NCBI GenBank assembly: GCA_002863125.1
Contig: PKEB01000028.1
Location: 1-64,000, forward strand
Direction: 5' to 3'
DNA from: Flavobacteriales bacterium
GTDB taxonomy: Bacteria > Bacteroidota > Bacteroidia > Flavobacteriales_D > Sanyastnellaceae
Length of the DNA: 64,000 bases
A program made the position numbers and the translations under genes. Under the pieces are notes generated by a model. It was not told where the DNA came from. It saw only the letters and a program-made list of their open reading frames with translations, and made no database searches. Below are positions 1 through 64,000 of the stretch, piece after piece; the first letter of the stretch is position 1, and each line of letters begins with the position of its first letter.

Positions 1-323
1 ATGACGTCGATCTTGTTCTTCTTCATCAAAAACTGCACGCCCTTCGACATGCCGTCCGCGATGCCGCGGCTGCGCTTGACCATGCCGCCGAAGTCCGCCT
101 TGGGCTTAGCGACCGAGATGCCGTAGTCTTCGGCGTGCTCGATGTACTCGAAAACGTTGGCGCTCTTGAGCAATGCTTTGGTGGGAATGCAACCCCAGTT
201 CAAACAAATTCCGCCAAGGGCTTCCCGTTCAACAACCGCTGTCTTGAGTCCCAATTGGCTTGCGCGGATGGCCGTGACGTAGCCGCCAGGGCCGCTACCA
301 AGTACAATGACGTCGTATTTCAT
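1..323 (-). CDS. lpdA: dihydrolipoyl dehydrogenase (E3), N-terminal part, cut by window edge
   Basis: Flavoprotein that reoxidises the lipoyl groups of 2-oxo acid dehydrogenase complexes using NAD+. Reading leftward from the ATG at 323, about 107 residues are present. They show the N-terminal FAD-binding glycine motif GSGPGGY and the redox-active disulfide context GGICLNWGCIPTKALL, both diagnostic of the family. The rest of the gene lies outside the window. It is divergent from adk, with about 119 bases between the two starts. The E1 fusion gene lies about 2.7 kb away, so a functional partner is close, but no E2 gene is visible here. Confidence 0.95.
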   Translation of the reverse strand, partial: MKYDVIVLGSGPGGYVTAIRASQLGLKTAVVEREALGGICLNWGCIPTKALLKSANVFEYIEHAEDYGISVAKPKADFGGMVKRSRGIADGMSKGVQFLMKKNKIDV

Positions 324-398
324 GGTTAGTCTTCGAAGTAAATCAGAATGAGGCGCGAAGTTAACGCATCATTCCGAGTCTGACGTGCTTCAATGCCC

Positions 399-406
399 TA
401 CCTTTG
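399..406 (+). promoter_or_regulatory. TAnnTTTG -7 box for adk
   Basis: TACCTTTG matches the Bacteroidota -7 consensus TAnnTTTG exactly and lies 36 nt before the adk ATG at 443. I see no convincing TTG at the usual -33 distance. Confidence 0.5.
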
Positions 407-442
407 AACTCTCATTTTTGCGGACAATTGAAAGAGAGTAAG

Positions 443-1015
443 ATGCTGAACATCATCCTTTTTGGACCTCCCGGAGCCGGCAAAGGCACCCAAAGCGCCT
501 ACTTGGTCGAGCAGTACGGATTGGTTCACTTGAGCACCGGCGACATCTTTCGGGCCAACATCAAAGGCGGTACCGAACTGGGCCAGCTCGCGCAATCCTA
601 CATGAATCAAGGCCAATTGGTGCCGGACGATGTGACCATCCGCATGCTGGAATCTGAGGTGGACAAACACCCGGAAGCCAAAGGATTCATCTTCGATGGC
701 TTCCCCCGAACGACCGCTCAAGCCGAGGCGTTGGACGTATTCTTGAACGGCCGCGAAACGCCCGTCTCGTGCATGCTCGCTTTGGATGTGGCAGAGGAGG
801 AGCTCAAGACGCGGCTCTTGGCCCGTGCTGAGACGAGTGGTCGTCCCGATGACGCGGACCCGGCGGTCATCCAAAAACGCATCGACGTGTACAACGCCGA
901 GACCGCTCCGGTAGCGAGTCACTATGCCGCCCAAGGAAAATTCACGGGCGTCGACGGCATCGGCACCATTGAAGAAATTACGGAACGCTTGCAGGCAGCG
1001 ATTCCAAACCACTGA
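443..1015 (+). CDS. adk: adenylate kinase (short form)
   Basis: Catalyses ATP + AMP = 2 ADP in the cytoplasm and keeps the adenylate pool balanced. The P-loop GPPGAGKGT sits at residues 8-16 and DGFPRT follows in the AMP-binding part. At 190 residues it is the short type: the region before the C-terminal helix has a brief lid without zinc-binding cysteines. The start at 443 is chosen because the family begins [11 protein letters not shown]; an in-frame ATG at 404 would add 13 residues with no family similarity. obgE starts 8 nt after the stop, so the two are probably cotranscribed. Confidence 0.96.
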
Positions 1016-1023
1016 CCCCACGC

Positions 1024-2025
1024 ATGTCGGGCGAAAACTTCGTTGATTACGTCAAGATTTGCTGCCGCTCTGGCAAGGGCGGCCCCGGTTCGTCGCATTT
1101 TATGCGCAACCGGATGACGGCGAAGGGCGGTCCCGACGGCGGTGACGGTGGACGAGGAGGGCACGTCATCGTCCGCGGCAATGCCCAGTATTGGACGCTG
1201 CTGCACCTCAAGTACGCCCGCCACGTCATCGCTGAGCACGGAGAACCCGGACGCGGTCAGCACAAGCACGGCGCCGACGGGAAGGACTCGTACATCGACG
1301 TGCCGCTTGGCACGGTTGTCAAAGATGCTGAGTCCGGTGAAGTCCTCGTTGAAATCCTCGATGACGGCCAGGAGGTCATCATCACCCCCGGCGGAAAGGG
1401 CGGCCTCGGAAATGACCATTTCAAGTCCTCCGTTCGCCAGTCGCCGACGTACGCACAACCCGGAGAAGAGGGCCTCGAAGAATGGAAAATCCTCGAACTC
1501 AAGTTGCTGGCCGACGTAGGCTTGGTCGGTTTCCCGAACGCCGGGAAGTCCACCTTGCTTTCGGTCGTGAGCGCAGCCAAGCCGGAAATCGCCAACTATC
1601 CATTTACCACGTTGAAGCCCAACCTCGGCATGATTGCCTATCGCGATGACCGCTCGTTCGTGATGGCGGACATTCCCGGAATCATCGAAGGCGCGGCGGA
1701 GGGCAAGGGGCTTGGTTTGCGGTTTTTGCGCCACATCGAGCGCAATCCGGTCTTGTTGTTTTTGGTCCCAGCGGACGCCAACGACATCCGCACCGAGTAC
1801 GAGACCCTTATCAATGAATTGGAGAAATACAACCCCGATCTTTTGAAAAAGAACCGTCTGCTGGCAGTGTCCAAAGCCGACATGCTCGACGACGAGTTAG
1901 AGGAGGCGATGCGCGCTGAAATCGAAGACCTGGATCCCATATTTTTCTCCAGTGTCGCCCAGCAAGGCCTTCAACAGTTGAAAGACCGCATTTGGCAATC
2001 CATGGAAAGCGCCACCGTCTGGTAA
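1024..2025 (+). CDS. obgE: Obg/CgtA family GTPase
   Basis: Essential ribosome-associated GTPase involved in large-subunit maturation and stress signalling. The glycine-rich Obg domain fills about residues 1-158 (for example [12 protein letters not shown]). The G domain follows, with the P-loop GFPNAGKST near 169 and switch [14 protein letters not shown] near 216. The guanine-specificity motif reads SKAD rather than NKxD. At 333 residues there is no C-terminal OCT domain. It lies between adk and psuG, with psuG starting 11 nt after its stop, so the three probably form one transcript. Confidence 0.97.
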
Positions 2026-2036
2026 ACCAAAAAGCC

Positions 2037-2954
2037 ATGGCCAACCCGCTCATCCACATCCACGCACCTGTTACGGAGGCCCTTCGAAACGGGGAGCCCG
2101 TCGTCGCTTTGGAGTCGACCATTGTGGCCCACGGGATGCCCCACCCGGCCAACCTCGAAACTGCCCAGACCCTCGAGTCGTTGGTGGAATCTGGGGGAGC
2201 GGTTCCGGCGACGGTCGCTGTCGCAAACGGTCAAATCCACGTCGGCTGCGCAGCGGACATGCTGCACGCTCTCGCCACGGAGGAGGGGGTGTGGAAAATT
2301 TCACGCCGCGACCTGCCTTTGGCGCTGGCCAAGCGCGTACTCGGCGCAACCACAGTGAGCGGCACGTTGATCGGAGCCGCGCGAGCGGGCGTGGCCGTCT
2401 TTGGGACGGGAGGCATCGGCGGCGTGCACCGAGGAGTGGCCTCCACGTGGGACGTTTCGGCGGACTTGGCAGAAATGGCGGCATCGGATGTTGCCGTCGT
2501 CAGCGCTGGCGCCAAGTCCATCCTCGATCTCCCCAAAACCCTGGAAGTGCTCGAGTCATCGGGCATCCCTGTAATCGGCTATGGCACCGACGAATTTCCG
2601 GCTTTCTTCACCCGCAAAAGCGGATTGGGCGTTCCCCACCGGTGCGACACCCCCGAAGAGGTGGCCGCGGCGATGCACGCCAAGTGGACACTGGGACTCC
2701 AAGGAGGATTCCTCGTAGCCAATCCCATCCCAGAGGCGGCAGCGGCGGATCCAACGGCCATCGAAGCGGCCATTGAAGCCGGACTCCGTTCAGCATCCGA
2801 ACAAGGCGTCGAAGGCAAAGCGCTCACGCCGTTTTTGCTGCGCTTCATCAACGAGGCCACGGGGGGTGCCAGCCTTGCGGCGAACCGCCAACTCGTCGAG
2901 AACAACGTCCGCGTGGGCACCGAAATCGCGGTGGCTTACGCCGCATTGCGTTAA
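2037..2954 (+). CDS. psuG: pseudouridine-5'-phosphate glycosidase
   Basis: Splits pseudouridine 5'-phosphate into uracil and ribose 5-phosphate, the second step of pseudouridine breakdown. Family landmarks are VVALESTIVAHGMPHP near the N-terminus, FGTGGIGGVHRG, and the active-site lysine context VSAGAKSILDLPKTLE. The 305 residues match the usual length. The ATG at 2037 is chosen because homologues begin just before the VVALEST block; an earlier in-frame ATG at 1992 lies inside obgE. The kinase psuK that usually works with it is not in this window. Confidence 0.93.
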   Translation: MANPLIHIHAPVTEALRNGEPVVALESTIVAHGMPHPANLETAQTLESLVESGGAVPATVAVANGQIHVGCAADMLHALATEEGVWKISRRDLPLALAKRVLGATTVSGTLIGAARAGVAVFGTGGIGGVHRGVASTWDVSADLAEMAASDVAVVSAGAKSILDLPKTLEVLESSGIPVIGYGTDEFPAFFTRKSGLGVPHRCDTPEEVAAAMHAKWTLGLQGGFLVANPIPEAAAADPTAIEAAIEAGLRSASEQGVEGKALTPFLLRFINEATGGASLAANRQLVENNVRVGTEIAVAYAALR

Positions 2955-2981
2955 CACGTACCCACTTGGTCGGAGTCTGCG

Positions 2982-2989
2982 TAAATTCG
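2982..2989 (+). promoter_or_regulatory. -7-like box TAAATTCG, 4 nt before the E1 start
   Basis: TAAATTCG is followed by CGCC and then the ATG at 2994. A TTGG at 2966 lies closer than the usual -33 spacing. The box is one of eight in this window at the same 4-nt distance from a start codon, which suggests a leaderless mRNA. Confidence 0.5.
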
Positions 2990-2993
2990 CGCC

Positions 2994-5384
2994 ATGAAGC
3001 AGACGGACTCAATGGCATCAGTCGCGACGACGCAGGAAGATTTCCGAGCCTTGTTGTTGAACGATTACCGTCTTGCTTGCATCAGCCGTGAAGCTTCGTT
3101 GCTCGGCCGCAAAGAGGTGCTGGGAGGAAAGGCCAAGTTTGGCATTTTTGGGGATGGAAAAGAACTGGCGCAGATTGCCCTTGCCAAGGTGGTGCGCAAC
3201 GGCGACTGGCGCTCGGGCTACTACCGCGATCAGACATTGATGATGGCCAAAGGGCTGTTGGATGTGCGCCAGTATTTCGCTGCGCTCTACGCCGATACCG
3301 ACATCGAACGTGAACCCACCTCGGCGGGACGGCAAATGGGCGGTCATTTTGCCACGCGGTTTTTGACCGAAGACGGCGAATGGATGGACCACATGGCTCA
3401 ATTCAACAGCTCCGCAGACATCAGCCCCACGGGTGGCCAGATGCCGAGGTTGCTCGGATTGGCGCAAGCATCCAAGCTCTACCGGCAACTGGATGAGGTG
3501 GCGCAGGCCAAATCGGGATTCACCGCAGGGGGCGATGAAATTGCCATCGGAACCATTGGCGATGCGAGCACATCGGAAGGCTTGTTCTGGGAAACCATGA
3601 ACGCCGCAGGTGTCTTGCAGGTCCCCATGCTCATGAACGTGTGGGACGATGGATACGGCATCAGCGTCCCAAAGCAATACCAAACTACCAAGGCGTCCAT
3701 TTCCCAAGCCTTGAGCGGAATGGAAATGGAAGAAGGAACGAACGGTCTGGTCATTTTCCGGGTCAAAGGATGGGACTATCCCTCGCTAATTGCGACCTAC
3801 GAAACCGCCGCCCAGCGCTGCAGAGAGGAACATGTGCCGGTACTCGTCCACGTGGAAGAAGTCACCCAGCCTCAGGGCCACAGTACCTCGGGCTCGCACG
3901 AACGTTACAAGTCCGAAGAGCGCATGGCGTGGGCTGCCGAATACGATTGCATTGCTCAATTTGGCCAGTTCCTCGTGCTCGAAGGTGCTGCCACCCAAGA
4001 GGAGCTCGACGCCATCCGCAAGGAGGCCAAGAAAGAAGTTCGTCAAGAGCAAAAGGCAGCCTGGGTCGCTTTCCGTGCCCCGGTGGATGCCGAAATGGAA
4101 GAGGCCATCGCGGCCATTGAAGCCCTCGAGCCCGGAGCACCTGAGGTTGCCTCGTTGCGCGAAGGAATGTTCCCGGGTCGGGCGGAAGTGCACGGTGCGT
4201 TGCGCCAAGTGGCCGCGCGCCATGCCGGCAGCACAGCATCTACGAAAGCAGCAGTTGATGCGCTTTCCACACGGTTGCATGCCGAGAACCGCACCCGCTA
4301 CAGCCGCCATTTGTACAGCGATGGCAAAGACTCCGTGATGGAAGTACCGGTTCGGCCGGCTGAATTCGCTGGCGAAGAGTGGGTGGACGGACGTCAGGTG
4401 CTGCAGAAAAATTTCGAGGCGCTGTTTGAGGCCTATCCGGAGGTGGTGACGTTTGGCGAAGACACCGGGAAAATTGGTGGGGTAAACCAAGCCATGGAGG
4501 GCATGCAGGAGAAGTTTGGTGAGTTGCGGGTCTCCGATACGGGCATCCGCGAGTGCACCATCGCAGGGCAAGGCATCGGACTTGCGATGCGCGGTTTCCG
4601 ACCCATCGCCGAAATCCAGTACCTCGATTACCTGTTTTACGCGCTGCAGATTTTACGGGACGATGCCGCAACGGTCCGTTACCGTTCTGCCGGGGGCCAA
4701 AAGGCACCGGTCATCATCCGCACCCGCGGTCACCGGTTGGAGGGCATCTGGCACAGCGGCTCACCCATGGGAACGATTGTACACGCCCTGCGTGGCATGC
4801 ACGTCTGTGTGCCGCGAAACATGACCCAAGCCGCGGGCATGTACAACACGCTGCTCCGTGCGGAGGAGCCCGCCCTCGTTGTGGAATGCCTCAACGGGTA
4901 CCGCACCAAGGAGCGTATGCCCAGCAACCTCGGTGAATTCACGGTGCCGCTGGGCATTGCAGAGGTGGTAAAGCCCGGAGCTGACTTGACCATTGTGGGG
5001 TACGGATCCACGTTCAACCTTGCCGTGAAAGCTGCCGAGCGCTTGTCGGCCGTTGGCATTGAGGCGGAGTTGGTGGATATGCAGACCCTGTTGCCGCTGG
5101 ACACCACGAATGTGGCGGGGGCTTCACTGGCCAAAACCAACCGATTGCTCGTCGTGGATGAAGATGTGCCGGGCGGAGCGAGTGCCTACATTTTGGAGGA
5201 TATTTTGAATCGCCAGGGCGGTTGGAAGCACCTGGACGGAGCACCGGTTACGCTGGCCGCACAGCCGCACTTGCCGCCGTATGGATCCGATGGCGACTAC
5301 TACAGCAAGCCCAGTGCAGATGACATCTTTGAGGCGGCGTACGGCATGATGTCCGAATTCAATCCGGTTCGTTTTCCCGATTGA
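2994..5384 (+). CDS. 2-oxo acid dehydrogenase E1 component, fused alpha and beta subunits
   Basis: Thiamine-diphosphate-dependent E1 that decarboxylates a 2-oxo acid and transfers the acyl group to E2. The alpha half covers roughly residues 1-390, with the ThDP/Mg motif GDAST near 189 and NVWDDGYGIS about 30 residues later. The beta half starts near 440, with GEDTGKIGGVNQ near 486 and a transketolase C-terminal domain after about 640. A single 796-residue chain is typical of Bacteroidota, where branched-chain or pyruvate E1 often exists as this fusion; the substrate cannot be fixed from sequence alone. An alternative ATG lies at 3012. The S4 protein gene begins 2 nt after the stop, so they are coupled. 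Confidence 0.92.
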   Translation: MKQTDSMASVATTQEDFRALLLNDYRLACISREASLLGRKEVLGGKAKFGIFGDGKELAQIALAKVVRNGDWRSGYYRDQTLMMAKGLLDVRQYFAALYADTDIEREPTSAGRQMGGHFATRFLTEDGEWMDHMAQFNSSADISPTGGQMPRLLGLAQASKLYRQLDEVAQAKSGFTAGGDEIAIGTIGDASTSEGLFWETMNAAGVLQVPMLMNVWDDGYGISVPKQYQTTKASISQALSGMEMEEGTNGLVIFRVKGWDYPSLIATYETAAQRCREEHVPVLVHVEEVTQPQGHSTSGSHERYKSEERMAWAAEYDCIAQFGQFLVLEGAATQEELDAIRKEAKKEVRQEQKAAWVAFRAPVDAEMEEAIAAIEALEPGAPEVASLREGMFPGRAEVHGALRQVAARHAGSTASTKAAVDALSTRLHAENRTRYSRHLYSDGKDSVMEVPVRPAEFAGEEWVDGRQVLQKNFEALFEAYPEVVTFGEDTGKIGGVNQAMEGMQEKFGELRVSDTGIRECTIAGQGIGLAMRGFRPIAEIQYLDYLFYALQILRDDAATVRYRSAGGQKAPVIIRTRGHRLEGIWHSGSPMGTIVHALRGMHVCVPRNMTQAAGMYNTLLRAEEPALVVECLNGYRTKERMPSNLGEFTVPLGIAEVVKPGADLTIVGYGSTFNLAVKAAERLSAVGIEAELVDMQTLLPLDTTNVAGASLAKTNRLLVVDEDVPGGASAYILEDILNRQGGWKHLDGAPVTLAAQPHLPPYGSDGDYYSKPSADDIFEAAYGMMSEFNPVRFPD

Positions 5385-5385
5385 C

Positions 5386-5601
5386 ATGCAGGAGGAGACT
5401 TTTGAGTTGCACTCGGACGTGATTGATTTGCTCCAGCTGCTAAAAGCTACCGGCTATGCGGCCACCGGTGGTGAAGCGAAGATGATGGTGGAAGACGAGT
5501 TGATTGTGGTCAATGGCGAAGTGGAAGGGCGCAAGCGCTGCAAACTGAGGGCCGGAGATGTGGTCGAAATCGACGGCCAAGTGCGCATTCAGTTGGCGTG
5601 A
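5386..5601 (+). CDS. small S4-domain RNA-binding protein (YbcJ/YaaA-like)
   Basis: A 71-residue protein made almost entirely of one S4 fold, which binds structured RNA. The pattern LLKATGYAATGGEAK, then VVNGEVEGRKRCKLRAGD, is the S4 signature. It follows the E1 fusion with 1 intervening base, so it is probably translated from the same mRNA. No specific target is known for these stand-alone S4 proteins, and the pairing with E1 does not explain its role. Confidence 0.85.
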   Translation: MQEETFELHSDVIDLLQLLKATGYAATGGEAKMMVEDELIVVNGEVEGRKRCKLRAGDVVEIDGQVRIQLA

Positions 5602-5616
5602 GGTGTTCGTAAGAAT

Positions 5617-5648
5617 TGCCGGTTGAAAAACGCCGGCACAGGTTTTTT
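5617..5648 (+). terminator. possible weak intrinsic terminator
   Basis: TGCCGG (5617-5622) pairs with CCGGCA (5633-5638) around a 10-nt loop, followed after 4 nt by six T. The stem is short, so this is only a candidate end for the E1-S4 transcript. Confidence 0.4.
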
Positions 5649-5684
5649 GCTTTATTTGAGTTTCAAAATCAAAAAGCCTTTCCG

Positions 5685-8564
5685 ATGAAACATTGGATTT
5701 TTCTTTTCGTTTTAATGGCCGCGTCTGCATTGGCAGGAAGCGCTGTGGCTCAGGAAATGTTGCGCGGACGCGTCATCGACGCTGAACTTGGCGAACCCAT
5801 TTTCTCCGCCAATGTCATTGTCGAAGGCACAACAAACGGGGCGACGACCGACTTTAATGGGCAGTTTTTGCTCCCGGTCTCCGCCTTTCCTGTCAAGCTG
5901 CAAGTCAGTTTCATCGGCTACAGCATGCAGACGGTCACGGTTCAAAACGCCAGCGACAAACTTACCGTCAAGTTGTCACCGGACCAGGTCTTGATTGACG
6001 CGGCCGAGGTCTTGGGTGACCGCATCAGCGAAAAGCAAAAACAAGCACCGCTCACCGTGGAATCCATGGATGTCCTCGCTATTAGGGAAGCTCCGAGTGG
6101 TTCCTTCTACGAGGGGTTGGGCAACCTCAAAGGTGTGGATGTTACGTCGGCGAGTTTGGGCTTCAAAATCATTAACACCCGCGGATTTAACTCAACCTCA
6201 CCGGTGCGTTCATTGCAACTCATCGACGGCATTGACAACCAGAGCCCAGGGTTGAATTTCTCATTGGGGAATTTTCTCGGGGCGTCGGATTTGGACGTGA
6301 AAAGCGTAGACATTGTCGCGGGCGCGAGCTCGGCGTTCTACGGTCCAGGTGCTTTCAATGGTGTGGTCAGCATGGAAACCAAGTCGCCGTTCCAATTCCC
6401 CGGCATCACGGTGTCCACAAAAGTGGGAGAGCGCGAGTTAAACGAATTGGCCTTCCGTTATGCGGACTACACAACCGATGATGACGGAAACCCTGTGCTG
6501 GGCTTTAAGGTGAACGCCTACCGTTTTTCAGCCTACGATTGGGAAGCGACCAACTACGATCCGGTGGACGGTTCGCAGGTGGAGGTCTCCAACCCCGGTC
6601 GATACGATGCCGTAAACATTTATGGCGATGAATATCAAGCCTCTTATGACTTTTCTGGTGTCTCTTTTGCGAATGCCAGAGGTCTTGGGAATTTTTTTAG
6701 ATCGGGTTATAAAGAAGTTGACCTTGTTGATTATGACACAGAAAATCTTAAGGTCAGCACGGCCATGCACTGGCGCATCAAGCCCGAGGATACTTACGAT
6801 AGTCCCGAAATGGTCTATGGATTTAACAGTGGGTTTGGCACTACTGTATACCAGGGAGATAATCGATTCAGTTTGCGTGACATTGAATTTTACCAGCACA
6901 AATTGGAGCTTAGAAAGCCCGGGAAGTGGTTCATTCGTGCATATCGCACCATTGAAGATGCAGGTAATTCGTATGATCCTTATGCGACAGCATTGCGAAT
7001 TCAGGATTCCATTCGGCCGGCTGAATTATACGCGAAAGTGTATTATAAATACTGGGCAGATAGTATTGCAAGTCAAATCGCCGAAACATATCCATCAGGA
7101 ATTTTGGATCAGGATGAAAATGGGAATTGGACGCTCACATATGATCCTGATGAGATTTCAGCATGGTTCGATGCTAATGAGCAAAATTTAGTGGACTGGC
7201 ACGCGCAAGTTTTAGACTGGACTAATGCAGGCTACGGGGGACTTTCGGAAGGAATCCAACATCCTGTAGGTTTCTTGCAACCTAGTTCAACGGAGTTTCA
7301 GTCAATTTTTGATTTCTATACTTCTAGAAAAAATAACGAGAATGGAGGCGGCACTCGATTCTTCGACGAATCGAGTTTAACACATGTGCACGGCGAGTAC
7401 AAATTCGAGCCAACGTTTCTTGAAGAGTTCAAATTGGGAGCAAATTTCAGGCGATATACGCCATGGAGTGATGGCACTATATTTAGCGACACAACTGAGC
7501 GAATAATCAATCAAGAGTTTGGGTTTTATTCAGGGATCAAGCGGAGATTTCTTGAAGATAAGCTCATCACAACGCTGACAATTCGTGCTGATAAGAATCA
7601 AAATTTTGATTGGATTTATTCTCCAGCAGCTTCAATAGTATTTTCTCCTCGAAACCAAGATTATTTAAGGTTAAGTTTTAGTTCTGCGCTCCGCAACCCG
7701 ACACTTTCGGATCAGTATCTGTGGTTGGATGTTGGTCCAGCGACTTTAGTGGGTAACCTGGCTGGGGCAGACAGCTTAATAACCCTTGAGAGCTTTAATG
7801 ATTGGAGGAATAGTTCAGACGCCTCAATAGGCCAATACGGTATGAACCGGGATACGTTGGTCTATTTCAATATTGATCCGATTCGGCCAGAAAAAGTCAG
7901 AACATTGGAAATTGGTTATCGCGCGACGCTTGGAGAGAAGTTCTATGTTGATGGTGGATACTATTTCAGTGTTTATCAGGATTTTATAGGCTACAATATT
8001 GGGTTGAGGGCGCTTTTTCAAGGCACTGAACAAACCCCAAGAGCCGTCGATGTCTACCGTTATGCTGCGAATTCAATAAACGAAGTTCAAACGCAAGGGG
8101 CGTCGATCGGAGTGAACTACTACATTGACAACCAGTTCGTGATTTCTGGGAATTACAGCTGGAATGAATTGGTCAAGACAGATGAAGATGACCCGATTAT
8201 TCCTGCGTTCAATACCCCGAAGCACAAGTACAATTTGGGCATCACCGCGCGGGATTTGAAATTGCACGGGAAGTCAACTTGGGGCTTTGGCATCAACTAT
8301 AAATGGATTCAAGGCTTCTTGTTCGAAGGCTCGCCCCAATTCACCGGATTTGTCCCCACTTATGACTTGCTAGATGCACAAGTAAATGTTATCATAGAAC
8401 CTTGGAATACAACGTTTAAAGTCGGTGGGTCCAACCTGCTTGAGAATATCCATATCGAGGCATATGGAGGTCCATTCGTGGGGCGGATGCTCTATGGCAG
8501 CTTAATCTATGAATTCAATCACGTGAAAGACCGAGGGGAACGGCGTCGCAGTCGCAAGCAATAG
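5685..8564 (+). CDS. TonB-dependent outer-membrane receptor with carboxypeptidase-regulatory N-domain
   Basis: Outer-membrane active transporter driven by TonB. The ATG at 5685 gives a classic signal peptide ending near SAVAQ. It is followed by a CarboxypepD_reg-like domain (about residues 26-105, starting LRGRVIDAELGEPIF), a plug domain (about 115-235, with IINTRGFNS and DIVAGASSAFYGPGAFNG), and a long beta-barrel to residue 959. No SusD-like lipoprotein is adjacent, so a polysaccharide-utilisation role is not shown and the substrate is unknown. From about 6620 onward the gene is clearly AT-richer (single lines 33-48 % GC) than its first third (single lines 52-65 %), a sign of recombination or different ancestry within the gene. 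Confidence 0.93.
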   Translation: MKHWIFLFVLMAASALAGSAVAQEMLRGRVIDAELGEPIFSANVIVEGTTNGATTDFNGQFLLPVSAFPVKLQVSFIGYSMQTVTVQNASDKLTVKLSPDQVLIDAAEVLGDRISEKQKQAPLTVESMDVLAIREAPSGSFYEGLGNLKGVDVTSASLGFKIINTRGFNSTSPVRSLQLIDGIDNQSPGLNFSLGNFLGASDLDVKSVDIVAGASSAFYGPGAFNGVVSMETKSPFQFPGITVSTKVGERELNELAFRYADYTTDDDGNPVLGFKVNAYRFSAYDWEATNYDPVDGSQVEVSNPGRYDAVNIYGDEYQASYDFSGVSFANARGLGNFFRSGYKEVDLVDYDTENLKVSTAMHWRIKPEDTYDSPEMVYGFNSGFGTTVYQGDNRFSLRDIEFYQHKLELRKPGKWFIRAYRTIEDAGNSYDPYATALRIQDSIRPAELYAKVYYKYWADSIASQIAETYPSGILDQDENGNWTLTYDPDEISAWFDANEQNLVDWHAQVLDWTNAGYGGLSEGIQHPVGFLQPSSTEFQSIFDFYTSRKNNENGGGTRFFDESSLTHVHGEYKFEPTFLEEFKLGANFRRYTPWSDGTIFSDTTERIINQEFGFYSGIKRRFLEDKLITTLTIRADKNQNFDWIYSPAASIVFSPRNQDYLRLSFSSALRNPTLSDQYLWLDVGPATLVGNLAGADSLITLESFNDWRNSSDASIGQYGMNRDTLVYFNIDPIRPEKVRTLEIGYRATLGEKFYVDGGYYFSVYQDFIGYNIGLRALFQGTEQTPRAVDVYRYAANSINEVQTQGASIGVNYYIDNQFVISGNYSWNELVKTDEDDPIIPAFNTPKHKYNLGITARDLKLHGKSTWGFGINYKWIQGFLFEGSPQFTGFVPTYDLLDAQVNVIIEPWNTTFKVGGSNLLENIHIEAYGGPFVGRMLYGSLIYEFNHVKDRGERRRSRKQ

Positions 8565-8652
8565 TAGTCCATCCTCCTGGTTCTTAAAAATCGCGCTGAA
8601 ACTCGCTATTTGACCCTTTAAAAGAAGTATTTTCTTGATAAGCCTAGTGTAT

Positions 8653-8686
8653 TGTGTACACAGATGTTATTTTTTGTTTATCTTTC
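8653..8686 (+). promoter_or_regulatory. possible promoter with palindrome TGTGTACACA
   Basis: In the 154-nt gap before the secreted hydrolase-like gene, a perfect 10-bp palindrome TGTGTACACA (8653-8662) overlaps a TTG. A TAnnTTTC box (TATCTTTC, 8679-8686) lies downstream, 32 nt before the ATG. The palindrome could be an operator. Evidence is motif-level only; the rest of the gap is AT-rich with nothing else recognisable. Confidence 0.3.
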
Positions 8687-8718
8687 ACGCGATTCAAATT
8701 ACCTGAAACCAGACTGTG

Positions 8719-11394
8719 ATGAAAAAATTCATTTTGAGTGCGTTCATAATGTGCACGCTTGTATGTCAATTGGATGCTCAAACGAGATATTTAGATGATA
8801 TTTTCGATGAAGTGTCGGTGACAACTGACGTTGTTTACGGTACAAACATTTCGATTTTGCCGGCTCTCTTCAATCAACCGCCTGCGCCGGAAGACCTACT
8901 TATGGACGTATACGAGCCTGTGGGAGATTCTGAAACGAACCGTCCCGTTTTCATGTTCTTTCACTCGGGCAACTTCTTACCCCAATTCGTGAATCAGGGA
9001 ACGCAAGGAACACGTCAAGACAGTGTTGTAGTTGAAATGTGCGAGCGATTTGCTAGAATGGGATATGTCGCGATTGCGATGGATCATAGACTGGGATGGA
9101 ACCCTGGAGCGGCGAGTCAGCAGGAAAGGACGACGCAACTTATCCAAGCTGCTTATCGCGGGGTGCAGGATAGTCGAACAGCAGTCCGTTTCTTGCGTAA
9201 GTCAGTTGCTGAAGATGGAAATCCGTTTGGTGTAGATGCTGAAAAAATCGCGATGGGAGGCGACGGAACAGGAGGTTACATAACGATGGCAACTTCGACT
9301 ATTTCGTCATATGATGACATTGTTTTTGATGACAATGGCGACCCCATTTTAAAGTTTTGGTTTGACACAAACGGGGATGGCTCTTTAACTCCGGTTGTAA
9401 TTGAAGCTATTCATGGTAATCCTGATGGCACAACAGATACACCTCTTTGCATGGCAAATCACGTGGGCTACTCCAGTGAGTTTCATTTTTCAATGAATAT
9501 GGGTGGCGCAATGGGCGACTTAAATTGGTTAGACGAAGGAGACATGCCTATGGTTAGTTTCCACTGTCCGCATGATCCTTTTGCACCCTACGGAACTTCT
9601 ATTGTTGTAGTTCCAACAACAGGCGACCCTGTAATCGAAGCCTCCGGTTCTTATGCTGTTCACACCGAGATTAACGGATATGAGACAAATAATAACGCTG
9701 TTTTCGCCGAGATCGGTTTAGACGATCCAGCAGTTGCTTTCGGTAATGAGGGAATGGATGGGCTTTATCCTGTCCTTAATAACTACAGTGAAGATGGCAC
9801 ACCTCTTGAGCCGGGTGACTCTTCGCCTTGGCAATGGTGGGATTATGACTATGTCGCAGCGGTAGATGCGGCGAGTGGAACAGATATCGCTGCCACGCAG
9901 CTTGCCCTTAACCCAACAATGGGTCCGGATGAAGCCATGTTTTGGATTGATCAAATTCAAGATTACCTGGCACCGAGGATGGCCGTTGCGTTAGGTGCAG
10001 TTGATTTGGGACCTGGCTGTAATGATGAAAATGCATGCAATTACAATGCGTTAGCCACTTCGGACGATGGCAGTTGTCAGTATGCAGAGGAAGGTTACGA
10101 CTGTGATGGCAATTCATTAACAGTAGCGGGGTGTATGGATGTTATTGCCTGTAATTACAACGGTGAAGCAAATGAAGATGACGGCAGTTGTGACTACAAT
10201 AGCAGTTCTTCAATCCTTACCGGTGCGGGAGAAACTTGGCTGGTTGGATTGACTTTAACCGGAACTGAAAATGAGTCTTTCGCTGCAGATTGCGAAGTAA
10301 ATGGAGGTGTTAATCCAAATGTTGCTTTGTCAGGAACCTTCCCGGGGTCTGGAGAAGGTGAAGCAATGCACTTTGAAAATATAACAGACCTAACAGGCGG
10401 ACTGCTTGCAGACTTGGTTCCACTGGCATCTTTGGCAGATATTTCATTCTGCGGGGATATCATTCGTTTCGTTAATCCGGCAACAGGAGGTATTGCCATA
10501 CTTACCGAATCTGACGGAGTTTGGATGACACCCCTTGCAATTTTGGGGCCCAGTGCACTTTGGGTAGCGCCGATGTCAGCATTCAATCCAGGTTGCGGAG
10601 ATCCAAATGCTTGTGGATTCACAGACTTCTGTGATTTGAGCGTGGCGTGTGACTACACTGACACGGATGGCGACGGCGTATTGGATTGCCAAGAGGTAGT
10701 CGGCTGCCAAGATGAGAGCGCAGACAACTACGACGAAAATGCAACCGATGCAGGCGACTGCAACTACAACGGATGCTTGGATCCTGACGCTCAGAACTAC
10801 GAGCCAGGCGCCAACGTGGACGACGGTTCGTGCACGTACCTCGTTTCGTTCCGTGTAAATATGTCAAACGAAACCGTTTCTGCGGCAGGCGTTCACATCG
10901 CGGGTAGCTTCCAAGGCTGGGATCCCGGCGCGACCGACGTTCCATTCGTGGGATACGGCGTGCATGAAGTGGTCATCCAATTACAGCAGGGCACGTACGA
11001 GTACAAGTTCATCAACGGCGACGCCTGGGAAATGGACGAAAGCGTAGGCGATTGCGGCAACGGCGGCAACCGTGTCATCACCGTTTCAGGCAACACGTTG
11101 ACTTCGGGCGCATGCTTCAACAGCTGCGACCAGTGCCCCGGTTGCACGGATCCAACGTACGCAGAGTATAACCCATTCAGCGCTTCAGCGGAGGGTTACT
11201 GCTTGACGCCAATGGCGATGGGTTGCACGTACGAAGATGCAGACAACTACGATCCAAGCGCTACCACCGATGACGGTTCATGCGAATTCGGTTCAGGCGG
11301 CTCTTGCCCAGGTGATTTAAACGGAGACGGTCAAGTCGGTACACCTGACTTGTTGCAGTTCTTGTCGGCCTTCGGCACCGGCTGCGATGAATAA
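8719..11394 (+). CDS. large secreted modular protein: degenerate alpha/beta-hydrolase head, Cys repeats, E-set module, dockerin-like end
   Basis: A signal peptide (FILSAFIMCTLVC) begins at the ATG at 8719. Residues about 20-430 resemble a BD-FAE/carboxylesterase-type alpha/beta hydrolase: FMFFHSGNF at the oxyanion region, MDHRLGW, and DSRTAVRFLRKS. The nucleophile elbow reads GGDGTGG with Gly in place of Ser, so activity is doubtful. Then come repeats of the GCxDxxAxNYxxxAxxDDGSC type, an E-set/glycogen-binding-like module (VSFRVNMSNETV, then IAGSFQGWDPG), more Cys repeats and a calcium-loop end GDLNGDGQVGTPDLLQFLSAFG. Such repeats are common in T9SS cargo of marine Flavobacteriales, but no standard type A or B C-terminal domain is visible. 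The first two thirds are AT-rich, like the end of the upstream receptor. Confidence 0.75.
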   Translation: MKKFILSAFIMCTLVCQLDAQTRYLDDIFDEVSVTTDVVYGTNISILPALFNQPPAPEDLLMDVYEPVGDSETNRPVFMFFHSGNFLPQFVNQGTQGTRQDSVVVEMCERFARMGYVAIAMDHRLGWNPGAASQQERTTQLIQAAYRGVQDSRTAVRFLRKSVAEDGNPFGVDAEKIAMGGDGTGGYITMATSTISSYDDIVFDDNGDPILKFWFDTNGDGSLTPVVIEAIHGNPDGTTDTPLCMANHVGYSSEFHFSMNMGGAMGDLNWLDEGDMPMVSFHCPHDPFAPYGTSIVVVPTTGDPVIEASGSYAVHTEINGYETNNNAVFAEIGLDDPAVAFGNEGMDGLYPVLNNYSEDGTPLEPGDSSPWQWWDYDYVAAVDAASGTDIAATQLALNPTMGPDEAMFWIDQIQDYLAPRMAVALGAVDLGPGCNDENACNYNALATSDDGSCQYAEEGYDCDGNSLTVAGCMDVIACNYNGEANEDDGSCDYNSSSSILTGAGETWLVGLTLTGTENESFAADCEVNGGVNPNVALSGTFPGSGEGEAMHFENITDLTGGLLADLVPLASLADISFCGDIIRFVNPATGGIAILTESDGVWMTPLAILGPSALWVAPMSAFNPGCGDPNACGFTDFCDLSVACDYTDTDGDGVLDCQEVVGCQDESADNYDENATDAGDCNYNGCLDPDAQNYEPGANVDDGSCTYLVSFRVNMSNETVSAAGVHIAGSFQGWDPGATDVPFVGYGVHEVVIQLQQGTYEYKFINGDAWEMDESVGDCGNGGNRVITVSGNTLTSGACFNSCDQCPGCTDPTYAEYNPFSASAEGYCLTPMAMGCTYEDADNYDPSATTDDGSCEFGSGGSCPGDLNGDGQVGTPDLLQFLSAFGTGCDE
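10015..11289 (+). repeat. cysteine-rich DDGSC-type protein repeats
   Basis: Imperfect repeats of the pattern GCxDxxAxNYxxxAxxDDGSC occur near 10015, 10129, 10699, 10774 and 11221, interrupted by linker domains. The conserved Asp/Asn/Cys positions suggest small calcium-bound or disulfide-bonded modules that act as spacers on secreted proteins. Confidence 0.65.
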
Positions 11395-11413
11395 GTCGAG
11401 AAAATTCTGAAAG

Positions 11414-11444
11414 AAAGGGGGAGGCCATGTGCCTCCCTTTTTTT
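11414..11444 (+). terminator. intrinsic terminator after the secreted protein
   Basis: GGGAGGC (11419-11425) and GCCTCCC (11431-11437) form a 7-bp stem with a 5-nt loop, followed directly by seven T. It lies 20 nt after the stop codon. Confidence 0.85.
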
Positions 11445-11557
11445 GGCCCAGTTGTTGCCCTCCCTCGGGTGAAACTGTGAAATTCTATCAAAAACAAAAG
11501 GCCGTTCGCATGCTAGGTCCTTTGTGATTATCTTTAGGAACGAAAAATTAAAACGTT

Positions 11558-11998
11558 ATGAAGCAACTTTTGACAGCATGTTTGCTCCTCGTGGGCATGG
11601 CGACAGCAACGGCGCAAGGCCCATCCATCTCTTTGGACAAAGACGTTCACGATTACGGAACCATCACCCAAGGTGCTGATGGAGGCTGCCAATTCACGGT
11701 TACCAACGACGGCACCGAGCCATTGATCATCTCTCGATGCAAAGGATCTTGCGGTTGCACAGTACCCAAGTGCGATAAGGATCCCATCATGCCAGGTGCG
11801 ACCAGCGTCATCAACGTACGCTACGACACCAAGCGTATTGGCCCAATTAATAAGAGCGTAACGATCACCTCGAACGCCTCAAACGAGCCGACCAAGGTGA
11901 TTCGCATCAAAGGCAAGGTAGAAGCAGCCGACGCTGGAAGCACTGGAGGTGCACCCGTCAAGCCTGCATCTGTTGGTGCGCCTTTGAACAAGCAATAA
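11558..11998 (+). CDS. DUF1573 domain secreted protein
   Basis: A 146-residue exported protein with a signal peptide (LLTACLLLVGMATATAQG) and one DUF1573 immunoglobulin-like domain. Landmarks are DYGTITQGADGGCQFTVTN, IISRCKGSCGCTVP and VINVRYDTKRIGPINKSV. The family is abundant in Bacteroidota and periplasmic or surface located, with no defined biochemical role. The C-terminal tail is low-complexity (Gly/Ala/Pro/Lys). A TATCTTTA box at 11529-11536 may be its promoter. A strong terminator follows, so it is monocistronic. Confidence 0.9.
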   Translation: MKQLLTACLLLVGMATATAQGPSISLDKDVHDYGTITQGADGGCQFTVTNDGTEPLIISRCKGSCGCTVPKCDKDPIMPGATSVINVRYDTKRIGPINKSVTITSNASNEPTKVIRIKGKVEAADAGSTGGAPVKPASVGAPLNKQ

Positions 11999-12037
11999 GC
12001 ATTGACGGAGCTGCGGTGCAGTTCCCCACCAGACTTT

Positions 12038-12077
12038 AAGAAGTCGTTCTTCCTCATGGCGGAACGGCTTCTTTTTT
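12038..12077 (+). terminator. intrinsic terminator after the DUF1573 gene
   Basis: AAGAAGTCGTTC (12038-12049) pairs with GAACGGCTTCTT (12062-12073), a 12-bp stem with one G-T wobble, ending in a six-T run. Confidence 0.85.
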
Positions 12078-12114
12078 ATCCGAATTTTGCCCTCAGACAA
12101 ACGGCGCGTTAGAA

Positions 12115-14745
12115 ATGGAGATCCCGACGACTTACGATCCTGGTACCTGCGAAGAGAAGTGGTACGCTTACTGGTTGGAGCACGGCTTTTTCGAAAGCAA
12201 GCCCGACGACCGCGAGCCCTACACTGTGGTCATTCCCCCGCCGAATGTCACCGGTGTGCTGCACATGGGACACATGCTCAACAATACCATCCAGGACGTG
12301 TTGGTGCGCCGCGCGCGCATGATGGGCAAAAACGCCTGCTGGGTGCCGGGTACGGACCACGCATCCATCGCCACCGAAGCCAAAGTCGTGCGTCGGTTGC
12401 GTGAGAAGGGCATCAAGAAGTCGGACCTGTCGCGGGATGAATTCCTCGGACACGCATGGGATTGGACCCACGAGCACGGGGGCATCATCCTCGAACAATT
12501 GAAGAAGCTCGGTGCCAGTTGTGACTGGTCGCGCACCCGCTTCACAATGGATGAAAAGTACTACGATGGCGTCATCGATACCTTCATCGACCTTTACGAG
12601 AAAGGCCTCATCTATCGGGGTGAGCGCATGGTCCACTGGGACCCCGCTGCGCAAACGGCGTTGAGCGACGAAGAAGTCATCCACACCGAAGAGCACGGAA
12701 AACTCTACTACGTCCGGTATGAAGTCGTGGATGCCCCCGGCGAATACCTGACTATCGCGACTACCCGCCCGGAGACCATCATGGGCGACACAGCGATTTG
12801 CATCCACCCCGAAGACGAGCGCTTCACCCACCTCCACGGCAAACGCGCCCGGGTGCCCATGACCGATCGGGAGGTGCCCATCATCCTCGACGAATACGTC
12901 GACCGCGAATTCGGAACGGGTTGCTTGAAGGTCACCCCAGCGCACGACGTCAACGACTACAATTTGGGTCAAAAACACAACCTAGAGTCCATCAACATTT
13001 TCCACCCCGACGGCACGTTGAACGAGCATGGCGGAGCCTTCGCTGGCAAGGACCGGTTCGATGTGCGCAAGGAAGTGGAAGGGGTGCTTGAGACGTCCGG
13101 CCATTTGGTCAAGACCGAAGACTACACGAACAGCGTAGGCCGCTCTGAGCGCACCAACGCCGTCATTGAGCCGCGGTTGTCCTTGCAGTGGTTCCTCTCC
13201 ATGGAAAAGCTGTCCAAGCCCGCCTTGGACCACGTGATGGACGATTCCATCCAGTTCCATCCGCCCAAATTCAAGAACAGCTACCGCCACTGGATGGAAA
13301 ACGTCAAGGACTGGTGCGTGAGCCGGCAGTTGTGGTGGGGACACCGCATCCCCGCCTGGTTCTACGGGGCTGGCGAAGAGGATTTTGTGGTGGCGAAGAC
13401 GTCGGATGCGGCGTTGGAAAAGGCCCGCGTCAAGGCCGGAAATCCTGACCTCACGGCGGATGCTTTGCGCCAAGACGAGGACGTCATGGATACGTGGTTC
13501 AGCAGCTGGCTGTGGCCCATCCAAGTGTTTGATGGCTTGAAGACGGAGGAAGAGGTGAGCTACTATTACCCGACCGCCGATCTCGTGACTGCACCCGAGA
13601 TTATGTTCTTCTGGGTGGCGCGTATGATTATTGCCGGGTATGAGTACCGCGGGCAAGAGCCGTTCAAGAATGTCTACTACACGGGCATCGTTCGCGACAA
13701 ACAAGGACGCAAGATGTCCAAGAGCCTCGGGAACAGCCCGGACCCCATCGAGCTCATGAACCAGTTCGGAGCAGACGGCGTGCGCGTGGGCATGTTGTTG
13801 ACGTCACCGGCAGGCAACGATTTGCCGTTTGATGAGAAGCTCTGTGAGCAGGGCCGCAACTTTGCCAACAAGATTTGGAATGCCTTCCGCTTGACCCAAA
13901 GCTGGGAGGTAGACGCGAACCGCGAGCAACCGGAATCCGCAGAAGTTGCGGTGCGTTGGATGAATGCGCGCGTGCAGCGGGTGTTGGAGGAATTGGAGGG
14001 GCAATTTGCCGAGTTCCGCTTGAGCGAAGCCTTGATGAACCTCTACCGCCTCGTGTGGGACGACTTCTGCAGCTGGTACTTGGAATTGGTCAAGCCGCCC
14101 TACGGCGAACCCATCGATGCGCAGACCTTGGCCGAGACGAAGGCCATTTTCGGCGACCTGCTGAAGATGCTCCATCCGTTCATGCCTTTCCAGACCGAAG
14201 AACTTTGGCACTGGATGGAAAAGCGGGAAGGTCCTCAAGACGCCCTGTGCATTGCGGCATGGCCCGAGCGCGAGGCGTACGATGCGGCGTTGCTTACGCA
14301 GGCGGAGGCCTTCCAACAGATTGTCTCCGAAGTGCGGAACATCCGCAAAGAGAATCAAATTCCCAACCGCGAACAGCTCGAATTCAGCGTACAGCTCGGC
14401 GACGGCTATCCCGAGGCGTTTGAATCGGCCATCATCAAGTTGTCCAACGTGGACGGCGTGGCTCGGGTCGCAGACAAGGTCCCCAACGCCTTTGGCTTCA
14501 TCGTAGGTACGAGCTCGTTCTTCATTCCTTTTGGAGACCAAGTGGACGTGGAGGCGGAGAAGGCCAAAATCCAGAAGGAAATGGACCACCTCAACGGCTT
14601 TTTGAAAGGCGTTCGCGGCAAGCTGTCCAACGAGCGTTTTGTGCAAAACGCGCCGCCTCAAGTGGTGGAGCTGGAGCGCAAAAAGGAAAGCGATGCCCTG
14701 GCGAAGCTTGAAGTGCTCCAAGGCAAATTGGAACAATTGGGCTGA
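12115..14745 (+). CDS. valS: valyl-tRNA synthetase
   Basis: Class I aminoacyl-tRNA synthetase that charges tRNA-Val. The HIGH-type motif HMGH lies near residue 50 and KMSKS near 533 ([14 protein letters not shown]). The editing domain ([27 protein letters not shown]) sits between them. The anticodon-binding domain and the C-terminal coiled coil (about 815-876, [18 protein letters not shown]) complete 876 residues, normal for bacteria. A strong terminator lies just upstream, so it has its own promoter; GAATTTTG near 12081 is a poor match to the -7 consensus. The next gene starts about 40 nt downstream. Confidence 0.98.
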
Positions 14746-14784
14746 TTCCTTCGAACACCTTCCATACCCGCTTGTTGTAGGGGT

Positions 14785-14961
14785 ATGTTGGGATTATTCA
14801 AAAAAGATCCGGTCAAAAAGCTGCAGCAACAACACGCGAAGCTGTTGGCCGAAGCACACCGCATGAGCACGGTGGACCGCACCAAGTCAGATGCCTTGAT
14901 GGCCCAAGCGGCCGAGGTTGAGGATGAAATCGCCAAATTGATGAACAATGGCGGAAACTGA
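14785..14961 (+). CDS. small Lacal_2735 family protein
   Basis: A 58-residue basic, helical protein beginning MLGLFKKDPVKKLQ and containing the family core LLAEAHRMSTVDRTKSDALM. These small proteins are widespread in Flavobacteriia and have no known function; the charged helical pattern suggests a short coiled coil. Its last 14 bases overlap the start of the SDR gene, so the two are translationally coupled. Confidence 0.8.
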   Translation: MLGLFKKDPVKKLQQQHAKLLAEAHRMSTVDRTKSDALMAQAAEVEDEIAKLMNNGGN

Positions 14962-15658
14962 ACAAGGTACGTTTGCCGTCATCGGTGATTCAGGTGGGAT
15001 TGGCGAAGCCATCCGCAACCAACTCCTCGAGGCGGGCCACCACGTCATCGGCGTATCCCGCAAGGGCGTTTCCGAGCAGCGCTCCGGCTATCAGAGCCTG
15101 GTCTTCGATGCCGTTGCGCATCCGTGCGACTTGTCCAATTTCGCGGACCAGCTGGACGGATTGGTGTACTGCCCTGGAACCATTCGATTGAAGCCATTGA
15201 AGGGCGTCAAGCGTGAACACGCGTTCGAAGATTTTGAAGTGAATGCCTGGGGCGCTGTGCAGACCTTGCAGGCGAATGCCGCACTGCTGCAAAAGCCCCC
15301 GAATGCATCGGTGGTGCTGTTCAGCACGGTCGCGGTCCAAACGGGCATGCCCTACCACACGAGCATCGCCATGGCCAAAGGCGCCGTTGAAGGGTTGACC
15401 CGCACCTTGGCGGCGGAGTGGTCACCGGCCATTCGCGTCAATTGCATTGCGCCCTCCCTCACGGATACGCCCCTCGCTGCGCCGATGCTGTCGAGTGATG
15501 CCAAACGTGAGGCGGCTGCAGAGCGTCACCCGCTGAAGGCGGTCGGAAGTGCTGATGGCGTAGCTTCGCTGGCCACATGGCTGTTGGCCGGCGGTTCGGA
15601 CTTTGTCACAGGACAAGTCTACACCGCGGACGGCGGCATGGGAAGCATCCGCAAATGA
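14948..15658 (+). CDS. SDR-family oxidoreductase lacking the usual catalytic Tyr
   Basis: A 236-residue Rossmann-fold protein of the short-chain dehydrogenase family. The nucleotide-binding loop IGDSGGIGEAI is near the N-terminus, and the C-terminal part ends with the usual TGQVYTADGGM. The catalytic YxxxK appears as I140-x3-K144 (SIAMAKGAVEGL), so the proton-donating Tyr is replaced; Tyr136 is the nearest tyrosine. Known SDR subfamilies with this change exist and may use another residue or not be reductases. It is coupled to the preceding small gene and overlaps the following flavin reductase by four bases (ATGA). The substrate is unknown. Confidence 0.82.
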   Translation: MAETEQGTFAVIGDSGGIGEAIRNQLLEAGHHVIGVSRKGVSEQRSGYQSLVFDAVAHPCDLSNFADQLDGLVYCPGTIRLKPLKGVKREHAFEDFEVNAWGAVQTLQANAALLQKPPNASVVLFSTVAVQTGMPYHTSIAMAKGAVEGLTRTLAAEWSPAIRVNCIAPSLTDTPLAAPMLSSDAKREAAAERHPLKAVGSADGVASLATWLLAGGSDFVTGQVYTADGGMGSIRK

Positions 15659-16338
15659 GCACCTACAAAACCCTCAACGACCTCGACTTGGAATTGATGC
15701 CGCGCCGCCAGCGTGGCCGACTCGTCAACGCGCTGAGCGGATTTAAAAGCGTCAATCTCGTCGGCACTATCAACGATGCCGGTGTCCACAACCTGAGCAT
15801 TGTCAGCTCCGTAGTTCATCTGGGCTCCGATCCGGCCTTGCTCGGCATGGTCATGCGCCCTCCGGTGGACCGGGAGCGCGGCAGCCACACCTATTGGAAC
15901 ATCCGGGAAACCGGCTGCTACACCATCAACCACGTCCCGGCAACGCACACCGTTGAGGCTCACCAGGTGAGCGCCCGCTATCCGGAGGAGACCAGCGAGT
16001 TTGATGCGGTCGGATTCACGCCGCTCTACCGGTGCGGGTTTGATGCCCCCGCCGTGGAAGAAAGTCCGGTGCGCATCGGGCTGGAGCGGGTTGACGAATG
16101 GGAAATCCCCCAAAACCGTTGCCGCTTCATCGTTGGGCAAATCCGGTGGGTGGAATTCCCGGAAGAAGCCTGGGCGACAGACGGGTACTTGGACATCGAA
16201 TCCCTTGGCGTCGCGGCGTTGAGTTCACTGGACGGTTACCACCGCACGGAAAAGGTGCACCGCCTCGCCTACGCCAAGCCGGAGTCCTACCCACCCGCGG
16301 CTATGGAGGATTTCAAAGCCGGGTGGAAGGACGATTGA
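15655..16338 (+). CDS. flavin reductase family protein (flavoredoxin-like)
   Basis: A 227-residue FMN-binding split-barrel protein. The core pattern is FKSVNLVGTINDAGVHNLSI, then RPPVDRERGSHTYWNIRETGCYTINHV, typical of the family that reduces or carries flavin for partner oxygenases. The start at 15655 is chosen because it gives an ATGA overlap with the SDR stop and matches the family start; an earlier ATG at 15577 lies deep in the SDR. With the SDR it may form a small redox pair. Its closeness to two flavin-dependent photolyases is suggestive but not proof of a link. Confidence 0.85.
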   Translation: MSTYKTLNDLDLELMPRRQRGRLVNALSGFKSVNLVGTINDAGVHNLSIVSSVVHLGSDPALLGMVMRPPVDRERGSHTYWNIRETGCYTINHVPATHTVEAHQVSARYPEETSEFDAVGFTPLYRCGFDAPAVEESPVRIGLERVDEWEIPQNRCRFIVGQIRWVEFPEEAWATDGYLDIESLGVAALSSLDGYHRTEKVHRLAYAKPESYPPAAMEDFKAGWKDD

Positions 16339-16362
16339 GATTTTCGCCGAAATTTGTCCTTC

Positions 16363-17250
16363 ATGCCTGAAATCAAACCCAAGCAAGACGTTAACGGCCA
16401 CACGCTGTTGCACCACGAAGTCATCGCGGAGAATCCCGATGCGCCGTGGTTGGTGTTTGTGCATGGAGCAGGTGGCAGCATCCGCACGTGGAAGTTCCAG
16501 ATTGATGCTTTTGCGCCGCACTTTCGCTTGCTGCTCATCGACCTCCGGGACCACGGCCACAGCAAGGACATCTTGCCCGAGTTCCCGGCGTATGATTTTG
16601 ACATCGTTGCCAAGGATATCCTCGTTCTGACGGATCACCTCGGCATAGAGAAGGCGCATTTCATGAGCTTGAGCATCGGCAGCGTCATCCTGCAAAAAAT
16701 CGACATCGAGCGGCCTGAATTGGTGGATCGCATGATCATGGCGGGTGCGATTTTTGATGGCAGCAAGGCTATGCATTGGTTTGTGCATTCGGGCAAATTC
16801 CTTTCGTACATCCTGCCGTACCGCGCACTGTATTGGCTGTTCAGCTTCATCGTGTTGCCACGCCGCAACCACCGCCTGAGCCGGTACATCTTCCGCCGCC
16901 AAAGCCGCCGCTTGACCACACGGGAATACATGAAGTGGATTGAGTTGTACAAACCGTTTTTCCACTTAATCCGCGATTACGTGAACCGCCCGGTGATGAA
17001 GAAAGGACTCGTGGTGATGGGCAGCCAGGATCACATTTTCTTCCGTTCGGCCAAGCGCTTCACGGAGCTTCAAAAAAACATGCGCCTCGCCGTGATTGAG
17101 AACTGCGGCCACGTCTGCAGCATCGAGGCGCCCGAGGTCTTCAATGACTTAGTGCTGCGCTTCCTGCAGGACCTCGATGTCCCGGATGCGGTGACCGCCA
17201 AACCGGTGCCGATGCGCTGGTCAGAATTGAAATCTCTGCAGAAGGGTTGA
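16363..17250 (+). CDS. alpha/beta hydrolase
   Basis: A 295-residue cytoplasmic alpha/beta-hydrolase-fold protein. It shows VFVHGAGGSIRTW (oxyanion loop), LIDLRDHGHS, a nucleophile elbow SLSIGS, a late Asp (MGSQDHIF) and His (ENCGHVCSIE), so a complete Ser-Asp-His triad can be proposed. A hydrophobic segment with many Tyr/Phe (LSYILPYRALYWLFSFIVLP) forms the cap. GAAATTTG six nt before the ATG resembles a -7 box. The substrate is unknown. Confidence 0.82.
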   Translation: MPEIKPKQDVNGHTLLHHEVIAENPDAPWLVFVHGAGGSIRTWKFQIDAFAPHFRLLLIDLRDHGHSKDILPEFPAYDFDIVAKDILVLTDHLGIEKAHFMSLSIGSVILQKIDIERPELVDRMIMAGAIFDGSKAMHWFVHSGKFLSYILPYRALYWLFSFIVLPRRNHRLSRYIFRRQSRRLTTREYMKWIELYKPFFHLIRDYVNRPVMKKGLVVMGSQDHIFFRSAKRFTELQKNMRLAVIENCGHVCSIEAPEVFNDLVLRFLQDLDVPDAVTAKPVPMRWSELKSLQKG

Positions 17251-17287
17251 GGTGAAAACATCTCGTTGGTGACGTGGTTATACCCCC

Positions 17288-17425
17288 ATGCGCCGAAGCC
17301 AATTTCCCCCGGACAAGACCTGCGTTGTTTGCCAACGGCCGTTCTCTTGGCGCAAGAAATGGGAGCGCTGCTGGGATGAGGTGAAATACTGCTCTGAACG
17401 GTGCAGAAAAACCAAGGCTTCATGA
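17288..17425 (+). CDS. DUF2256 protein (photolyase-associated zinc-ribbon-like)
   Basis: A 45-residue protein that matches DUF2256 over its whole length: CVVCQRPFSWRKKW, then CWDEVKYCSERCR. Its five cysteines suggest a metal site. DUF2256 genes often sit beside photolyase or cryptochrome genes; here its stop overlaps the start of the iron-sulfur photolyase by four bases (ATGA), which supports a functional link. The role is unknown. Confidence 0.88.
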   Translation: MRRSQFPPDKTCVVCQRPFSWRKKWERCWDEVKYCSERCRKTKAS

Positions 17426-19014
17426 ATTGGAACGAAACCATCGCCGTGTGCCGGGATACCCAGCCCGCCGAGGAAGTCGCACTGATTTGTGGCGATCAAT
17501 TGAATGAACACCACAGTTGGATTGCGACCGGCCCCGTACCGACGCGGTTGTATGTGATGATGGAAATCCGCACGGAAACGGATTACGCTCGGCACCACAT
17601 CCAGAAGGTCGTGGCCTTTTTTGGTGCCATGCGGCTGTTTGCCCAACGACTCCACGAGCTGGGGCATCGCGTCCATTACCTCGCGCTCGACAACCCGGAT
17701 AACGAACAGTCCTTCGCCGCAAACGTCCACCATGTAGCTGCGCACGTAGGCGCCCGCCGCTTCATGTGGCAGAAGCCGGATGAGTACCGCTTGGATGAAG
17801 CCCTGAAGGCGCTGGCGGCCGAGTGCGAAGCAAAGGGCATGGAAACAGAATGCGCTGACACGGAGCATTTCTACACCCACCGAACGGAATTGGCCGATTT
17901 CTTCAAAGGCAAAAAGACGTACCGGCTGGAGAATTTTTACCGGGCAATGCGGGCCAAGCACACTGTGCTGATGGGTGCCCTCGGAGAACCGGAAGGCGGG
18001 CAATGGAATTTTGACGCCAACAACCGCCAGAAGCTGCCTAAGTACCACGTGATTCCGCCGCCCAAATTGTACCACCGAGACGTAGCCGCACTCCAGGCGA
18101 TGCTCGAAGCCGGTGGTGTCGAGACGACCGGTCAGCTCGATGGGGCCTCATGGGGTTGGCCGCTGACACGGGAAGAGGGGTTGGATTTGCTCGATTATTT
18201 CGTCGATGTGTTGTTGCCGCATTTTGGGGATTACCAGGATGCCTTGACACCCGACAGTTGGAGCGTGTACCACAGCCGTCTGAGTTTTGTGATGAACACC
18301 AAACTGCTCAGTCCCGATGAGGTGAACCGGGCAGTGGAACAGGCGTGGCGCTCCAATCCCGAACGTGTCAGCATCTCCCAAGCGGAAGGATTCATTCGGC
18401 AGATCCTCGGATGGCGCGAGTACATGCGCGGCGTCTACTGGGCGCACATGCCCGAATACGCCGAGCTCAATTTCTTCGAACACACCCGGCCATTGCCGAA
18501 TTGGTTCTGGACAGGGGAGACGAAGATGGCGTGCCTTTCGCATGCCGTTGAGCAAACCATGGAGCACGCGTATGCCCACCACATCCAACGCCTGATGGTC
18601 ACAGGCAACTTCGCCTTACTGGCGGGCATTGATCCCGATGAGATCGACGGCTGGTACCTCGGGGTGTACATCGATGCGCTCGAATGGGTGGAAATCACGA
18701 ATACCCGCGGCATGAGCCAATTTGCCGACGGCGGCATCGTGGGATCTAAGCCCTACGTGAGCAGCGCCCAGTACATCAAAAAAATGGGCCCGTACTGCAA
18801 AGGCTGCCATTACAAAGCCGATGTCAAGACCGGCGAGGAGGCCTGCCCGTTCAATGGGCTGTACTGGCATTTCCACGTGCGCAACCGCACCAAACTCGAG
18901 CGCAATCCGCGCATTGGTATGGCCTACCGCACGTGGGACAAGATGGCGCCGGAAAAGCAGCAAGCATTGCTGGAGACCGCCGAAATGAATCTGAACCGAA
19001 TTGAAGAATTGTGA
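17422..19014 (+). CDS. iron-sulfur (6-4) photolyase / bacterial cryptochrome (PhrB/FeS-BCP family)
   Basis: FAD- and [4Fe-4S]-containing photolyase of the prokaryotic (6-4) type, which repairs UV-induced (6-4) pyrimidine photoproducts with blue light. Cys371, Cys459, Cys462 and Cys475 have the same spacings (88, 3 and 13) as the four cluster cysteines I recall for Agrobacterium PhrB. The FAD-domain block AHHIQRLMVTGNFALLAGI and WVEITNTRGMSQFADGGI are family hallmarks. The ATG at 17422 (530 residues) overlaps the DUF2256 stop; a GTG at 17401 is the only earlier option. The next photolyase starts at its stop codon. Confidence 0.93.
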   Translation: MNWNETIAVCRDTQPAEEVALICGDQLNEHHSWIATGPVPTRLYVMMEIRTETDYARHHIQKVVAFFGAMRLFAQRLHELGHRVHYLALDNPDNEQSFAANVHHVAAHVGARRFMWQKPDEYRLDEALKALAAECEAKGMETECADTEHFYTHRTELADFFKGKKTYRLENFYRAMRAKHTVLMGALGEPEGGQWNFDANNRQKLPKYHVIPPPKLYHRDVAALQAMLEAGGVETTGQLDGASWGWPLTREEGLDLLDYFVDVLLPHFGDYQDALTPDSWSVYHSRLSFVMNTKLLSPDEVNRAVEQAWRSNPERVSISQAEGFIRQILGWREYMRGVYWAHMPEYAELNFFEHTRPLPNWFWTGETKMACLSHAVEQTMEHAYAHHIQRLMVTGNFALLAGIDPDEIDGWYLGVYIDALEWVEITNTRGMSQFADGGIVGSKPYVSSAQYIKKMGPYCKGCHYKADVKTGEEACPFNGLYWHFHVRNRTKLERNPRIGMAYRTWDKMAPEKQQALLETAEMNLNRIEEL

Positions 19015-20315
19015 TGCGAGCACTGTATTGGTTTCGAGAAGACTTGCGGCTGGAAGACAACCCTGCCTTGACGGCCCTCTGTGCGGATGCGGACGAGGCG
19101 GTTTTTGCCTTCGTGCAGCCGGACACGGCGGCTTGGAGCCGGAGCCCCGAGCGCATGGGCGGACACCGTTCGCGCTTCATGGCGGAGAGCGTGATGGCCT
19201 TGGACCAGGCGCTCAGGGAACACGGCAACCAGCTCGTGGTGCTGCACGGTGATCCGGACGCTGCTGTGGTGGAGGCTGTGCGGCAATGGGGCTGCCAAGC
19301 GGTGTATTCGCAGCGCTGCCACACGCATGAGGAGGAGGTTTCCGCGGCGAAAGTGGCCGATGCGCTGCCCCATTATACAGTCGAAGGTGCCACCTTGGTG
19401 CACCCCGACGATTTGCCTTTCGATGTGGAGGATTTGCCTGAAATTTTTACCCGCTTCCGCAAAAAGGTGGAAAAAGGTGGGCTGCGTGTCCGGGACCTCC
19501 AACCCGTTCCTGAAATCCCACCGCCTCCGAGCGATATGCCCGATGAGCCGCTGGATTTCGACATCCCGGAACGGATGGGCGGCTTGCCCAAGACCACGAT
19601 GCACTTTGATGGCGGCGCGGAAGCCGGCATGAAGCGCTTGCGGCATTATTTCTGGGGAACGCGCGCGCTCAGTGAATACAAGAAGACCCGCAACGGCATG
19701 ATGGGGTGGGATTACTCGAGCAAATTCAGTCCGTGGTTGGCATGGGGCTGTTTGAGCGCGCGAACAATCTACCACGCGGTGTTGGATTACGAGGACGACG
19801 TCGAGAGCAATGAGAGCACGTACTGGTTGATTTTTGAACTGTTGTGGCGCGACTACTTCCGGTTCATTGCGATGCAGCACGGAGACCGCATCTGGCATGA
19901 AACCGGCCTGAAAGATGCCCCGCGCAATCCGGTGACTCACCACCCGTTGCAGTGGAAGAATTGGTGCACTGGCAACACGAAGAGCGCCTACGTCAACGCG
20001 AACATGCACGAATTGCGGCTCACGGGCTTCATGTCCAACCGCGGCAGGCAAAACGTCGCCTCGTACGCCATCCACGATATGGGGTTGGACTGGCGCGCGT
20101 GCGCAGCGTGGTTTGAACGTTGGCTAATTGACTTCGACCCATGCAGCAACACGGGCAATTGGCTCTACGTGGCCGGCATCGGGAACGACCCCCGTCCGCA
20201 ACGCAAATTCGATGTGGATTGGCAGGCTGAACGCTATGACCCGGACGGGGTATTCCAGCGCCACTGGAACCGGCTGGGCGAAAAATTTCCGTGCGATCCA
20301 GACGCCGTGTCATGA
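19014..20315 (+). CDS. DASH-type cryptochrome / deoxyribodipyrimidine photolyase
   Basis: A 433-residue photolyase/cryptochrome protein. The N-terminal alpha/beta domain begins ALYWFREDLRLEDNPAL; the helical FAD domain follows from about residue 215, with FSPWLAWGCLSAR, ELLWRDYFRF and the conserved MSNRGRQNVASYAIHD plus DPCSNTGNWLY. The overall pattern fits CRY-DASH, which repairs cyclobutane dimers mostly in single-stranded DNA. The start codon overlaps the stop of the preceding photolyase (TGATG), and its own stop overlaps the next start, so four genes are chained by overlapping codons. Confidence 0.92.
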   Translation: MRALYWFREDLRLEDNPALTALCADADEAVFAFVQPDTAAWSRSPERMGGHRSRFMAESVMALDQALREHGNQLVVLHGDPDAAVVEAVRQWGCQAVYSQRCHTHEEEVSAAKVADALPHYTVEGATLVHPDDLPFDVEDLPEIFTRFRKKVEKGGLRVRDLQPVPEIPPPPSDMPDEPLDFDIPERMGGLPKTTMHFDGGAEAGMKRLRHYFWGTRALSEYKKTRNGMMGWDYSSKFSPWLAWGCLSARTIYHAVLDYEDDVESNESTYWLIFELLWRDYFRFIAMQHGDRIWHETGLKDAPRNPVTHHPLQWKNWCTGNTKSAYVNANMHELRLTGFMSNRGRQNVASYAIHDMGLDWRACAAWFERWLIDFDPCSNTGNWLYVAGIGNDPRPQRKFDVDWQAERYDPDGVFQRHWNRLGEKFPCDPDAVS

Positions 20316-20737
20316 TGTACTGGAACGTCACGTACAACGATCCGAATCGCTGGAAGGCGGTCTACGAGACGAGCGGCGGGCGACTGCCGCGGTGGCGTAG
20401 CGTACGCGAAACCTTCGCGGGATTGCCTGTTGGGTCCCCCAAGTTGGACTTGGTTCGCGTGGAGGGCATCACAGAATTACAGGAGTTGAGGAAGGACCTT
20501 TCCGAACGAACTGCCATCAACTTTTCGCGCACGGCTGCTGGATTGATTGCTTTCACCAAAGTCAGATTGGAGGTGTACGCCGTTCCTATGCGCTGGAGTG
20601 AGCAATTGATCTGTTCGCAGGAAGGGGCGCTGGTTGTGCAATTCCAACGCGGTGCCGAATCTGTACGGTTGCACATGCGAGGTTCTGCGTCGGCTGAGGC
20701 AAACTTCCGAGCGTGGTTTGCGCGCGCGGCGCAGTGA
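20312..20737 (+). CDS. uncharacterised protein coupled to photolyases
   Basis: A 141-residue soluble protein I do not recognise. It begins MMYWNVTYNDPNRW and is rich in Arg and Trp, with no signal peptide, membrane segment or obvious catalytic motif. Its ATG overlaps the CRY-DASH stop (ATGA), so it is the last member of the photolyase cassette. It ends 29 nt before the ppk1 start, and a ppk1 promoter lies in that gap. A DNA- or photolyase-related role is inferred only from position. Confidence 0.65.
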   Translation: MMYWNVTYNDPNRWKAVYETSGGRLPRWRSVRETFAGLPVGSPKLDLVRVEGITELQELRKDLSERTAINFSRTAAGLIAFTKVRLEVYAVPMRWSEQLICSQEGALVVQFQRGAESVRLHMRGSASAEANFRAWFARAAQ

Positions 20738-20754
20738 ATTCCATGTGCAGCGTT

Positions 20755-20762
20755 TACCTTCG
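20755..20762 (+). promoter_or_regulatory. -7-like box TACCTTCG, 4 nt before the ppk1 start
   Basis: TACCTTCG, then TTGC, then the ATG at 20767. The same 4-nt geometry as at seven other genes here supports this ATG over the in-frame ones at 20713 and 20743. No clear -33 TTG is seen. Confidence 0.5.
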
Positions 20763-20766
20763 TTGC

Positions 20767-22833
20767 ATGAACGCCGCAGCTCCTGAAATCCGCTACATCA
20801 ACCGCGAATTGAGTTGGCTTGCGTTCAACCACCGCGTGCTGCAAGAGGCCGAACGGGACGACAATCCCTTGGTGGAGCGTGTGCACTTCCTGGGACTCTT
20901 CTCGAACAACATGGACGAATTTTTCCGCGTGCGGGTGGCCAACCTGCAGCGTGCCTTGCTGGTCGATGAAAAGTCCACCACGACGCTGGGGTTCGGTGTG
21001 CGCGAAACACTGAGCCAAGTGGGCCAGCATGTCTTGGAGTTGCAAATCCAATACAACGAGGCCTACGAAACGGTGCTGGATGCAATGCGCGAAGCCAAAA
21101 TCCACATCTTAAACGAGGAAGAATACTCGGATGCGCAACGCGAGTTCGCCACGAATTACTTCAAGCAGCGCATCCGTGCGCACTTGGTGCCCATCATGAT
21201 CAGCGAAGAGCGTCCCTTCCCGGATTTGAAGGACGGCGTTGTGTACTTCGTTGTCGCCTTGACGGTGGATGGTTCACGTGGACTGGAGACCCAGTATGCC
21301 TTAATCCAGCTTCCGCAGCATTTACCGCGGTTTGTCATTTTGCCCTCGGCAGGGGATGGGCACAACGTCACGTTCATCGACGACGTCATTCGGAATGAAC
21401 TCGGCCGTGTGTTCAGCTTGTTCCGACCGGTGGAAGTGGTGGCACATACCATCAAGGTGACGCGTGACGCGGAAATCGACATGGACGATGACTTGGCCAC
21501 CTCGCTGATGGACAAGATGTCCGCAGGCATTGCCGCCCGGAAAAAGGGAGATTTCGTGCGTGTGATTCACGACCGGGCGATGCCGGAAGCCATGTTGGAA
21601 GTGGTCAAACAACAACTCGAGTTGGGGGCTTCCGACAACCTAATTGCCGGCAGCCGTTATCACAACCGCAAGGACCTCATCAGTTTTCCAGAATTCGGAC
21701 GCGAAGACGCCGTTTTCCAACGCAGAAAACGCGTCCAGCATCCCCTTTTGAAAGGCAAGAGCAGCCTGATCCAGCAGGTGCTGCGCAAGGACGTTTTGCT
21801 GAATTATCCCTACCACGATTTTGGGCATGTCGTGGATTTGATGCGCGAGGCGGCGATTGACCCGGCGGTCGAATCCATTCACATCAACCTCTACCGCGTT
21901 GCGTACAATTCGCGCATCATCAACGCCCTGGTCAACGCAGCACACAACGGCAAAAAGGTCGTGGCGGTCATTGAACTTTATGCTCGTTTTGACGAAAAGA
22001 ACAACATCCGCGTGTCGAATGTCTTGCAGGAAGCCGGGATTCAGGTGGGTTTTGGGGTCACGGGATTGAAGGTGCACTCCAAGCTGTTTTTGATCACCCG
22101 CCGCCAAGGTGTCACGACCAACCGCGTCGCATACATCGGCACCGGCAATTTCCACGAGCAACGGGCCAAGGTGTTCTGCGACTTTGGTTACCTCACTTCC
22201 GAGGCGAGCATCACCCAGGAAGTAGCGGACCTCTTCAGTTTTTTTGCGCACAACTACGAGCGTCCTCGGTTCAAGCATTTGGTTGTGAGCCCGTACACGA
22301 CGCGCACCCGCTTTGCCCAATTGGTTCGGCAGGAAATAAAGCACGTCAAAGCCGGACGAAAAGGTCGAATCATCCTGAAGCTCAACAACCTCGTGGATGC
22401 CGCGATGATCGAATTGTTCTATGGAGCGAGCCAGGCGGGGGTGAAAGTGGATTTGATTGTCCGAGGCATCTGCTCGCTGAAGCAGAGGGTGGAAGGATTG
22501 AGTGAAAACATCCGCGCGCGAAGCGTCGTTGGCCGCGACCTCGAACACGGACGGGTGCTGTACTTCGCCAACGACGGCGATTCGCTGTACTTCCTCAGTT
22601 CTGCCGATTGGATGAGCCGCAACCTCGATCGCCGCGTAGAGGTGAGCGTCCCCATTCGCGACCCGCAGTTGCAGGCGCAGGTTGGGGCCATGCTGGAGTT
22701 GCAGTTGAAGGACAACGTACGCGCCCGTAAATTGGACGTCCAACTCCGGAACAAGTTCGTCGCCGGTCGGTCCAAGCGCGTCAAGCTCGACTGCCAACAG
22801 GCACTGTATGAACGGTATTTGAACGAGAACTGA
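20767..22833 (+). CDS. ppk1: polyphosphate kinase 1
   Basis: Makes long-chain inorganic polyphosphate from ATP. The 688-residue protein has the N-terminal block YINRELSWLAFNHRVLQEA, the FSNNMDEFFRVR motif and two phospholipase-D-like catalytic halves. The phosphorylated-histidine context VHSKLFLI lies near residue 436, and GTGNFHEQRAK near 465 carries the second conserved His. The length agrees with the E. coli enzyme. It is followed after 1 base by ppx, forming a synthesis/degradation pair. Confidence 0.97.
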   Translation: MNAAAPEIRYINRELSWLAFNHRVLQEAERDDNPLVERVHFLGLFSNNMDEFFRVRVANLQRALLVDEKSTTTLGFGVRETLSQVGQHVLELQIQYNEAYETVLDAMREAKIHILNEEEYSDAQREFATNYFKQRIRAHLVPIMISEERPFPDLKDGVVYFVVALTVDGSRGLETQYALIQLPQHLPRFVILPSAGDGHNVTFIDDVIRNELGRVFSLFRPVEVVAHTIKVTRDAEIDMDDDLATSLMDKMSAGIAARKKGDFVRVIHDRAMPEAMLEVVKQQLELGASDNLIAGSRYHNRKDLISFPEFGREDAVFQRRKRVQHPLLKGKSSLIQQVLRKDVLLNYPYHDFGHVVDLMREAAIDPAVESIHINLYRVAYNSRIINALVNAAHNGKKVVAVIELYARFDEKNNIRVSNVLQEAGIQVGFGVTGLKVHSKLFLITRRQGVTTNRVAYIGTGNFHEQRAKVFCDFGYLTSEASITQEVADLFSFFAHNYERPRFKHLVVSPYTTRTRFAQLVRQEIKHVKAGRKGRIILKLNNLVDAAMIELFYGASQAGVKVDLIVRGICSLKQRVEGLSENIRARSVVGRDLEHGRVLYFANDGDSLYFLSSADWMSRNLDRRVEVSVPIRDPQLQAQVGAMLELQLKDNVRARKLDVQLRNKFVAGRSKRVKLDCQQALYERYLNEN

Positions 22834-22834
22834 C

Positions 22835-23737
22835 ATGGACAAGTCGAAGTCATCCAACAGTAAGCGTTACGCCGCCATTGACGTCGGTTCCAACGCTGTC
22901 CGGCTGCTCGTCAAGGAATTGGTTTGGTCGGCGGGAAAGGTTGCGCATGAAGAAGTCGTCGCCTATTACCGAGTGCCGCTCCGATTGGGGGCCAAAGTGT
23001 TCAATTCTGGTCAGCTTTCCGAGGCGGCAATGGATGACCTGGCAAGGGTCATGCAAGCGTTCAAGCTGTTGATGGACGTGCAGGGTGTGGTCCGATTCCG
23101 GGCGTGTGCCACCAGTGCGCTGCGCACAGCGGAAAACCGGGACCGCGTCATCCAACAGGTGGCCGAGGTGTCAGGCATCGAGATTGAACTGATTCCCGGA
23201 AAAGAGGAGGCGGATTTGATCCTGAGCAACTTCGCGAACAACCGCTGGAGCGAAGAATCCAATTTACTGTGCATCGACGTGGGCGGTGGCTCAACCGAGC
23301 TTTCGGTATTGAGGCACGGGATGTGCACCGCGCGCAAGAGTTTCAAACTCGGCGCCGTTCGCATGCTCAAGGATGCCGTAGACGCTGACGAGTGGAAACG
23401 CCTCAAGAAGTTCATCGACAAACAGGTGGAGCGAAAAGACCTGACCGTGGTCGGTACCGGCGGCAACATCAACCGTTACCACAAGGTGGCCCGCATCAAA
23501 AAAAGCAAGCCATTGCCGCTCGAGACGCTCGAAAAGTGGGTTGAACGAATCAAAGAGGTGCCCGTACAGCAGCGCTCGCAAACGTTCGGATTCAAGCACA
23601 ACCGGTCGGACGTAATTGTGCCCGCAGGCGTGATCTACCGCAGCATCATGAGCTTAGCCGGTGCACAGGAGATTTACGTCCCGAAGGTGGGGCTCTCTGA
23701 CGGCATCATCCTTCAGTTGGCTGAAGCCGACCGGTGA
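22835..23737 (+). CDS. ppx: Ppx/GppA-family exopolyphosphatase
   Basis: Hydrolyses polyphosphate from the ends (or pppGpp in GppA relatives). The actin-like ATPase fold shows AAIDVGSNAVRLLV at the N-terminus, then FRACATSALRTAENRD, LCIDVGGGSTELSVL and VVGTGGNINRY. At 300 residues it has only the two-lobed catalytic core and lacks the C-terminal extension of the E. coli enzyme. It begins one base after the ppk1 stop, so the two are cotranscribed. Which substrate it prefers cannot be decided from sequence. Confidence 0.92.
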   Translation: MDKSKSSNSKRYAAIDVGSNAVRLLVKELVWSAGKVAHEEVVAYYRVPLRLGAKVFNSGQLSEAAMDDLARVMQAFKLLMDVQGVVRFRACATSALRTAENRDRVIQQVAEVSGIEIELIPGKEEADLILSNFANNRWSEESNLLCIDVGGGSTELSVLRHGMCTARKSFKLGAVRMLKDAVDADEWKRLKKFIDKQVERKDLTVVGTGGNINRYHKVARIKKSKPLPLETLEKWVERIKEVPVQQRSQTFGFKHNRSDVIVPAGVIYRSIMSLAGAQEIYVPKVGLSDGIILQLAEADR

Positions 23738-23752
23738 AGCAGAAAGCGAGGG

Positions 23753-25213
23753 TTACTTCAGATTTTCCGAAAGGAACTTGTCCACTTGGAAGTAGCGCTT
23801 GGGCTTGAGGACAATTTGCCCCTCCTTGTCCAACAAGAAGTAGGTCGGAGTGGCCGTCACCTTGTATTCGGAGACGACCGGGCTGTTCCAAGCCTGCAAT
23901 TGACTCACGTTGGGCCACGTCATGCCGTTGTCGTTGATCGCCTTCTCCCACGTATTGCGGACCTGGTCTAAACTGACGCCGACGATCTCAAACCCTTTGT
24001 AGCCGTACTTGGCGTAAACGGGACCGAGGTTGGGAATTTCCTGTTCACACTTGTGGCACCACGATGCCCAGAACATGAGCAGCGTGTACTCGTTTTGGGC
24101 GCACGTCTCGTATAAATCAAGGGTGCCACCGTCCCACTTGTCGATTTGGAAATTTGGTGGAGTCTTGCCCAGTTGCAAATTGATGATGCCTTGGGCCCGG
24201 ATGCGGATGGCGTCGCTCAAGTCCGCGCCGCAGTCTTCATCGAAGATGTAGTTGTCCAAGATGTACTGGCAAATCGTCTCTTTGCCCGTATTGTAGAAGC
24301 CGTCCAACATGGTGTAGAGGACGCTTTCCAACGCCACCGGATTGGGCTCAAAGTGTGCCTTGACAATGTCGATGCAGGCGAGGAAGCCGCTGTCCGTCCC
24401 GCCGCTGAACGTGCGCATCATGTTCTGGACCCGGTCGCTGATGGCCAGCGAACGCACAGCGCTGTTGTCCAGCGGATCGATGTCCTCGAAGAACCGGCCT
24501 TGGTTGTTGGGGTATTTGGGGTTTTTCCAACCGAGGTACTTGGCCAAGTAGGTGCCGGGGTATTGGTCCATCAGTGCGTGTTGCTGATCGACCAACTCGG
24601 CCTGCTTCTGCTTGATTTGCTCTTCGATTCGGGCGCGGAAGGCGCCGGCGTCTTTGATGCTGCTGCGGAGTTTGCGTACCTCGCTGTTGTTGGTGTTCTC
24701 CATGGACTGGTAGGCAAACCATCCGGTGTTTTCCGTTGAGTTGCCGGCAGACTTATTGGCCGACAAACGAGACGAATTGAACGTCAGTTCCACGTCCGGC
24801 TCGTCGGGGTTGAGGATGATGTCGGTGGCGTTGGTCTCACCGTTGAGGCTGATTTTGTAAAACCCGCGGCTGACTTCGATTTCGCCAAAATCAAACGCGC
24901 GATTCGAGAGGCGGGTTTTGGCTACCTCAATCGTGTTTCGGCCCTCTGATTCGTACAATGTGACCTCACCGCCGGAAGGTTGATTGATGGTTCCGTGCAC
25001 CCAAACCATGCCTGTCTTGTCGCCGCGGTTGGCGTCATTGATGCCGTCCTTGTAGAGGGGTGAAATGGCATCGGATTGCTGTGCTTCAGTCGCTGTCGGG
25101 GCCGCACTCGTTGTCGCCGCTGCCGGGGCTTTTTCAGCTTTGGGAGCGGCGTCTCCACAGGCATTAAGCGCGGCTCCAGTCATCAAAATCGTTGCAAACG
25201 AAATCATCTTCAT
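23753..25213 (-). CDS. TlpA-family thioredoxin-like lipoprotein with DUF4369-type N-domain
   Basis: Envelope redox protein. A lipoprotein signal (lipobox LNAC near residue 19) anchors it. An acidic, Ala-rich linker and a DUF4369-like beta domain follow (from about residue 65, MVWVHGTINQPSGGEVTLY), then a helical middle, then a thioredoxin domain from about residue 360 with the active site WASWCHKCEQE. Bacteroidota have many such proteins, thought to reduce disulfides in the periplasm. A 19-nt inverted repeat sits in its leader. It converges with ppx, 15 bases apart. Confidence 0.88.
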   Translation of the reverse strand: MKMISFATILMTGAALNACGDAAPKAEKAPAAATTSAAPTATEAQQSDAISPLYKDGINDANRGDKTGMVWVHGTINQPSGGEVTLYESEGRNTIEVAKTRLSNRAFDFGEIEVSRGFYKISLNGETNATDIILNPDEPDVELTFNSSRLSANKSAGNSTENTGWFAYQSMENTNNSEVRKLRSSIKDAGAFRARIEEQIKQKQAELVDQQHALMDQYPGTYLAKYLGWKNPKYPNNQGRFFEDIDPLDNSAVRSLAISDRVQNMMRTFSGGTDSGFLACIDIVKAHFEPNPVALESVLYTMLDGFYNTGKETICQYILDNYIFDEDCGADLSDAIRIRAQGIINLQLGKTPPNFQIDKWDGGTLDLYETCAQNEYTLLMFWASWCHKCEQEIPNLGPVYAKYGYKGFEIVGVSLDQVRNTWEKAINDNGMTWPNVSQLQAWNSPVVSEYKVTATPTYFLLDKEGQIVLKPKRYFQVDKFLSENLK

Positions 25214-25217
25214 CGGG

Positions 25218-25240
25218 TTTGAGGTTTTGCCTCAAATTTA
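25218..25240 (-). promoter_or_regulatory. -7 box TAAATTTG overlapping an inverted repeat
   Basis: On the minus strand TAAATTTG (25233-25240) fits the TAnnTTTG consensus and lies 19 nt before the ATG at 25213. Between box and start, TTTGAGG and CCTCAAA form a perfect 7-bp inverted repeat with a 5-nt spacer (25218-25236), sharing TTTG with the box. It could be an operator or a leader hairpin. Confidence 0.45.
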
Positions 25241-25312
25241 ACAAGGGAAAGCCAAGAAGCCGAGGGAGAAGTCCTTTGTTGACGTATCTTCACTTTTTGC
25301 AGAATTCGAGAA

Positions 25313-25879
25313 ATGGACAAAGGAACGGCACTTACACTGCTCGGTTTGAACGACACCGTTGAGCAAGAGGAGATCATGGAACGACTCGATGCAGAGGCGT
25401 TTGCTGTGCGGGACCACTTCATGCGGCAGCCGGTCATCCCGACCTTGTTTCGCTCCCGCGTGAACCGGCTTGTGGAGCTGAGTGATGTCGGACGCGTGTT
25501 GGATGTGAAGCCCCTTGGGGCACCGGTTGATTTGCCCACGCTACTGGCTTCGGGCGAAAACTTTGTCCTGCTCGTGCGCAACCACGTTGAAAACATTCGC
25601 CGCCTGCGTACAGCCATGGCAGCCACGCTGGACCCGGATGTCTTGGTGCGGTTTGGCAACACCCTGTGCAACCTGCAAGTTCGGTACATGGAGCAATTCC
25701 TCGTGCTGTCCTTGGACGTCGCAGGCCAGGCCATTCACGAGGCCCCTGTGCCTGCGCGCGACGAAGCCGATTGGCAGCAGCTGCTCGAGTCGATTGGGTC
25801 GTCCGAAAAATGGGCCGAAGTCCTCATTGCGAAGGAGCGCGCCCGCATGGCGCAAATTCTCGAGCGCGAGGTCAGCTGA
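25313..25879 (+). CDS. uncharacterised protein
   Basis: A 188-residue soluble protein I do not recognise. It is mostly predicted helix, with no signal peptide or membrane span. It begins MDKGTALTLLGLNDTVEQEE, where the LGL-x-x-TVEQEEIMERLDAEAF stretch resembles a small helical (J-domain-like or winged) N-terminal segment. Its stop is immediately next to the stop of the convergent permease gene. AGAATTCG four nt before the ATG, with TTG 19 nt further up, resembles the promoter pattern seen at other genes. Confidence 0.65.
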   Translation: MDKGTALTLLGLNDTVEQEEIMERLDAEAFAVRDHFMRQPVIPTLFRSRVNRLVELSDVGRVLDVKPLGAPVDLPTLLASGENFVLLVRNHVENIRRLRTAMAATLDPDVLVRFGNTLCNLQVRYMEQFLVLSLDVAGQAIHEAPVPARDEADWQQLLESIGSSEKWAEVLIAKERARMAQILEREVS

Positions 25880-27118
25880 TCATTCCCGTCCCAATGCTAC
25901 AATGGGGTCGAGCCGTGCGGCTTGACGAGCAGGGTAGTACCCGCTGATGAGGCTCGTGACCAAGCTCAACGCCACACCGGTCATCATCCACCCCCACGGA
26001 ACCACAAAAGGCGTGTCCATGGCGTAGGCTATGCCGTTGCCTGCGGCGACTCCGAGGGCGATTCCCACTGCGCCGCCAAGCTGCCCAATGATGATGACTT
26101 CAATCAGGAACTGCATCCGAATGGCCCGCGGCGAAGCACCCAGGGCTTTGCGGGTGCCGATTTCTCGCGTGCGCTCCGACACGCTCACGAGCATGATGTT
26201 CATGAGGCCAATCCCTGCACCAAATAAGGTAATGATGCCGATAATAGAAGCTGCAGCCGTGATGCCGCTGATGGCCTCCTCCAGCGTGGAAACCATGCTG
26301 TTGCTCATGGATAGGTTGAAGGAGTGGTCTTCCCCTGGGCGATCCCTCCGTACCACGCGCATGGCTCCCACAGCGGCCTCTGCCAATTCCATGACGTCTT
26401 CAGGCCGCGGGGATTTGCACACCACACGGTAGCTCCTCCGCTCGTCGGAGAATTGCTGGCGTACGCAGGGGATTGGGATGTAGCACTGGTTGTCTTGGGA
26501 CATCCCGAACGCCTGGCCGCGCGCTTCGAGCACGCCAATGATGGTGTAGCGCTGGGCGCCGATGGAAAATTCAGCACCAACCGGCTCCTCCCATTCATTG
26601 AACAGTTCTTTGACGAGGTCTGCGCCGATGACCGTTAGGCGGTTCGCGGATTGAGCCTCTTGCCGGGTGAAATTTCGCCCGCGCTCAACGGAGTACCCGC
26701 TGACATCGAAGTAGTTTTCTTCGACGCCCAGCACCTGAATGTTGGGGTTGGTCCGCTCCGTGCCTCGGGTCAACGTCGCTTGGGAGGTGCCGAAGATGGA
26801 GTAGGCGACGGTCAATTCTTCGGGGGCCTCCTCAGCGAAAGCTTGCGCCTCTTCGTAAGAAATGGGCTCGCCAACAGTCACCCGTCGCCCACGGTTCACG
26901 CCGGTCTCGGTTTTCTGCGTGAAGGTTAAGACGTCCGTACCGAGGGAAGAGAACTGCTCCACCACATTGGCCTCCAATGAAGAGGTCGCCGTGGTCATGC
27001 TGATCAGGGCCATGATGCCCAGTCCGATGATGCCAATGGTCAGGCCGGTGCGCAGCCGATTTCCTCGGATTGAACGCACCGCGATTTGGGCCATTTCAAT
27101 AAGCAGTTCTCGTTTCAT
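25880..27118 (-). CDS. MacB/FtsX-type ABC transporter permease
   Basis: A 412-residue inner-membrane permease of the MacB type. One N-terminal membrane span (about residues 20-42) is followed by a large periplasmic MacB-PCD-like domain and three C-terminal spans (about 285-405). The cytoplasmic loop [17 protein letters not shown] is the signature of FtsX-family permeases. No ATPase gene is adjacent, so its partner must be elsewhere. It is divergent from aconitase, with a very short promoter region between them. Confidence 0.92.
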
Positions 27119-27124
27119 GTATTG

Positions 27125-27145
27125 CGAAAGTACTGCTTACCTTTG
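27125..27145. promoter_or_regulatory. back-to-back -7 boxes for the permease and aconitase
   Basis: On the minus strand TACTTTCG (27125-27132) lies 6 nt before the permease ATG (27118). On the plus strand TACCTTTG (27138-27145) lies 22 nt before the aconitase ATG (27168). The boxes are only 5 bp apart, so the two promoters must overlap. Confidence 0.5.
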
Positions 27146-27167
27146 CGCTTCACTGAAAATCCACACC

Positions 27168-29429
27168 ATGACTTTTGATTTGGACATGATCCGCGCCCAT
27201 TACGAGCGCATCCCCGGTAGAATTGAGGCGGCACGAGGTGCTACAGGCAAGGCGCTGACCTTGGCAGAAAAAATCCTGTACAGCCACCTGTGGGAAGGAG
27301 ATGCCTCCGGCGCGTACCAGCGCGGAGCGGATTACGTGGATTTTGCACCCGACCGCGTCGCGATGCAGGATGCGACAGCACAGATGGCGTTGCTGCAGTT
27401 CATGCAGGCTGGGAAGAAAGCTGCTGCAGTGCCTTCAACGGTGCACTGCGACCACTTGATTCAAGCGAAAGTGCAGGCTGATTCGGATTTGCAAGAGGCC
27501 ATCAACAAGAATAACGAGGTCTACAATTTCCTCGAGTCCGTTTCCAACAAATACGGCATCGGATTCTGGAAGCCCGGCGCGGGCATCATCCACCAGGTGG
27601 TCCTCGAGAACTACGCGTTCCCGGGCGGCATGATGATCGGTACGGATTCGCACACGGTGAATGCCGGTGGATTGGGCATGGTGGCCGTAGGTGTCGGCGG
27701 TGCCGACGCCGTGGACGTGATGGCCGGCATGCCATGGGAATTGAAGTTCCCCAAACTCATCGGAATCAAGCTCACAGGTCGTCTGTCCGGTTGGGCCTCT
27801 GCGAAAGACGTGATCTTGAAGGTGGCCGGCGTGTTGACCGTTAAAGGCGGCACCGGATGCATCGTCGAATACTTCGGCGACGGCGCTGAATCGTTGAGCT
27901 GCACAGGCAAAGGCACCATCTGCAACATGGGCGCTGAGATCGGGGCAACCACCTCGACCTTCGGCTACGATGCGAGCATGAAGCGCTACCTCGAAGCGAC
28001 CGGCCGTGCGGACGTCGCGGCCTTGGCCGACGGCATCAAGGAACACTTGACCGGCGACGCCGAAGTGTACGCCAACCCAGAGCAGTACTTCGACCAAGTG
28101 ATTGAAATCAACTTGAGCGAATTGGAGCCGCACCTCAATGGTCCATTCACCCCAGATTTGGCCACGCCCATCAGCGAGATGAAGGCCGCGGCCGAAGCCA
28201 ACGGCTGGCCAACGGAATTGGAATACGGCCTCATCGGCTCGTGCACCAACTCCAGCTACGAAGACATCAGCCGCTCGGCGAGCATTGCCAAGCAGGCGAT
28301 CGAAAAGGGCATCAAGGCCAAAGCCACATTGACCATCACGCCCGGTTCTGAGCAAGTGCGTTACACCATCGACCGCGACGGCTTCATTTCCATTTTCGAA
28401 GAGATGGGCGGCAGCGTGTTTGCCAATGCCTGCGGACCGTGCATCGGCCAATGGGCGCGTTCAGGCGCTGAAAAGAAAGAGAAGAACTCCATCGTTCACT
28501 CCTTCAACCGCAACTTCGCCAAGCGGGCGGACGGCAACCCGAACACCCACGCGTTCGTGGGGTCGCCTGAATTGGTAACAGCGCTCGCGATCGCTGGTGA
28601 TTTGACGTTCAACCCGATGAAGGACAGCCTCCAACTCTCCGACGGCAGCGAAGTCATGCTCGAGGAGCCCACCGGTGACGAATTGCCAACTTCCGGTTTC
28701 GCCGTGGAGGATGCGGGTTACCTCGCTCCAGCGGAGGACGGAAGCGGCGTACAAGTCGTAGTGAACGAAGGCTCGGAGCGCTTGCAGCTCCTGACGCCTT
28801 TTGCCCCATGGAACGGCGAAAACATCCGCGACGCGCGCTTGCTCATCAAAGCGGCAGGCAAATGCACGACCGACCACATCAGCATGGCCGGTCCTTGGTT
28901 GCGCTACCGCGGTCACCTCGACAACATCTCGAACAACACCCTCACCGGTGCGGTGAACGCCTTCAACAACGAAACGAATTCGGTCAAAAACCAATTGACC
29001 GGCGAGTACGGTGAAGTACCAGCGGTTCAGCGTGAGTACAAGGCAGCCGGTGTCCCCACGGTCGTTGTAGGTGACTCCAACTACGGAGAGGGTAGCTCAC
29101 GCGAGCACGCAGCGATGCAGCCCCGTTTCCTTGGTGTGACAGCAGTGTTGGTGAAGTCGTTTGCGCGCATCCACGAGACCAACCTGAAGAAGCAGGGCAT
29201 GCTCGGTTTGACGTTTGCCAACGAAGGGGATTATGATTTGATCCAAGAGGACGATCGATTCCATTTCGTGGATTTGGATGCGTTTGCGCCTGGCAAGCCG
29301 CTGACCATTGAGGTGGAGCACGCGGACGGTAGTAAGGATACCATCGTCGCGAATCACACCTACAACGCCCAGCAGATTGATTGGTTCCGCGCGGGCTCTG
29401 CACTGAACTTGATCAAGCAGCAGCAGTAA
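27168..29429 (+). CDS. acnA: aconitate hydratase (mitochondrial type)
   Basis: TCA-cycle enzyme that interconverts citrate and isocitrate with a [4Fe-4S] cluster. The cluster cysteines are Cys359 (GSCTNSS), Cys422 and Cys425 (ACGPCIG), close to the numbering of the animal mitochondrial enzyme. [14 protein letters not shown] and the C-terminal swivel motif [16 protein letters not shown] are also present. At 753 residues it is the mitochondrial-type form usual in Bacteroidota. The ATG at 27168 is chosen; longer in-frame reading upstream lies in the permease region. The gene symbol is a general one; which acn class name applies is uncertain. Confidence 0.96.
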
Positions 29430-29438
29430 TTGGATCCG

Positions 29439-30107
29439 ATGACCGAATCCGGTTGGGAGTTCCTCCCGGATCGGGCCATTTGGTGGCCTTCGGAGTCGAC
29501 CTTGATTGTTTCGGACCTGCATTTGGGAAAGGCGGCTCATTTTCGTCGCCATGGCATTGCGGTGCCCAATGCGGTCAATGCCAACACCCTGGAGCGCCTC
29601 TCCGCAATCGTCTCAAGCCACCGGCCGCGTCGCTTGCTGGTTTTGGGCGACTTGTTCCACAGCGAGGAGAACAAAGAATGGTTGGAGTTTCAGGCGTGGT
29701 TGGAGGCCTTGAACGCCGAGCATTGGTTTGAGGAATTTCGGATGGTGCAAGGCAACCACGACATCTTGCACCCCTCAGCCTTTGAAGGGATGCGGTTGGA
29801 GCGCAGTGCGCAATGGTCGCTCGGAGCGTGGATTTTCGCTCACGACCCCGCTGATCTGGTAAACCTTCCCGATGGAATGCACGGCGTAGCCGGCCATTTG
29901 CATCCGGCGTTGAGCTTGGTGGGAAAGGGGCGGCAAAGCCTCAAATTGCCTTGCTGGTGGTACAGTGCAGAGCGCCGGACGCTCGTAGTTCCGACGTTCG
30001 GCACGTTCACAGGATCGGTTTCTGTGAAACCGAAGGGGGGAGATGCCTGTTGGGTGACGACAGGCGACGCCGTGGTGCCTGTACCCGTAAAGGGTATTAC
30101 TCGATGA
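29439..30107 (+). CDS. pdeM: PdeM-type metallophosphoesterase (ligase-associated family)
   Basis: A 222-residue calcineurin-like metallophosphoesterase. The metal motifs appear in order: SDLHLGKAAHFR, LGDLFHS, VQGNHDI and a late GHLHP. The family is described as a DNA endonuclease or phosphoesterase linked to bacterial ligase/helicase repair clusters. Those partners are absent here: the neighbours are aconitase and, convergently, a lipoprotein whose 3' end it overlaps by 11 bases. The start at 29439 is the ATG nearest the aconitase stop. Confidence 0.85.
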   Translation: MTESGWEFLPDRAIWWPSESTLIVSDLHLGKAAHFRRHGIAVPNAVNANTLERLSAIVSSHRPRRLLVLGDLFHSEENKEWLEFQAWLEALNAEHWFEEFRMVQGNHDILHPSAFEGMRLERSAQWSLGAWIFAHDPADLVNLPDGMHGVAGHLHPALSLVGKGRQSLKLPCWWYSAERRTLVVPTFGTFTGSVSVKPKGGDACWVTTGDAVVPVPVKGITR

Positions 30108-30630
30108 TGCCGGTGAAGGTCCCGGTGAACGCGATGGGCAATCCCACAAGAATGCTGTCCACGGATTCACGAATGGACAGGTTGAATTCCACGGTTTCTT
30201 CTCCGCCGTTGTAGGCCGGGTTGATGACAATCGAACCGTCCGTAGCCTTGTAGTTGCGGATGGGGAAAATGTCGTCTCCGTGGTTGATTACTTGCACGAG
30301 GTGCTGGATGTCTTCTTGCTGGACGTAGGTCACCGTCTCCACTTCGGGGAAAGAGAAATGAAAGGTCAAATCGTGCGCAGGCACGTGCGCATCCACCTCT
30401 TCCGGAGTGCGGAGATCGGCCACGATGTGGTAGCTTCTGGACAATGGCTCCAAGCTGTCCGGGACCACGGCTTCCGCCATCTTCAAGTTGTACGAGCTGT
30501 CGCCAAAGGTTACCGACCCGCACTCGCAGGAGTAAACGGGGTTGATGAACTCAGGGGCCTTGTAGCAACCGGCCAACGCGCCAACCAGGGCGACGATGAG
30601 CAGGCTGAATTGAATGCGATTTGCGGTCAT
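30097..30630 (-). CDS. uncharacterised lipoprotein
   Basis: A 177-residue exported protein with a lipoprotein signal; the lipobox ALAGC puts the lipidated Cys at residue 22. The mature part is predicted beta-rich, with two cysteines (YSCECGS) soon after the start and no recognised domain. The ATG at 30630 is preferred over the TTG at 30636. The 3' end overlaps the convergent phosphoesterase gene by 11 bases. Confidence 0.72.
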   Translation of the reverse strand: MTANRIQFSLLIVALVGALAGCYKAPEFINPVYSCECGSVTFGDSSYNLKMAEAVVPDSLEPLSRSYHIVADLRTPEEVDAHVPAHDLTFHFSFPEVETVTYVQQEDIQHLVQVINHGDDIFPIRNYKATDGSIVINPAYNGGEETVEFNLSIRESVDSILVGLPIAFTGTFTGIIE

Positions 30631-30690
30631 GGTCAAAAGGTTCGGAGGTGCAAGATACTGCGGAGGTGGAGTCTTTCAAACTGAACCCAC

Positions 30691-31971
30691 TCAGGGAGCC
30701 AAGCGTTGCACGGGGTACAACAGGTACGGTTGGCGCAACGCATCAAACGCTCGCAATCCCTCGAGCCAGCTCGCAACAAATCCGCTCATTTCCGATTCAC
30801 CGTTGATTACCTGTTCGAGTGATTCATCCCCGCTGAGCCGGGCCAACGAACTCGACGCGGTGATGAAAGGCTCCTCAGACACCGTGTTTCGCCACATCCG
30901 TGCATATTCCGGCAGGGCATTCCACGAAAAACCACTGGGGGATTGCATCCACTCCTCGCCCAGTCCATGCAGGTTTTGACCGAAACAGGTTACGCCATCG
31001 TGTTTGGGATGCGGGGCCGCTCCGGGAACCGGCTGGGGGGTGAAGGCAAACGAACCCAATGCACCTTGCGGCATGCCAACGCACTCAAACGGTGTTGAGG
31101 TGCCGCGTCCGACGCTGACCACCGTAGGTTCGAGCGGGCAGAGTGACGGGTACAGAGCGATGGACTCAGGCGTTGGTAAATTCGGCGACGGTGCAATATG
31201 CGGGTACCACGCATCGCTGTGGGCATACCCTTCGCACGGAATCACGATGAGGTCGCACTGTGCGCCCCCTTCCAACCACCCTTCGCCGTTGAACAACCGG
31301 GCCATTTCCCCGAGGGTCATACCGTGCAGCACCGGCACGGGTACTTGCCCTACGAATGACTTCCATTTTTCGGAGCGCACCGGGCCGGCGATCTGGTGTC
31401 CGTGTGGATTGGGACGATCCAGGACGATCACCACCTTGTCGTTTTCCGCGGCGGCTTCCATGACAAGGAAAAGTGAACTGAGGTAGGTGTAGAACCGCGC
31501 ACCTACGTCTTGGATGTCAAAAATGATCACGCGAACATCGTCCAAGCTTTCATTGGTGGGTTTACGGTGCTTCCCGTGCAGGCTCAAAATGGGCAGGCCG
31601 GTTGTGGGGTCCACGCTGTCGTCGATGTTGGCTCCGTTGTGGGCGTCGCCGCGGAATCCGTGCTCCGGTGCGAAGACCTTGCGCACATCGATACCCAGTG
31701 TAAGCAAGGTATCCACGAGGTGCACTGATTCGCCTTTGCGGCCATCGCCAATGACCGAGGTTTGGTTGGCGACTACCGCTACCTGGGCGCGGCTGCAGGC
31801 CTCATACACTGCCTTGATGTTCTCGTTTCCCAGCTGCACAGGAAGGGGCGGAGCGGTGCGTTCGGCCACGTGGAGCACACCATTGAGTGAGTCCACGACC
31901 AAACTGTCTCGGGAAGCTGAAGCGGAGCAGGCGATGGCCAGTGCCATCGATATTGTGAGGATTTTCTTCAC
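30691..31971 (-). CDS. namZ: NamZ-like exo-beta-N-acetylmuramidase (DUF1343, GH171)
   Basis: An exported 426-residue protein with a signal peptide (ILTISMALAIACSASAS) and a full DUF1343 domain. Characteristic blocks are VAVVANQTSVIGDGRKGESVH, FAPEHGFRGDAHNG, IIFDIQDVGARFYTYLSSL and VLDRPNPHGHQIAGP. The Bacillus subtilis member NamZ removes MurNAc from the non-reducing ends of peptidoglycan fragments, so this protein is inferred to act in wall turnover or recycling. The start codon is GTG at 31971, supported by a -7 box 4 nt upstream. It is divergent from an ABC permease gene 39 bases away. Confidence 0.87.
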   Translation of the reverse strand: MKKILTISMALAIACSASASRDSLVVDSLNGVLHVAERTAPPLPVQLGNENIKAVYEACSRAQVAVVANQTSVIGDGRKGESVHLVDTLLTLGIDVRKVFAPEHGFRGDAHNGANIDDSVDPTTGLPILSLHGKHRKPTNESLDDVRVIIFDIQDVGARFYTYLSSLFLVMEAAAENDKVVIVLDRPNPHGHQIAGPVRSEKWKSFVGQVPVPVLHGMTLGEMARLFNGEGWLEGGAQCDLIVIPCEGYAHSDAWYPHIAPSPNLPTPESIALYPSLCPLEPTVVSVGRGTSTPFECVGMPQGALGSFAFTPQPVPGAAPHPKHDGVTCFGQNLHGLGEEWMQSPSGFSWNALPEYARMWRNTVSEEPFITASSSLARLSGDESLEQVINGESEMSGFVASWLEGLRAFDALRQPYLLYPVQRLAP

Positions 31972-31975
31972 AGGA

Positions 31976-31983
31976 CGAATGTA
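31976..31983 (-). promoter_or_regulatory. -7-like box TACATTCG, 4 nt before the namZ GTG
   Basis: On the minus strand TACATTCG is followed by TCCT and the GTG start at 31971, the same geometry as at seven other genes here. This is what decides for the GTG. Confidence 0.5.
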
Positions 31984-32010
31984 CCAACGTAATTTGGCAA
32001 CGCGTACACG

Positions 32011-33504
32011 ATGCCCAACTTGACTTCCCTTTCCCGAAAAATTGCCACACGCCTCGGCGCCAAATCTTCGACGGCCTCATGGTCGCGGCCGGTGGTGCGC
32101 ATTGCGACCGTCGGGGTGGCCATCGGCATGGCCTTGATTGTGGTGGCGACGTCCATTGTGCACGGATTCCAGCAAGAGGTCAAGGAATTGGTGGTGGGCT
32201 TCGGTTCTGACATTCAGGTGCTCAGCGCGGACTACGATGACAAAAAAATCGTTCGCCAGCCCGCCCTTGAATCCGCATTGTCCGGCCTCGACGGCGTCCG
32301 TGCTGTGCATCCGTTTTACACCCTCCCCGGCATCCTTGAGTCGCAGAGTGGGGTCAAAGGGGTGGTGGCCAAAGGGCTCAATGAAGAGACGACCCAGGCC
32401 TTCCTTGAACGGTTCATGGTCGATGGCAACGTGGACCTCGGGGAGGACGGCGCAGTCCTTTCGATGCACCAGGCGCAACGGTTGGAGCTTGAGACTGCCG
32501 ACCGTTTCACAGTTTACCTGATTGGAGGTCCCAATGGCGTTCGTCCGCGCAACTTTCGATTGACGGGTACCTACCGAACGGGACTGCTGGAGTACGACCA
32601 AGAGTTCATGTTTCTGCCTGCGGCTTGGATTCAAGAGGCGGCGGGCTGGGGACTGGAAATGCAGGTGCTGACGGAGGGGCAAGCCGTAGAGTTGCGTTCT
32701 TTCGGTTCGAGGGCGGCTCCGGTGTATCAGTGGCACCAGCGCAACGATTCCGGAACATGGGAGCCCACTCGGGAGTTGGTGGGAGCAACAGCGTCACTGG
32801 TTCCTGAAGCCGGTGCCGAATTCATGGTCACGGCCGTAGGTCGGGACGCCAACGAACGCATCATCCCGGATTCTATCCGGCTGTTTGTGGCCGACGGTGC
32901 GTGGGCATGGGAGCGCTTGGGCGGCAGCTGGCAAGCGGCTTCCAGCGGGTTGGAGGTGTACGTTGAGCCCGGGGCGGAGTTGTGGGATGTGGAGGCGCAG
33001 GTATACGATGCGCTGCCAATCGGATGGCGAACCGAGACCGTGCTGCAGCAGGCGCCTGAGATGTTTACGTGGCTGGGCATGTTGGACTTGAATGTTGAAA
33101 TCATCATCGGCCTGATGGTGCTCATCTCGGTCATCAACATGACTTCCGCTCTGCTGATCCTCATCTTGGAACGCCGGCCCATGGTGGGCATGTTGAAGGC
33201 CTTGGGCATGCCGGATGCGTCGGTCATGCGGGTGTTTTTCTGGCAGGCCGTCCGCATCATTGGCCGGGGCTTCCTCTGGGGAAACCTGGCAGGCCTTGGG
33301 TTGGTCGCATTGCAAGGCGCAACCGGTTGGGTGGCCCTGAACCCCGAGGCGTATTATTTGGATGTTGTGCCGGTGCGTGTGGATGCGGTGTATTTAGTCG
33401 GGATTGAGGTGCTGGCTTTCGCGGCGTGTGCGTTGATGATGGCGCTGCCGAGTTTGGCATCGCTGCGAATTCACCCGGCGGAGGCGCTGCGGATGAACCG
33501 TTGA
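32011..33504 (+). CDS. LolC/LolE-like (FtsX-type) ABC transporter permease
   Basis: A 497-residue inner-membrane protein with an N-terminal span (ATVGVAIGMALIVVATSIVHGF, about residues 31-53), a large periplasmic domain and three C-terminal spans (from about 365). The loop LERRPMVGMLKALGMPDASV is typical of the LolC/E and FtsX permeases, which export lipoproteins or act in envelope remodelling. No ATP-binding partner is nearby. Which of these roles applies is not decidable here. Confidence 0.88.
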   Translation: MPNLTSLSRKIATRLGAKSSTASWSRPVVRIATVGVAIGMALIVVATSIVHGFQQEVKELVVGFGSDIQVLSADYDDKKIVRQPALESALSGLDGVRAVHPFYTLPGILESQSGVKGVVAKGLNEETTQAFLERFMVDGNVDLGEDGAVLSMHQAQRLELETADRFTVYLIGGPNGVRPRNFRLTGTYRTGLLEYDQEFMFLPAAWIQEAAGWGLEMQVLTEGQAVELRSFGSRAAPVYQWHQRNDSGTWEPTRELVGATASLVPEAGAEFMVTAVGRDANERIIPDSIRLFVADGAWAWERLGGSWQAASSGLEVYVEPGAELWDVEAQVYDALPIGWRTETVLQQAPEMFTWLGMLDLNVEIIIGLMVLISVINMTSALLILILERRPMVGMLKALGMPDASVMRVFFWQAVRIIGRGFLWGNLAGLGLVALQGATGWVALNPEAYYLDVVPVRVDAVYLVGIEVLAFAACALMMALPSLASLRIHPAEALRMNR

Positions 33505-33568
33505 ATTTCCCGTGAAAAACAACGGGTGAATTGTCAAGAATTTTCAATTCATCCTCGGTTCGTCGCAC

Positions 33569-33576
33569 TACCTTTG
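33569..33576 (+). promoter_or_regulatory. -7 box TACCTTTG, 6 nt before the CBS-like gene
   Basis: A perfect TAnnTTTG match followed by GGCGCG and the ATG at 33583. The short distance implies an mRNA with little or no leader and supports this start over the ATG at 33526. Confidence 0.55.
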
Positions 33577-33582
33577 GGCGCG

Positions 33583-34572
33583 ATGCAGGCAACCCGAAAC
33601 GTACACTCCAACATCTTGTCGACCATTGGCAATACGCCAATGATCCAACTGCAAAATATCGTCGACGGATTTCCCTGTCCGGTCTACGCGAAGGTGGAGT
33701 ATTTCAACCCGGGCCACAGCGTCAAGGACCGCATGGCTTTGCGCATGGTGGAAGATGCCGAAAAGCAAGGGCTCCTCAAGCCGGGCGGTACCGTCATCGA
33801 GTGCACCAGTGGAAACACCGGCATGGGATTGGCGTTGGCGTGTGCGGTGAAGGGATACAAGCTCATTTGCACCATGAGCGATAAGCAGTCGAAAGAAAAG
33901 ATCGACATCCTCAAAGCGATGGGAGCGGAGGTGCATGTCTGCCCGACCAACGTCGAAGCAGACCATCCGGACAGTTACTACAGCGTGGCGAAGCGCTGCC
34001 AGGAAGCGGACCCGAATAGTTTCTGGTGCAATCAATACGACAACCTGTCCAACCAAGAAGCGCATTATGCTTCCACCGGTCCAGAAATTTGGGAACAAAC
34101 TGAAGGGCGCATCACCCACTTTATTGTGGGCGTAGGCACCGGCGGCACCATCAGTGGGACCGGGCGCTACCTCAAGGAGCAAAACCCTGACGTGCAGATT
34201 TGGGGCATCGACTCGTACGGCAGCGTTTTGAAGAAGTACCACGAAACCGGCGAGTTCGACGAGAACGAAATCTATCCGTACATCACCGAAGGCGTGGGCG
34301 AGGACATCCTCCCAGAGAACGTGAATTTCGACACCATCGACCACTTCGAAAAGGTCACAGATAAAGACGGAGCGTTGGCGGCACGGGAACTCTCCCGGAA
34401 GGAAGGCCTATTCCTCGGGTACAGCTGTGGAAGCACCTTCCAAGGCTTGCGCCAGCTCAAGGACCGACTTAAGCCCACCGACCTCGTGGTGTGCTTGTTC
34501 CACGACCACGGTTCACGTTACGTCGGAAAGGTCTACAACGACGAGTGGATGGCCAGCCACGGCTGGCTGTAA
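33583..34572 (+). CDS. cystathionine beta-synthase / cysteine synthase-like PLP enzyme
   Basis: A 329-residue fold-type II PLP enzyme. The PLP-lysine context is FNPGHSVKDRMAL, the substrate loop TSGNTGMGLALA, and the phosphate loop GVGTGGTISGTGRYL. It joins serine or O-acetylserine with sulfide or homocysteine. The sequence is closer to the cystathionine beta-synthase catalytic core than to CysK, but no regulatory CBS domains follow, so the exact reaction is open. Its stop is directly next to the stop of the convergent aminotransferase gene. Confidence 0.88.
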   Translation: MQATRNVHSNILSTIGNTPMIQLQNIVDGFPCPVYAKVEYFNPGHSVKDRMALRMVEDAEKQGLLKPGGTVIECTSGNTGMGLALACAVKGYKLICTMSDKQSKEKIDILKAMGAEVHVCPTNVEADHPDSYYSVAKRCQEADPNSFWCNQYDNLSNQEAHYASTGPEIWEQTEGRITHFIVGVGTGGTISGTGRYLKEQNPDVQIWGIDSYGSVLKKYHETGEFDENEIYPYITEGVGEDILPENVNFDTIDHFEKVTDKDGALAARELSRKEGLFLGYSCGSTFQGLRQLKDRLKPTDLVVCLFHDHGSRYVGKVYNDEWMASHGWL

Positions 34573-35817
34573 TTAGGCTTTCTTAAAATCCAGGACAGTC
34601 TTGCGGATGATGGCGATGCACTCATCCAGTTGCTCGCGCGTCAAGACCAGTGGAGGGGCAAAACGAATGATGTTGCCGTGGGTGGGTTTGGCTAGTAGTC
34701 CGTTCTCTTTCAAGGCCACGCACAGGTCCCAAGCCGTCGAACTGTTCGGGGTATCGTTGATAACCACAGCGTTGAGCAACCCTTTACCGCGCACGAGGGT
34801 GAGCAAATCGGATTCTGCAATCAAGTCGCGCATGGCAGCTCTAAATCGATCACCTAGGCGCAGTGCGTTATCGGCTAGATTTTCTTCGACAATCACCTCT
34901 AAAGCGGCTTTCGCTACGTGACAGGCTAATGGATTTCCGCCAAATGTACTTCCGTGTTCTCCTGGTCCAATGCATAACATGACTTCATCGTCTGCGAGAA
35001 CTGCAGAAACCGGAAAAACGCCACCTGATAGGGCCTTGCCGAGGACTAAAATGTCGGGGCGAGCGTCTTCGTAATCTGTGGCCAATAATTTACCGGTTCG
35101 TCCGATTCCTGTCTGCACCTCGTCAGCTATGAACAAGACGTTGTGCTTCGTGCAGAGTCTACGGACGCCAGCGAGATAACCTTGGTCCGGAACTACTACA
35201 CCTGCTTCCCCTTGAATTGGCTCGACCATGAATGCGCAAACGTTTGGGTCAGTCAATTCTGCCTCAAGGGCTTCCAAATCGTTATATGGAATTAGACTAT
35301 ACCCGGGCATGTAAGGACCGAATCCTGAATATGACAAAGGGTCATCAGAACTGGAAATTGCAGCCAATGTGCGTCCCCAAAAATTTCCATTTGCAAAAAT
35401 AATCCGGGCTTGGTTTTCTGGGATACCTTTTTTCATGTAACCCCATTTCCGGGCCAATTTATTGGATGTTTCACCTCCCTCGACTCCTGTATTCATAGGA
35501 AGGACCTTGTCGTATCCAAAGAGATTTGTGATGAATTTTTCATAAGGGCCTAAGGAACTATTGTAGAAGGCTCTAGACGTCAAGGTTAAGGTTTTCGCTT
35601 GTTCAGTGAGCGCACGAATTATGCGGGGGTGGCAATGGCCTTGGTTGACAGCCGAGTACGCGCTGAGGAAGTCGAAGTACTGCTTGCCCTCGATGTCCCA
35701 CACGTGCACCCCTTCGCCGCGGTCCAAAACAACCGGTAGGGGGTGGTAATTGTGTGCGCCGTGCGCATTCTCCATTTCCATCGCTTGCGCGGAACTCTGA
35801 GGGACGGTCAACTTCAT
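34573..35817 (-). CDS. rocD: ornithine aminotransferase
   Basis: PLP-dependent class III aminotransferase that converts ornithine and 2-oxoglutarate to glutamate semialdehyde and glutamate, linking arginine and proline metabolism. It carries [33 protein letters not shown] (PLP-binding Asp) and the lysine segment [13 protein letters not shown]; the 414 residues fit the family. The ATG at 35817 is chosen because homologues start near here and a -7 box lies 4 nt upstream; an ATG at 35865 would add 16 residues. The middle of the gene (about 34830-35640) is AT-richer than both ends. Confidence 0.93.
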
Positions 35818-35821
35818 GCCG

Positions 35822-35829
35822 CGAAGATA
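35822..35829 (-). promoter_or_regulatory. -7-like box TATCTTCG, 4 nt before the rocD start
   Basis: On the minus strand TATCTTCG, then CGGC, then the ATG at 35817. One of the eight boxes at 4-nt spacing. Confidence 0.5.
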
Positions 35830-35913
35830 CAATAGGCCGAGGGCTGGCGGGTGCCGTGAAGGCAATTCAATGCGGTAGATTTACCAAATCACATCGAATA
35901 AAGAATTGCGGAG

Positions 35914-35921
35914 TACTTTTG
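35914..35921 (+). promoter_or_regulatory. -7 box TACTTTTG for ndk
   Basis: A perfect TAnnTTTG match 22 nt before the ndk ATG at 35944. No strong TTG is seen at -33. Confidence 0.5.
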
Positions 35922-35943
35922 CATCGCAAAACAAACTGATACC

Positions 35944-36363
35944 ATGGCTACAAACCGCACATTCACCATGATCAAGCCCGATGCCACTGGCGCGGGCCAC
36001 ACAGGCAAGATCATCGACCGCATCATCGGAGCTGGATTCTCCATCAAGGCGATGAAGTGGACGCAATTGAGCATTGACGATGCCAAAGCATTCTACGCCG
36101 TTCACGCCGAACGCCCATTCTTCGGTGAATTGACGGAGTACATGAGCAGCGGCCCCATCGTTGCAGCCATCCTCGAAAAGGACAACGCAGTGGCGGACTT
36201 TCGGCAGCTGATTGGTGCCACTAACCCGGCCGAAGCAGCGCCTGGAACGATCCGCGCCGATTTCGCCGAGAGCATTGCAGCCAATGCCGTGCACGGTTCG
36301 GACAGCGACGAGAATGCAGCCATCGAAGGCGCATTTTACTTCAGCGCCCGCGAGCTCGCATAA
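35944..36363 (+). CDS. ndk: nucleoside diphosphate kinase
   Basis: Transfers the gamma phosphate of ATP to nucleoside diphosphates through a phosphohistidine. The 139-residue protein has FTMIKPDA at the N-terminus, [30 protein letters not shown] and the catalytic-histidine context [13 protein letters not shown]. Its length is standard. It has its own promoter and a bidirectional terminator, so it is transcribed alone. Confidence 0.97.
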
Positions 36364-36382
36364 GCACCATCACACCCCATTG

Positions 36383-36411
36383 AAAAGCCTCCCACCGCGG
36401 AGGCTTTTTTT
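36383..36411. terminator. bidirectional terminator between ndk and the helicase
   Basis: AAAAGCCTCC (36383-36392) pairs with GGAGGCTTTT (36399-36408) around a 6-nt loop. A T run follows on the plus strand and an A/T-rich flank on the minus strand. It lies right after both convergent stop codons. Confidence 0.8.
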
Positions 36412-37858
36412 ATTCAAAAAAATCGTCGGAGAAATTCAGCAGGGCCAATTCCGTTTGCGCCCGGGTAAAAGCCGTGTAGAGCCACCGGAGCCATTCGGTG
36501 TTCAGCGTGTCTTCTGTGACGTAGCCGGGGTCGATGATGACGGATTGCCATTGGCCGCCTTGAGCCTTGTGGCAGGTAAGCGACCAGGCAAATTTAACTT
36601 GCAGGGCTTGAAAGCATTCGTCGGCTTTGACGGCCTTGAGGATGGCGGATTTGGAGCCCAAATGAATGTAGTCTGCTGCAATCGCCTCTTGCAGGATCTG
36701 CACGTCGGCGTAAGGGATGGACGGCAGGTCGGATTCGAGAATGCTGAGGTTGACGGTTACCTCGAAAACACCCCAATCGGCGGCATCAGCGAACTCCACC
36801 TCGACGCGAGCGAATTGCACACCGTAGCGTTCGAAGCGCTTGAGTACTTTGGTCACCACCACCACATCGCCGTTGGCCAGGAGCGTGGTAGGCACGGTGT
36901 CCACCGAAGCGAGCCAGTGGTAGTTGTTTTTGACGACCATCAACCGGTCGCCGGCTTCGAGGCTTTCCTCGCGCCATAGGATGCGGTGGCGAATCTGCTG
37001 GTTGAACGCCTGGGCGCGCTTGTTGGACCGGGTGATGATGCCGACGTTGTCCTCCCCGTGCCGGTCAAACGCCGTTTCGATGTATTCCTGCAGGTCGTAG
37101 CCGTTGATCCGCCGGATGTCGCTCATGCCGTCGATCTTGAATTGCGGCCAACGCGCTTCTCCCGCCTCGATTTGCAGGCGCAAGCGGTGTGCATTGAAGA
37201 GGATGCCGCTGTCCATTTCCTGCCGCACCACGTCGGTCAGGCGCACGGTGGCCACGGTCAAAGCGAAATCGCGGCGCATCTGGTTTTCGTTCAAAGCCGG
37301 GCTTTCGGATTCACCCACCGGTGGCAATTGCGCGTCGTCGCCGACCAATACGAGCCGACATCCCTCGCCGCTGAACACGAATTCCATCAGGTCATCGAGC
37401 AGGCTTCGGTACTGCATGCCGCCGCCGTCGCTCCGCGCGCGCCCTTCCCCGATCATCGAGGCTTCGTCCACGATGAAAACCGTGTTTTCCCGGGTATTGG
37501 TCGCGAGCCCGAACGCGGGATTGCCGTCGCCGCTGCGCTTGGTGCGGTAAATGAGTCGGTGGATGGTCGAAGCATACAGGTGGGCGTACGATTGCATGAC
37601 CTTGGCTGCGCGTCCGGTGGGAGCCAGCAACACAGGGCGCTGCCCGTATTCACGAAGCACGCGCACCAAGGCCCCAACGCTCGTGGTTTTACCGGTGCCT
37701 GCATACCCGCGGATCATGATGGCACACCGTGGTTGGGTGCTGAAATGGAACCGAGCCAATGCATGAATCAACCGCCCTTGGCCGTCGGTCGGCGCGTGGG
37801 GGAAATGCCGCGCCATGCTGTCGACAAACGCCTCGATTTGAGCGGTGGATTCAACCAT
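36410..37858 (-). CDS. RecD/Dda-like superfamily 1 DNA helicase
   Basis: A 482-residue AAA-type ATPase of the RecD2/Dda group. Motif I is RGYAGTGKTTSVGAL, motif II VFIVDEASMIGEG, motif III LVLVGDDAQLPPVG, and the C-terminal motifs are FAWSLTCHKAQGGQW (motif V) and WLRWLYTAFTRAQ (motif VI). It unwinds DNA 5'-3' in related proteins. No recBC-like partners are adjacent. The ATG at 37858 has a -7 box 5 nt upstream. Confidence 0.9.
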   Translation of the reverse strand: MVESTAQIEAFVDSMARHFPHAPTDGQGRLIHALARFHFSTQPRCAIMIRGYAGTGKTTSVGALVRVLREYGQRPVLLAPTGRAAKVMQSYAHLYASTIHRLIYRTKRSGDGNPAFGLATNTRENTVFIVDEASMIGEGRARSDGGGMQYRSLLDDLMEFVFSGEGCRLVLVGDDAQLPPVGESESPALNENQMRRDFALTVATVRLTDVVRQEMDSGILFNAHRLRLQIEAGEARWPQFKIDGMSDIRRINGYDLQEYIETAFDRHGEDNVGIITRSNKRAQAFNQQIRHRILWREESLEAGDRLMVVKNNYHWLASVDTVPTTLLANGDVVVVTKVLKRFERYGVQFARVEVEFADAADWGVFEVTVNLSILESDLPSIPYADVQILQEAIAADYIHLGSKSAILKAVKADECFQALQVKFAWSLTCHKAQGGQWQSVIIDPGYVTEDTLNTEWLRWLYTAFTRAQTELALLNFSDDFFE

Positions 37859-37863
37859 AAAAG

Positions 37864-37871
37864 CGAAGGTA
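37864..37871 (-). promoter_or_regulatory. -7-like box TACCTTCG, 5 nt before the helicase start
   Basis: On the minus strand TACCTTCG, then CTTTT, then the ATG at 37858. A TTG lies 16 nt further upstream. Confidence 0.5.
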
Positions 37872-38002
37872 GGTGGCGGGGGTGTTCCAACGAAAGAAAC
37901 TTCCTCACCTGTGGAATTTGAGGACGTCGGGAATCGTCGTAGATTCGCATCCGGTTTACACGGCAGAAGCGCAACGCGCCGACGCCCCTTGAATGAAATT
38001 CG

Positions 38003-38884
38003 ATGGATACCTTCTTCAAAGAAATCAACAAGTACGTTGTCTCGATTTTCCTGTTTTTCGCAGGTTTGAGCTTCTTAATCAAGTACCTGAGCGGCGATAA
38101 ATTGGAAAGCCAACCTACCGCTATGCTTCTGGCTTCATTGGCCCTGATCGCCGTTGCGGTGTTGGCCATGCCGATGGTGTTGGAGCGCTTGAATAGCAAG
38201 CACTACCGCATCATGATGGCTGTGGGTACCGTCTCCGCCCTGTGGTTGGGATACGAAGTGTTTCACAGCGTGGACGAGGAAATCGAATTCCGCGAGCTGA
38301 AGGCGCGCATCGACTCCGAGACGGTCCAAGCATTGAAGGACATCCGCGATGCGCAGGATGCGTACCACGACATCTATGGCATCTACTGCAACGACTTTGA
38401 CTCGCTCCAGACGTTCTTGTACGAAGAAGTCATCCCGGTGAGCTTCAACATGGGGTCATTCAACGACACTTTGCCCGAAGACAAGAGCCGAGAAATGGGG
38501 TTGGTGCTGACGCGCGAAGAACTCGGCCCCAAGGCTGAAGAGTTGGGCACGACGGAGGACGCCTTCCTCGACCTCATCTCATCGGACAGCACCACCTACA
38601 AGGTCCGCGACGTCATTTACACCTCTTTCTATGCGGAGAACTTCGAACCGGAAATCCGAGCAGCCAAGCGATTGCCACGCGTGTCGGTGGACAGCCTGTG
38701 GTTCAACCCGCTGACTGGTGAGCGCTTTTTGCTCGAGACCGACAGCGTCGAGTCGGGTGGTTTGACCCTCTCCACGGTCTTGGTCAAGGACCCCACGCCA
38801 TTTGGCCGGGAGAAAGTAAAAAAAGATACCTTGCGGTTTGGCTCCCTGACGGAAGCACACACCGATGGTAACTGGCGCAACTGA
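38003..38884 (+). CDS. uncharacterised membrane-anchored protein
   Basis: A 293-residue protein with three membrane spans at the N-terminus (about residues 10-28, 40-60 and 70-86) and then a long soluble, acidic domain. The soluble part contains VQALKDIRDAQDAYHDIYG, suggesting a helical stalk, and ends with a polar tail. I do not recognise a catalytic motif. It overlaps the DUF3822 gene by 20 bases and heads the run to coaD. A TAGATTCG box at 37940-37947 may be its promoter, giving a leader of about 50 nt. Confidence 0.72.
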   Translation: MDTFFKEINKYVVSIFLFFAGLSFLIKYLSGDKLESQPTAMLLASLALIAVAVLAMPMVLERLNSKHYRIMMAVGTVSALWLGYEVFHSVDEEIEFRELKARIDSETVQALKDIRDAQDAYHDIYGIYCNDFDSLQTFLYEEVIPVSFNMGSFNDTLPEDKSREMGLVLTREELGPKAEELGTTEDAFLDLISSDSTTYKVRDVIYTSFYAENFEPEIRAAKRLPRVSVDSLWFNPLTGERFLLETDSVESGGLTLSTVLVKDPTPFGREKVKKDTLRFGSLTEAHTDGNWRN

Positions 38885-39629
38885 TCCCAACGCATTCGAT
38901 GGCACCCTGCTGATTGGCTGGGATGGTGAATGCGTGCATTGGATTGCCCTGGACAGCAATGGCATTGCTGACCACGGCGTGGATGCAGAAATCGGTTCAC
39001 TTACGGAACTTTCGCATCGTTTTTCTGGTGCTGCTGCGGTCAAGTTGAGTTTGCTCCGCCCGGTGTGCTCACTGATGCCCGCCGCTGTGGCTGAAGGCAT
39101 CGAGACGCACGTGCTGGGGCTGCAACACGGCCCGCAAGACCACACGTCGATCAGCCGAACGTTCTTATCCGACCGGCTCGGTGAAGGCATGGCCTTGATC
39201 GAATCTGGACACTTCGGTAGCGAAGACCTCTTTTTGAAGGCCTTCCCACTCGGGCAGTGGACGTCGTCGACGTTGGCGGCGATTGAATCCGGCATGAACG
39301 CGGCCCGTGCCGCTGCATCGACACATACGGTGCACGTGGACGTGGCCGATGGCCGCGCTTTGATGATGCGGTTTGATGCCAGTGGATTGCGTTGGTGTTC
39401 CGTCACGGAAGACGTGGCTGGCGATGGCATCCTGTACCACGTGGTGAATTCATTTCACCGGGAGGATGTGGACCCGACAGCCGCTCAATGCCGCGTTGTT
39501 TTCTCCGGCGGCATCACCGAAGAGGCTCCCATCGTCCATCAATTCAAGCGATTCTTTGAGGCCGTCGAATTGGCGTCCGCGCATGCGGAGCTGGGCGAGT
39601 CGGGCCTTTTGATGCATTTGGCCAAATGA
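38865..39629 (+). CDS. DUF3822 family protein
   Basis: A 254-residue protein of the Bacteroidota-specific DUF3822 family. The fold is thought to be of the actin/ASKHA-like type; here LLIGWDGECVHWIALD at the N-terminus and CRVVFSGGITEEAPIVHQF near the C-terminus would be the matching segments. The gene is usually found directly upstream of rsmD and coaD, exactly as here. The start overlaps the previous gene by 20 bases and the end overlaps rsmD by 4. Function unknown. Confidence 0.8.
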   Translation: MVTGATDPNAFDGTLLIGWDGECVHWIALDSNGIADHGVDAEIGSLTELSHRFSGAAAVKLSLLRPVCSLMPAAVAEGIETHVLGLQHGPQDHTSISRTFLSDRLGEGMALIESGHFGSEDLFLKAFPLGQWTSSTLAAIESGMNAARAAASTHTVHVDVADGRALMMRFDASGLRWCSVTEDVAGDGILYHVVNSFHREDVDPTAAQCRVVFSGGITEEAPIVHQFKRFFEAVELASAHAELGESGLLMHLAK

Positions 39630-40159
39630 GGATTACAGGAGGCAAATGGAAGGGGCGAAGGCCCAAGGTGGCGAAGGGGTTCAAAGGCCGCCCGACGACC
39701 GATTTCGGTCGCGAGGGCTTGTTCAACCTGCTCAATGCCCGGGTAGACCTCGAGGGATTGCACGTTTTGGAACTGTTTGGCGGCACCGGAATGGTGGCGT
39801 TGGAATTTCTGAGCCGGGACTGCGGTTCAGTGACGTCGGTAGAAAGCGACCCCAAGGCCGTTCGCGGCATGTCGATGCTGGCCCGGGATTGGGACATTGA
39901 CGATTGGTCGGTGGTTCGGGGCAATGCCCTGCAATTCATTGATCGGTCATTGACCCAGTATGATTTGATTTTTGCCGACCCACCCTATGATTTGCCCGAA
40001 TTGCCCGAATTGCCCGAGCGGGTTTTAGGCGGTTCTTTGTTGGTGCCCGGCGGCTGGTTTATCTTGGAGCACGGAGAACGAACCGATGTGTCGGGCTGTG
40101 CGCATTATGTGGAAACCCGAAAGTACGGTCACGTCCATTTTAGTTTGTTCACGACTTGA
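39626..40159 (+). CDS. rsmD: 16S rRNA (guanine(966)-N2)-methyltransferase
   Basis: SAM-dependent methyltransferase that modifies G966 of 16S rRNA. N-terminal RITGGKWKGRRPKV and RPTTDFGREGLFNLL are family signatures, the SAM-binding motif is VLELFGGTGMVALEFLS, and catalytic motif IV is DPPY (residues about 117-120). The protein has 177 residues, slightly short. Directly after DPPY, DNA encoding LPELPELPE is built from three 9-bp units. It overlaps the DUF3822 gene by 4 bases. Confidence 0.93.
   Translation: MRITGGKWKGRRPKVAKGFKGRPTTDFGREGLFNLLNARVDLEGLHVLELFGGTGMVALEFLSRDCGSVTSVESDPKAVRGMSMLARDWDIDDWSVVRGNALQFIDRSLTQYDLIFADPPYDLPELPELPERVLGGSLLVPGGWFILEHGERTDVSGCAHYVETRKYGHVHFSLFTT
39992..40018 (+). 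repeat. three tandem 9-bp units in rsmD
   Basis: TTGCCCGAA, TTGCCCGAA and TTGCCCGAG run without a break and encode Leu-Pro-Glu three times, next to the catalytic DPPY motif. Confidence 0.85.
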
Positions 40160-40173
40160 AAATGCAAGGAACG

Positions 40174-40638
40174 ATGAAACGAGCAGTATTCCCCGGGTCG
40201 TTTGACCCCATCACACGCGGGCACCTGAACATCCTCGAGCGGTCGGTGTCCCTTTTCGATGAAGTCATCGTCGCCGTTGGGGTCAATTCTGCGAAGCGTT
40301 CCATGTTCTCATTGGAGCAGCGAATGGCTTGGCTCGAGTCTGTCTGCGCGCGCTTCCCCCACGTGCGCGTCGCATCGTTTGAAGGGCTGACCGCGGATTT
40401 CTGCCGTGCCAACGATGCGCATTGGCTGTTGCGCGGGGTGCGCAATGGCGGCGACTTTGAGTACGAGCGCACCATTGCTCAGATGACCAAAGTGTTGCAC
40501 CCTTCGCTGGAGACAGTCATCCTGTTTACCGACCCTGAGTTTGCCCACATTCACTCCAATGTGGTCCGTGAAATCCTCAAGAACGGGGGAGACGCGTCGG
40601 CGTTTGTTCCCGATGACCTCGCTTTTCCGGATGCGTAA
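40174..40638 (+). CDS. coaD: pantetheine-phosphate adenylyltransferase
   Basis: Fourth step of coenzyme A synthesis: adenylates 4'-phosphopantetheine. It shows AVFPGSFDPITRGHLNILERS (nucleotidyltransferase HxGH-type motif GHLN), the loop WLLRGVRNGGDFEYE, and the C-terminal HSNVVREILKNGGD. Start at the ATG at 40174 (154 residues), where homologues begin; ATG 40162 and TTG 40156 are earlier options. It overlaps the following thioredoxin-like gene by 8 bases. Confidence 0.95.
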   Translation: MKRAVFPGSFDPITRGHLNILERSVSLFDEVIVAVGVNSAKRSMFSLEQRMAWLESVCARFPHVRVASFEGLTADFCRANDAHWLLRGVRNGGDFEYERTIAQMTKVLHPSLETVILFTDPEFAHIHSNVVREILKNGGDASAFVPDDLAFPDA

Positions 40639-42052
40639 CCGCGCGCACTTCATGTTCATCATCGCCGCGTGCGGCGCGTTGCTCGTGGCCCAAACCGCGT
40701 TGGCCCAATCAATTATCGAAGGCACCCTCCAGGTGGAGGACGCGTCGCCGAGTTTGATTCACGTGAAGCGGATTGATTACCCGGCATTGCAGCTGGGGAC
40801 GTGGGTGGAAGAAATTTTGGTGGACGAGGCAGGCGATTTCCGGTGGAATGCCCCTGCTGAAGAAGGGCTCTTCGAATTGGTCGCACCCCCGTGGTCGTGG
40901 ATGGTTTGGGTCCGACCGGACGAACCGTCGTCGTTGCACCTAACTGCAGGTGGCTCCACGGCGCGCCGCTTACTGGGTAGCCCGGGCCGCTCTGCATGGA
41001 CAGGTGAGCACCCGACACAATGGATGGACTCCTTGGTCGACCTTCAGCGCCGGGCCAATCGTTTGCGGGCTGAATTCCTCGTATTGCGCACCAACGGGGT
41101 GGATGTGCAGCAGCGGGATTCCCTCGTGAGGCTGAACGCCGAGCTGGAGGCATCGTTTGAATCCCAATGGTCTCGGGCGGTCAATGGTTGCGCGACCGAG
41201 TGGGAGTGCGATTTGGCTTGGCAAATCAAGTTGAATGAAGCGGTGGGGCTGGGCCGATCCCGCGTTGTCTTGGATTCCCTGTGGAATGCGAGCAGCATGG
41301 GCAATCCAGAGCGGACGTGGGCGAGTCGTTTGGCATCTCCAGGAGCCTACTCAGGCTGGCGTGCGGTGTACGGAGGATGGTGGTTGGAGCGCCAGGTGGA
41401 TTGGGCGAAATTGAACGAGGCCGTTTTTACGGCCAACATCGATTCGTTGGCTTCGGCCATGGGCGGTCGGTGGAAGGACGTGGACCGCGCCGAAATGGCG
41501 GCCGCTTGGCTGGACAAAGCCATTGACCAACCGGATGCGCTCGTTCGTTCCGTGTGGGAGACGTTTGCGTTTCCTGCGCCGTTGGTCACGGCGTACCGCG
41601 CCTTGGGGGATGACCGCAAAATCGGACGGATCGGATACGCTGTTGGCGACCTGCCCTGGACCCTTCCCAATGGTGATTTGAGCAGCATGGGGGAGCAATG
41701 CCGGCAGCCCTGGACGGTTATTTTGGCTCTGAAGAACGGCTCTGGCTTGGCCGCACGCGAGCGCGAGGTGTTTTCACAGGTTGCTGAAAACATGGACCGC
41801 CGAGACGTATGCTGGGTGGTGCTGTCCCTCGATGAAAATGAAACGAACTGGCGGCAAACCCTGTCCGGCCGTCGCACCTTGGACGAAACGGTGGGCTGGG
41901 TTGGCAACACCCCGCGCGTCATGGAAACGCTGGGTTTGGCGGTGGTGCCGCAAGTTGTAGTCTTGGATGAGGATGGCAAGATCGCCGGCCTCAACATGCC
42001 CTTGCCGAGTGAAGGGTTGCAACGCCGGCTGCAGGTGGTTTTGCCGCGCTGA
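40631..42052 (+). CDS. exported protein with a degenerate thioredoxin-like C-terminal domain
   Basis: A 473-residue exported protein with a signal peptide (FMFIIAACGALLVAQTALAQ). The N-terminal part is beta-rich and carbohydrate-binding or DUF4369-like; a helical middle follows. The last ~110 residues resemble a thioredoxin-like (TlpA) domain with the segments VCWVVLSLDEN and VVPQVVVLDEDGKIAG. The expected CxxC is absent: the site reads WTVILALKNGSGL. The function is therefore not disulfide reduction. The start at 40631 overlaps coaD by 8 bases. Confidence 0.7.
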   Translation: MRNRAHFMFIIAACGALLVAQTALAQSIIEGTLQVEDASPSLIHVKRIDYPALQLGTWVEEILVDEAGDFRWNAPAEEGLFELVAPPWSWMVWVRPDEPSSLHLTAGGSTARRLLGSPGRSAWTGEHPTQWMDSLVDLQRRANRLRAEFLVLRTNGVDVQQRDSLVRLNAELEASFESQWSRAVNGCATEWECDLAWQIKLNEAVGLGRSRVVLDSLWNASSMGNPERTWASRLASPGAYSGWRAVYGGWWLERQVDWAKLNEAVFTANIDSLASAMGGRWKDVDRAEMAAAWLDKAIDQPDALVRSVWETFAFPAPLVTAYRALGDDRKIGRIGYAVGDLPWTLPNGDLSSMGEQCRQPWTVILALKNGSGLAAREREVFSQVAENMDRRDVCWVVLSLDENETNWRQTLSGRRTLDETVGWVGNTPRVMETLGLAVVPQVVVLDEDGKIAGLNMPLPSEGLQRRLQVVLPR

Positions 42053-42060
42053 TTGTTCGG

Positions 42061-42690
42061 TCAGCCCTTGGAAGCCTTCGCAGTAGCGCGGTCCATCAGG
42101 GCCAAGATGCTGGGGTAGGCGCCGTTTCGCACGGCCGCTGGAAGAGGTGCGGGGAGCCAATGCACCCCGGTAATGCCCTCGATGGTCTGGGGAGCGCCGG
42201 GCGTGTTCCCACCTGCATGCTCCGCCAAGAACCAAAAGGTGATTTTCAGGATCGGAACGCCGTTTTCTTCATAGGTGTGGTAGGTCTTGCCCAAGTCCCC
42301 GGTCAACGTCAGCTGGCCGATGCCGGTCTCTTCTTCCACTTCACGCACAGCAGCGTCTTCAATTTTTTCGTCCGGCTCCACTTTGCCTTTGGCAAGGTCC
42401 CATTTTCCATTGCGTTCAATCCAGAGGTAGGCACCTTCTCGGTTGCGCACCACACAGCCGGCGGCGAGGACTTCGCGGTAGCCATAGCAGAAACTCATCC
42501 ACAGCGCTTCGGGGTTGGAGGACAGGAGCACGATGCCATTCAAATCCGGGTGTTGTCGGATGAGATTCGGCAGCGCGTCAAGGGTGGATTTGTCCGGTTC
42601 GCGGATGACAAGCGAATGCGCATCGGTGGGGGTATTTTCTTGAAAAAACACCGGCCGGTTCATGATGTAAACTTCATACATTCGTGCCAT
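42061..42690 (-). CDS. NUDIX hydrolase
   Basis: A 209-residue protein with an N-terminal domain of unknown role and a C-terminal NUDIX domain. The NUDIX box is textbook: GKVEPDEKIEDAAVREVEEETGI (Gly, then Glu and REVEEETG). Members cleave nucleoside diphosphates linked to other groups; the substrate here is unknown. The ATG at 42690 forms a CATG with the pyrE ATG, so both genes share start-codon bases; a later ATG at 42681 (MYEVYIMNR) is also possible and would remove the overlap. Confidence 0.85.
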   Translation of the reverse strand: MARMYEVYIMNRPVFFQENTPTDAHSLVIREPDKSTLDALPNLIRQHPDLNGIVLLSSNPEALWMSFCYGYREVLAAGCVVRNREGAYLWIERNGKWDLAKGKVEPDEKIEDAAVREVEEETGIGQLTLTGDLGKTYHTYEENGVPILKITFWFLAEHAGGNTPGAPQTIEGITGVHWLPAPLPAAVRNGAYPSILALMDRATAKASKG

Positions 42691-42710
42691 GGTTTTGTCC
42701 GTTGAAAGTA
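42677..42710. promoter_or_regulatory. interlocked promoters of pyrE and the NUDIX gene
   Basis: Plus strand: TACATTCG (42677-42684), then TGCC, then the pyrE ATG (42689). Minus strand: TACTTTCA (42703-42710) lies 12 nt before the NUDIX ATG (42690). Each box lies inside the first codons of the other gene. Confidence 0.45.
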
Positions 42711-43345
42711 GGCGAAAAGTTGCAGAATTCCTTTTGCGAATCAAGGCAATTCAACTCAGTCCAAATGAGCCGTTTACGTGGGCAAGCGGACGCAAGTCGC
42801 CCATTTATTGCGACAACCGAAAGGTGCTGAGCCACCCGGCTGTGCGCACGTTCGTGCGGCAATTGACGGTTGAAGCTATCGAAAAGGAGTACGGCAAAGT
42901 GGATGGGATCGCCGGTGTGGCAACAGGGGGCATTGCGCTCGGCGCATTGGTAGCCCAGGAGTTGGGCCTTCCATTCATTTACGTGCGGTCCAAAGCCAAA
43001 GCACACGGCCTCGGCAACGCCATCGAAGGTGACCTCAGCGTGCTTTCCAACGTCGTTGTCATCGAGGATTTGATCTCCACCGGGCAAAGCAGCTTGAAAG
43101 CGGTCGATACCCTGCGTGAGGCGGGTGTCGAAGTCAAAGGGCTGATTGCCATTTTCACTTACGGCCTTCCTGTGGCACAAGCGGCGTTTGAAGCGTCTCC
43201 GTGCAAGTGGCTCACCCTCACCGATTACCCGACCATGTTGGACCAAGCGTTGGTGGAAGGCTACCTCAACGATGATCAGCGCTCGTTGCTCGACGCCTGG
43301 AACAGCGATCCGGTGGCCTGGAGCGACGCCTTCGAATCGAAATAA
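42689..43345 (+). CDS. pyrE: orotate phosphoribosyltransferase
   Basis: Pyrimidine synthesis enzyme that joins orotate and PRPP to give OMP. It carries FTWASGRKSPIYCDNRKVLS near the N-terminus, the hood VATGGIALGALVAQELGLPF, and the PRPP-binding motif VVVIEDLISTGQSS. 218 residues is normal. The ATG at 42689 fits the family start closely and has a -7 box 4 nt before it. The SRPBCC gene follows after 8 bases. Confidence 0.96.
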   Translation: MVLSVESRRKVAEFLLRIKAIQLSPNEPFTWASGRKSPIYCDNRKVLSHPAVRTFVRQLTVEAIEKEYGKVDGIAGVATGGIALGALVAQELGLPFIYVRSKAKAHGLGNAIEGDLSVLSNVVVIEDLISTGQSSLKAVDTLREAGVEVKGLIAIFTYGLPVAQAAFEASPCKWLTLTDYPTMLDQALVEGYLNDDQRSLLDAWNSDPVAWSDAFESK

Positions 43346-43353
43346 CCGATCCC

Positions 43354-43761
43354 ATGCTCATTGAAAGTCCTGTCATATCGTGTGGCCGCTCGGCTGCATT
43401 TCTGCATGAATACCTCAGCACGCCGAGCAACCTCGAACCCTTGCTCCCAGCGGAACATGTTTCTGAATTTTCCGCCGAAGGCGACACCTGTTCCTTCAAG
43501 GTTACCGGTGGCTTTGCGGTGGTGCTGAAGCGCGTTGAGGGCGAGGCCAACCGCATCGTTCGGTACGCCTCCCAGAAAGGCACCCCCATTCGTTTCACGC
43601 TCGATGTGGTCATTGAACCCCAGGGCGATGAGGTCAGCAACGTCCACATTCAGTGCGACGCCGACCTCAACCCGTTCATGAAAATGATGGCGGAAAAACC
43701 GTTGCAAAGCATCTTCCAAGGCATGGCAGCTGCAGCGGAAAAGGTGTTCCCCGTAGCGTGA
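43354..43761 (+). CDS. SRPBCC (START-like) family protein
   Basis: A 135-residue single-domain protein of the helix-grip SRPBCC fold, with an N-terminal strand IESPVISCGRSAAFLHEYL and a C-terminal helix that ends MAAAAEKVFPV. Members bind hydrophobic ligands; no specific ligand can be named. Genes of this type often lie beside pyrE in Flavobacteriia. It begins 8 nt after the pyrE stop and is convergent with birA. Confidence 0.75.
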   Translation: MLIESPVISCGRSAAFLHEYLSTPSNLEPLLPAEHVSEFSAEGDTCSFKVTGGFAVVLKRVEGEANRIVRYASQKGTPIRFTLDVVIEPQGDEVSNVHIQCDADLNPFMKMMAEKPLQSIFQGMAAAAEKVFPVA

Positions 43762-43777
43762 CGCCACTCGGGCAGGA

Positions 43778-44548
43778 TTACTTCCACAACCAATCCCACG
43801 TCAACGCATCGGAACGGTCCACGGTGAGGATGCGGGGCCGCCCGCCCTCGGGTGTCCACTCCATCTCCAGTGCACCATCGGCATTGACCGCTTTCACGGT
43901 GCCAGCGCCGGACTGCCCCTCGAAACTGAACTGCTCCGTTTGGCCGCGCCCGACGAGGTGTGCATCGTAATCCGACGGTGCATCTTGTGCCTCAATGGCG
44001 TCCAACACGTGCTGCGCCAAGTGCGCTTCGACGTTTGCGATTGGCAGTGGAGCCGCCGTGAACTCCCTCAATGCACAACGGCGTGGTTCTTCTATGTGCG
44101 TTGAATTTACGTTCACGCCAACCCCGACCAAAAGCCCATCCCACGTAGTACCGCGCCATGCGTTTTCGATGAGGATTCCGGCGCATTTCAACCAACGGCC
44201 AGTTTCGTTTTGGATCACGATGTCATTGGGCCATTTGATGCCTACCGTGCGCACACTGGGGGAATCACTGAGCAGGCTGGAAAGGGCACGGCGAATGCTG
44301 GCGGTCACGGCCTTGTTCAGCACCACGGGGTCCCGTTGCGGAGCGTCGGCGGGCCATTTGACTGCCGCTGTCCATGCGAGGTCAAGGCCTGGGGACTGGT
44401 CCCACGCTTTGCCCCGTTGACCGCGTCCCCTCGTTTGATTGGATGTCCAAACCGTCAAGACTTCACCCGGTGAGGCCGTCTTGAGCCATTGGCTTGCGAC
44501 ATCATTGGTGCTTTCGGTTTGTTCGAGGTGGATGCGTGTGCGTTGCAT
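43778..44548 (-). CDS. birA: biotin--[acetyl-CoA-carboxylase] ligase
   Basis: Attaches biotin to the carboxylase carrier protein through biotinyl-AMP. It shows LEQTESTNDVASQWL, the adenylate-binding loop TSNQTRGRGQRGKAW, and the catalytic-domain motif GIKWPNDIVIQ, then GILIENAW. At 256 residues it lacks a DNA-binding N-domain, so it is not a repressor. The start at 44548 is the ATG that places the first conserved block near residue 8; longer in-frame reading upstream overlaps rsfS. Confidence 0.92.
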   Translation of the reverse strand: MQRTRIHLEQTESTNDVASQWLKTASPGEVLTVWTSNQTRGRGQRGKAWDQSPGLDLAWTAAVKWPADAPQRDPVVLNKAVTASIRRALSSLLSDSPSVRTVGIKWPNDIVIQNETGRWLKCAGILIENAWRGTTWDGLLVGVGVNVNSTHIEEPRRCALREFTAAPLPIANVEAHLAQHVLDAIEAQDAPSDYDAHLVGRGQTEQFSFEGQSGAGTVKAVNADGALEMEWTPEGGRPRILTVDRSDALTWDWLWK

Positions 44549-44644
44549 GGGGTGGAATGTCCGGCGCAAAGTTGGCATGTTTTCGCTTTCAGCCGCATCA
44601 CCGTACCACCGCATCATCGTATCTTTCGGTTTGAAACAGAGTGA

Positions 44645-45016
44645 ATGAGTAACCTTTCGTTGGCACAACACCCTCCCTTGCTGAACGCCGTCATCCACGG
44701 CTTGCAGGAAGTGAAAGGAAAAGAGATTACCATTTTGGATTTGCGGGAAATCACCCATGCTGTAGCCGGGTGGTTTGTGGTGGTCCACGGAATGAGCAAA
44801 ACGCAGGTAGAAGCATTGGCGTCTTCCGTGGAAAAGGAGACCGCGACGCAATTGGATGAAAAACCGTGGGGCAAGCAAGGCCTGCGGAATGGCGAATGGG
44901 CCATCCTCGATTACAGTGACATCGTCGTGCACGTGTTTCACGAGGAAGCGCGCCAGCGTTATGCCCTCGAAGAATTGTGGGGAGACGCGAACATTGAGAC
45001 CCTCGAAGAAGTTTGA
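44645..45016 (+). CDS. rsfS: ribosomal silencing factor RsfS (iojap/YbeB)
   Basis: Binds the large ribosomal subunit protein L14 and blocks subunit joining under starvation. A 123-residue protein with ILDLREITHAVAGWFVVVHG, the central GNEKGLRNGEWAILDYSDIV-type block (here GLRNGEWAILDYSDIVVHVF) and the C-terminal YALEELWGDA. It heads the conserved series with ftsH, DUF2007, cdsA and psd; ftsH begins 8 nt after its stop. Confidence 0.95.
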   Translation: MSNLSLAQHPPLLNAVIHGLQEVKGKEITILDLREITHAVAGWFVVVHGMSKTQVEALASSVEKETATQLDEKPWGKQGLRNGEWAILDYSDIVVHVFHEEARQRYALEELWGDANIETLEEV

Positions 45017-45024
45017 GTTAGAGC

Positions 45025-47034
45025 ATGGAAGACCAGAAACGACAACCGTCAAACAGCGGAGGAGGCAACAAGCCCTCCATGAATTTCTATTGGATTTACG
45101 GGGTCATTGGCGTCATGCTATTGGCCATGCTCATGCTCAATACCAGCGAGGGTGGCCGGGAGATCCAGTGGTCGGAATTCAAGCAAAAAATTGAAGACGG
45201 GCAGGTGAAGCGCCTGGTCTTTGATGGGCAGCGCGCCAGCGTTTACCTCAAAGACGAAGTGCGCCAGTCGTTGGAAGAAGGGCAAGAGGAAGAAGGCTTG
45301 CTAAAAACCGTGTACCAGGGAGCTGACTACTGGTTGAACGTTCCTGCGGGAGACGCGTACCTCGAAGACCTGAAGACCATGTCCGAGTCGTACGACTTCA
45401 CCTATGTCTACGAGCCGGTCAACGAGTGGGGACAGCAAATGCTGACGTACGTCGTTTTCTTCGCGCTGATGATTGGGGTGTGGGTCCTGTTGATGCGGCG
45501 CCTCGGCGGCGGCGGCGGCGGTGGTGGCCAAATCTTCAACATTGGCAAATCCAAGGCGCAGTTGTTTGAGAAAGGCAAAGGCACGGATGTCAACTTCGGC
45601 GACGTGGCCGGATTGGACGGAGCCAAAGAAGAGCTCGAAGAAATTGTGGCCTTCCTCAAGGCACCGGAAAAGTACACCAACCTCGGCGCCAAGATTCCCA
45701 AGGGCGCGTTGCTTGTGGGCCCTCCCGGTACCGGTAAAACGTTGCTTGCGAAGGCCGTTGCCGGCGAGGCGCAGGTGCCGTTTTTCTCGTTGAGCGGATC
45801 GGATTTCGTCGAAATGTTCGTCGGGGTCGGCGCGTCACGGGTGCGCGATTTGTTCAAGCAAGCGAAGGAGAAGGCGCCCGCCATTGTTTTCATTGATGAG
45901 ATCGATGCCATTGGCCGGGCCCGCGGGAAGAACGCGAGCATGGGGTCAAACGACGAACGGGAAAACACCCTCAACCAGCTCCTCACCGAGATGGACGGCT
46001 TCGGCACCAACAGCGGTGTCATCATCCTCGCGGCGACCAACCGTGCGGATATTTTGGATAAGGCCCTCATGCGTGCCGGACGTTTTGACCGCCAGATTTA
46101 CGTGGACATGCCGGACCTGACCGAGCGCAGGGCCATTTTTGAAGTGCATTTGCGCCCCATCAAAGTGGACGACAGCATCGATGTGGATTTCCTCTCGCGC
46201 CAAACCCCGGGTTTCAGTGGGGCGGACATTGCCAATGTGTGCAATGAAGCGGCACTGTATGCGGCACGGAAGGGCCGTGATCAGGTGATTCACCAGGACT
46301 TTTTGGATGCGGTGGACCGCATCATCGGCGGCTTGGAGAAGCGCACCAAGATCATCTCGGACGAAGAAAAGCGCACCATTGCCTTCCACGAAGCCGGCCA
46401 CGCCGTGGTCAGTTGGCTGGTCGAATTCGCCTCTCCGTTGGTCAAAGTGAGCATTGTTCCACGTGGGCAGTCGCTTGGTGCAGCCTGGTATTTGCCGGAA
46501 GAGCGCCAAATCACCACCACGGAGCAAATGCTCGATGAGATGTGTGCGGCACTGGGCGGGCGCGCGGCAGAAGATTTGGTCTTCAACAAAATTTCGACGG
46601 GCGCGTTGAGTGACCTCGAAAAGGTGACCAAGCAAGCCTACGCCATGGTATCGATCTACGGCCTGAACGAACGCATTGGCAACCGCAGCTACTACGATAG
46701 CCGGGGCGATCAGATGTTCACCAAGCCGTATTCCGAAGAGACCTCGCGCATCATCGACGAGGAGGTAGGCAAAATCATCGACGGTGCCTACAACCGAGCC
46801 AAGGAAATCCTCCAGTCCAATTTTGACAAACTCAGCGCGTTGGCCGATTCCCTGTTGACCAACGAAGTCATTTTCCGGGAAGACGTAGAACGCATCCTCG
46901 GTGCACGCCCATTCCAGAAGCCGGAAACGGCGCTTCAGAGTCCGGAGGCCGCCGCTGCTCCCGAAGCGGAAAAGACGTCGGCGGAAGACCCCGGAGACGC
47001 CCCCGATAGCGCTCCTGAAAGCGCGGCCGAATGA
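45025..47034 (+). CDS. ftsH: ATP-dependent zinc metalloprotease FtsH
   Basis: Membrane-bound AAA protease that degrades unstable and membrane proteins. Two membrane spans (about residues 23-40 and 133-153) flank a periplasmic domain; a run of eight glycines follows the second. Walker A GPPGTGKT lies near 232-239, Walker [10 protein letters not shown] near 287, and the zinc site HEAGH near 455. 669 residues is normal. The C-terminal tail is Ala/Glu/Pro-rich. The DUF2007 gene starts in an ATGA overlap with its stop. Confidence 0.97.
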
Positions 47035-47243
47035 ATGGCTGGACGGTCGTCTACTCCGACGGTTTTCCCCCTGCGGTTGAACTGCGCCGAGCGGTGCTGG
47101 AAGAGCATGGCATCCCTGCCGTTGTCTTGAACAAACGCGACAGCAGTTACCTGTTTGGTTTTGTGGAGTTGCTCGTTCAGGAAGAGGATGCTGCCCGCGC
47201 CGAATCGCTGATTGCTGGTGCATCCCTCGGTTCGGATTCGTAA
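47031..47243 (+). CDS. DUF2007 (putative signal-transducing) small protein
   Basis: A 70-residue protein with VVYSDGFPPAVELRRAVLEE and VVLNKRDSSYLFGFVELLV, matching DUF2007, a small fold of the PII/ACT-like type. Function is not known. Its conserved place between ftsH and cdsA, with the four-base overlap to ftsH, suggests a role coupled to membrane quality control or lipid synthesis. A TAACATTG box over its stop could add transcription of cdsA. Confidence 0.85.
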   Translation: MNGWTVVYSDGFPPAVELRRAVLEEHGIPAVVLNKRDSSYLFGFVELLVQEEDAARAESLIAGASLGSDS

Positions 47244-47252
47244 CATTGTGCC

Positions 47253-47903
47253 ATGAATGAGACCCTCGTTCGCAGCCTCTCCGGCGCCGTATTTGGTGCG
47301 CTGGTGATTGGGCTGGTGTACTACAGCCCTTGGACCAACGCGTTGCTGTGGGCCTTCGTGTCCATCATGGCGGTGCGTGAATTCAAAATGGGGTCGAGGC
47401 GCACGTCGCTCGCCACGTTCTGGGGCTTTGCAGCGTTAGTGGCGTTGTGGATGTGCATCGTGATTGGGCTGCCTTGGCAAAATTCCGGTGCGTACGAGCC
47501 TTCGGTTTTATTGAGCCTTGTTTTCACGATTTGGGCGGCAGACTCGGGCGCGTATTTCGTCGGCAAACCGTTGGGCAGGCACAAGCTCATGCCCAGCGTT
47601 TCGCCGGGTAAGTCGTGGGAAGGCCTGATCGGCGGTGCAGCCTGGGCGGCTGTAGTGGCGTATTTCCTGTGGGGCGCAGCATTGCTCTGGGTGGGGCCGT
47701 TGATCGCCGTGCTTGGCACTGCGGGAGATCTCTTGGAAAGCAGCTGGAAACGCCGCAACGGCCTCAAGGATTCCGGGGCGATTATGCCGGGCCACGGCGG
47801 CGTGATGGACCGGTTTGACGGTTTTGTATTGACGGCGCCGGTGTACTTCGTCCTGTTATCTTTGCTGCCTTTCGAATTTGCATTGAAAGCCATTTTGCCA
47901 TGA
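47253..47903 (+). CDS. cdsA: phosphatidate cytidylyltransferase
   Basis: Inner-membrane enzyme that makes CDP-diacylglycerol from phosphatidate and CTP. It has about six hydrophobic spans and the family motif near the C-terminus, SSWKRRNGLKDSGAIMPGHGG, then DRFDG. 216 residues is on the short side, with fewer spans than the E. coli enzyme. It overlaps psd by four bases (ATGA), so the CDP-DAG and PE steps are coupled. Confidence 0.93.
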   Translation: MNETLVRSLSGAVFGALVIGLVYYSPWTNALLWAFVSIMAVREFKMGSRRTSLATFWGFAALVALWMCIVIGLPWQNSGAYEPSVLLSLVFTIWAADSGAYFVGKPLGRHKLMPSVSPGKSWEGLIGGAAWAAVVAYFLWGAALLWVGPLIAVLGTAGDLLESSWKRRNGLKDSGAIMPGHGGVMDRFDGFVLTAPVYFVLLSLLPFEFALKAILP

Positions 47904-48559
47904 CGTTTCACAGAGAAGGCGTTGCCACGTTGGTCCTTGTTTTGGTGCTCGGTTCAGGCCTTGTTGCGGCCGCACACACGTGGTTGCCGGAATGGGCCTT
48001 TTACCTCGTTTGTGTGGGGGTAACCGTGGTGCTCGCCTTGGTGGTGAACTTTTTTCGCATGCCCACGCGGCAAATTGGAACCCTGGATCCACAGGAAATC
48101 CTCGCGCCCAGCGACGGCAAGGTTGTTGTCATCGAAAAAGTGCACGAGCCGGAGTGGTTCAACGACGAGCGCATTCAAGTGAGCATCTTCATGAGCCCGT
48201 TGAATGTGCATGCACAATGGTCGCCCATCGCCGGAACCGTCAAAACTGCACGCTACCACCCCGGGAAGTACCTCGTGGCTTGGCACCCAAAGAGCAGCAC
48301 CGAAAACGAACGCACCACGCATGTCATTGAAGGGGAGCGGGGCACTGTGTTGTTCCGTCAAATTGCCGGCGCCGTGGCCCGGCGCATTTGCCACTACATG
48401 AATGAAGGTCAAATCCTCGCCCAGGGGGATGAGGTGGGTTTCATCAAATTCGGTTCCCGCATCGACGTGTTCCTGCCTGTTGGAAGCGAAATCTGCGTGG
48501 AATTGGAAGAGGCAGTGACGGGACGTGAGACGGTACTGGCGCGTTTCCCGAACGCCTGA
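47900..48559 (+). CDS. psd: phosphatidylserine decarboxylase family protein
   Basis: Forms phosphatidylethanolamine from phosphatidylserine. A 219-residue proenzyme of the short Bacteroidota type. Two hydrophobic segments at the N-terminus, PSDGKVVVIEK and the block FMSPLNVHAQWSPI are present. The self-cleavage site lies in FIKFGSRIDVF (Gly-Ser), where the pyruvoyl prosthetic group is formed. Upstream cdsA supplies its pathway precursor; no phosphatidylserine synthase gene is visible here. Confidence 0.92.
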   Translation: MTFHREGVATLVLVLVLGSGLVAAAHTWLPEWAFYLVCVGVTVVLALVVNFFRMPTRQIGTLDPQEILAPSDGKVVVIEKVHEPEWFNDERIQVSIFMSPLNVHAQWSPIAGTVKTARYHPGKYLVAWHPKSSTENERTTHVIEGERGTVLFRQIAGAVARRICHYMNEGQILAQGDEVGFIKFGSRIDVFLPVGSEICVELEEAVTGRETVLARFPNA

Positions 48560-48631
48560 CCACAAGTATTGGCGTAAGAATTGGACATTTTGGGTTCTTT
48601 GGGGTACTTTTTCGCCTCAAAACCAACCCAA

Positions 48632-50554
48632 ATGAAGCATTTTACCCTCGTTTTCTTGATGGTGGGAGCAATCGCCCTCACTGGATTTGCACAATCCCTA
48701 CAATCCGGAGGCCAATCCCTGTTGGAAGATGTGCCCCAGCTCACGCCAGCACTGCGTGTGGCCGCGTCCATGCCAACCCATGCGATTGCCGACTTCTCGG
48801 ACCGTCCGCAGCAACCGTTGCAGGGCCAATCGGACACGGACATCGAACACGTCCAAAACCGCGACCTGGTCATTCAGCGTCAAGTCATCGGCTACACCCA
48901 ATACGACCTTCAGTCAAACGCGGCCATTGATGACCGCATGGCCGGTGGAGCAGATGCGGTCTCTGCCGCTTGGACCATGAGCCTTGAATTGACCCCATTC
49001 AGCGACCGTGGAACTGGTTACAACTTCTACGACGGCACCGCTTGGGGCGAAATCGCCTACGAACGTGTGGAGTCCGTCCGCATCGGATGGCCGTCCATCG
49101 TGCATACCGCGAGTGGTCGTGAGGTGATTGTCAGCCACCCCGGCATCGATACACCGCTCCACATGGCGTGGCGTGACGCCGGTGCTGGTGCTTGGAGCGA
49201 AGCCTCCATTCCCAGCGACCTCGCTGTAGGTAAGTTGTGGCCCCGTATGGCGGCCGGCGGTGAGGACGGCAACAGCTTGCACGTCATTTGCGTTACGACC
49301 CCAACGGCCAATGGCGGTTTGGTTCACAACGGCCAAGACGGTGCGATGCTCTACTACCGTTCGCAAGACGGCGGAGACACCTGGGACGTCATCGACTACA
49401 GCTTTGCTGATCTGGATAGTTCCAACTTTGCGGCCTTCAGCGGCGATACCTACGCGATCCACGCCCGTGGCAATACCGTAGCGTTTGCCGCATTCAATGA
49501 TTTTGCGGATTCCTTTGTCATGATTTCCCAAGACAACGGCGACACGTGGGAAAAGCAGCTGTTGATCGACTTCCCCGTCGACCTGTACGTTGCCGACATG
49601 GGATTGCCAGAAGGCGAGGAATTCGCTGAGGACTACAACGGAGACGGCCTCTTCCAAGAGTACTTCAACACCGACGGCGCCGGCGACGTCCACATCGATA
49701 CGTACGGCCAGGTGCACGTTTCTTACGGCAGCATGTACTACATGGACGCGGACACCATTGACGGTACCACGAGCTACTTCCCAGGAACCAACGGATTGGC
49801 GTACTGGAACGAATCCATGGGGGCGGACAGCGCTCAAATCATCGGCTACTCGTTCGACTACGACGAGAGCGGAACATTGGACTTTGACGAAATCGCATTG
49901 TACTACGTCGGTTGCGCAGGGTTCCCATCGATTGGATCAGACGCCGCCGGCAACCTGTACGTCACATACTCGGCCATCATGGAAAGCTTCTCCACCGGTG
50001 CGCAGAACTACCGCCACCAATTCTTGGTGCATTCCACCGATGGCGGCATGACGTGGAACGCCGACGAAGCCTGTGATTTGACTCCGGACGAAGATTTCGA
50101 CGGCTACGAAGCGGTATTCGGATCCATCGCACCGGACGTCGTCAACGGCCAGTTGGAGATCATTTACCAGCGCGATTTTGAGCCTGGTTTGCACGTCCGT
50201 GGTGACGAAGATCCAGCAGACATCAATGACATCGTTCACTTGCGCGTTCCGGTTGAGGATTTGGGCGACTGCATCGAATTGGAATACGAAGATTGGGTAG
50301 GCGTTGCCGAGCCCATCGATTTGAACGACATCGCATTGTATCCCAACCCTGCAGACGACCAGGTGGAATTGGTCATCAACCGCCCGGGCGCGCACCAGAT
50401 TGATGTGTGGAGCATGACCGGGAAGCGCGTTTTCTCCATGCAGACGTCTGCATTGGTGGAGCGCATCGAGACCAGCGACTGGGCACCGGGCATCTACTTG
50501 GTGAACATCGCCCAGGGCGATCACCAAGCCGTGGTGCGTTTGGCAATCCAATAA
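48632..50554 (+). CDS. T9SS-exported BNR/sialidase-like repeat protein
   Basis: A 640-residue exported protein with a signal peptide (LVFLMVGAIALTGFAQS). The middle has repeats of the Asp-box kind (SQDNGDTWEKQ, DGGDTWDVI, TDGGMTWNAD), which form blades of a beta-propeller. The last ~80 residues are a T9SS type A sorting domain (ALYPNPADDQVELVINRP, then WSMTGKRV, then APGIYLVNI). It is therefore secreted across the outer membrane by the type IX system. Enzymatic activity is not evident. A strong terminator follows. Confidence 0.88.
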   Translation: MKHFTLVFLMVGAIALTGFAQSLQSGGQSLLEDVPQLTPALRVAASMPTHAIADFSDRPQQPLQGQSDTDIEHVQNRDLVIQRQVIGYTQYDLQSNAAIDDRMAGGADAVSAAWTMSLELTPFSDRGTGYNFYDGTAWGEIAYERVESVRIGWPSIVHTASGREVIVSHPGIDTPLHMAWRDAGAGAWSEASIPSDLAVGKLWPRMAAGGEDGNSLHVICVTTPTANGGLVHNGQDGAMLYYRSQDGGDTWDVIDYSFADLDSSNFAAFSGDTYAIHARGNTVAFAAFNDFADSFVMISQDNGDTWEKQLLIDFPVDLYVADMGLPEGEEFAEDYNGDGLFQEYFNTDGAGDVHIDTYGQVHVSYGSMYYMDADTIDGTTSYFPGTNGLAYWNESMGADSAQIIGYSFDYDESGTLDFDEIALYYVGCAGFPSIGSDAAGNLYVTYSAIMESFSTGAQNYRHQFLVHSTDGGMTWNADEACDLTPDEDFDGYEAVFGSIAPDVVNGQLEIIYQRDFEPGLHVRGDEDPADINDIVHLRVPVEDLGDCIELEYEDWVGVAEPIDLNDIALYPNPADDQVELVINRPGAHQIDVWSMTGKRVFSMQTSALVERIETSDWAPGIYLVNIAQGDHQAVVRLAIQ

Positions 50555-50573
50555 AGCAAAGAGCATTTGATAG

Positions 50574-50609
50574 AAAGTCCCTTGCCCATCGGGTGAGGGA
50601 CTTTTTTTG
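50574..50609 (+). terminator. intrinsic terminator after the T9SS protein
   Basis: AAAGTCCCT (50574-50582) pairs with AGGGACTTT (50596-50604), followed by a T run; the inner part adds a small CCC/GGG stem. Confidence 0.85.
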
Positions 50610-50626
50610 TACCCGATTTCGGATGC

Positions 50627-50634
50627 TATTTTCG
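50627..50634 (+). promoter_or_regulatory. -7-like box TATTTTCG, 4 nt before the cinA start
   Basis: TATTTTCG, then CGGC, then the ATG at 50639. A TTTG lies 17 nt upstream of the box (ending 50609), at the expected -33 distance, and forms the T tail of the preceding terminator. Confidence 0.55.
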
Positions 50635-50638
50635 CGGC

Positions 50639-51904
50639 ATGCTAGCAGAAATGATCACGGTGGGTGACGAGTTGTTGTTGGGCCAGACGGTGGATACGAA
50701 TTCCGCTTGGATGGGGGAGGTGTTCGCGACGCATGGCATCGCGTTGCATCGGATTACGTCGATTTCGGATGACGCAGAAGAAATTGTGGCCGCCTTGGAT
50801 GAGGCGCGTGCGCGCGTGGACTTGGTTTTGATGACGGGCGGTTTGGGGCCGACGCGGGATGACATTACCAAGCAGACGCTGGCGAATTACTTCGGGATGG
50901 AACTGCGGATGAACGAGGAGGTGCTGCAGCGTATTTCAGCTTGGTTCCACGGCCGTGGCTTGCCCATGCTTCCGGTGAATGAAGCCCAAGCGATGCTGCC
51001 AGACGGGTGCACGGTCCTGCCCAATCCGCGGGGTACGGCGATGGGCATGTGGTTTGATGCTCCGCAGGATGGTCGATCGCAGGTGGTGATCAGTATGCCC
51101 GGGGTGCCCTACGAAATGAAAGGGCTGGTGGAAGAGGAGGTGCTCCCGCGGGTGCTGTCCAAATGGGATCTTCCCACCCGGTACCACCGCACGGTGCTCA
51201 CGCAGGGCATTGGTGAGAGCTATTTGAGCAAAATCGTACACGAGTGGGAAGAGGATTTGGCGCAAAACGGGGTGAGCATTGCCTATTTGCCTGCACCGGG
51301 TCAGGTTCGGGTGCGGCTCTCGGCGGTTTCAACCGATGAAGGAGCCGCCCAACGGCGGGTGGACGCCGCGATGGAGGCGTTTTTAAACCTGGCTGGAGAG
51401 CACGTGGTGGCCGATGGGGATACCTCGGTGGCGGCGGCGTTGGTTGAATTGCTGACGCAACGGGGAGAGACGCTGACGACTGCGGAATCGTGCACCGGAG
51501 GCGCCATGGCTGCTGCCGTGACGTCAGTGGCCGGTTCGAGTGCGGTGTTTGAGGGCGCCGTGGTGGCGTATGCCAATGCTGTCAAGGTCAATGTCCTCGG
51601 CGTGGATGCATCGGACATCCAACGGCACGGCGCCGTCAGTGAATCGGTGGTGACAGCGATGGCCGAGGGTGCCCGCGAACGCATGGGAACCACGTACGCC
51701 CTCGCGGCGTCGGGAATCGCCGGTCCCGGCGGTGGCACGCCCGACAAACCGGTGGGCACCATCTGGATTGCCTTGGCCACGCCGGAAGGGACCGAAGCGC
51801 GTTGCTTGAAACTCGGCCGCCACCGCGGTCGCAACGTCCAACGCACGGTGCTGGAGTGTTTGGCCTGGGTGCTCCGCACAGCGCGCTCCCGAAACACGCA
51901 TTAA
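50639..51904 (+). CDS. cinA: CinA family protein: competence/damage-inducible and nicotinamide-nucleotide amidohydrolase domains
   Basis: A 421-residue two-domain protein. The N-terminal MoCF-like domain (residues 1 to about 170) has ITVGDELLLGQTVDTNSAWM and LVLMTGGLGPTRDDITKQ. The C-terminal PncC-like domain (from about 260) has TTAESCTGGAMAAAVTSVAGSS and ASGIAGPGGGTPDKPVGTIWIA. The C-domain hydrolyses nicotinamide mononucleotide to salvage NAD. The order is the standard one. The promoter box is unusually close to the ATG. Confidence 0.95.
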   Translation: MLAEMITVGDELLLGQTVDTNSAWMGEVFATHGIALHRITSISDDAEEIVAALDEARARVDLVLMTGGLGPTRDDITKQTLANYFGMELRMNEEVLQRISAWFHGRGLPMLPVNEAQAMLPDGCTVLPNPRGTAMGMWFDAPQDGRSQVVISMPGVPYEMKGLVEEEVLPRVLSKWDLPTRYHRTVLTQGIGESYLSKIVHEWEEDLAQNGVSIAYLPAPGQVRVRLSAVSTDEGAAQRRVDAAMEAFLNLAGEHVVADGDTSVAAALVELLTQRGETLTTAESCTGGAMAAAVTSVAGSSAVFEGAVVAYANAVKVNVLGVDASDIQRHGAVSESVVTAMAEGARERMGTTYALAASGIAGPGGGTPDKPVGTIWIALATPEGTEARCLKLGRHRGRNVQRTVLECLAWVLRTARSRNTH

Positions 51905-51918
51905 GTTGGGTGGCGGTG

Positions 51919-51949
51919 TTGGAATCAAGGGATTTCTTTCGTTTCTTTG
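51919..51949 (+). promoter_or_regulatory. promoter of rpmB: TTG, 20 nt, TTTCTTTG
   Basis: TTG (51919-51921) and TTTCTTTG (51942-51949), separated by 20 nt, fit the Bacteroidota -33/-7 layout with one mismatch. The rpmB ATG is 21 nt further on. Confidence 0.5.
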
Positions 51950-51970
51950 CCGTGCGAAAAAAGCTAAGCT

Positions 51971-52213
51971 ATGAGCCGCGTATGTCAACTAACTGGTAAG
52001 AAAGTCATGGTCGGAAACAACGTTTCCCACTCGAAGCGTCGCACCAAGCGCACATTCTACCCCAACTTGCAGAAGAAGCGTTTCTACAACGCCGAAGACG
52101 GATCGTATGTTACGTTGCGTGTTTCGACGTCTGCTATGCGCACAATCAATAAGATTGGCTTGAAGGCCGCGATTGCACAGGCCAAGGAAAAAGGAACTTG
52201 GGTCGAAGCCTGA
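51971..52213 (+). CDS. rpmB: 50S ribosomal protein L28
   Basis: An 80-residue basic ribosomal protein. It matches L28 throughout: [20 protein letters not shown], then [13 protein letters not shown], then [14 protein letters not shown]. In many Bacteroidota it is followed by rpmG and a small DUF4295 gene. Here a 13-bp perfect terminator stem comes right after, and the next gene on this strand is not ribosomal. Confidence 0.97.
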
Positions 52214-52233
52214 TTGCATCAGCTTCACCAACG

Positions 52234-52263
52234 AAAAAACCCCGCCACTCGGCGGGGTTTTTT
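52234..52263 (+). terminator. strong intrinsic terminator after rpmB
   Basis: AAAAAACCCCGCC (52234-52246) pairs perfectly with GGCGGGGTTTTTT (52251-52263) around the loop ACTC. The symmetry means it can also stop leftward transcription from the SPFH gene, whose stop is at 52297. Confidence 0.93.
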
Positions 52264-52296
52264 GTTATCGGAACGTGCGATGAATTCGTGCGATGA

Positions 52297-53127
52297 TCAG
52301 TTGTCGCCCAAAATCAACGGCAAGCCGTCTTTGGCAGAACCGATGACCACCACCTTTGTGTTTTGGCTATTGGCCAAAGCGGAGGTCGCTTCGATGCCTT
52401 TCCACTTGAGCAGCTCTTGGCTGATGCCACGGGAAACGATTTCTTGGTAATCGCGGATGCCCTCGGCTTCGATGCGCATGCGCTCGGCTTCTTTGGCGGC
52501 TTTGTCAAGGCGGAATTCGTATTCAAGTGACTCTTGCTCTTGCTGGAGCTTGCGTTCGATGGCTTCTTCCAACTTACGCGGTAGGCGGATGTTGCGAATC
52601 AATACGTCGTTGAGCTGGAGGTAGTTTTCGCCGAGCTTTTCGCGCATGCGCTCATCGATTTCGGATTGGATCTCGTCGCGGCGTGTCGTGTTGAATTCTT
52701 CGGGGAGGTACTTGGCAATGACCTCACGTGAAACCGAGCGCATGGCCGGTACGACCACCTTCTCCTCGTAGTTCTTGCCGCGCTCAATTTCGAGCAGGCC
52801 GAGGTTTTTCAAGTCCGGTTGGTAGAACACGGTCATGTCCATTTCGATTTTCAGGAGGTTGGAGCTGAGCACTTCCAGTTTTTCCTGGCGCTCCTTCTGT
52901 CGGATCTCGTATTCATAGACCTTATTCCACGGGGCCTTGAAGTGGAAGCCGGAATTCATCGGCTGTTCTTCGGGGTCGATGCCGTCTCCGAAGGTGTGGA
53001 AGAGCAGACCGGCGTGTCCGGAAGGAATGGTGACGGTGAGGGATCCCCACAGGATGAGGATGGGACCGAAGGCCAAGGTCAAAATGAGGAGGCGTCGGGT
53101 CAGTTTGGGATTGGGTTGTTGTGCCAT
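52297..53127 (-). CDS. SPFH/prohibitin-family membrane protein
   Basis: A 276-residue protein with an N-terminal membrane span (about residues 11-33) and an SPFH/prohibitin domain. Segments include LLFHTFGDGIDPEEQPMNSG, VPAMRSVSREVIAKYLPEEF and a C-terminal coiled coil rich in Glu/Lys/Arg. Relatives (HflC, prohibitin) form membrane rings and guard FtsH activity; an ftsH gene exists about 6 kb away in this window, a link from family knowledge only. It has its own promoter. Confidence 0.9.
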   Translation of the reverse strand: MAQQPNPKLTRRLLILTLAFGPILILWGSLTVTIPSGHAGLLFHTFGDGIDPEEQPMNSGFHFKAPWNKVYEYEIRQKERQEKLEVLSSNLLKIEMDMTVFYQPDLKNLGLLEIERGKNYEEKVVVPAMRSVSREVIAKYLPEEFNTTRRDEIQSEIDERMREKLGENYLQLNDVLIRNIRLPRKLEEAIERKLQQEQESLEYEFRLDKAAKEAERMRIEAEGIRDYQEIVSRGISQELLKWKGIEATSALANSQNTKVVVIGSAKDGLPLILGDN

Positions 53128-53131
53128 GCCC

Positions 53132-53162
53132 CGAAATTACGCAAGCCCCCGGGAGTGCCCAA
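53132..53162 (-). promoter_or_regulatory. promoter of the SPFH gene: TTG, 20 nt, TAATTTCG
   Basis: On the minus strand TTG (53160-53162), a 20-nt spacer, TAATTTCG (53132-53139), then GGGC and the ATG at 53127. Both elements are at consensus spacing and the box is 4 nt before the start. Of the eight 4-nt cases, this has the best -33. Confidence 0.6.
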
Positions 53163-53173
53163 CCCAAAGGGCG

Positions 53174-55354
53174 TTAATATCCGAGGTTGCGGCGGCGAAG
53201 GATCCACTCAATGGTGAGCAGCGCGAGGGCCAGCAGCAACCAAAACCGCCAATCAATCGCATCCTTCAACAGGGTTTGTTCATGGCGAATCGGCGACGGG
53301 ATGCCTTCGGAAGCCAGCGCGGCACCTGCTTTGGACGGCGCGGTTGCCGTCCAGTGACCGATGAACGTTCCGCCCGTGGCCTGCGAGACTTGTGCTAAGA
53401 CGTCCAGGTCGGCTGCGGCGTGGGTGCGTTCGATTTGCGCGTCTTCGACGATGATCATTCCCGCATCGTCAAATACGGTGCCGTCCAACGTGCTCAGGGC
53501 CTCCCACCGGTACGTGCCGGCCGGCATGCGCCCCAAGTCTGCCGCGTATCCGCGTGTCGCCGGGAGCATGGTACGGGTGAAGACTTGGCCGGCGTCGTCG
53601 GTGAGTTTCAATTCAATGGTGGCATCGCGCATGGGCGTCCAGGCAGCGTCGAATGCCTGTCCTGAGAACTGCATGCGCTGGTCCGCACCGATGCGTTTTT
53701 CGGTTTGAACCACCAACCGTTTGCGTGTGTCTTCGGCAGCAAGGAATTGCACCTGTCGTTGAATGAAGGTGTCAAACTGCTCATGGCTTTGGGATTGGGC
53801 AAAATTGCGCATGCGCCAACGCCACAGGCCTTCTCCAATGCTCAGGATTTGCTTGGAGCCGCTGGAAGCATCCCGCAACCCCCAAAATGCATCGTTGGTT
53901 TCGACATCCCCAAACTGCCGGTAGGCGAGGGTTGACCAGGCCGGCGACCACGTCACCTGCTCGAATGGTCCGAAAAAAGGAGGCCACTCGCGAACGACCT
54001 CAGCCAAGCCTTCGGGCCACTCCAAGGCGGAGAATGCCGGATTCAATCGGGCCCGGTGGGTCTGGGTCAAGTCACCCGACGCCGTCATCTGCACGCCCAA
54101 GTCGTTTTCGCCTTGGAGCGCTTCCCACGAGGATGCGTCAGCGGCCAGCCACCACACGGGCAGGTCGTTCATCGCCAGCAGTTTGGTCCACTGCATGCCG
54201 ACCCAACGCTTGCCAAATAAGTTGTGGGCGATGACGACATCGGCTTGGTTCAGCACGTCGGTCAGGTCGTTCGGATCACGCAAGGAAGCGATGTCAAAGG
54301 CCCGAACGTCATAGGACTCCAACGACTCCAGTGCCATTCGGAGTGCGCCGAGATCGGGGTGCGCTGCCGCCCCGACGCACGCGATGATCCGTCGGCTTTC
54401 CAAGACATCGATGTAGAGCGTTCGTTGGTTGTTGCCGGTATCGTATTCGCCTTCGGTAGGGGCCACCCGCAGCGTATATTTCTGCAGTCCCGTCGCTTCG
54501 GCGGTGAGCATGAATTCCAACTTGGTGCGCTCGGAGGAGCCGGTGGTCCGCCAGGTTTCACTCGCGAAGATGCTGCCGTTGTGGATGACGTCCAGTTTTC
54601 CCGTTTGGCCTTCCATGCCTTGGGATTCCACGAATGCTTGCACCGGAAAGGCGTTTCCGAGGTAGGCCACGGCATTGTGGTTCACGGTATTGATCCACCG
54701 GTCACGCACGGCGGTGGTATCGCCCAATCCAACGGTCCACACCGGTAGGTTCGGCCATTGCACGCCGTAAACAGGTGAGGCACCGCGGTTGATGAGCCCA
54801 TCGGATGCCAGAACGATGCCGGCCACATTGCGGTTTTCGATGCGAGGAGCGAGGGTGCGGATGGCCGCATTCAGGTTGGTCTGTGCGCCGTCCCAGCTGA
54901 AAGCAGAGTCACCTTCTACAATGGGCCGCAATTCGCCAGCAAAACCGTAGCGTTCCACTTCCAGCCCGCGTTGGCTCAGATCTTGGACCAAGGCGTCGGA
55001 CCAGGCATTGAGTGTGTCGGCGGTTGTGGCATCGGTGCGTGCCAAGACGGAAGCGCTCTCATCGACGAGCACGATGGCGACGGGTTTTTCTTCGTCGTAT
55101 GCCACCGATTGAATCAGCGGTTCCAACAGAAGAAACCCAATGATCCCGAGGGTGCAGAACCGCATCAAACCCAGGGCCCATCGTCCCCAACCGGGGAGGC
55201 CTTGACCGGTGGAGCGCTTGGCAATCCCCGCATTCCATCCATACAGGCCAAGGGCGATGGCACCGGCCATGCCGATGACGGCAACCCATTGCCACGCTTC
55301 GGCCTCAATGATCCAATCCCTTGGGAGATCGATTTGAAACGGCAGGGACGGCAT
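53174..55354 (-). CDS. large membrane protein with von Willebrand A-like domain
   Basis: A 726-residue membrane protein. Two N-terminal spans (about residues 20-45 and 60-80) lead to a VWA-like domain (IVLVDESASVLARTD with the DxSxS metal motif, then NVAGIVLASDGLINRGAS). A long soluble region of mixed beta structure follows, and a final span (RFWLLLALALLTIEWILRRR) closes the chain. The gene lies 8 bases after fabG in a long leftward run. The function is not known; it may be an adhesion or complex-assembly factor. Confidence 0.8.
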   Translation of the reverse strand: MPSLPFQIDLPRDWIIEAEAWQWVAVIGMAGAIALGLYGWNAGIAKRSTGQGLPGWGRWALGLMRFCTLGIIGFLLLEPLIQSVAYDEEKPVAIVLVDESASVLARTDATTADTLNAWSDALVQDLSQRGLEVERYGFAGELRPIVEGDSAFSWDGAQTNLNAAIRTLAPRIENRNVAGIVLASDGLINRGASPVYGVQWPNLPVWTVGLGDTTAVRDRWINTVNHNAVAYLGNAFPVQAFVESQGMEGQTGKLDVIHNGSIFASETWRTTGSSERTKLEFMLTAEATGLQKYTLRVAPTEGEYDTGNNQRTLYIDVLESRRIIACVGAAAHPDLGALRMALESLESYDVRAFDIASLRDPNDLTDVLNQADVVIAHNLFGKRWVGMQWTKLLAMNDLPVWWLAADASSWEALQGENDLGVQMTASGDLTQTHRARLNPAFSALEWPEGLAEVVREWPPFFGPFEQVTWSPAWSTLAYRQFGDVETNDAFWGLRDASSGSKQILSIGEGLWRWRMRNFAQSQSHEQFDTFIQRQVQFLAAEDTRKRLVVQTEKRIGADQRMQFSGQAFDAAWTPMRDATIELKLTDDAGQVFTRTMLPATRGYAADLGRMPAGTYRWEALSTLDGTVFDDAGMIIVEDAQIERTHAAADLDVLAQVSQATGGTFIGHWTATAPSKAGAALASEGIPSPIRHEQTLLKDAIDWRFWLLLALALLTIEWILRRRNLGY

Positions 55355-55362
55355 GCGGAGGC

Positions 55363-56109
55363 TTATGCCGTGATCATGCCGCCGTCAATGCAAATGGTCT
55401 GGCCCGTGATGTACGAGCTCATGTCACTTGCGAGGAAGGTGCACAGCTGGGCCACATCTTCGGGTTGGCCGCCACGCTTCAACGGAATGGCGTCGCGCCA
55501 GCCTTGTACGGTGGCCTCGTCCAAGGCGGCGGTCATCTCGGTTTCAATGAAACCGGGAGCGATGGCGTTGCAGCGGATGTTGCGTGAGCCCAATTCGAGG
55601 GCGACGGATTTTGTAAAGCCCAAGATGCCTGCTTTGGAAGCTGCATAATTCGCTTGGCCGGCGTTTCCTTGTACGCCCACCACGGAGCTAACATTGATGA
55701 TGCTGCCGGCCCGGGCCTTGAGCATGGTGCGCATGACGGCTTTTGTCAATGCAAAACACGACTTCAGGTTGACACTGATGACGCGGTCCCACTGCTCTTC
55801 GTTCATGCGCATCAACAGTGTGTCGTCGGTGATGCCGGCGTTGTTGACGACGATGTCAACGGTGCCAAAGGCCTCGACAACTTCGCTGACCAACGCTTCC
55901 GCTTGGTCCATTTCTGCGGCATCGGATTTAAAACCGCGAACGGTTCCGCCGTTTGACGTGAGCTCCGCTTCCAATGCGCGTGCTTTCTCCTCCGACGAAC
56001 GGTAGGTGAAGGCCACCTTGGCGCCTTGGCTGACGAATTCTTGTGCGATGGCCTTTCCAATTCCACGGGATGCGCCCGTGATGATCGCCACTTTTCCTTC
56101 TAGTAACAT
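55363..56109 (-). CDS. fabG: 3-oxoacyl-[acyl-carrier-protein] reductase
   Basis: NADPH-dependent reductase of fatty-acid elongation. A 248-residue SDR with GASRGIGKAIAQEF, VNNAGIT, the catalytic SSVVGVQGNAGQANYAASKAG (Ser, Tyr and Lys all present) and the C-terminal ITGQTICIDGGM. It lies between an FeS protein gene (9 bases) and the VWA protein gene (8 bases), an unusual context for fabG; the enzyme could serve a special lipid. Confidence 0.94.
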   Translation of the reverse strand: MLLEGKVAIITGASRGIGKAIAQEFVSQGAKVAFTYRSSEEKARALEAELTSNGGTVRGFKSDAAEMDQAEALVSEVVEAFGTVDIVVNNAGITDDTLLMRMNEEQWDRVISVNLKSCFALTKAVMRTMLKARAGSIINVSSVVGVQGNAGQANYAASKAGILGFTKSVALELGSRNIRCNAIAPGFIETEMTAALDEATVQGWRDAIPLKRGGQPEDVAQLCTFLASDMSSYITGQTICIDGGMITA

Positions 56110-56118
56110 GGGGTATGA

Positions 56119-56928
56119 TTAGGGGGTCGGTGCGTCGAGTAGGTCCGCTGCCTCAGCGATGAGTTCAGCGATGTCCTTGACGACGACGTTGGATTCTTGT
56201 TCTGCGTTTTTGACACCGTCGGTCATCATCGTGTTGCAAAACGGGCAACCGGTGGCGATGACTTCAGGTTGGGTCTCGAGGGCTTGGTCGGTGCGCGCGT
56301 GGTTCACCTCGCGGTCTCCTGACTCGGCTTCCTTGAACATTTGCGCTCCGCCCGCTCCGCAGCACATGGCGTTCTGCTTGCAGCGGCGCATTTCGAGCAG
56401 TTCAGCGTCGAGTTTGGCGATGACCTCGCGCGGCGCCAAGTACTCTCCGTTCGAACGCCCGAGGTAGCACGGATCGTGGAAGGTGATGCGCCGACCTTTG
56501 AACGGGGTGTCGCCGCTCATGCGCAATTTGCCCGTTTCGATGAGCTCGCGGATGAACTGCGTGTGGTGGAGGACCTCATAGGTGCCGCCCAGTTCTGGGT
56601 ATTCGTTCTTGAGGGCATTGAAGCAGTGGGGGCAACCGGTGATGATGCGCTTGATGCCGTATCCGTTGAGCGTGGCGATGTTTTGGGCCGCCTGCATCTG
56701 GTACAAGAACTCATTGCCCGCGCGTTTGGCCGGATCACCGGTGCACGACTCTTCCTGGCCGAGCACCGCAAACGACGTTTCGGAGGCGTGGAGGATGCGC
56801 GCGATGGCTTTGGTAATGCGTTTGGCGCGGTCGTCAAAACTGCCCGCACAACCCACCCAGAAAAGCACATCGGGGGTTTGACCTGAGGCCGTCATTTCGG
56901 CCATCGTGGGGATGTGGAATGAACTCAT
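56119..56928 (-). CDS. HdrB/GlpC-like (Fe-S)-binding protein, CCG domains
   Basis: A 269-residue soluble protein with two CCG-type cysteine domains: CAGSFDDRAKRITKA, then TGCPHCFNALKNEYP, then HDPCYLGRSNGEY, then MCCGAGGAQMF. It resembles the B subunit of heterodisulfide reductase and lactate-utilisation proteins, which carry special iron-sulfur sites for electron transfer. The ATG at 56928 is chosen because it follows the upstream membrane subunit stop by 2 bases. Together they are inferred to form one membrane electron-transfer complex with an unknown acceptor. Confidence 0.87.
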   Translation of the reverse strand: MSSFHIPTMAEMTASGQTPDVLFWVGCAGSFDDRAKRITKAIARILHASETSFAVLGQEESCTGDPAKRAGNEFLYQMQAAQNIATLNGYGIKRIITGCPHCFNALKNEYPELGGTYEVLHHTQFIRELIETGKLRMSGDTPFKGRRITFHDPCYLGRSNGEYLAPREVIAKLDAELLEMRRCKQNAMCCGAGGAQMFKEAESGDREVNHARTDQALETQPEVIATGCPFCNTMMTDGVKNAEQESNVVVKDIAELIAEAADLLDAPTP

Positions 56929-56930
56929 GG

Positions 56931-58250
56931 TTAAACTTCTTGGGTCCAATCGCCACGGCTTCCGGCTGGGAAGGCCCAGGGAGCGCCGTTGTTTTCAATG
57001 TTGTTGAACATGGACGTGATGGACTCGGGCGATTTGCTGTCCTCCATGATGAGGCTGCGCCGCATGTCCAAGATGATGCCCATCGGACTGATGTTGATGG
57101 GGCACGCTTCTACGCAGGCTTGGCAACTGGTGCAGGCCCAGAGTTCCTCTTCGGTGATCCAATCGCCCAACAGGGTTTTTCCATCGGGCTCCCATTTGCC
57201 GCCATTGGCCTTCCGCTGTTGGCCGATCTCTTCGATGCGGTCGCGGGTGGACATCATGATTTTGCGGGGGCTGAGCAACTTGCCGGTGTGGTTGGCCGGG
57301 CATTCGGAGGTGCACCGCCCGCATTCCGTGCACGTGTAGGCTTCGAGCAATTGCTTCCAAGTCAAATCCGGCGCGTCCTTCACCCCAAAGGGTGCAGGCG
57401 GCTCGTCCGACGGTGGGGCCGCCGCGAACGGGTCCGCGTTGGGGTCCATCATCAGGTCCACCTCCTTTTTGACCGCGGCCATGTTGTCCATCTGACCGGA
57501 AGGATTGAGGTTGGAGTAGTAGGTGTTGGGGAAGGCGAGGATGATGTGGAAATGCTTGGAGTAGGGGACGTACACGAGGAACGCCAATACCCCGGCGATG
57601 TGGAACCACCACATGCCGCGTTCAACCGCAACCACGCCTGCATCCGACAATCCACTATACAAGGGCATCAGCCACGAACTCACCGGGAACGAACCCGCCG
57701 TAACATAGTGCTCGAGCCCGCGCGATTGGGCGATGGCATCCGCTGCATTCATGCTCAGGAAGGCGAACATGAGCAGCACTTCCACCACCAAAATGATGTT
57801 GGCGTCGAGGGACGGCCATCCTTTCAAATCGTTCGAGGCGAGGCGGGCAATGGCCATGCCGTTGCGGCGAACAAAAAATACAACGCACGCAAGGATGACC
57901 CCGGCGGCCAGCCATTCAAACGACGCGATGAGGAAATCATATACCGGTCCGAGGAATGCAAATACGCGGTGGGTACCGAATAGTCCGTCGATGAGGATTT
58001 CTAGGATTTCGATGTTGATGATGACAAACCCGGCGTAAATCAGGATGTGCATGAAACCCGCCACGGGGCGCGTGGTCATTTTGCCCTGCCCCAATGCCAC
58101 GCGGGCCATGGTTGCCCAACGTTCGCTCGTTCGGTCTGAACCGTCCCAGTGGGCGCCGGAATTGATGTTCCGGCGGATGACGCCAATGCGGCGAGCAAAA
58201 AAGAAAATGCCCGTAGACAAGAGCAGGAGGAAGAGCAACTGACTGATCAT
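56931..58250 (-). CDS. membrane (Fe-S) protein: NarI-like spans plus two 4Fe-4S clusters
   Basis: A 439-residue protein. Five to six membrane spans (for example LLFLLLLSTGIFFFA, AGVILACVVFFV, IILVVEVLLMFAFLSM) make a respiratory-nitrate-reductase-gamma-like unit. Two ferredoxin motifs follow: CTECGRCTSECP and CTSCQACVEACP. Domain order is that of HdrD/HdrE-like or DsrMK-like proteins. It most likely passes electrons between the quinone pool and its partner encoded next. The MlaD-type gene is 9 bases upstream. Confidence 0.88.
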   Translation of the reverse strand: MISQLLFLLLLSTGIFFFARRIGVIRRNINSGAHWDGSDRTSERWATMARVALGQGKMTTRPVAGFMHILIYAGFVIINIEILEILIDGLFGTHRVFAFLGPVYDFLIASFEWLAAGVILACVVFFVRRNGMAIARLASNDLKGWPSLDANIILVVEVLLMFAFLSMNAADAIAQSRGLEHYVTAGSFPVSSWLMPLYSGLSDAGVVAVERGMWWFHIAGVLAFLVYVPYSKHFHIILAFPNTYYSNLNPSGQMDNMAAVKKEVDLMMDPNADPFAAAPPSDEPPAPFGVKDAPDLTWKQLLEAYTCTECGRCTSECPANHTGKLLSPRKIMMSTRDRIEEIGQQRKANGGKWEPDGKTLLGDWITEEELWACTSCQACVEACPINISPMGIILDMRRSLIMEDSKSPESITSMFNNIENNGAPWAFPAGSRGDWTQEV

Positions 58251-58259
58251 GGTCGGGAT

Positions 58260-59309
58260 TTATTCTTCTTCGGCAGTTCGCTTTTCGATTTCTTCATCGA
58301 TGATTTTTCGCAGCGTGTGCAATTCTTTTTTGGAAATGGCTTTCTCCTGCTTTTTGCCAAACACGGAAACCCGCACATAGCGCCAAGGGTTGAGGTAGAG
58401 GTCGTTAATGAGGTACTGCAGCTCCTGGTTGGTGGCCATCAGTCCGCTGTGCAAGGAGTCGCTGTTGACCAATTGACCCAATGAGCCTTCGCCGTTGTTG
58501 ATCTTGCGGGTGATTTCGTCGACGTGGGTGAGCGCGGAATTGGCGCGCTGAATGGTTTCGGCAAAATTCGAAGCCGCCAGCGAATCCGAGATGTCCGAGA
58601 AGTTCTCCATCACATTGGCGAGGTCGTCGTTGTGATTTTTGAGGTTAGCCGTTATCTGGTCGACGTTGGAGAAAATGCTTTTCAGCGTGGAGCGGTTCTC
58701 GGCCACCATGGCATCCAATTTCAGTGACGTCTGCTCGAGGCTTTCCACCGTGCGTTGGATGCTCTCAAAAGCCGTTGGCAATCCCAGCGTCGCGTCGGCT
58801 TCAAAGACAGCTTTGAGGTTTTCCAAGATATCATCCACGCCGTCGATGAGCTGGTCGGTTTTGTTCTTGAGCGGAATCAATTCGATGCGAACGGCGTCCG
58901 CCAGGCCCACCTCCAAATCGCTCAACAGCGTGTCGCCTGGCTGTGCGGCTTCACTGCTCGTTCCGGCGATGAGGTTAATGGCCTTGGTGCCGAACAGGTC
59001 GCTTGAGATGATTTTGGCTGTGGCGTCCTTGGTCAGCAGCAAGGCGGATTCTTCGATGTCAAAACCGACCAACAACGAGCCATCCCCTTCATCGGTAAAT
59101 TTCACTTGCGTGACCTGCCCCACCTTGAATCCGTTCACCAATACCGGGTTGGACACCGCGAGTCCATCGATTTTCTCGTAGTGGGCGTAGTAGGTGTTGG
59201 AGGGCGAGAATGGGTTGAATCCTTTCAGGTAATTCACGCCCAGCACCAGCAAGATCAGCCCTGCGATGACCAATGCTCCGATCCTGAATTCTTTGGAAAC
59301 TCCTGTCAC
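58260..59309 (-). CDS. MlaD/MCE-domain lipid transport protein
   Basis: A 349-residue protein with one N-terminal span (IGALVIAGLILLVLGVNYL), an MCE domain (YYAHYEKIDGLAVSNPVLVNGFKVGQ) and a long helical, coiled-coil C-terminus (about 190-310). It would bind lipid in the periplasm for transport between the membranes. No start ATG is available; GTG at 59309 gives the family-like N-terminus TGVSKEFRIGALV and follows the amidase stop by 5 bases. A TTG overlapping that stop is another option. Confidence 0.87.
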   Translation of the reverse strand: MTGVSKEFRIGALVIAGLILLVLGVNYLKGFNPFSPSNTYYAHYEKIDGLAVSNPVLVNGFKVGQVTQVKFTDEGDGSLLVGFDIEESALLLTKDATAKIISSDLFGTKAINLIAGTSSEAAQPGDTLLSDLEVGLADAVRIELIPLKNKTDQLIDGVDDILENLKAVFEADATLGLPTAFESIQRTVESLEQTSLKLDAMVAENRSTLKSIFSNVDQITANLKNHNDDLANVMENFSDISDSLAASNFAETIQRANSALTHVDEITRKINNGEGSLGQLVNSDSLHSGLMATNQELQYLINDLYLNPWRYVRVSVFGKKQEKAISKKELHTLRKIIDEEIEKRTAEEE

Positions 59310-59314
59310 GTGAA

Positions 59315-60466
59315 TCAATTTTTGGTGAGCGGTTTGACGCCTTGTTCTTCCCACGTTTTGCCCTCAAACTTGACGACAAACGCATCCGGAAATCCTTGGT
59401 TTTGGATTTGGGACTTCTGAAGACTGGCTTCCACCGAGGAGTCATACGAACCCACCGCGTATTTGTAAAGACCGTTACGAATATACTCAACCACCGGTCC
59501 CACATGGGCAAGCCGTGAATCGTCTGTGGATAAGGGGTCTTGAGACGCCAAAATTTGGATGCGGTAGGTAGGGGAAGCCATAGGGGCATTGGGGTTGGGT
59601 GCCGCCGCCACCGGCTCGGCGGGTTCCTCAGGTGCAGGTTGCGGCGCCGGGGCAGGCTCGGGGGCTGCGGGACCCGGGTGGTGCTTCTCCTTGTAGGCTC
59701 GGAAGGCCCGCAAGAGTGCACTCGCCATCAATTCTTTTCCGTTTTGGGAGTTGAGGAAATCTTCTTCCTCGGGATTCGTGAGGAAGCCCAATTCGACCAA
59801 TACCGAAGGCATGTTGGTGAAGCTGATGACGTAGTATCCGGCTTGCTTTACCCCGCGGTCTCTGCGACCGACGCGATTGGAGAATTGATTTTGGATGAGG
59901 CTCCCCAGCTCGAGGCTTTGGTTGAGGTACACAGACTGCCTAAGGGCCAATGCGATGTAGGTGTCAGGATCATCTGGATTGAATCCGGCGTAGCGCGTCT
60001 CGTAGTCGTCTTCTTGGTAAATGGAGGCGTTTTCTTTCATCGCCACGCGGAGACTTTCTTCGGATTTGTGCATGCCCATGACGAATGTGCTCGAACCCCG
60101 GGCTTGGGGGTTGTCAAACGCATCGCAGTGAATACTGATGAAGAGGTCGGCTTGGGTTTCATTGGCCAGCGCAACGCGTCGCTGTAAGGAGGGGTATTCA
60201 TCCCGTTCCCGCGTCATGACAATTTTCACATCGGGAAACCGTTCTTGGATGTACTTGCGCAGCAGCAATGCCACATCGAGTGTCACTTCTTTTTCCGTGG
60301 TTCGGTACCGCTTTGTGCCGAGGTTGCCGGGGTCAGCTCCCCCGTGTCCGGCATCGATCACCACGACCATGCTCGGCGGCACCGGAGCGAACGAAACCGA
60401 TAGGAGAATGATGGCCGCCATGCCGCATAGCACCTTACGTTTCGTTAGTTTTGACAGCCGTTTCAT
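59315..60466 (-). CDS. amiC: N-acetylmuramoyl-L-alanine amidase with SPOR-like C-domain
   Basis: Zinc amidase that cuts the stem peptide from muramic acid during septation. Signal/anchor segment MAAIILLSVSFAPVPP; the amidase_3 domain (about residues 35-260) has VVIDAGHGGADPGN (zinc His), SIHCDAFDNPQARGSSTF and a late VLVELGFLTNPEEE. A Pro/Ala linker leads to a SPOR-like domain (about 310-375, YRIQILASQDP). The ATG at 60466 shares its first bases with the lptD ATG. The gene symbol is a general guess within the AmiA/B/C family. Confidence 0.9.
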   Translation of the reverse strand: MKRLSKLTKRKVLCGMAAIILLSVSFAPVPPSMVVVIDAGHGGADPGNLGTKRYRTTEKEVTLDVALLLRKYIQERFPDVKIVMTRERDEYPSLQRRVALANETQADLFISIHCDAFDNPQARGSSTFVMGMHKSEESLRVAMKENASIYQEDDYETRYAGFNPDDPDTYIALALRQSVYLNQSLELGSLIQNQFSNRVGRRDRGVKQAGYYVISFTNMPSVLVELGFLTNPEEEDFLNSQNGKELMASALLRAFRAYKEKHHPGPAAPEPAPAPQPAPEEPAEPVAAAPNPNAPMASPTYRIQILASQDPLSTDDSRLAHVGPVVEYIRNGLYKYAVGSYDSSVEASLQKSQIQNQGFPDAFVVKFEGKTWEEQGVKPLTKN

Positions 60467-60483
60467 GGGTAAGTTCAAATCTA
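60446..60483. promoter_or_regulatory. interlocked promoters of lptD and the amidase
   Basis: Plus strand: TAGTTTTG (60446-60453), 11 nt before the lptD ATG (60465). Minus strand: TAGATTTG (60476-60483), 9 nt before the amidase ATG (60466). Both fit TAnnTTTG exactly, and each sits inside the first codons of the other gene; the two start codons overlap in one CATG. Confidence 0.5.
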
Positions 60484-62921
60484 AAACGTGGTCCAGGGCC
60501 CGCATCGTCTGCCGGCAGGGGATTTTCCGTGCCATTTTGTGGATAAGCCTGCCCGCGCTTGGTCAAGCCCAGGAGGCCGTTCAGGACTCTACAGCCACTT
60601 CAGCTGAAGCGGCTTTCGAAGTGGTCTGGGGTGCATCCGATTCCACTCGTATGAATGCAGTAGATTCAGAGGTGGAGCTTTACGGCTCGGCGTTTGTAGC
60701 ACTGGATGACATCCGCCTTGAAGCCGATCGCATTGTCTATTCACAGGCGACGAATCAAGCATGTGCCTACGGTCGGAGGGATTCGGCTGGGGCGTGGATC
60801 GGGCGACCGGTACTGACGCAAGGCGGGCAGACGTTCGAGCAGGACGAGTTGTGTTTTGACATGAAGTCGCGCCGCGGGCTGAGCCGCAAAGCCGTTACCG
60901 TGCAGGGTGAGGCGATTTTTCACGCGGCCGTAGCCAAGCGCCAAGCCAATGAGCGCATTCACGTGGCCAACGCCAAATTCACCACCTGCGACGCTGAGAA
61001 CCCCCATTTTCACTTTCACCTCAGACGTGCTGTGATGATTCCGGGTGAAAAGGTGGTATCGGGGCCTTTTTATCTGAAGTTCCGCAAAATTCCGACGCCA
61101 CTCGCACTGCCCTTTGGTTGGTTCCCGACCCCCCCCGAGAAACGCAGTCACGGCCTCTTGATGCCCGGATATGGGGATGGAGGGAATTTGGGTTTTTTCC
61201 TCAAAGACCTCGGGTACTATTTGCCATTGGGGGAATACGCGGACACACGCCTGACCGCCGACATCTATACGGGCGGTTCCTGGGCCATCCGGAACAGCAT
61301 CAATTACAAAATCCGCTACCGAGCGAGTGGGAATTTCAACGTAAGCTTCCAACGCCAACGCATCGGATTCACGGGCTTGCCCAGTTTGACCAAGCAGAAC
61401 CAGTTTTTCGTGCGGTGGACGCACAATCAAGACGGCCGGGCACGTCCCAACAGCCGCTTCAACACCAGCGTGAATTTTGGTTCCAATAACCACTTCCAGT
61501 CCAACTTGAGCAGCTCGCAGCAGGATTACCTGACCAATACGTTCCAGTCCAGTGTGCAGTGGTCGCGTACGTTTCCGGGCAAGCCGTTCAATGTGGCGAT
61601 GAGCGCTCGGCATTCCCAGAATTCCCAGACGGGCAATGTGGACGTTACCTTGCCCGCGTTTACATTCAACTTGCAGCGGGTCAGCCTCGCCAAATTATTC
61701 GGCCTAAAGCAGGTCGGAAGCGGCTTGCTAGACGACATCGCTATCTCGGGTTCATCGCGGTTTGAACAAAGGATGCAGGCGCCCGATAGCGTATTCAATT
61801 CAGGCAATTGGGAGGACGTCACTTTCCGCAACGGCGTCAAGCATACGGCTTCTGCGTCGACGCAGTTGCGGGCTGGGTTTGTGAGCGTGACGCCTTCGTT
61901 TAACTACAATGAATTCTGGGCCTTCCAGTCCTTGCAAGGAGAGCTGGTCGAAACTGACGAGGGGGTGGTAGAAGTGTTGGACACCTTGAACGGATTCGAT
62001 GCCACCCGCGATTGGCGGTTGTCTGTCAACGCCTCCACGCGGTTTTACGGAACGTTCGAGCGGGGCAAGGACAAGCGCGTTACCGCTTTGCGCCACGTCA
62101 TCAGTCCTTCGCTTGGATTGAGCTACACCCCCGAACGGCAGCGCACTCAAGAAGTCAGCCTCAATGACGAAAGCTGGCAATACAATCCCTACAGCCTCAA
62201 CCGCTTTACGCCGCTCGATATTCGCGCTTCGGGTGCAGTGAACTTCAGCATCGCCCAGAACCTGGAAGCGAAAGTGCGCGACAAGGAGACGGGTGACCTG
62301 CGCAAGGTGCGGCTCATCGACAACATCGTGACTTCGGCGAATTACAACTTGATCGCCGATTCGTTGGGGTTGAGCGATATCGTGACCCGCGGCAACACGG
62401 ATTTGTTCAACCGGATGCGGGTCAATTTCGGCGCTACGCACAGCGCTTATGCCCGGGATTCGACGGGACAACGCATCGATCAGTTTTTGTGGGAGACCGG
62501 GGAGGGACCCCTGCGCCTGACGCGTGCCAACCTGGCTTTCGGCAGCAACTTCAAAGGAGGCGAGGAGACCCTGTTCCCGTGGAATTGCCGCGTGGATTAC
62601 AATTTTGACATGCGCAAAAGCTGGCAGCAGGCCACCCAATCGGACACGCTCCTCATTAACCAATCCGCACGCATTCGTGGGTCCATACGCATTGCAGAGA
62701 AGTGGAATGTGGATGTGAACGGTGGTTACGATTTCATCAACCGCGAGTTGACCCCAACGCAGTTGGACATACGGTGGGACCTGCACTGCTGGGAACTGTC
62801 GGTCAATTGGGTACCCATCGGCTTCCGCAAAAGCATCTATGTGCGGCTGAACATCAAGTCGTCGATGCTCAAGGATTTGAAATTGGAATTCCGCGACAGC
62901 GACCTGCCGACCTTGTTCTAA
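60465..62921 (+). CDS. lptD: LPS-assembly outer-membrane protein LptD
   Basis: Inserts lipopolysaccharide into the outer leaflet. An 818-residue exported protein (signal segment ILWISLPALGQAQ) with an OstA/LptA-like N-domain (about 50-230; NERIHVANAKFTTCDAENPH, then PGEKVVSGPFYLK) and a long beta-barrel (KRSHGLLMPGYGDGG onward) ending in an aromatic residue (LPTLF). Bacteroidota LptD proteins have this form. The only plausible start is the ATG at 60465, since the next in-frame ATG lies after the signal segment. Confidence 0.88.
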   Translation: MGKFKSKTWSRARIVCRQGIFRAILWISLPALGQAQEAVQDSTATSAEAAFEVVWGASDSTRMNAVDSEVELYGSAFVALDDIRLEADRIVYSQATNQACAYGRRDSAGAWIGRPVLTQGGQTFEQDELCFDMKSRRGLSRKAVTVQGEAIFHAAVAKRQANERIHVANAKFTTCDAENPHFHFHLRRAVMIPGEKVVSGPFYLKFRKIPTPLALPFGWFPTPPEKRSHGLLMPGYGDGGNLGFFLKDLGYYLPLGEYADTRLTADIYTGGSWAIRNSINYKIRYRASGNFNVSFQRQRIGFTGLPSLTKQNQFFVRWTHNQDGRARPNSRFNTSVNFGSNNHFQSNLSSSQQDYLTNTFQSSVQWSRTFPGKPFNVAMSARHSQNSQTGNVDVTLPAFTFNLQRVSLAKLFGLKQVGSGLLDDIAISGSSRFEQRMQAPDSVFNSGNWEDVTFRNGVKHTASASTQLRAGFVSVTPSFNYNEFWAFQSLQGELVETDEGVVEVLDTLNGFDATRDWRLSVNASTRFYGTFERGKDKRVTALRHVISPSLGLSYTPERQRTQEVSLNDESWQYNPYSLNRFTPLDIRASGAVNFSIAQNLEAKVRDKETGDLRKVRLIDNIVTSANYNLIADSLGLSDIVTRGNTDLFNRMRVNFGATHSAYARDSTGQRIDQFLWETGEGPLRLTRANLAFGSNFKGGEETLFPWNCRVDYNFDMRKSWQQATQSDTLLINQSARIRGSIRIAEKWNVDVNGGYDFINRELTPTQLDIRWDLHCWELSVNWVPIGFRKSIYVRLNIKSSMLKDLKLEFRDSDLPTLF

Positions 62922-62925
62922 GTGG

Positions 62926-63090
62926 TCAACGCCCGAACCAGCGCACCAACATCACTATTAGGCACACGAGAAACATCAAGAAACTGATCTTGTTGACCCC
63001 GTGCATCATGCGCAGGCTGATGCCTGCTTCTTCGTCGCGGTGAAACAAGTTGGCCGGGTTCAAGTAGTAGAGGATTTTCTTGAAAAACAT
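62926..63090 (-). CDS. DUF6728 small membrane protein
   Basis: A 54-residue protein ending 4 bases from lptD (convergent). N-terminal FKKILYYLNPANLFHRDEE is followed by the family core RMMHGVNKISFLMF and a single hydrophobic span. The family is found in Bacteroidota and is of unknown function. It begins 3 bases after the ridA stop, so the two form one transcript. Confidence 0.8.
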   Translation of the reverse strand: MFFKKILYYLNPANLFHRDEEAGISLRMMHGVNKISFLMFLVCLIVMLVRWFGR

Positions 63091-63093
63091 GGT

Positions 63094-63477
63094 TCAGCGG
63101 TTTCGGTGGGCAATAACAGAAATTTCGACGCGCGCGCCCTTGGGCAGTCCGGCGACAAACACCGCTTCACGCGCTGGGAATGGCTCGGGGACGGTGGTGC
63201 GGTAGGTGGCGTCCATGCCGGCATAATCGCCGGAATCGATGAGGAAAACAGTGGCCTTCACCACGTGCTCCAAACCCAATCCCGCTGCCTCGAGTACACG
63301 CGTCACATTGCGCAGGCTCTGCGCCGTCGCGGCTTCGATGGTTTCAGCCACCAACTCCCCGTTCTCCGGGTTCAGGGGGATTTGGCCGCTGACAAACACT
63401 AAGTCGCCTGCTTCGACGGCTTGGCTGTATGCGGCAACCGGAGCGGCTGCGCTGGAGGATGAAATCGGATTGGACAT
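63094..63477 (-). CDS. ridA: RidA family reactive intermediate deaminase
   Basis: Hydrolyses reactive enamines/imines released by PLP enzymes, protecting other enzymes. The 127-residue trimer-forming protein has SQAVEAGDLVFVSGQIPLNP, LRNVTRVLEAAGLGLEHVVKATVFL, and the C-terminal FPAREAVFVAGLPKGARVEI with the conserved Arg. A -7 box lies 4 nt before the ATG. Confidence 0.95.
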   Translation of the reverse strand: MSNPISSSSAAAPVAAYSQAVEAGDLVFVSGQIPLNPENGELVAETIEAATAQSLRNVTRVLEAAGLGLEHVVKATVFLIDSGDYAGMDATYRTTVPEPFPAREAVFVAGLPKGARVEISVIAHRNR

Positions 63478-63481
63478 GGTG

Positions 63482-63489
63482 CGAAACTA
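63482..63489 (-). promoter_or_regulatory. -7-like box TAGTTTCG, 4 nt before the ridA start
   Basis: On the minus strand TAGTTTCG, then CACC, then the ATG at 63477. The eighth box with the same spacing. Confidence 0.5.
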
Positions 63490-63527
63490 CGGAGGGATTT
63501 CCCACCTTTGCATGCGAAAGTTCCCAG

Positions 63528-64000
63528 ATGCGCATCCTACTGGTAGACAATTACGATTCCTTTACATGGAACATCGAACACATCCTCGTCAGTGCGGGTG
63601 CACGGGTGGATGTGGTGCGCAATGACGCGATCAACCCACACGCGATCGTCCAATTCGATGGCATGGTCTTGTCGCCGGGCCCAGGCGTCCCCGATGAGGC
63701 CGTCCAATTGATGCGCATCATCCCCATCGCCTCGGCGCACAGCGTGCCGACGCTGGGGGTGTGCCTCGGGATGCAAGCCATTGCCGAGCATTTTGGCGGG
63801 ACGTTGCGCAACCTCGATGAGGTGCTGCACGGTCAGGCGTCACACCTCACGGAATTGGTGGCGGAAGGCGTGCTGGCGGGGTTGCAGCCGCCGGTCCAAA
63901 TCGGGCATTACCACAGCTGGGTGGTCGATGAAGCGGAGCTGCCGGCCAACTTGGAGATCACAGCGCGGAATGCGGCGGGCCTGCCGATGGCGATGCGCCA
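63528..64000 (+). CDS. trpG: anthranilate/aminodeoxychorismate synthase glutaminase subunit, N-terminal part
   Basis: Class I glutamine amidotransferase that supplies ammonia for anthranilate (TrpG) or 4-amino-4-deoxychorismate (PabA). The N-terminal 157 residues are in the window: ILLVDNYDSFTWNIEHIL, VLSPGPGVPDEA, and the catalytic-Cys context GVCLGMQAIAEHFGG; YHSW also fits. The family cannot be split into TrpG and PabA from this part. The gene is cut by the right edge. CACCTTTG at 63503-63510 could be its -7 box, 17 nt before the ATG. Confidence 0.9.
   Translation, partial: MRILLVDNYDSFTWNIEHILVSAGARVDVVRNDAINPHAIVQFDGMVLSPGPGVPDEAVQLMRIIPIASAHSVPTLGVCLGMQAIAEHFGGTLRNLDEVLHGQASHLTELVAEGVLAGLQPPVQIGHYHSWVVDEAELPANLEITARNAAGLPMAMR

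Follow-up and report, generated by a model that had tools for sequence, protein, structure and literature searches.

Two divergent genes of a Flavobacteriales bacterium, encoding a cell wall amidase and the outer-membrane protein LptD, probably share a real control region for envelope functions at their junction, as judged from comparisons of its sequence across the order. It is likely that sigma-A promoters overlap face to face there, that the polymerases using them would be mutually exclusive, and that a regulator site is locked to the amidase promoter. The gene identities, the boxes, their conservation, the codon-level constraint and the spacing rules described below were observed directly. 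The window is the whole stretch of 64,000 nucleotides that was analysed, and the features of the junction are as follows (positions are those of the window):

59315-60466, minus strand: amidase gene (N-acetylmuramoyl-L-alanine amidase, Amidase_3, 383 aa), with a signal-type N-terminus
60446-60453, plus strand: predicted -7 box of the lptD promoter, TAGTTTTG, within the amidase codons
60458-60471: predicted transcription starts at 60458 (plus strand) and 60471 (minus strand), each +/- 1-2, derived from the box position rule
60464-60467, strandless: CATG common to both start codons (window sequence; 21/21 same-genus loci)
60465-62921, plus strand: lptD gene (LptD_2, 818 aa), with a signal-type N-terminus
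60476-60483, minus strand: predicted -7 box of the amidase promoter, TAGATTTG, within the lptD codons
60522-60531, strandless: third element, first half, ATTTTCCGTG, in lptD codons 20-23 (about -51 to -60 when counted from the amidase start)
60538-60546, strandless: third element, second half, TGTGGATAA (reverse complement TTATCCACA), with its beginning 62 bases away from the amidase box (about -67 to -75 when counted from the amidase start)

Both gene assignments passed the curated Pfam cut-offs: Amidase_3 with an E value of 9e-53 (179.3 bits, cut-off 27) and LptD_2 with 8.8e-129 (430.6 bits, cut-off 22.5). The first-pass annotation had placed both starts in a single CATG, with a signal-type segment at each N-terminus and no better start for either gene, and all of this was borne out. 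The plus-strand ATG starts at 60465, and the minus-strand ATG has its A opposite 60466. In the window, lptD has no ATG, GTG or TTG between the CATG and its hydrophobic core (the earliest TTG is codon 25), and its other in-frame ATGs, further upstream, sit before the predicted transcription start. The next in-frame upstream ATG of the amidase (60505) is absent from several members of the genus (e.g. L006, L008). Alternative start codons were ruled out for either gene, being absent or unconserved.

Each gene had also been credited with a perfect TAnnTTTG box inside the first codons of the other, and both boxes are indeed exact: they lie 10 and 8 bases from the CATG and face each other across a gap of 22. 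The motif is unenriched in the window (13 copies vs 15.0 +/- 4.0 in 100 shuffles), and no other copy was found there near the amidase gene or lptD. The 2,274,441-base genome holds 263 + 292 copies and one facing pair with a gap of 15-28, which is this junction (reversed control: 2). Our own arithmetic from the 263 + 292 boxes gives about 0.47 chance facing pairs per genome, so that one pair is by itself weak proof and the weight rests on position and conservation. A chance origin of the pair was ruled out on these two grounds, though about 0.5 would be expected per genome. Back-to-back pairs with a gap of 0-30 number 12 (reversed control: 3) vs the one facing pair, and compact divergent promoters of this genome are therefore normally arranged back to back. 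At one such pair (G000:C2:30350-30373), the boxes are 8 bases apart and each is 4 bases ahead of an ATG.

A TAnnTTTG box followed at short distance by an ATG with a long frame is commoner than with control patterns, as a promoter box predicts. The 464 kb of the genome covered by the window and loci L115-L134 contain 114 boxes, 63 of them with an ATG at most 60 bases on that opens a frame of at least 100 codons. Fifteen of the 63 stand exactly 4 bases ahead of the ATG, as leaderless mRNAs would give, and the box-to-ATG bin of 0-4 bases holds 16 cases for TAnnTTTG vs 2 for GTTTnnAT and 4 for TAnnTTTC. The junction boxes, 11 and 9 bases ahead of their ATGs, fall between the two usual distance classes of the genome, which counts against their being promoters. 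According to the excerpts of the papers used here, leaderless mRNAs are few both in F. psychrophilum (5.5%; PMC9723704) and in B. thetaiotaomicron (3.7% under 10 nt; PMC7366714), and a high leaderless fraction in Bacteroidetes is spoken of elsewhere (PMC5397173).

The junction was compared in related records, which are metagenome-assembled Flavobacteriales (e.g. Crocinitomicaceae bacterium MED692). Unselected counts are those for the window's family (19 genera; 6/114 genomes without an lptD match) and for the order (399 genomes). The wider set of 57 genera includes 20 loci fetched as matches to a three-part pattern (allowing the third element at 58-66 bases) and 18 further genomes picked mostly for failing to match it. 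Loci L009, L020, L052-L059, L099, L148, L152, L153, L174, L192 and L193 are outside the 134-locus count.

Such a comparison had been suggested by the first-pass annotation, and within the genus it found the gap of 22, both boxes and the common CATG in 21/21 junctions; L011 has different bases under the lptD box and still presents TAnnTTTG. Beyond the genus the facing boxes are kept, and the CATG is confined to one clade. The earlier emphasis on the CATG was thus misplaced, as the facing boxes and the third element are older. In the window's family an exact facing pair with a gap of 17-28 is present in 17/19 genera (shuffle expectation 0.00; actual gaps 19-24), and in 19/19 when one mismatch and a gap of up to 36 are allowed. 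Across the 57 genera, with part of the loci chosen by pattern, for or against, the exact pair is found in 38 (shuffle expectation 0.11). The looser count, given without a shuffle control, is 52/57 and likely takes in chance cases from AT-rich f3, f4, f5 and g48 loci. Outside the window's clade the genes are further apart and the boxes still face each other: the inter-box gap is steady while the intergenic distance varies, and the two middle bases of the box differ between genera while TAnnTTTG itself is kept.

The arrangement is also missing from parts of the order. None of the 4 g48 loci examined has the exact pair at the usual gap, nor do most f3 and f4 loci or f7, and in the f4 and f7 loci the unit is absent in strict form. 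The facing pair occurs in 2/17 genomes of g33 (counted anywhere in the genome) and the three-part pattern in 0/17. In the two g33 loci tested, an OstA-like domain is contained in a long extension at the N-terminus of LptD: the LptD frames (L152:452-4522 and L153:1150-5202, both on the minus strand) run to about 1350 residues, in the order OstA-like PF13100 with a weaker LptD_N match, then LptD_2. In f9 loci (e.g. L154, L167, L173), the lptD start seems by eye to be TTG or a similar weak codon, not ATG.

All loci of g1, g3, g22, g29 and g34 (45/45) have the in-frame common CATG, and these genera form one clade with a support of 100 (amidase tree, 130 rows). The same rule flagged 7/8 loci of g19, 1/6 of g27 and 1/2 of f9g36, and because these genera hold flagged loci the label costs 4 changes on the whole tree. 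When the sequences are read by eye, the CATG of g19 lies to the right of the amidase box and is therefore a different feature from that of the window. On these comparisons the CATG between the boxes is the recent part of the junction and the facing boxes are the older part. This is explained most simply if, in the window's clade, leaders became shorter and both genes extended into the shared promoter, until they would start inside it at one CATG.

Alignment anchored on the amidase box revealed two more conserved blocks in the lptD signal-peptide codons (ATTTTCC-like and TGTKRATAA), which constitute the third element. In every one of the 33 genera having TGTKRATAA together with the pair, its start was 61 (18 genera) or 62 bases (15 genera) from the amidase box (sd 0.5), with distances measured within 40-110 bases. 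Its distance to the lptD box ranges over 89-98 bases (sd 2.0; 33 genera), and the in-frame lptD ATGs take positions between -11 and about +31, counted from the amidase box. The fixed distance to the amidase box, with a shifting lptD box and shifting ATGs, argues that the third element is locked to the amidase promoter. In the window's family it is present in 15/17 exact-pair genera, always at 61 or 62. Of the six f3 genera, four lack an exact facing pair at the usual gap but retain the amidase box with the element at 62. The element is centred about -71 from the predicted amidase start, which lies in the range where upstream activators often act.

The three-part pattern was found in 241/399 genomes of the order (40/70 genera; 2 matches with the reversed control), as a single copy in nearly all genomes bearing it and as two copies in at least three. 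In its exact form it is absent from 158/399 genomes, and from 79/238 of those at least 90% complete. Of the 20 matching loci fetched, 18 are divergent amidase/lptD junctions and 2 (L160, L170), without an lptD match, were dropped, which means that part of the 241 matches may be other loci. The locked pair of amidase box and element occurs only at this junction in the 464 kb of the window's genome. A regulon search with the loose dyad WTTWTC-N13-15-GATAA was unspecific (3 + 2 matches in the window's own genome vs 2 + 2 in the control).

The consensus of the DnaA box is TTATNCACA. It is fitted by the TTATCCACA of the third element in the window's genus (g1) and in g29, whereas other genera carry TTATCAACA or TTATTAACA at this position. 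The window's genome has 7 copies of TTATCCACA and 3 of TTATCAACA in all, unclustered. No origin-like cluster of the 9-mer was found in this genome, in 4 dnaA loci of 2.2-3.5 kb (at most one variant each) or in 7 other genomes (scattered same-strand pairs only), and the origin was not located. One of the 7 copies of TTATCCACA lies within the amidase gene (window 59525-59533); a copy near this position is kept in 9/21 same-genus loci, and L002 ends short there. Pairs of TTATYMACA 20 bases apart were seen in L234, L235 and L238 (1501 and 1521), with a fmt-like frame in L234 and L235 and a common unidentified frame in L235 and L238. In L233 a pair 30 bases apart (1501 and 1531) precedes a gyrA-like frame; these frames were named by eye.

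In both genes the codons under the boxes are constrained. Among 20 same-genus lptD sequences, 376 columns have an invariant degenerate residue and just 8 an invariant codon; 7 of these are codons 5-8, which lie under and next to the amidase box, and codons 21-22 and 27 in the third element. The hypergeometric value of 4e-14 for this distribution ignores the kinship of the sequences and was calculated after the result was seen. In 21 amidase sequences, identity is 0.86-1.00 in codons 5-9, which lie under the lptD box, vs 0.29-0.71 in codons 10-31, and 2 of the 9 invariant codons (6 and 9) are under the lptD box. The case for the lptD box leans, in these alignments, more on the identity of amidase codons 5-9 than on invariant codons. 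The first residues of both proteins therefore appear to be shaped by the promoter of the neighbouring gene, more clearly for LptD than for the amidase.

From these features we infer promoter activity, start points, exclusion and a regulator. In the excerpts used, the box is placed at -12 to -5 in F. johnsoniae (PMC6847099) and F. psychrophilum (PMC9723704), which predicts starts at about 60458 (plus strand) and 60471 (minus strand), about 13 bases apart and on opposite strands. The predicted leaders would be 7 bases for lptD and 5 for the amidase, and the predicted 5' mRNA complementarity 14 bases. With starts so close, two polymerases would hardly be able to sit together, judging from the geometry and from usual footprint sizes. 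For another pair of overlapping promoters, the excerpt used states that only one is bound at any time (PMC4207663). The first-pass annotation had called simultaneous binding impossible: the facing boxes behind that claim are conserved, and the exclusion itself is deduced from geometry.

Several features of the sequence disagree with known promoters. No conserved -33 column was seen on either side in 19 genera. The excerpt for F. johnsoniae describes the -33 element as much less evident (PMC6847099); since it is faint there too, TTTG near -33 may not define a promoter in this order. Two findings count against the promoter reading of the lptD box: it has G at -10 in 17/19 genera, a base virtually absent from this position in F. 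johnsoniae according to the same excerpt (PMC6847099), and 17/19 genera have C at the predicted start of lptD transcription.

The steps of the proposed mechanism are as follows. Promoters of the primary sigma factor would drive lptD rightward and the amidase gene leftward, and a polymerase at one promoter would cover the start of the other and exclude its polymerase, so that the two genes would compete for initiation. The third element (ATTTTCC...TGTGGATAA) most probably binds a regulator, which would act on the polymerase at the amidase promoter and tip this competition. On a single DNA molecule such exclusion would last for one round of initiation, and its more natural outcome would be a ratio or a competition rather than a cell-cycle order. 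Mutual timing of septum splitting and LPS insertion, as proposed by the first-pass annotation, goes beyond the predicted competition for initiation and has no support yet.

Alternatively, a dimeric regulator could bind the facing boxes as one palindromic operator with two arms (TAGnTTTG...CAAAnCTA), the promoters being elsewhere. In the window's genus each arm repeats the other almost perfectly in inverted form, and the lptD box favours TAG (17/19 genera) beyond what the general box demands. We nevertheless hold this to be very improbable: the gap slides by single bases from 19 to 28, and is 31-36 in some genera, which a fixed dimer would forbid, there is free variation at the middle positions of the amidase box, and the window offers no further TAnnTTTG near either gene. 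Plain economy is a more serious alternative, possible if somewhat doubtful, in which independent housekeeping promoters were packed together ancestrally and kept since each is needed, the overlap and exclusion being meaningless and the third element concerning the amidase only. This genome has many compact divergent promoters, as the 12 back-to-back pairs show (control 3), and loss of the arrangement in some genera shows it to be dispensable. Yet the facing form is unusual (1 in the genome) and has been kept in 38/57 genera despite the drifting apart of genes and leaders.

It has also to be considered whether the third element works in the lptD mRNA or peptide, as a stem-loop or as slow signal-peptide codons, rather than at the DNA level in the amidase promoter. 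It does lie within signal-peptide codons, and its halves ATTATC and GATAAT could pair in some genera. In the window's genus, however, the halves ATTTTC and GATAAG pair incompletely, and the distance of the element is fixed to the amidase box while the in-frame lptD ATGs move. A search of Rfam with 59900-61100 gave no family above threshold and one sub-threshold match, surely due to chance. Such a role thus seems unlikely, and overlapping promoters with a regulator site on the amidase side are the preferred reading.

Regulatory DNA is seldom recognisable over a whole bacterial order. Here the geometry of a three-part unit was held across families, even through conversion from noncoding to coding sequence. 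This points to a conserved link of cell wall splitting with outer-membrane LPS assembly in Flavobacteriales, provides in the third element a precise candidate binding site for a regulator, and suggests that the promoter of a neighbouring gene can determine N-terminal residues of a protein as a side effect. A bolder proposal, distinctly improbable at present, is an order-wide envelope switch in which the exclusive facing promoters and a replication- or growth-responsive regulator (possibly DnaA) couple LPS export through LptD with the splitting of the wall by the amidase, the switch having been swallowed by both genes in the window's clade. If this were true, the first residues of each protein would there be dictated by the promoter of the other gene.

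Overlapping face-to-face divergent promoters are found in E. coli at bioA/bioBFCD and argE/argCBH. The junction resembles them in its divergent genes, in promoters pointing at each other (here represented by the boxes), in the 5' mRNA overlap and polymerase exclusion (both predicted here) and in a possible common regulator. It differs in its Bacteroidota -7 boxes, in joining two envelope genes of different pathways, in a third element that is tied to one promoter and lies well away from the overlap, and, in the window's clade, in having both start codons inside the overlap at one CATG. No earlier report of the amidase/lptD junction was found among the matches listed in open PubMed Central papers.

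The Pc and Pr promoters of plasmid pLS20, as described in the excerpt used (PMC4207663), are likewise overlapping and divergent; one of their genes encodes a DNA-looping regulator, whereas neither junction gene is a regulator, and each -10 box is the -35 box of the other, whereas the -7 boxes of the junction face each other across about 22 bases. Initiation in both directions within a few tens of bases, as predicted for the junction, also takes place at symmetric bidirectional promoters, whose starts lie 18 bases apart (PMC10268837, excerpt used); in these the -10 elements coincide and the transcripts do not overlap, whereas the boxes of the junction are separate and facing. A bidirectional promoter with a shared -10 element was ruled out by this geometry, with boxes 22 apart and facing. 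To the Bacteroidota primary-sigma promoter TAnnTTTG, as given in the excerpts used (PMC6847099, PMC9723704, PMC7366714), the junction is alike in a consensus -7 box on both strands; it differs in that no -33 element was seen, in the G at -10 of the lptD box and in very short predicted leaders. Overlapping face-to-face divergent promoters, in a Bacteroidota variant that includes an additional element at a rigid position, are the most likely mechanism.
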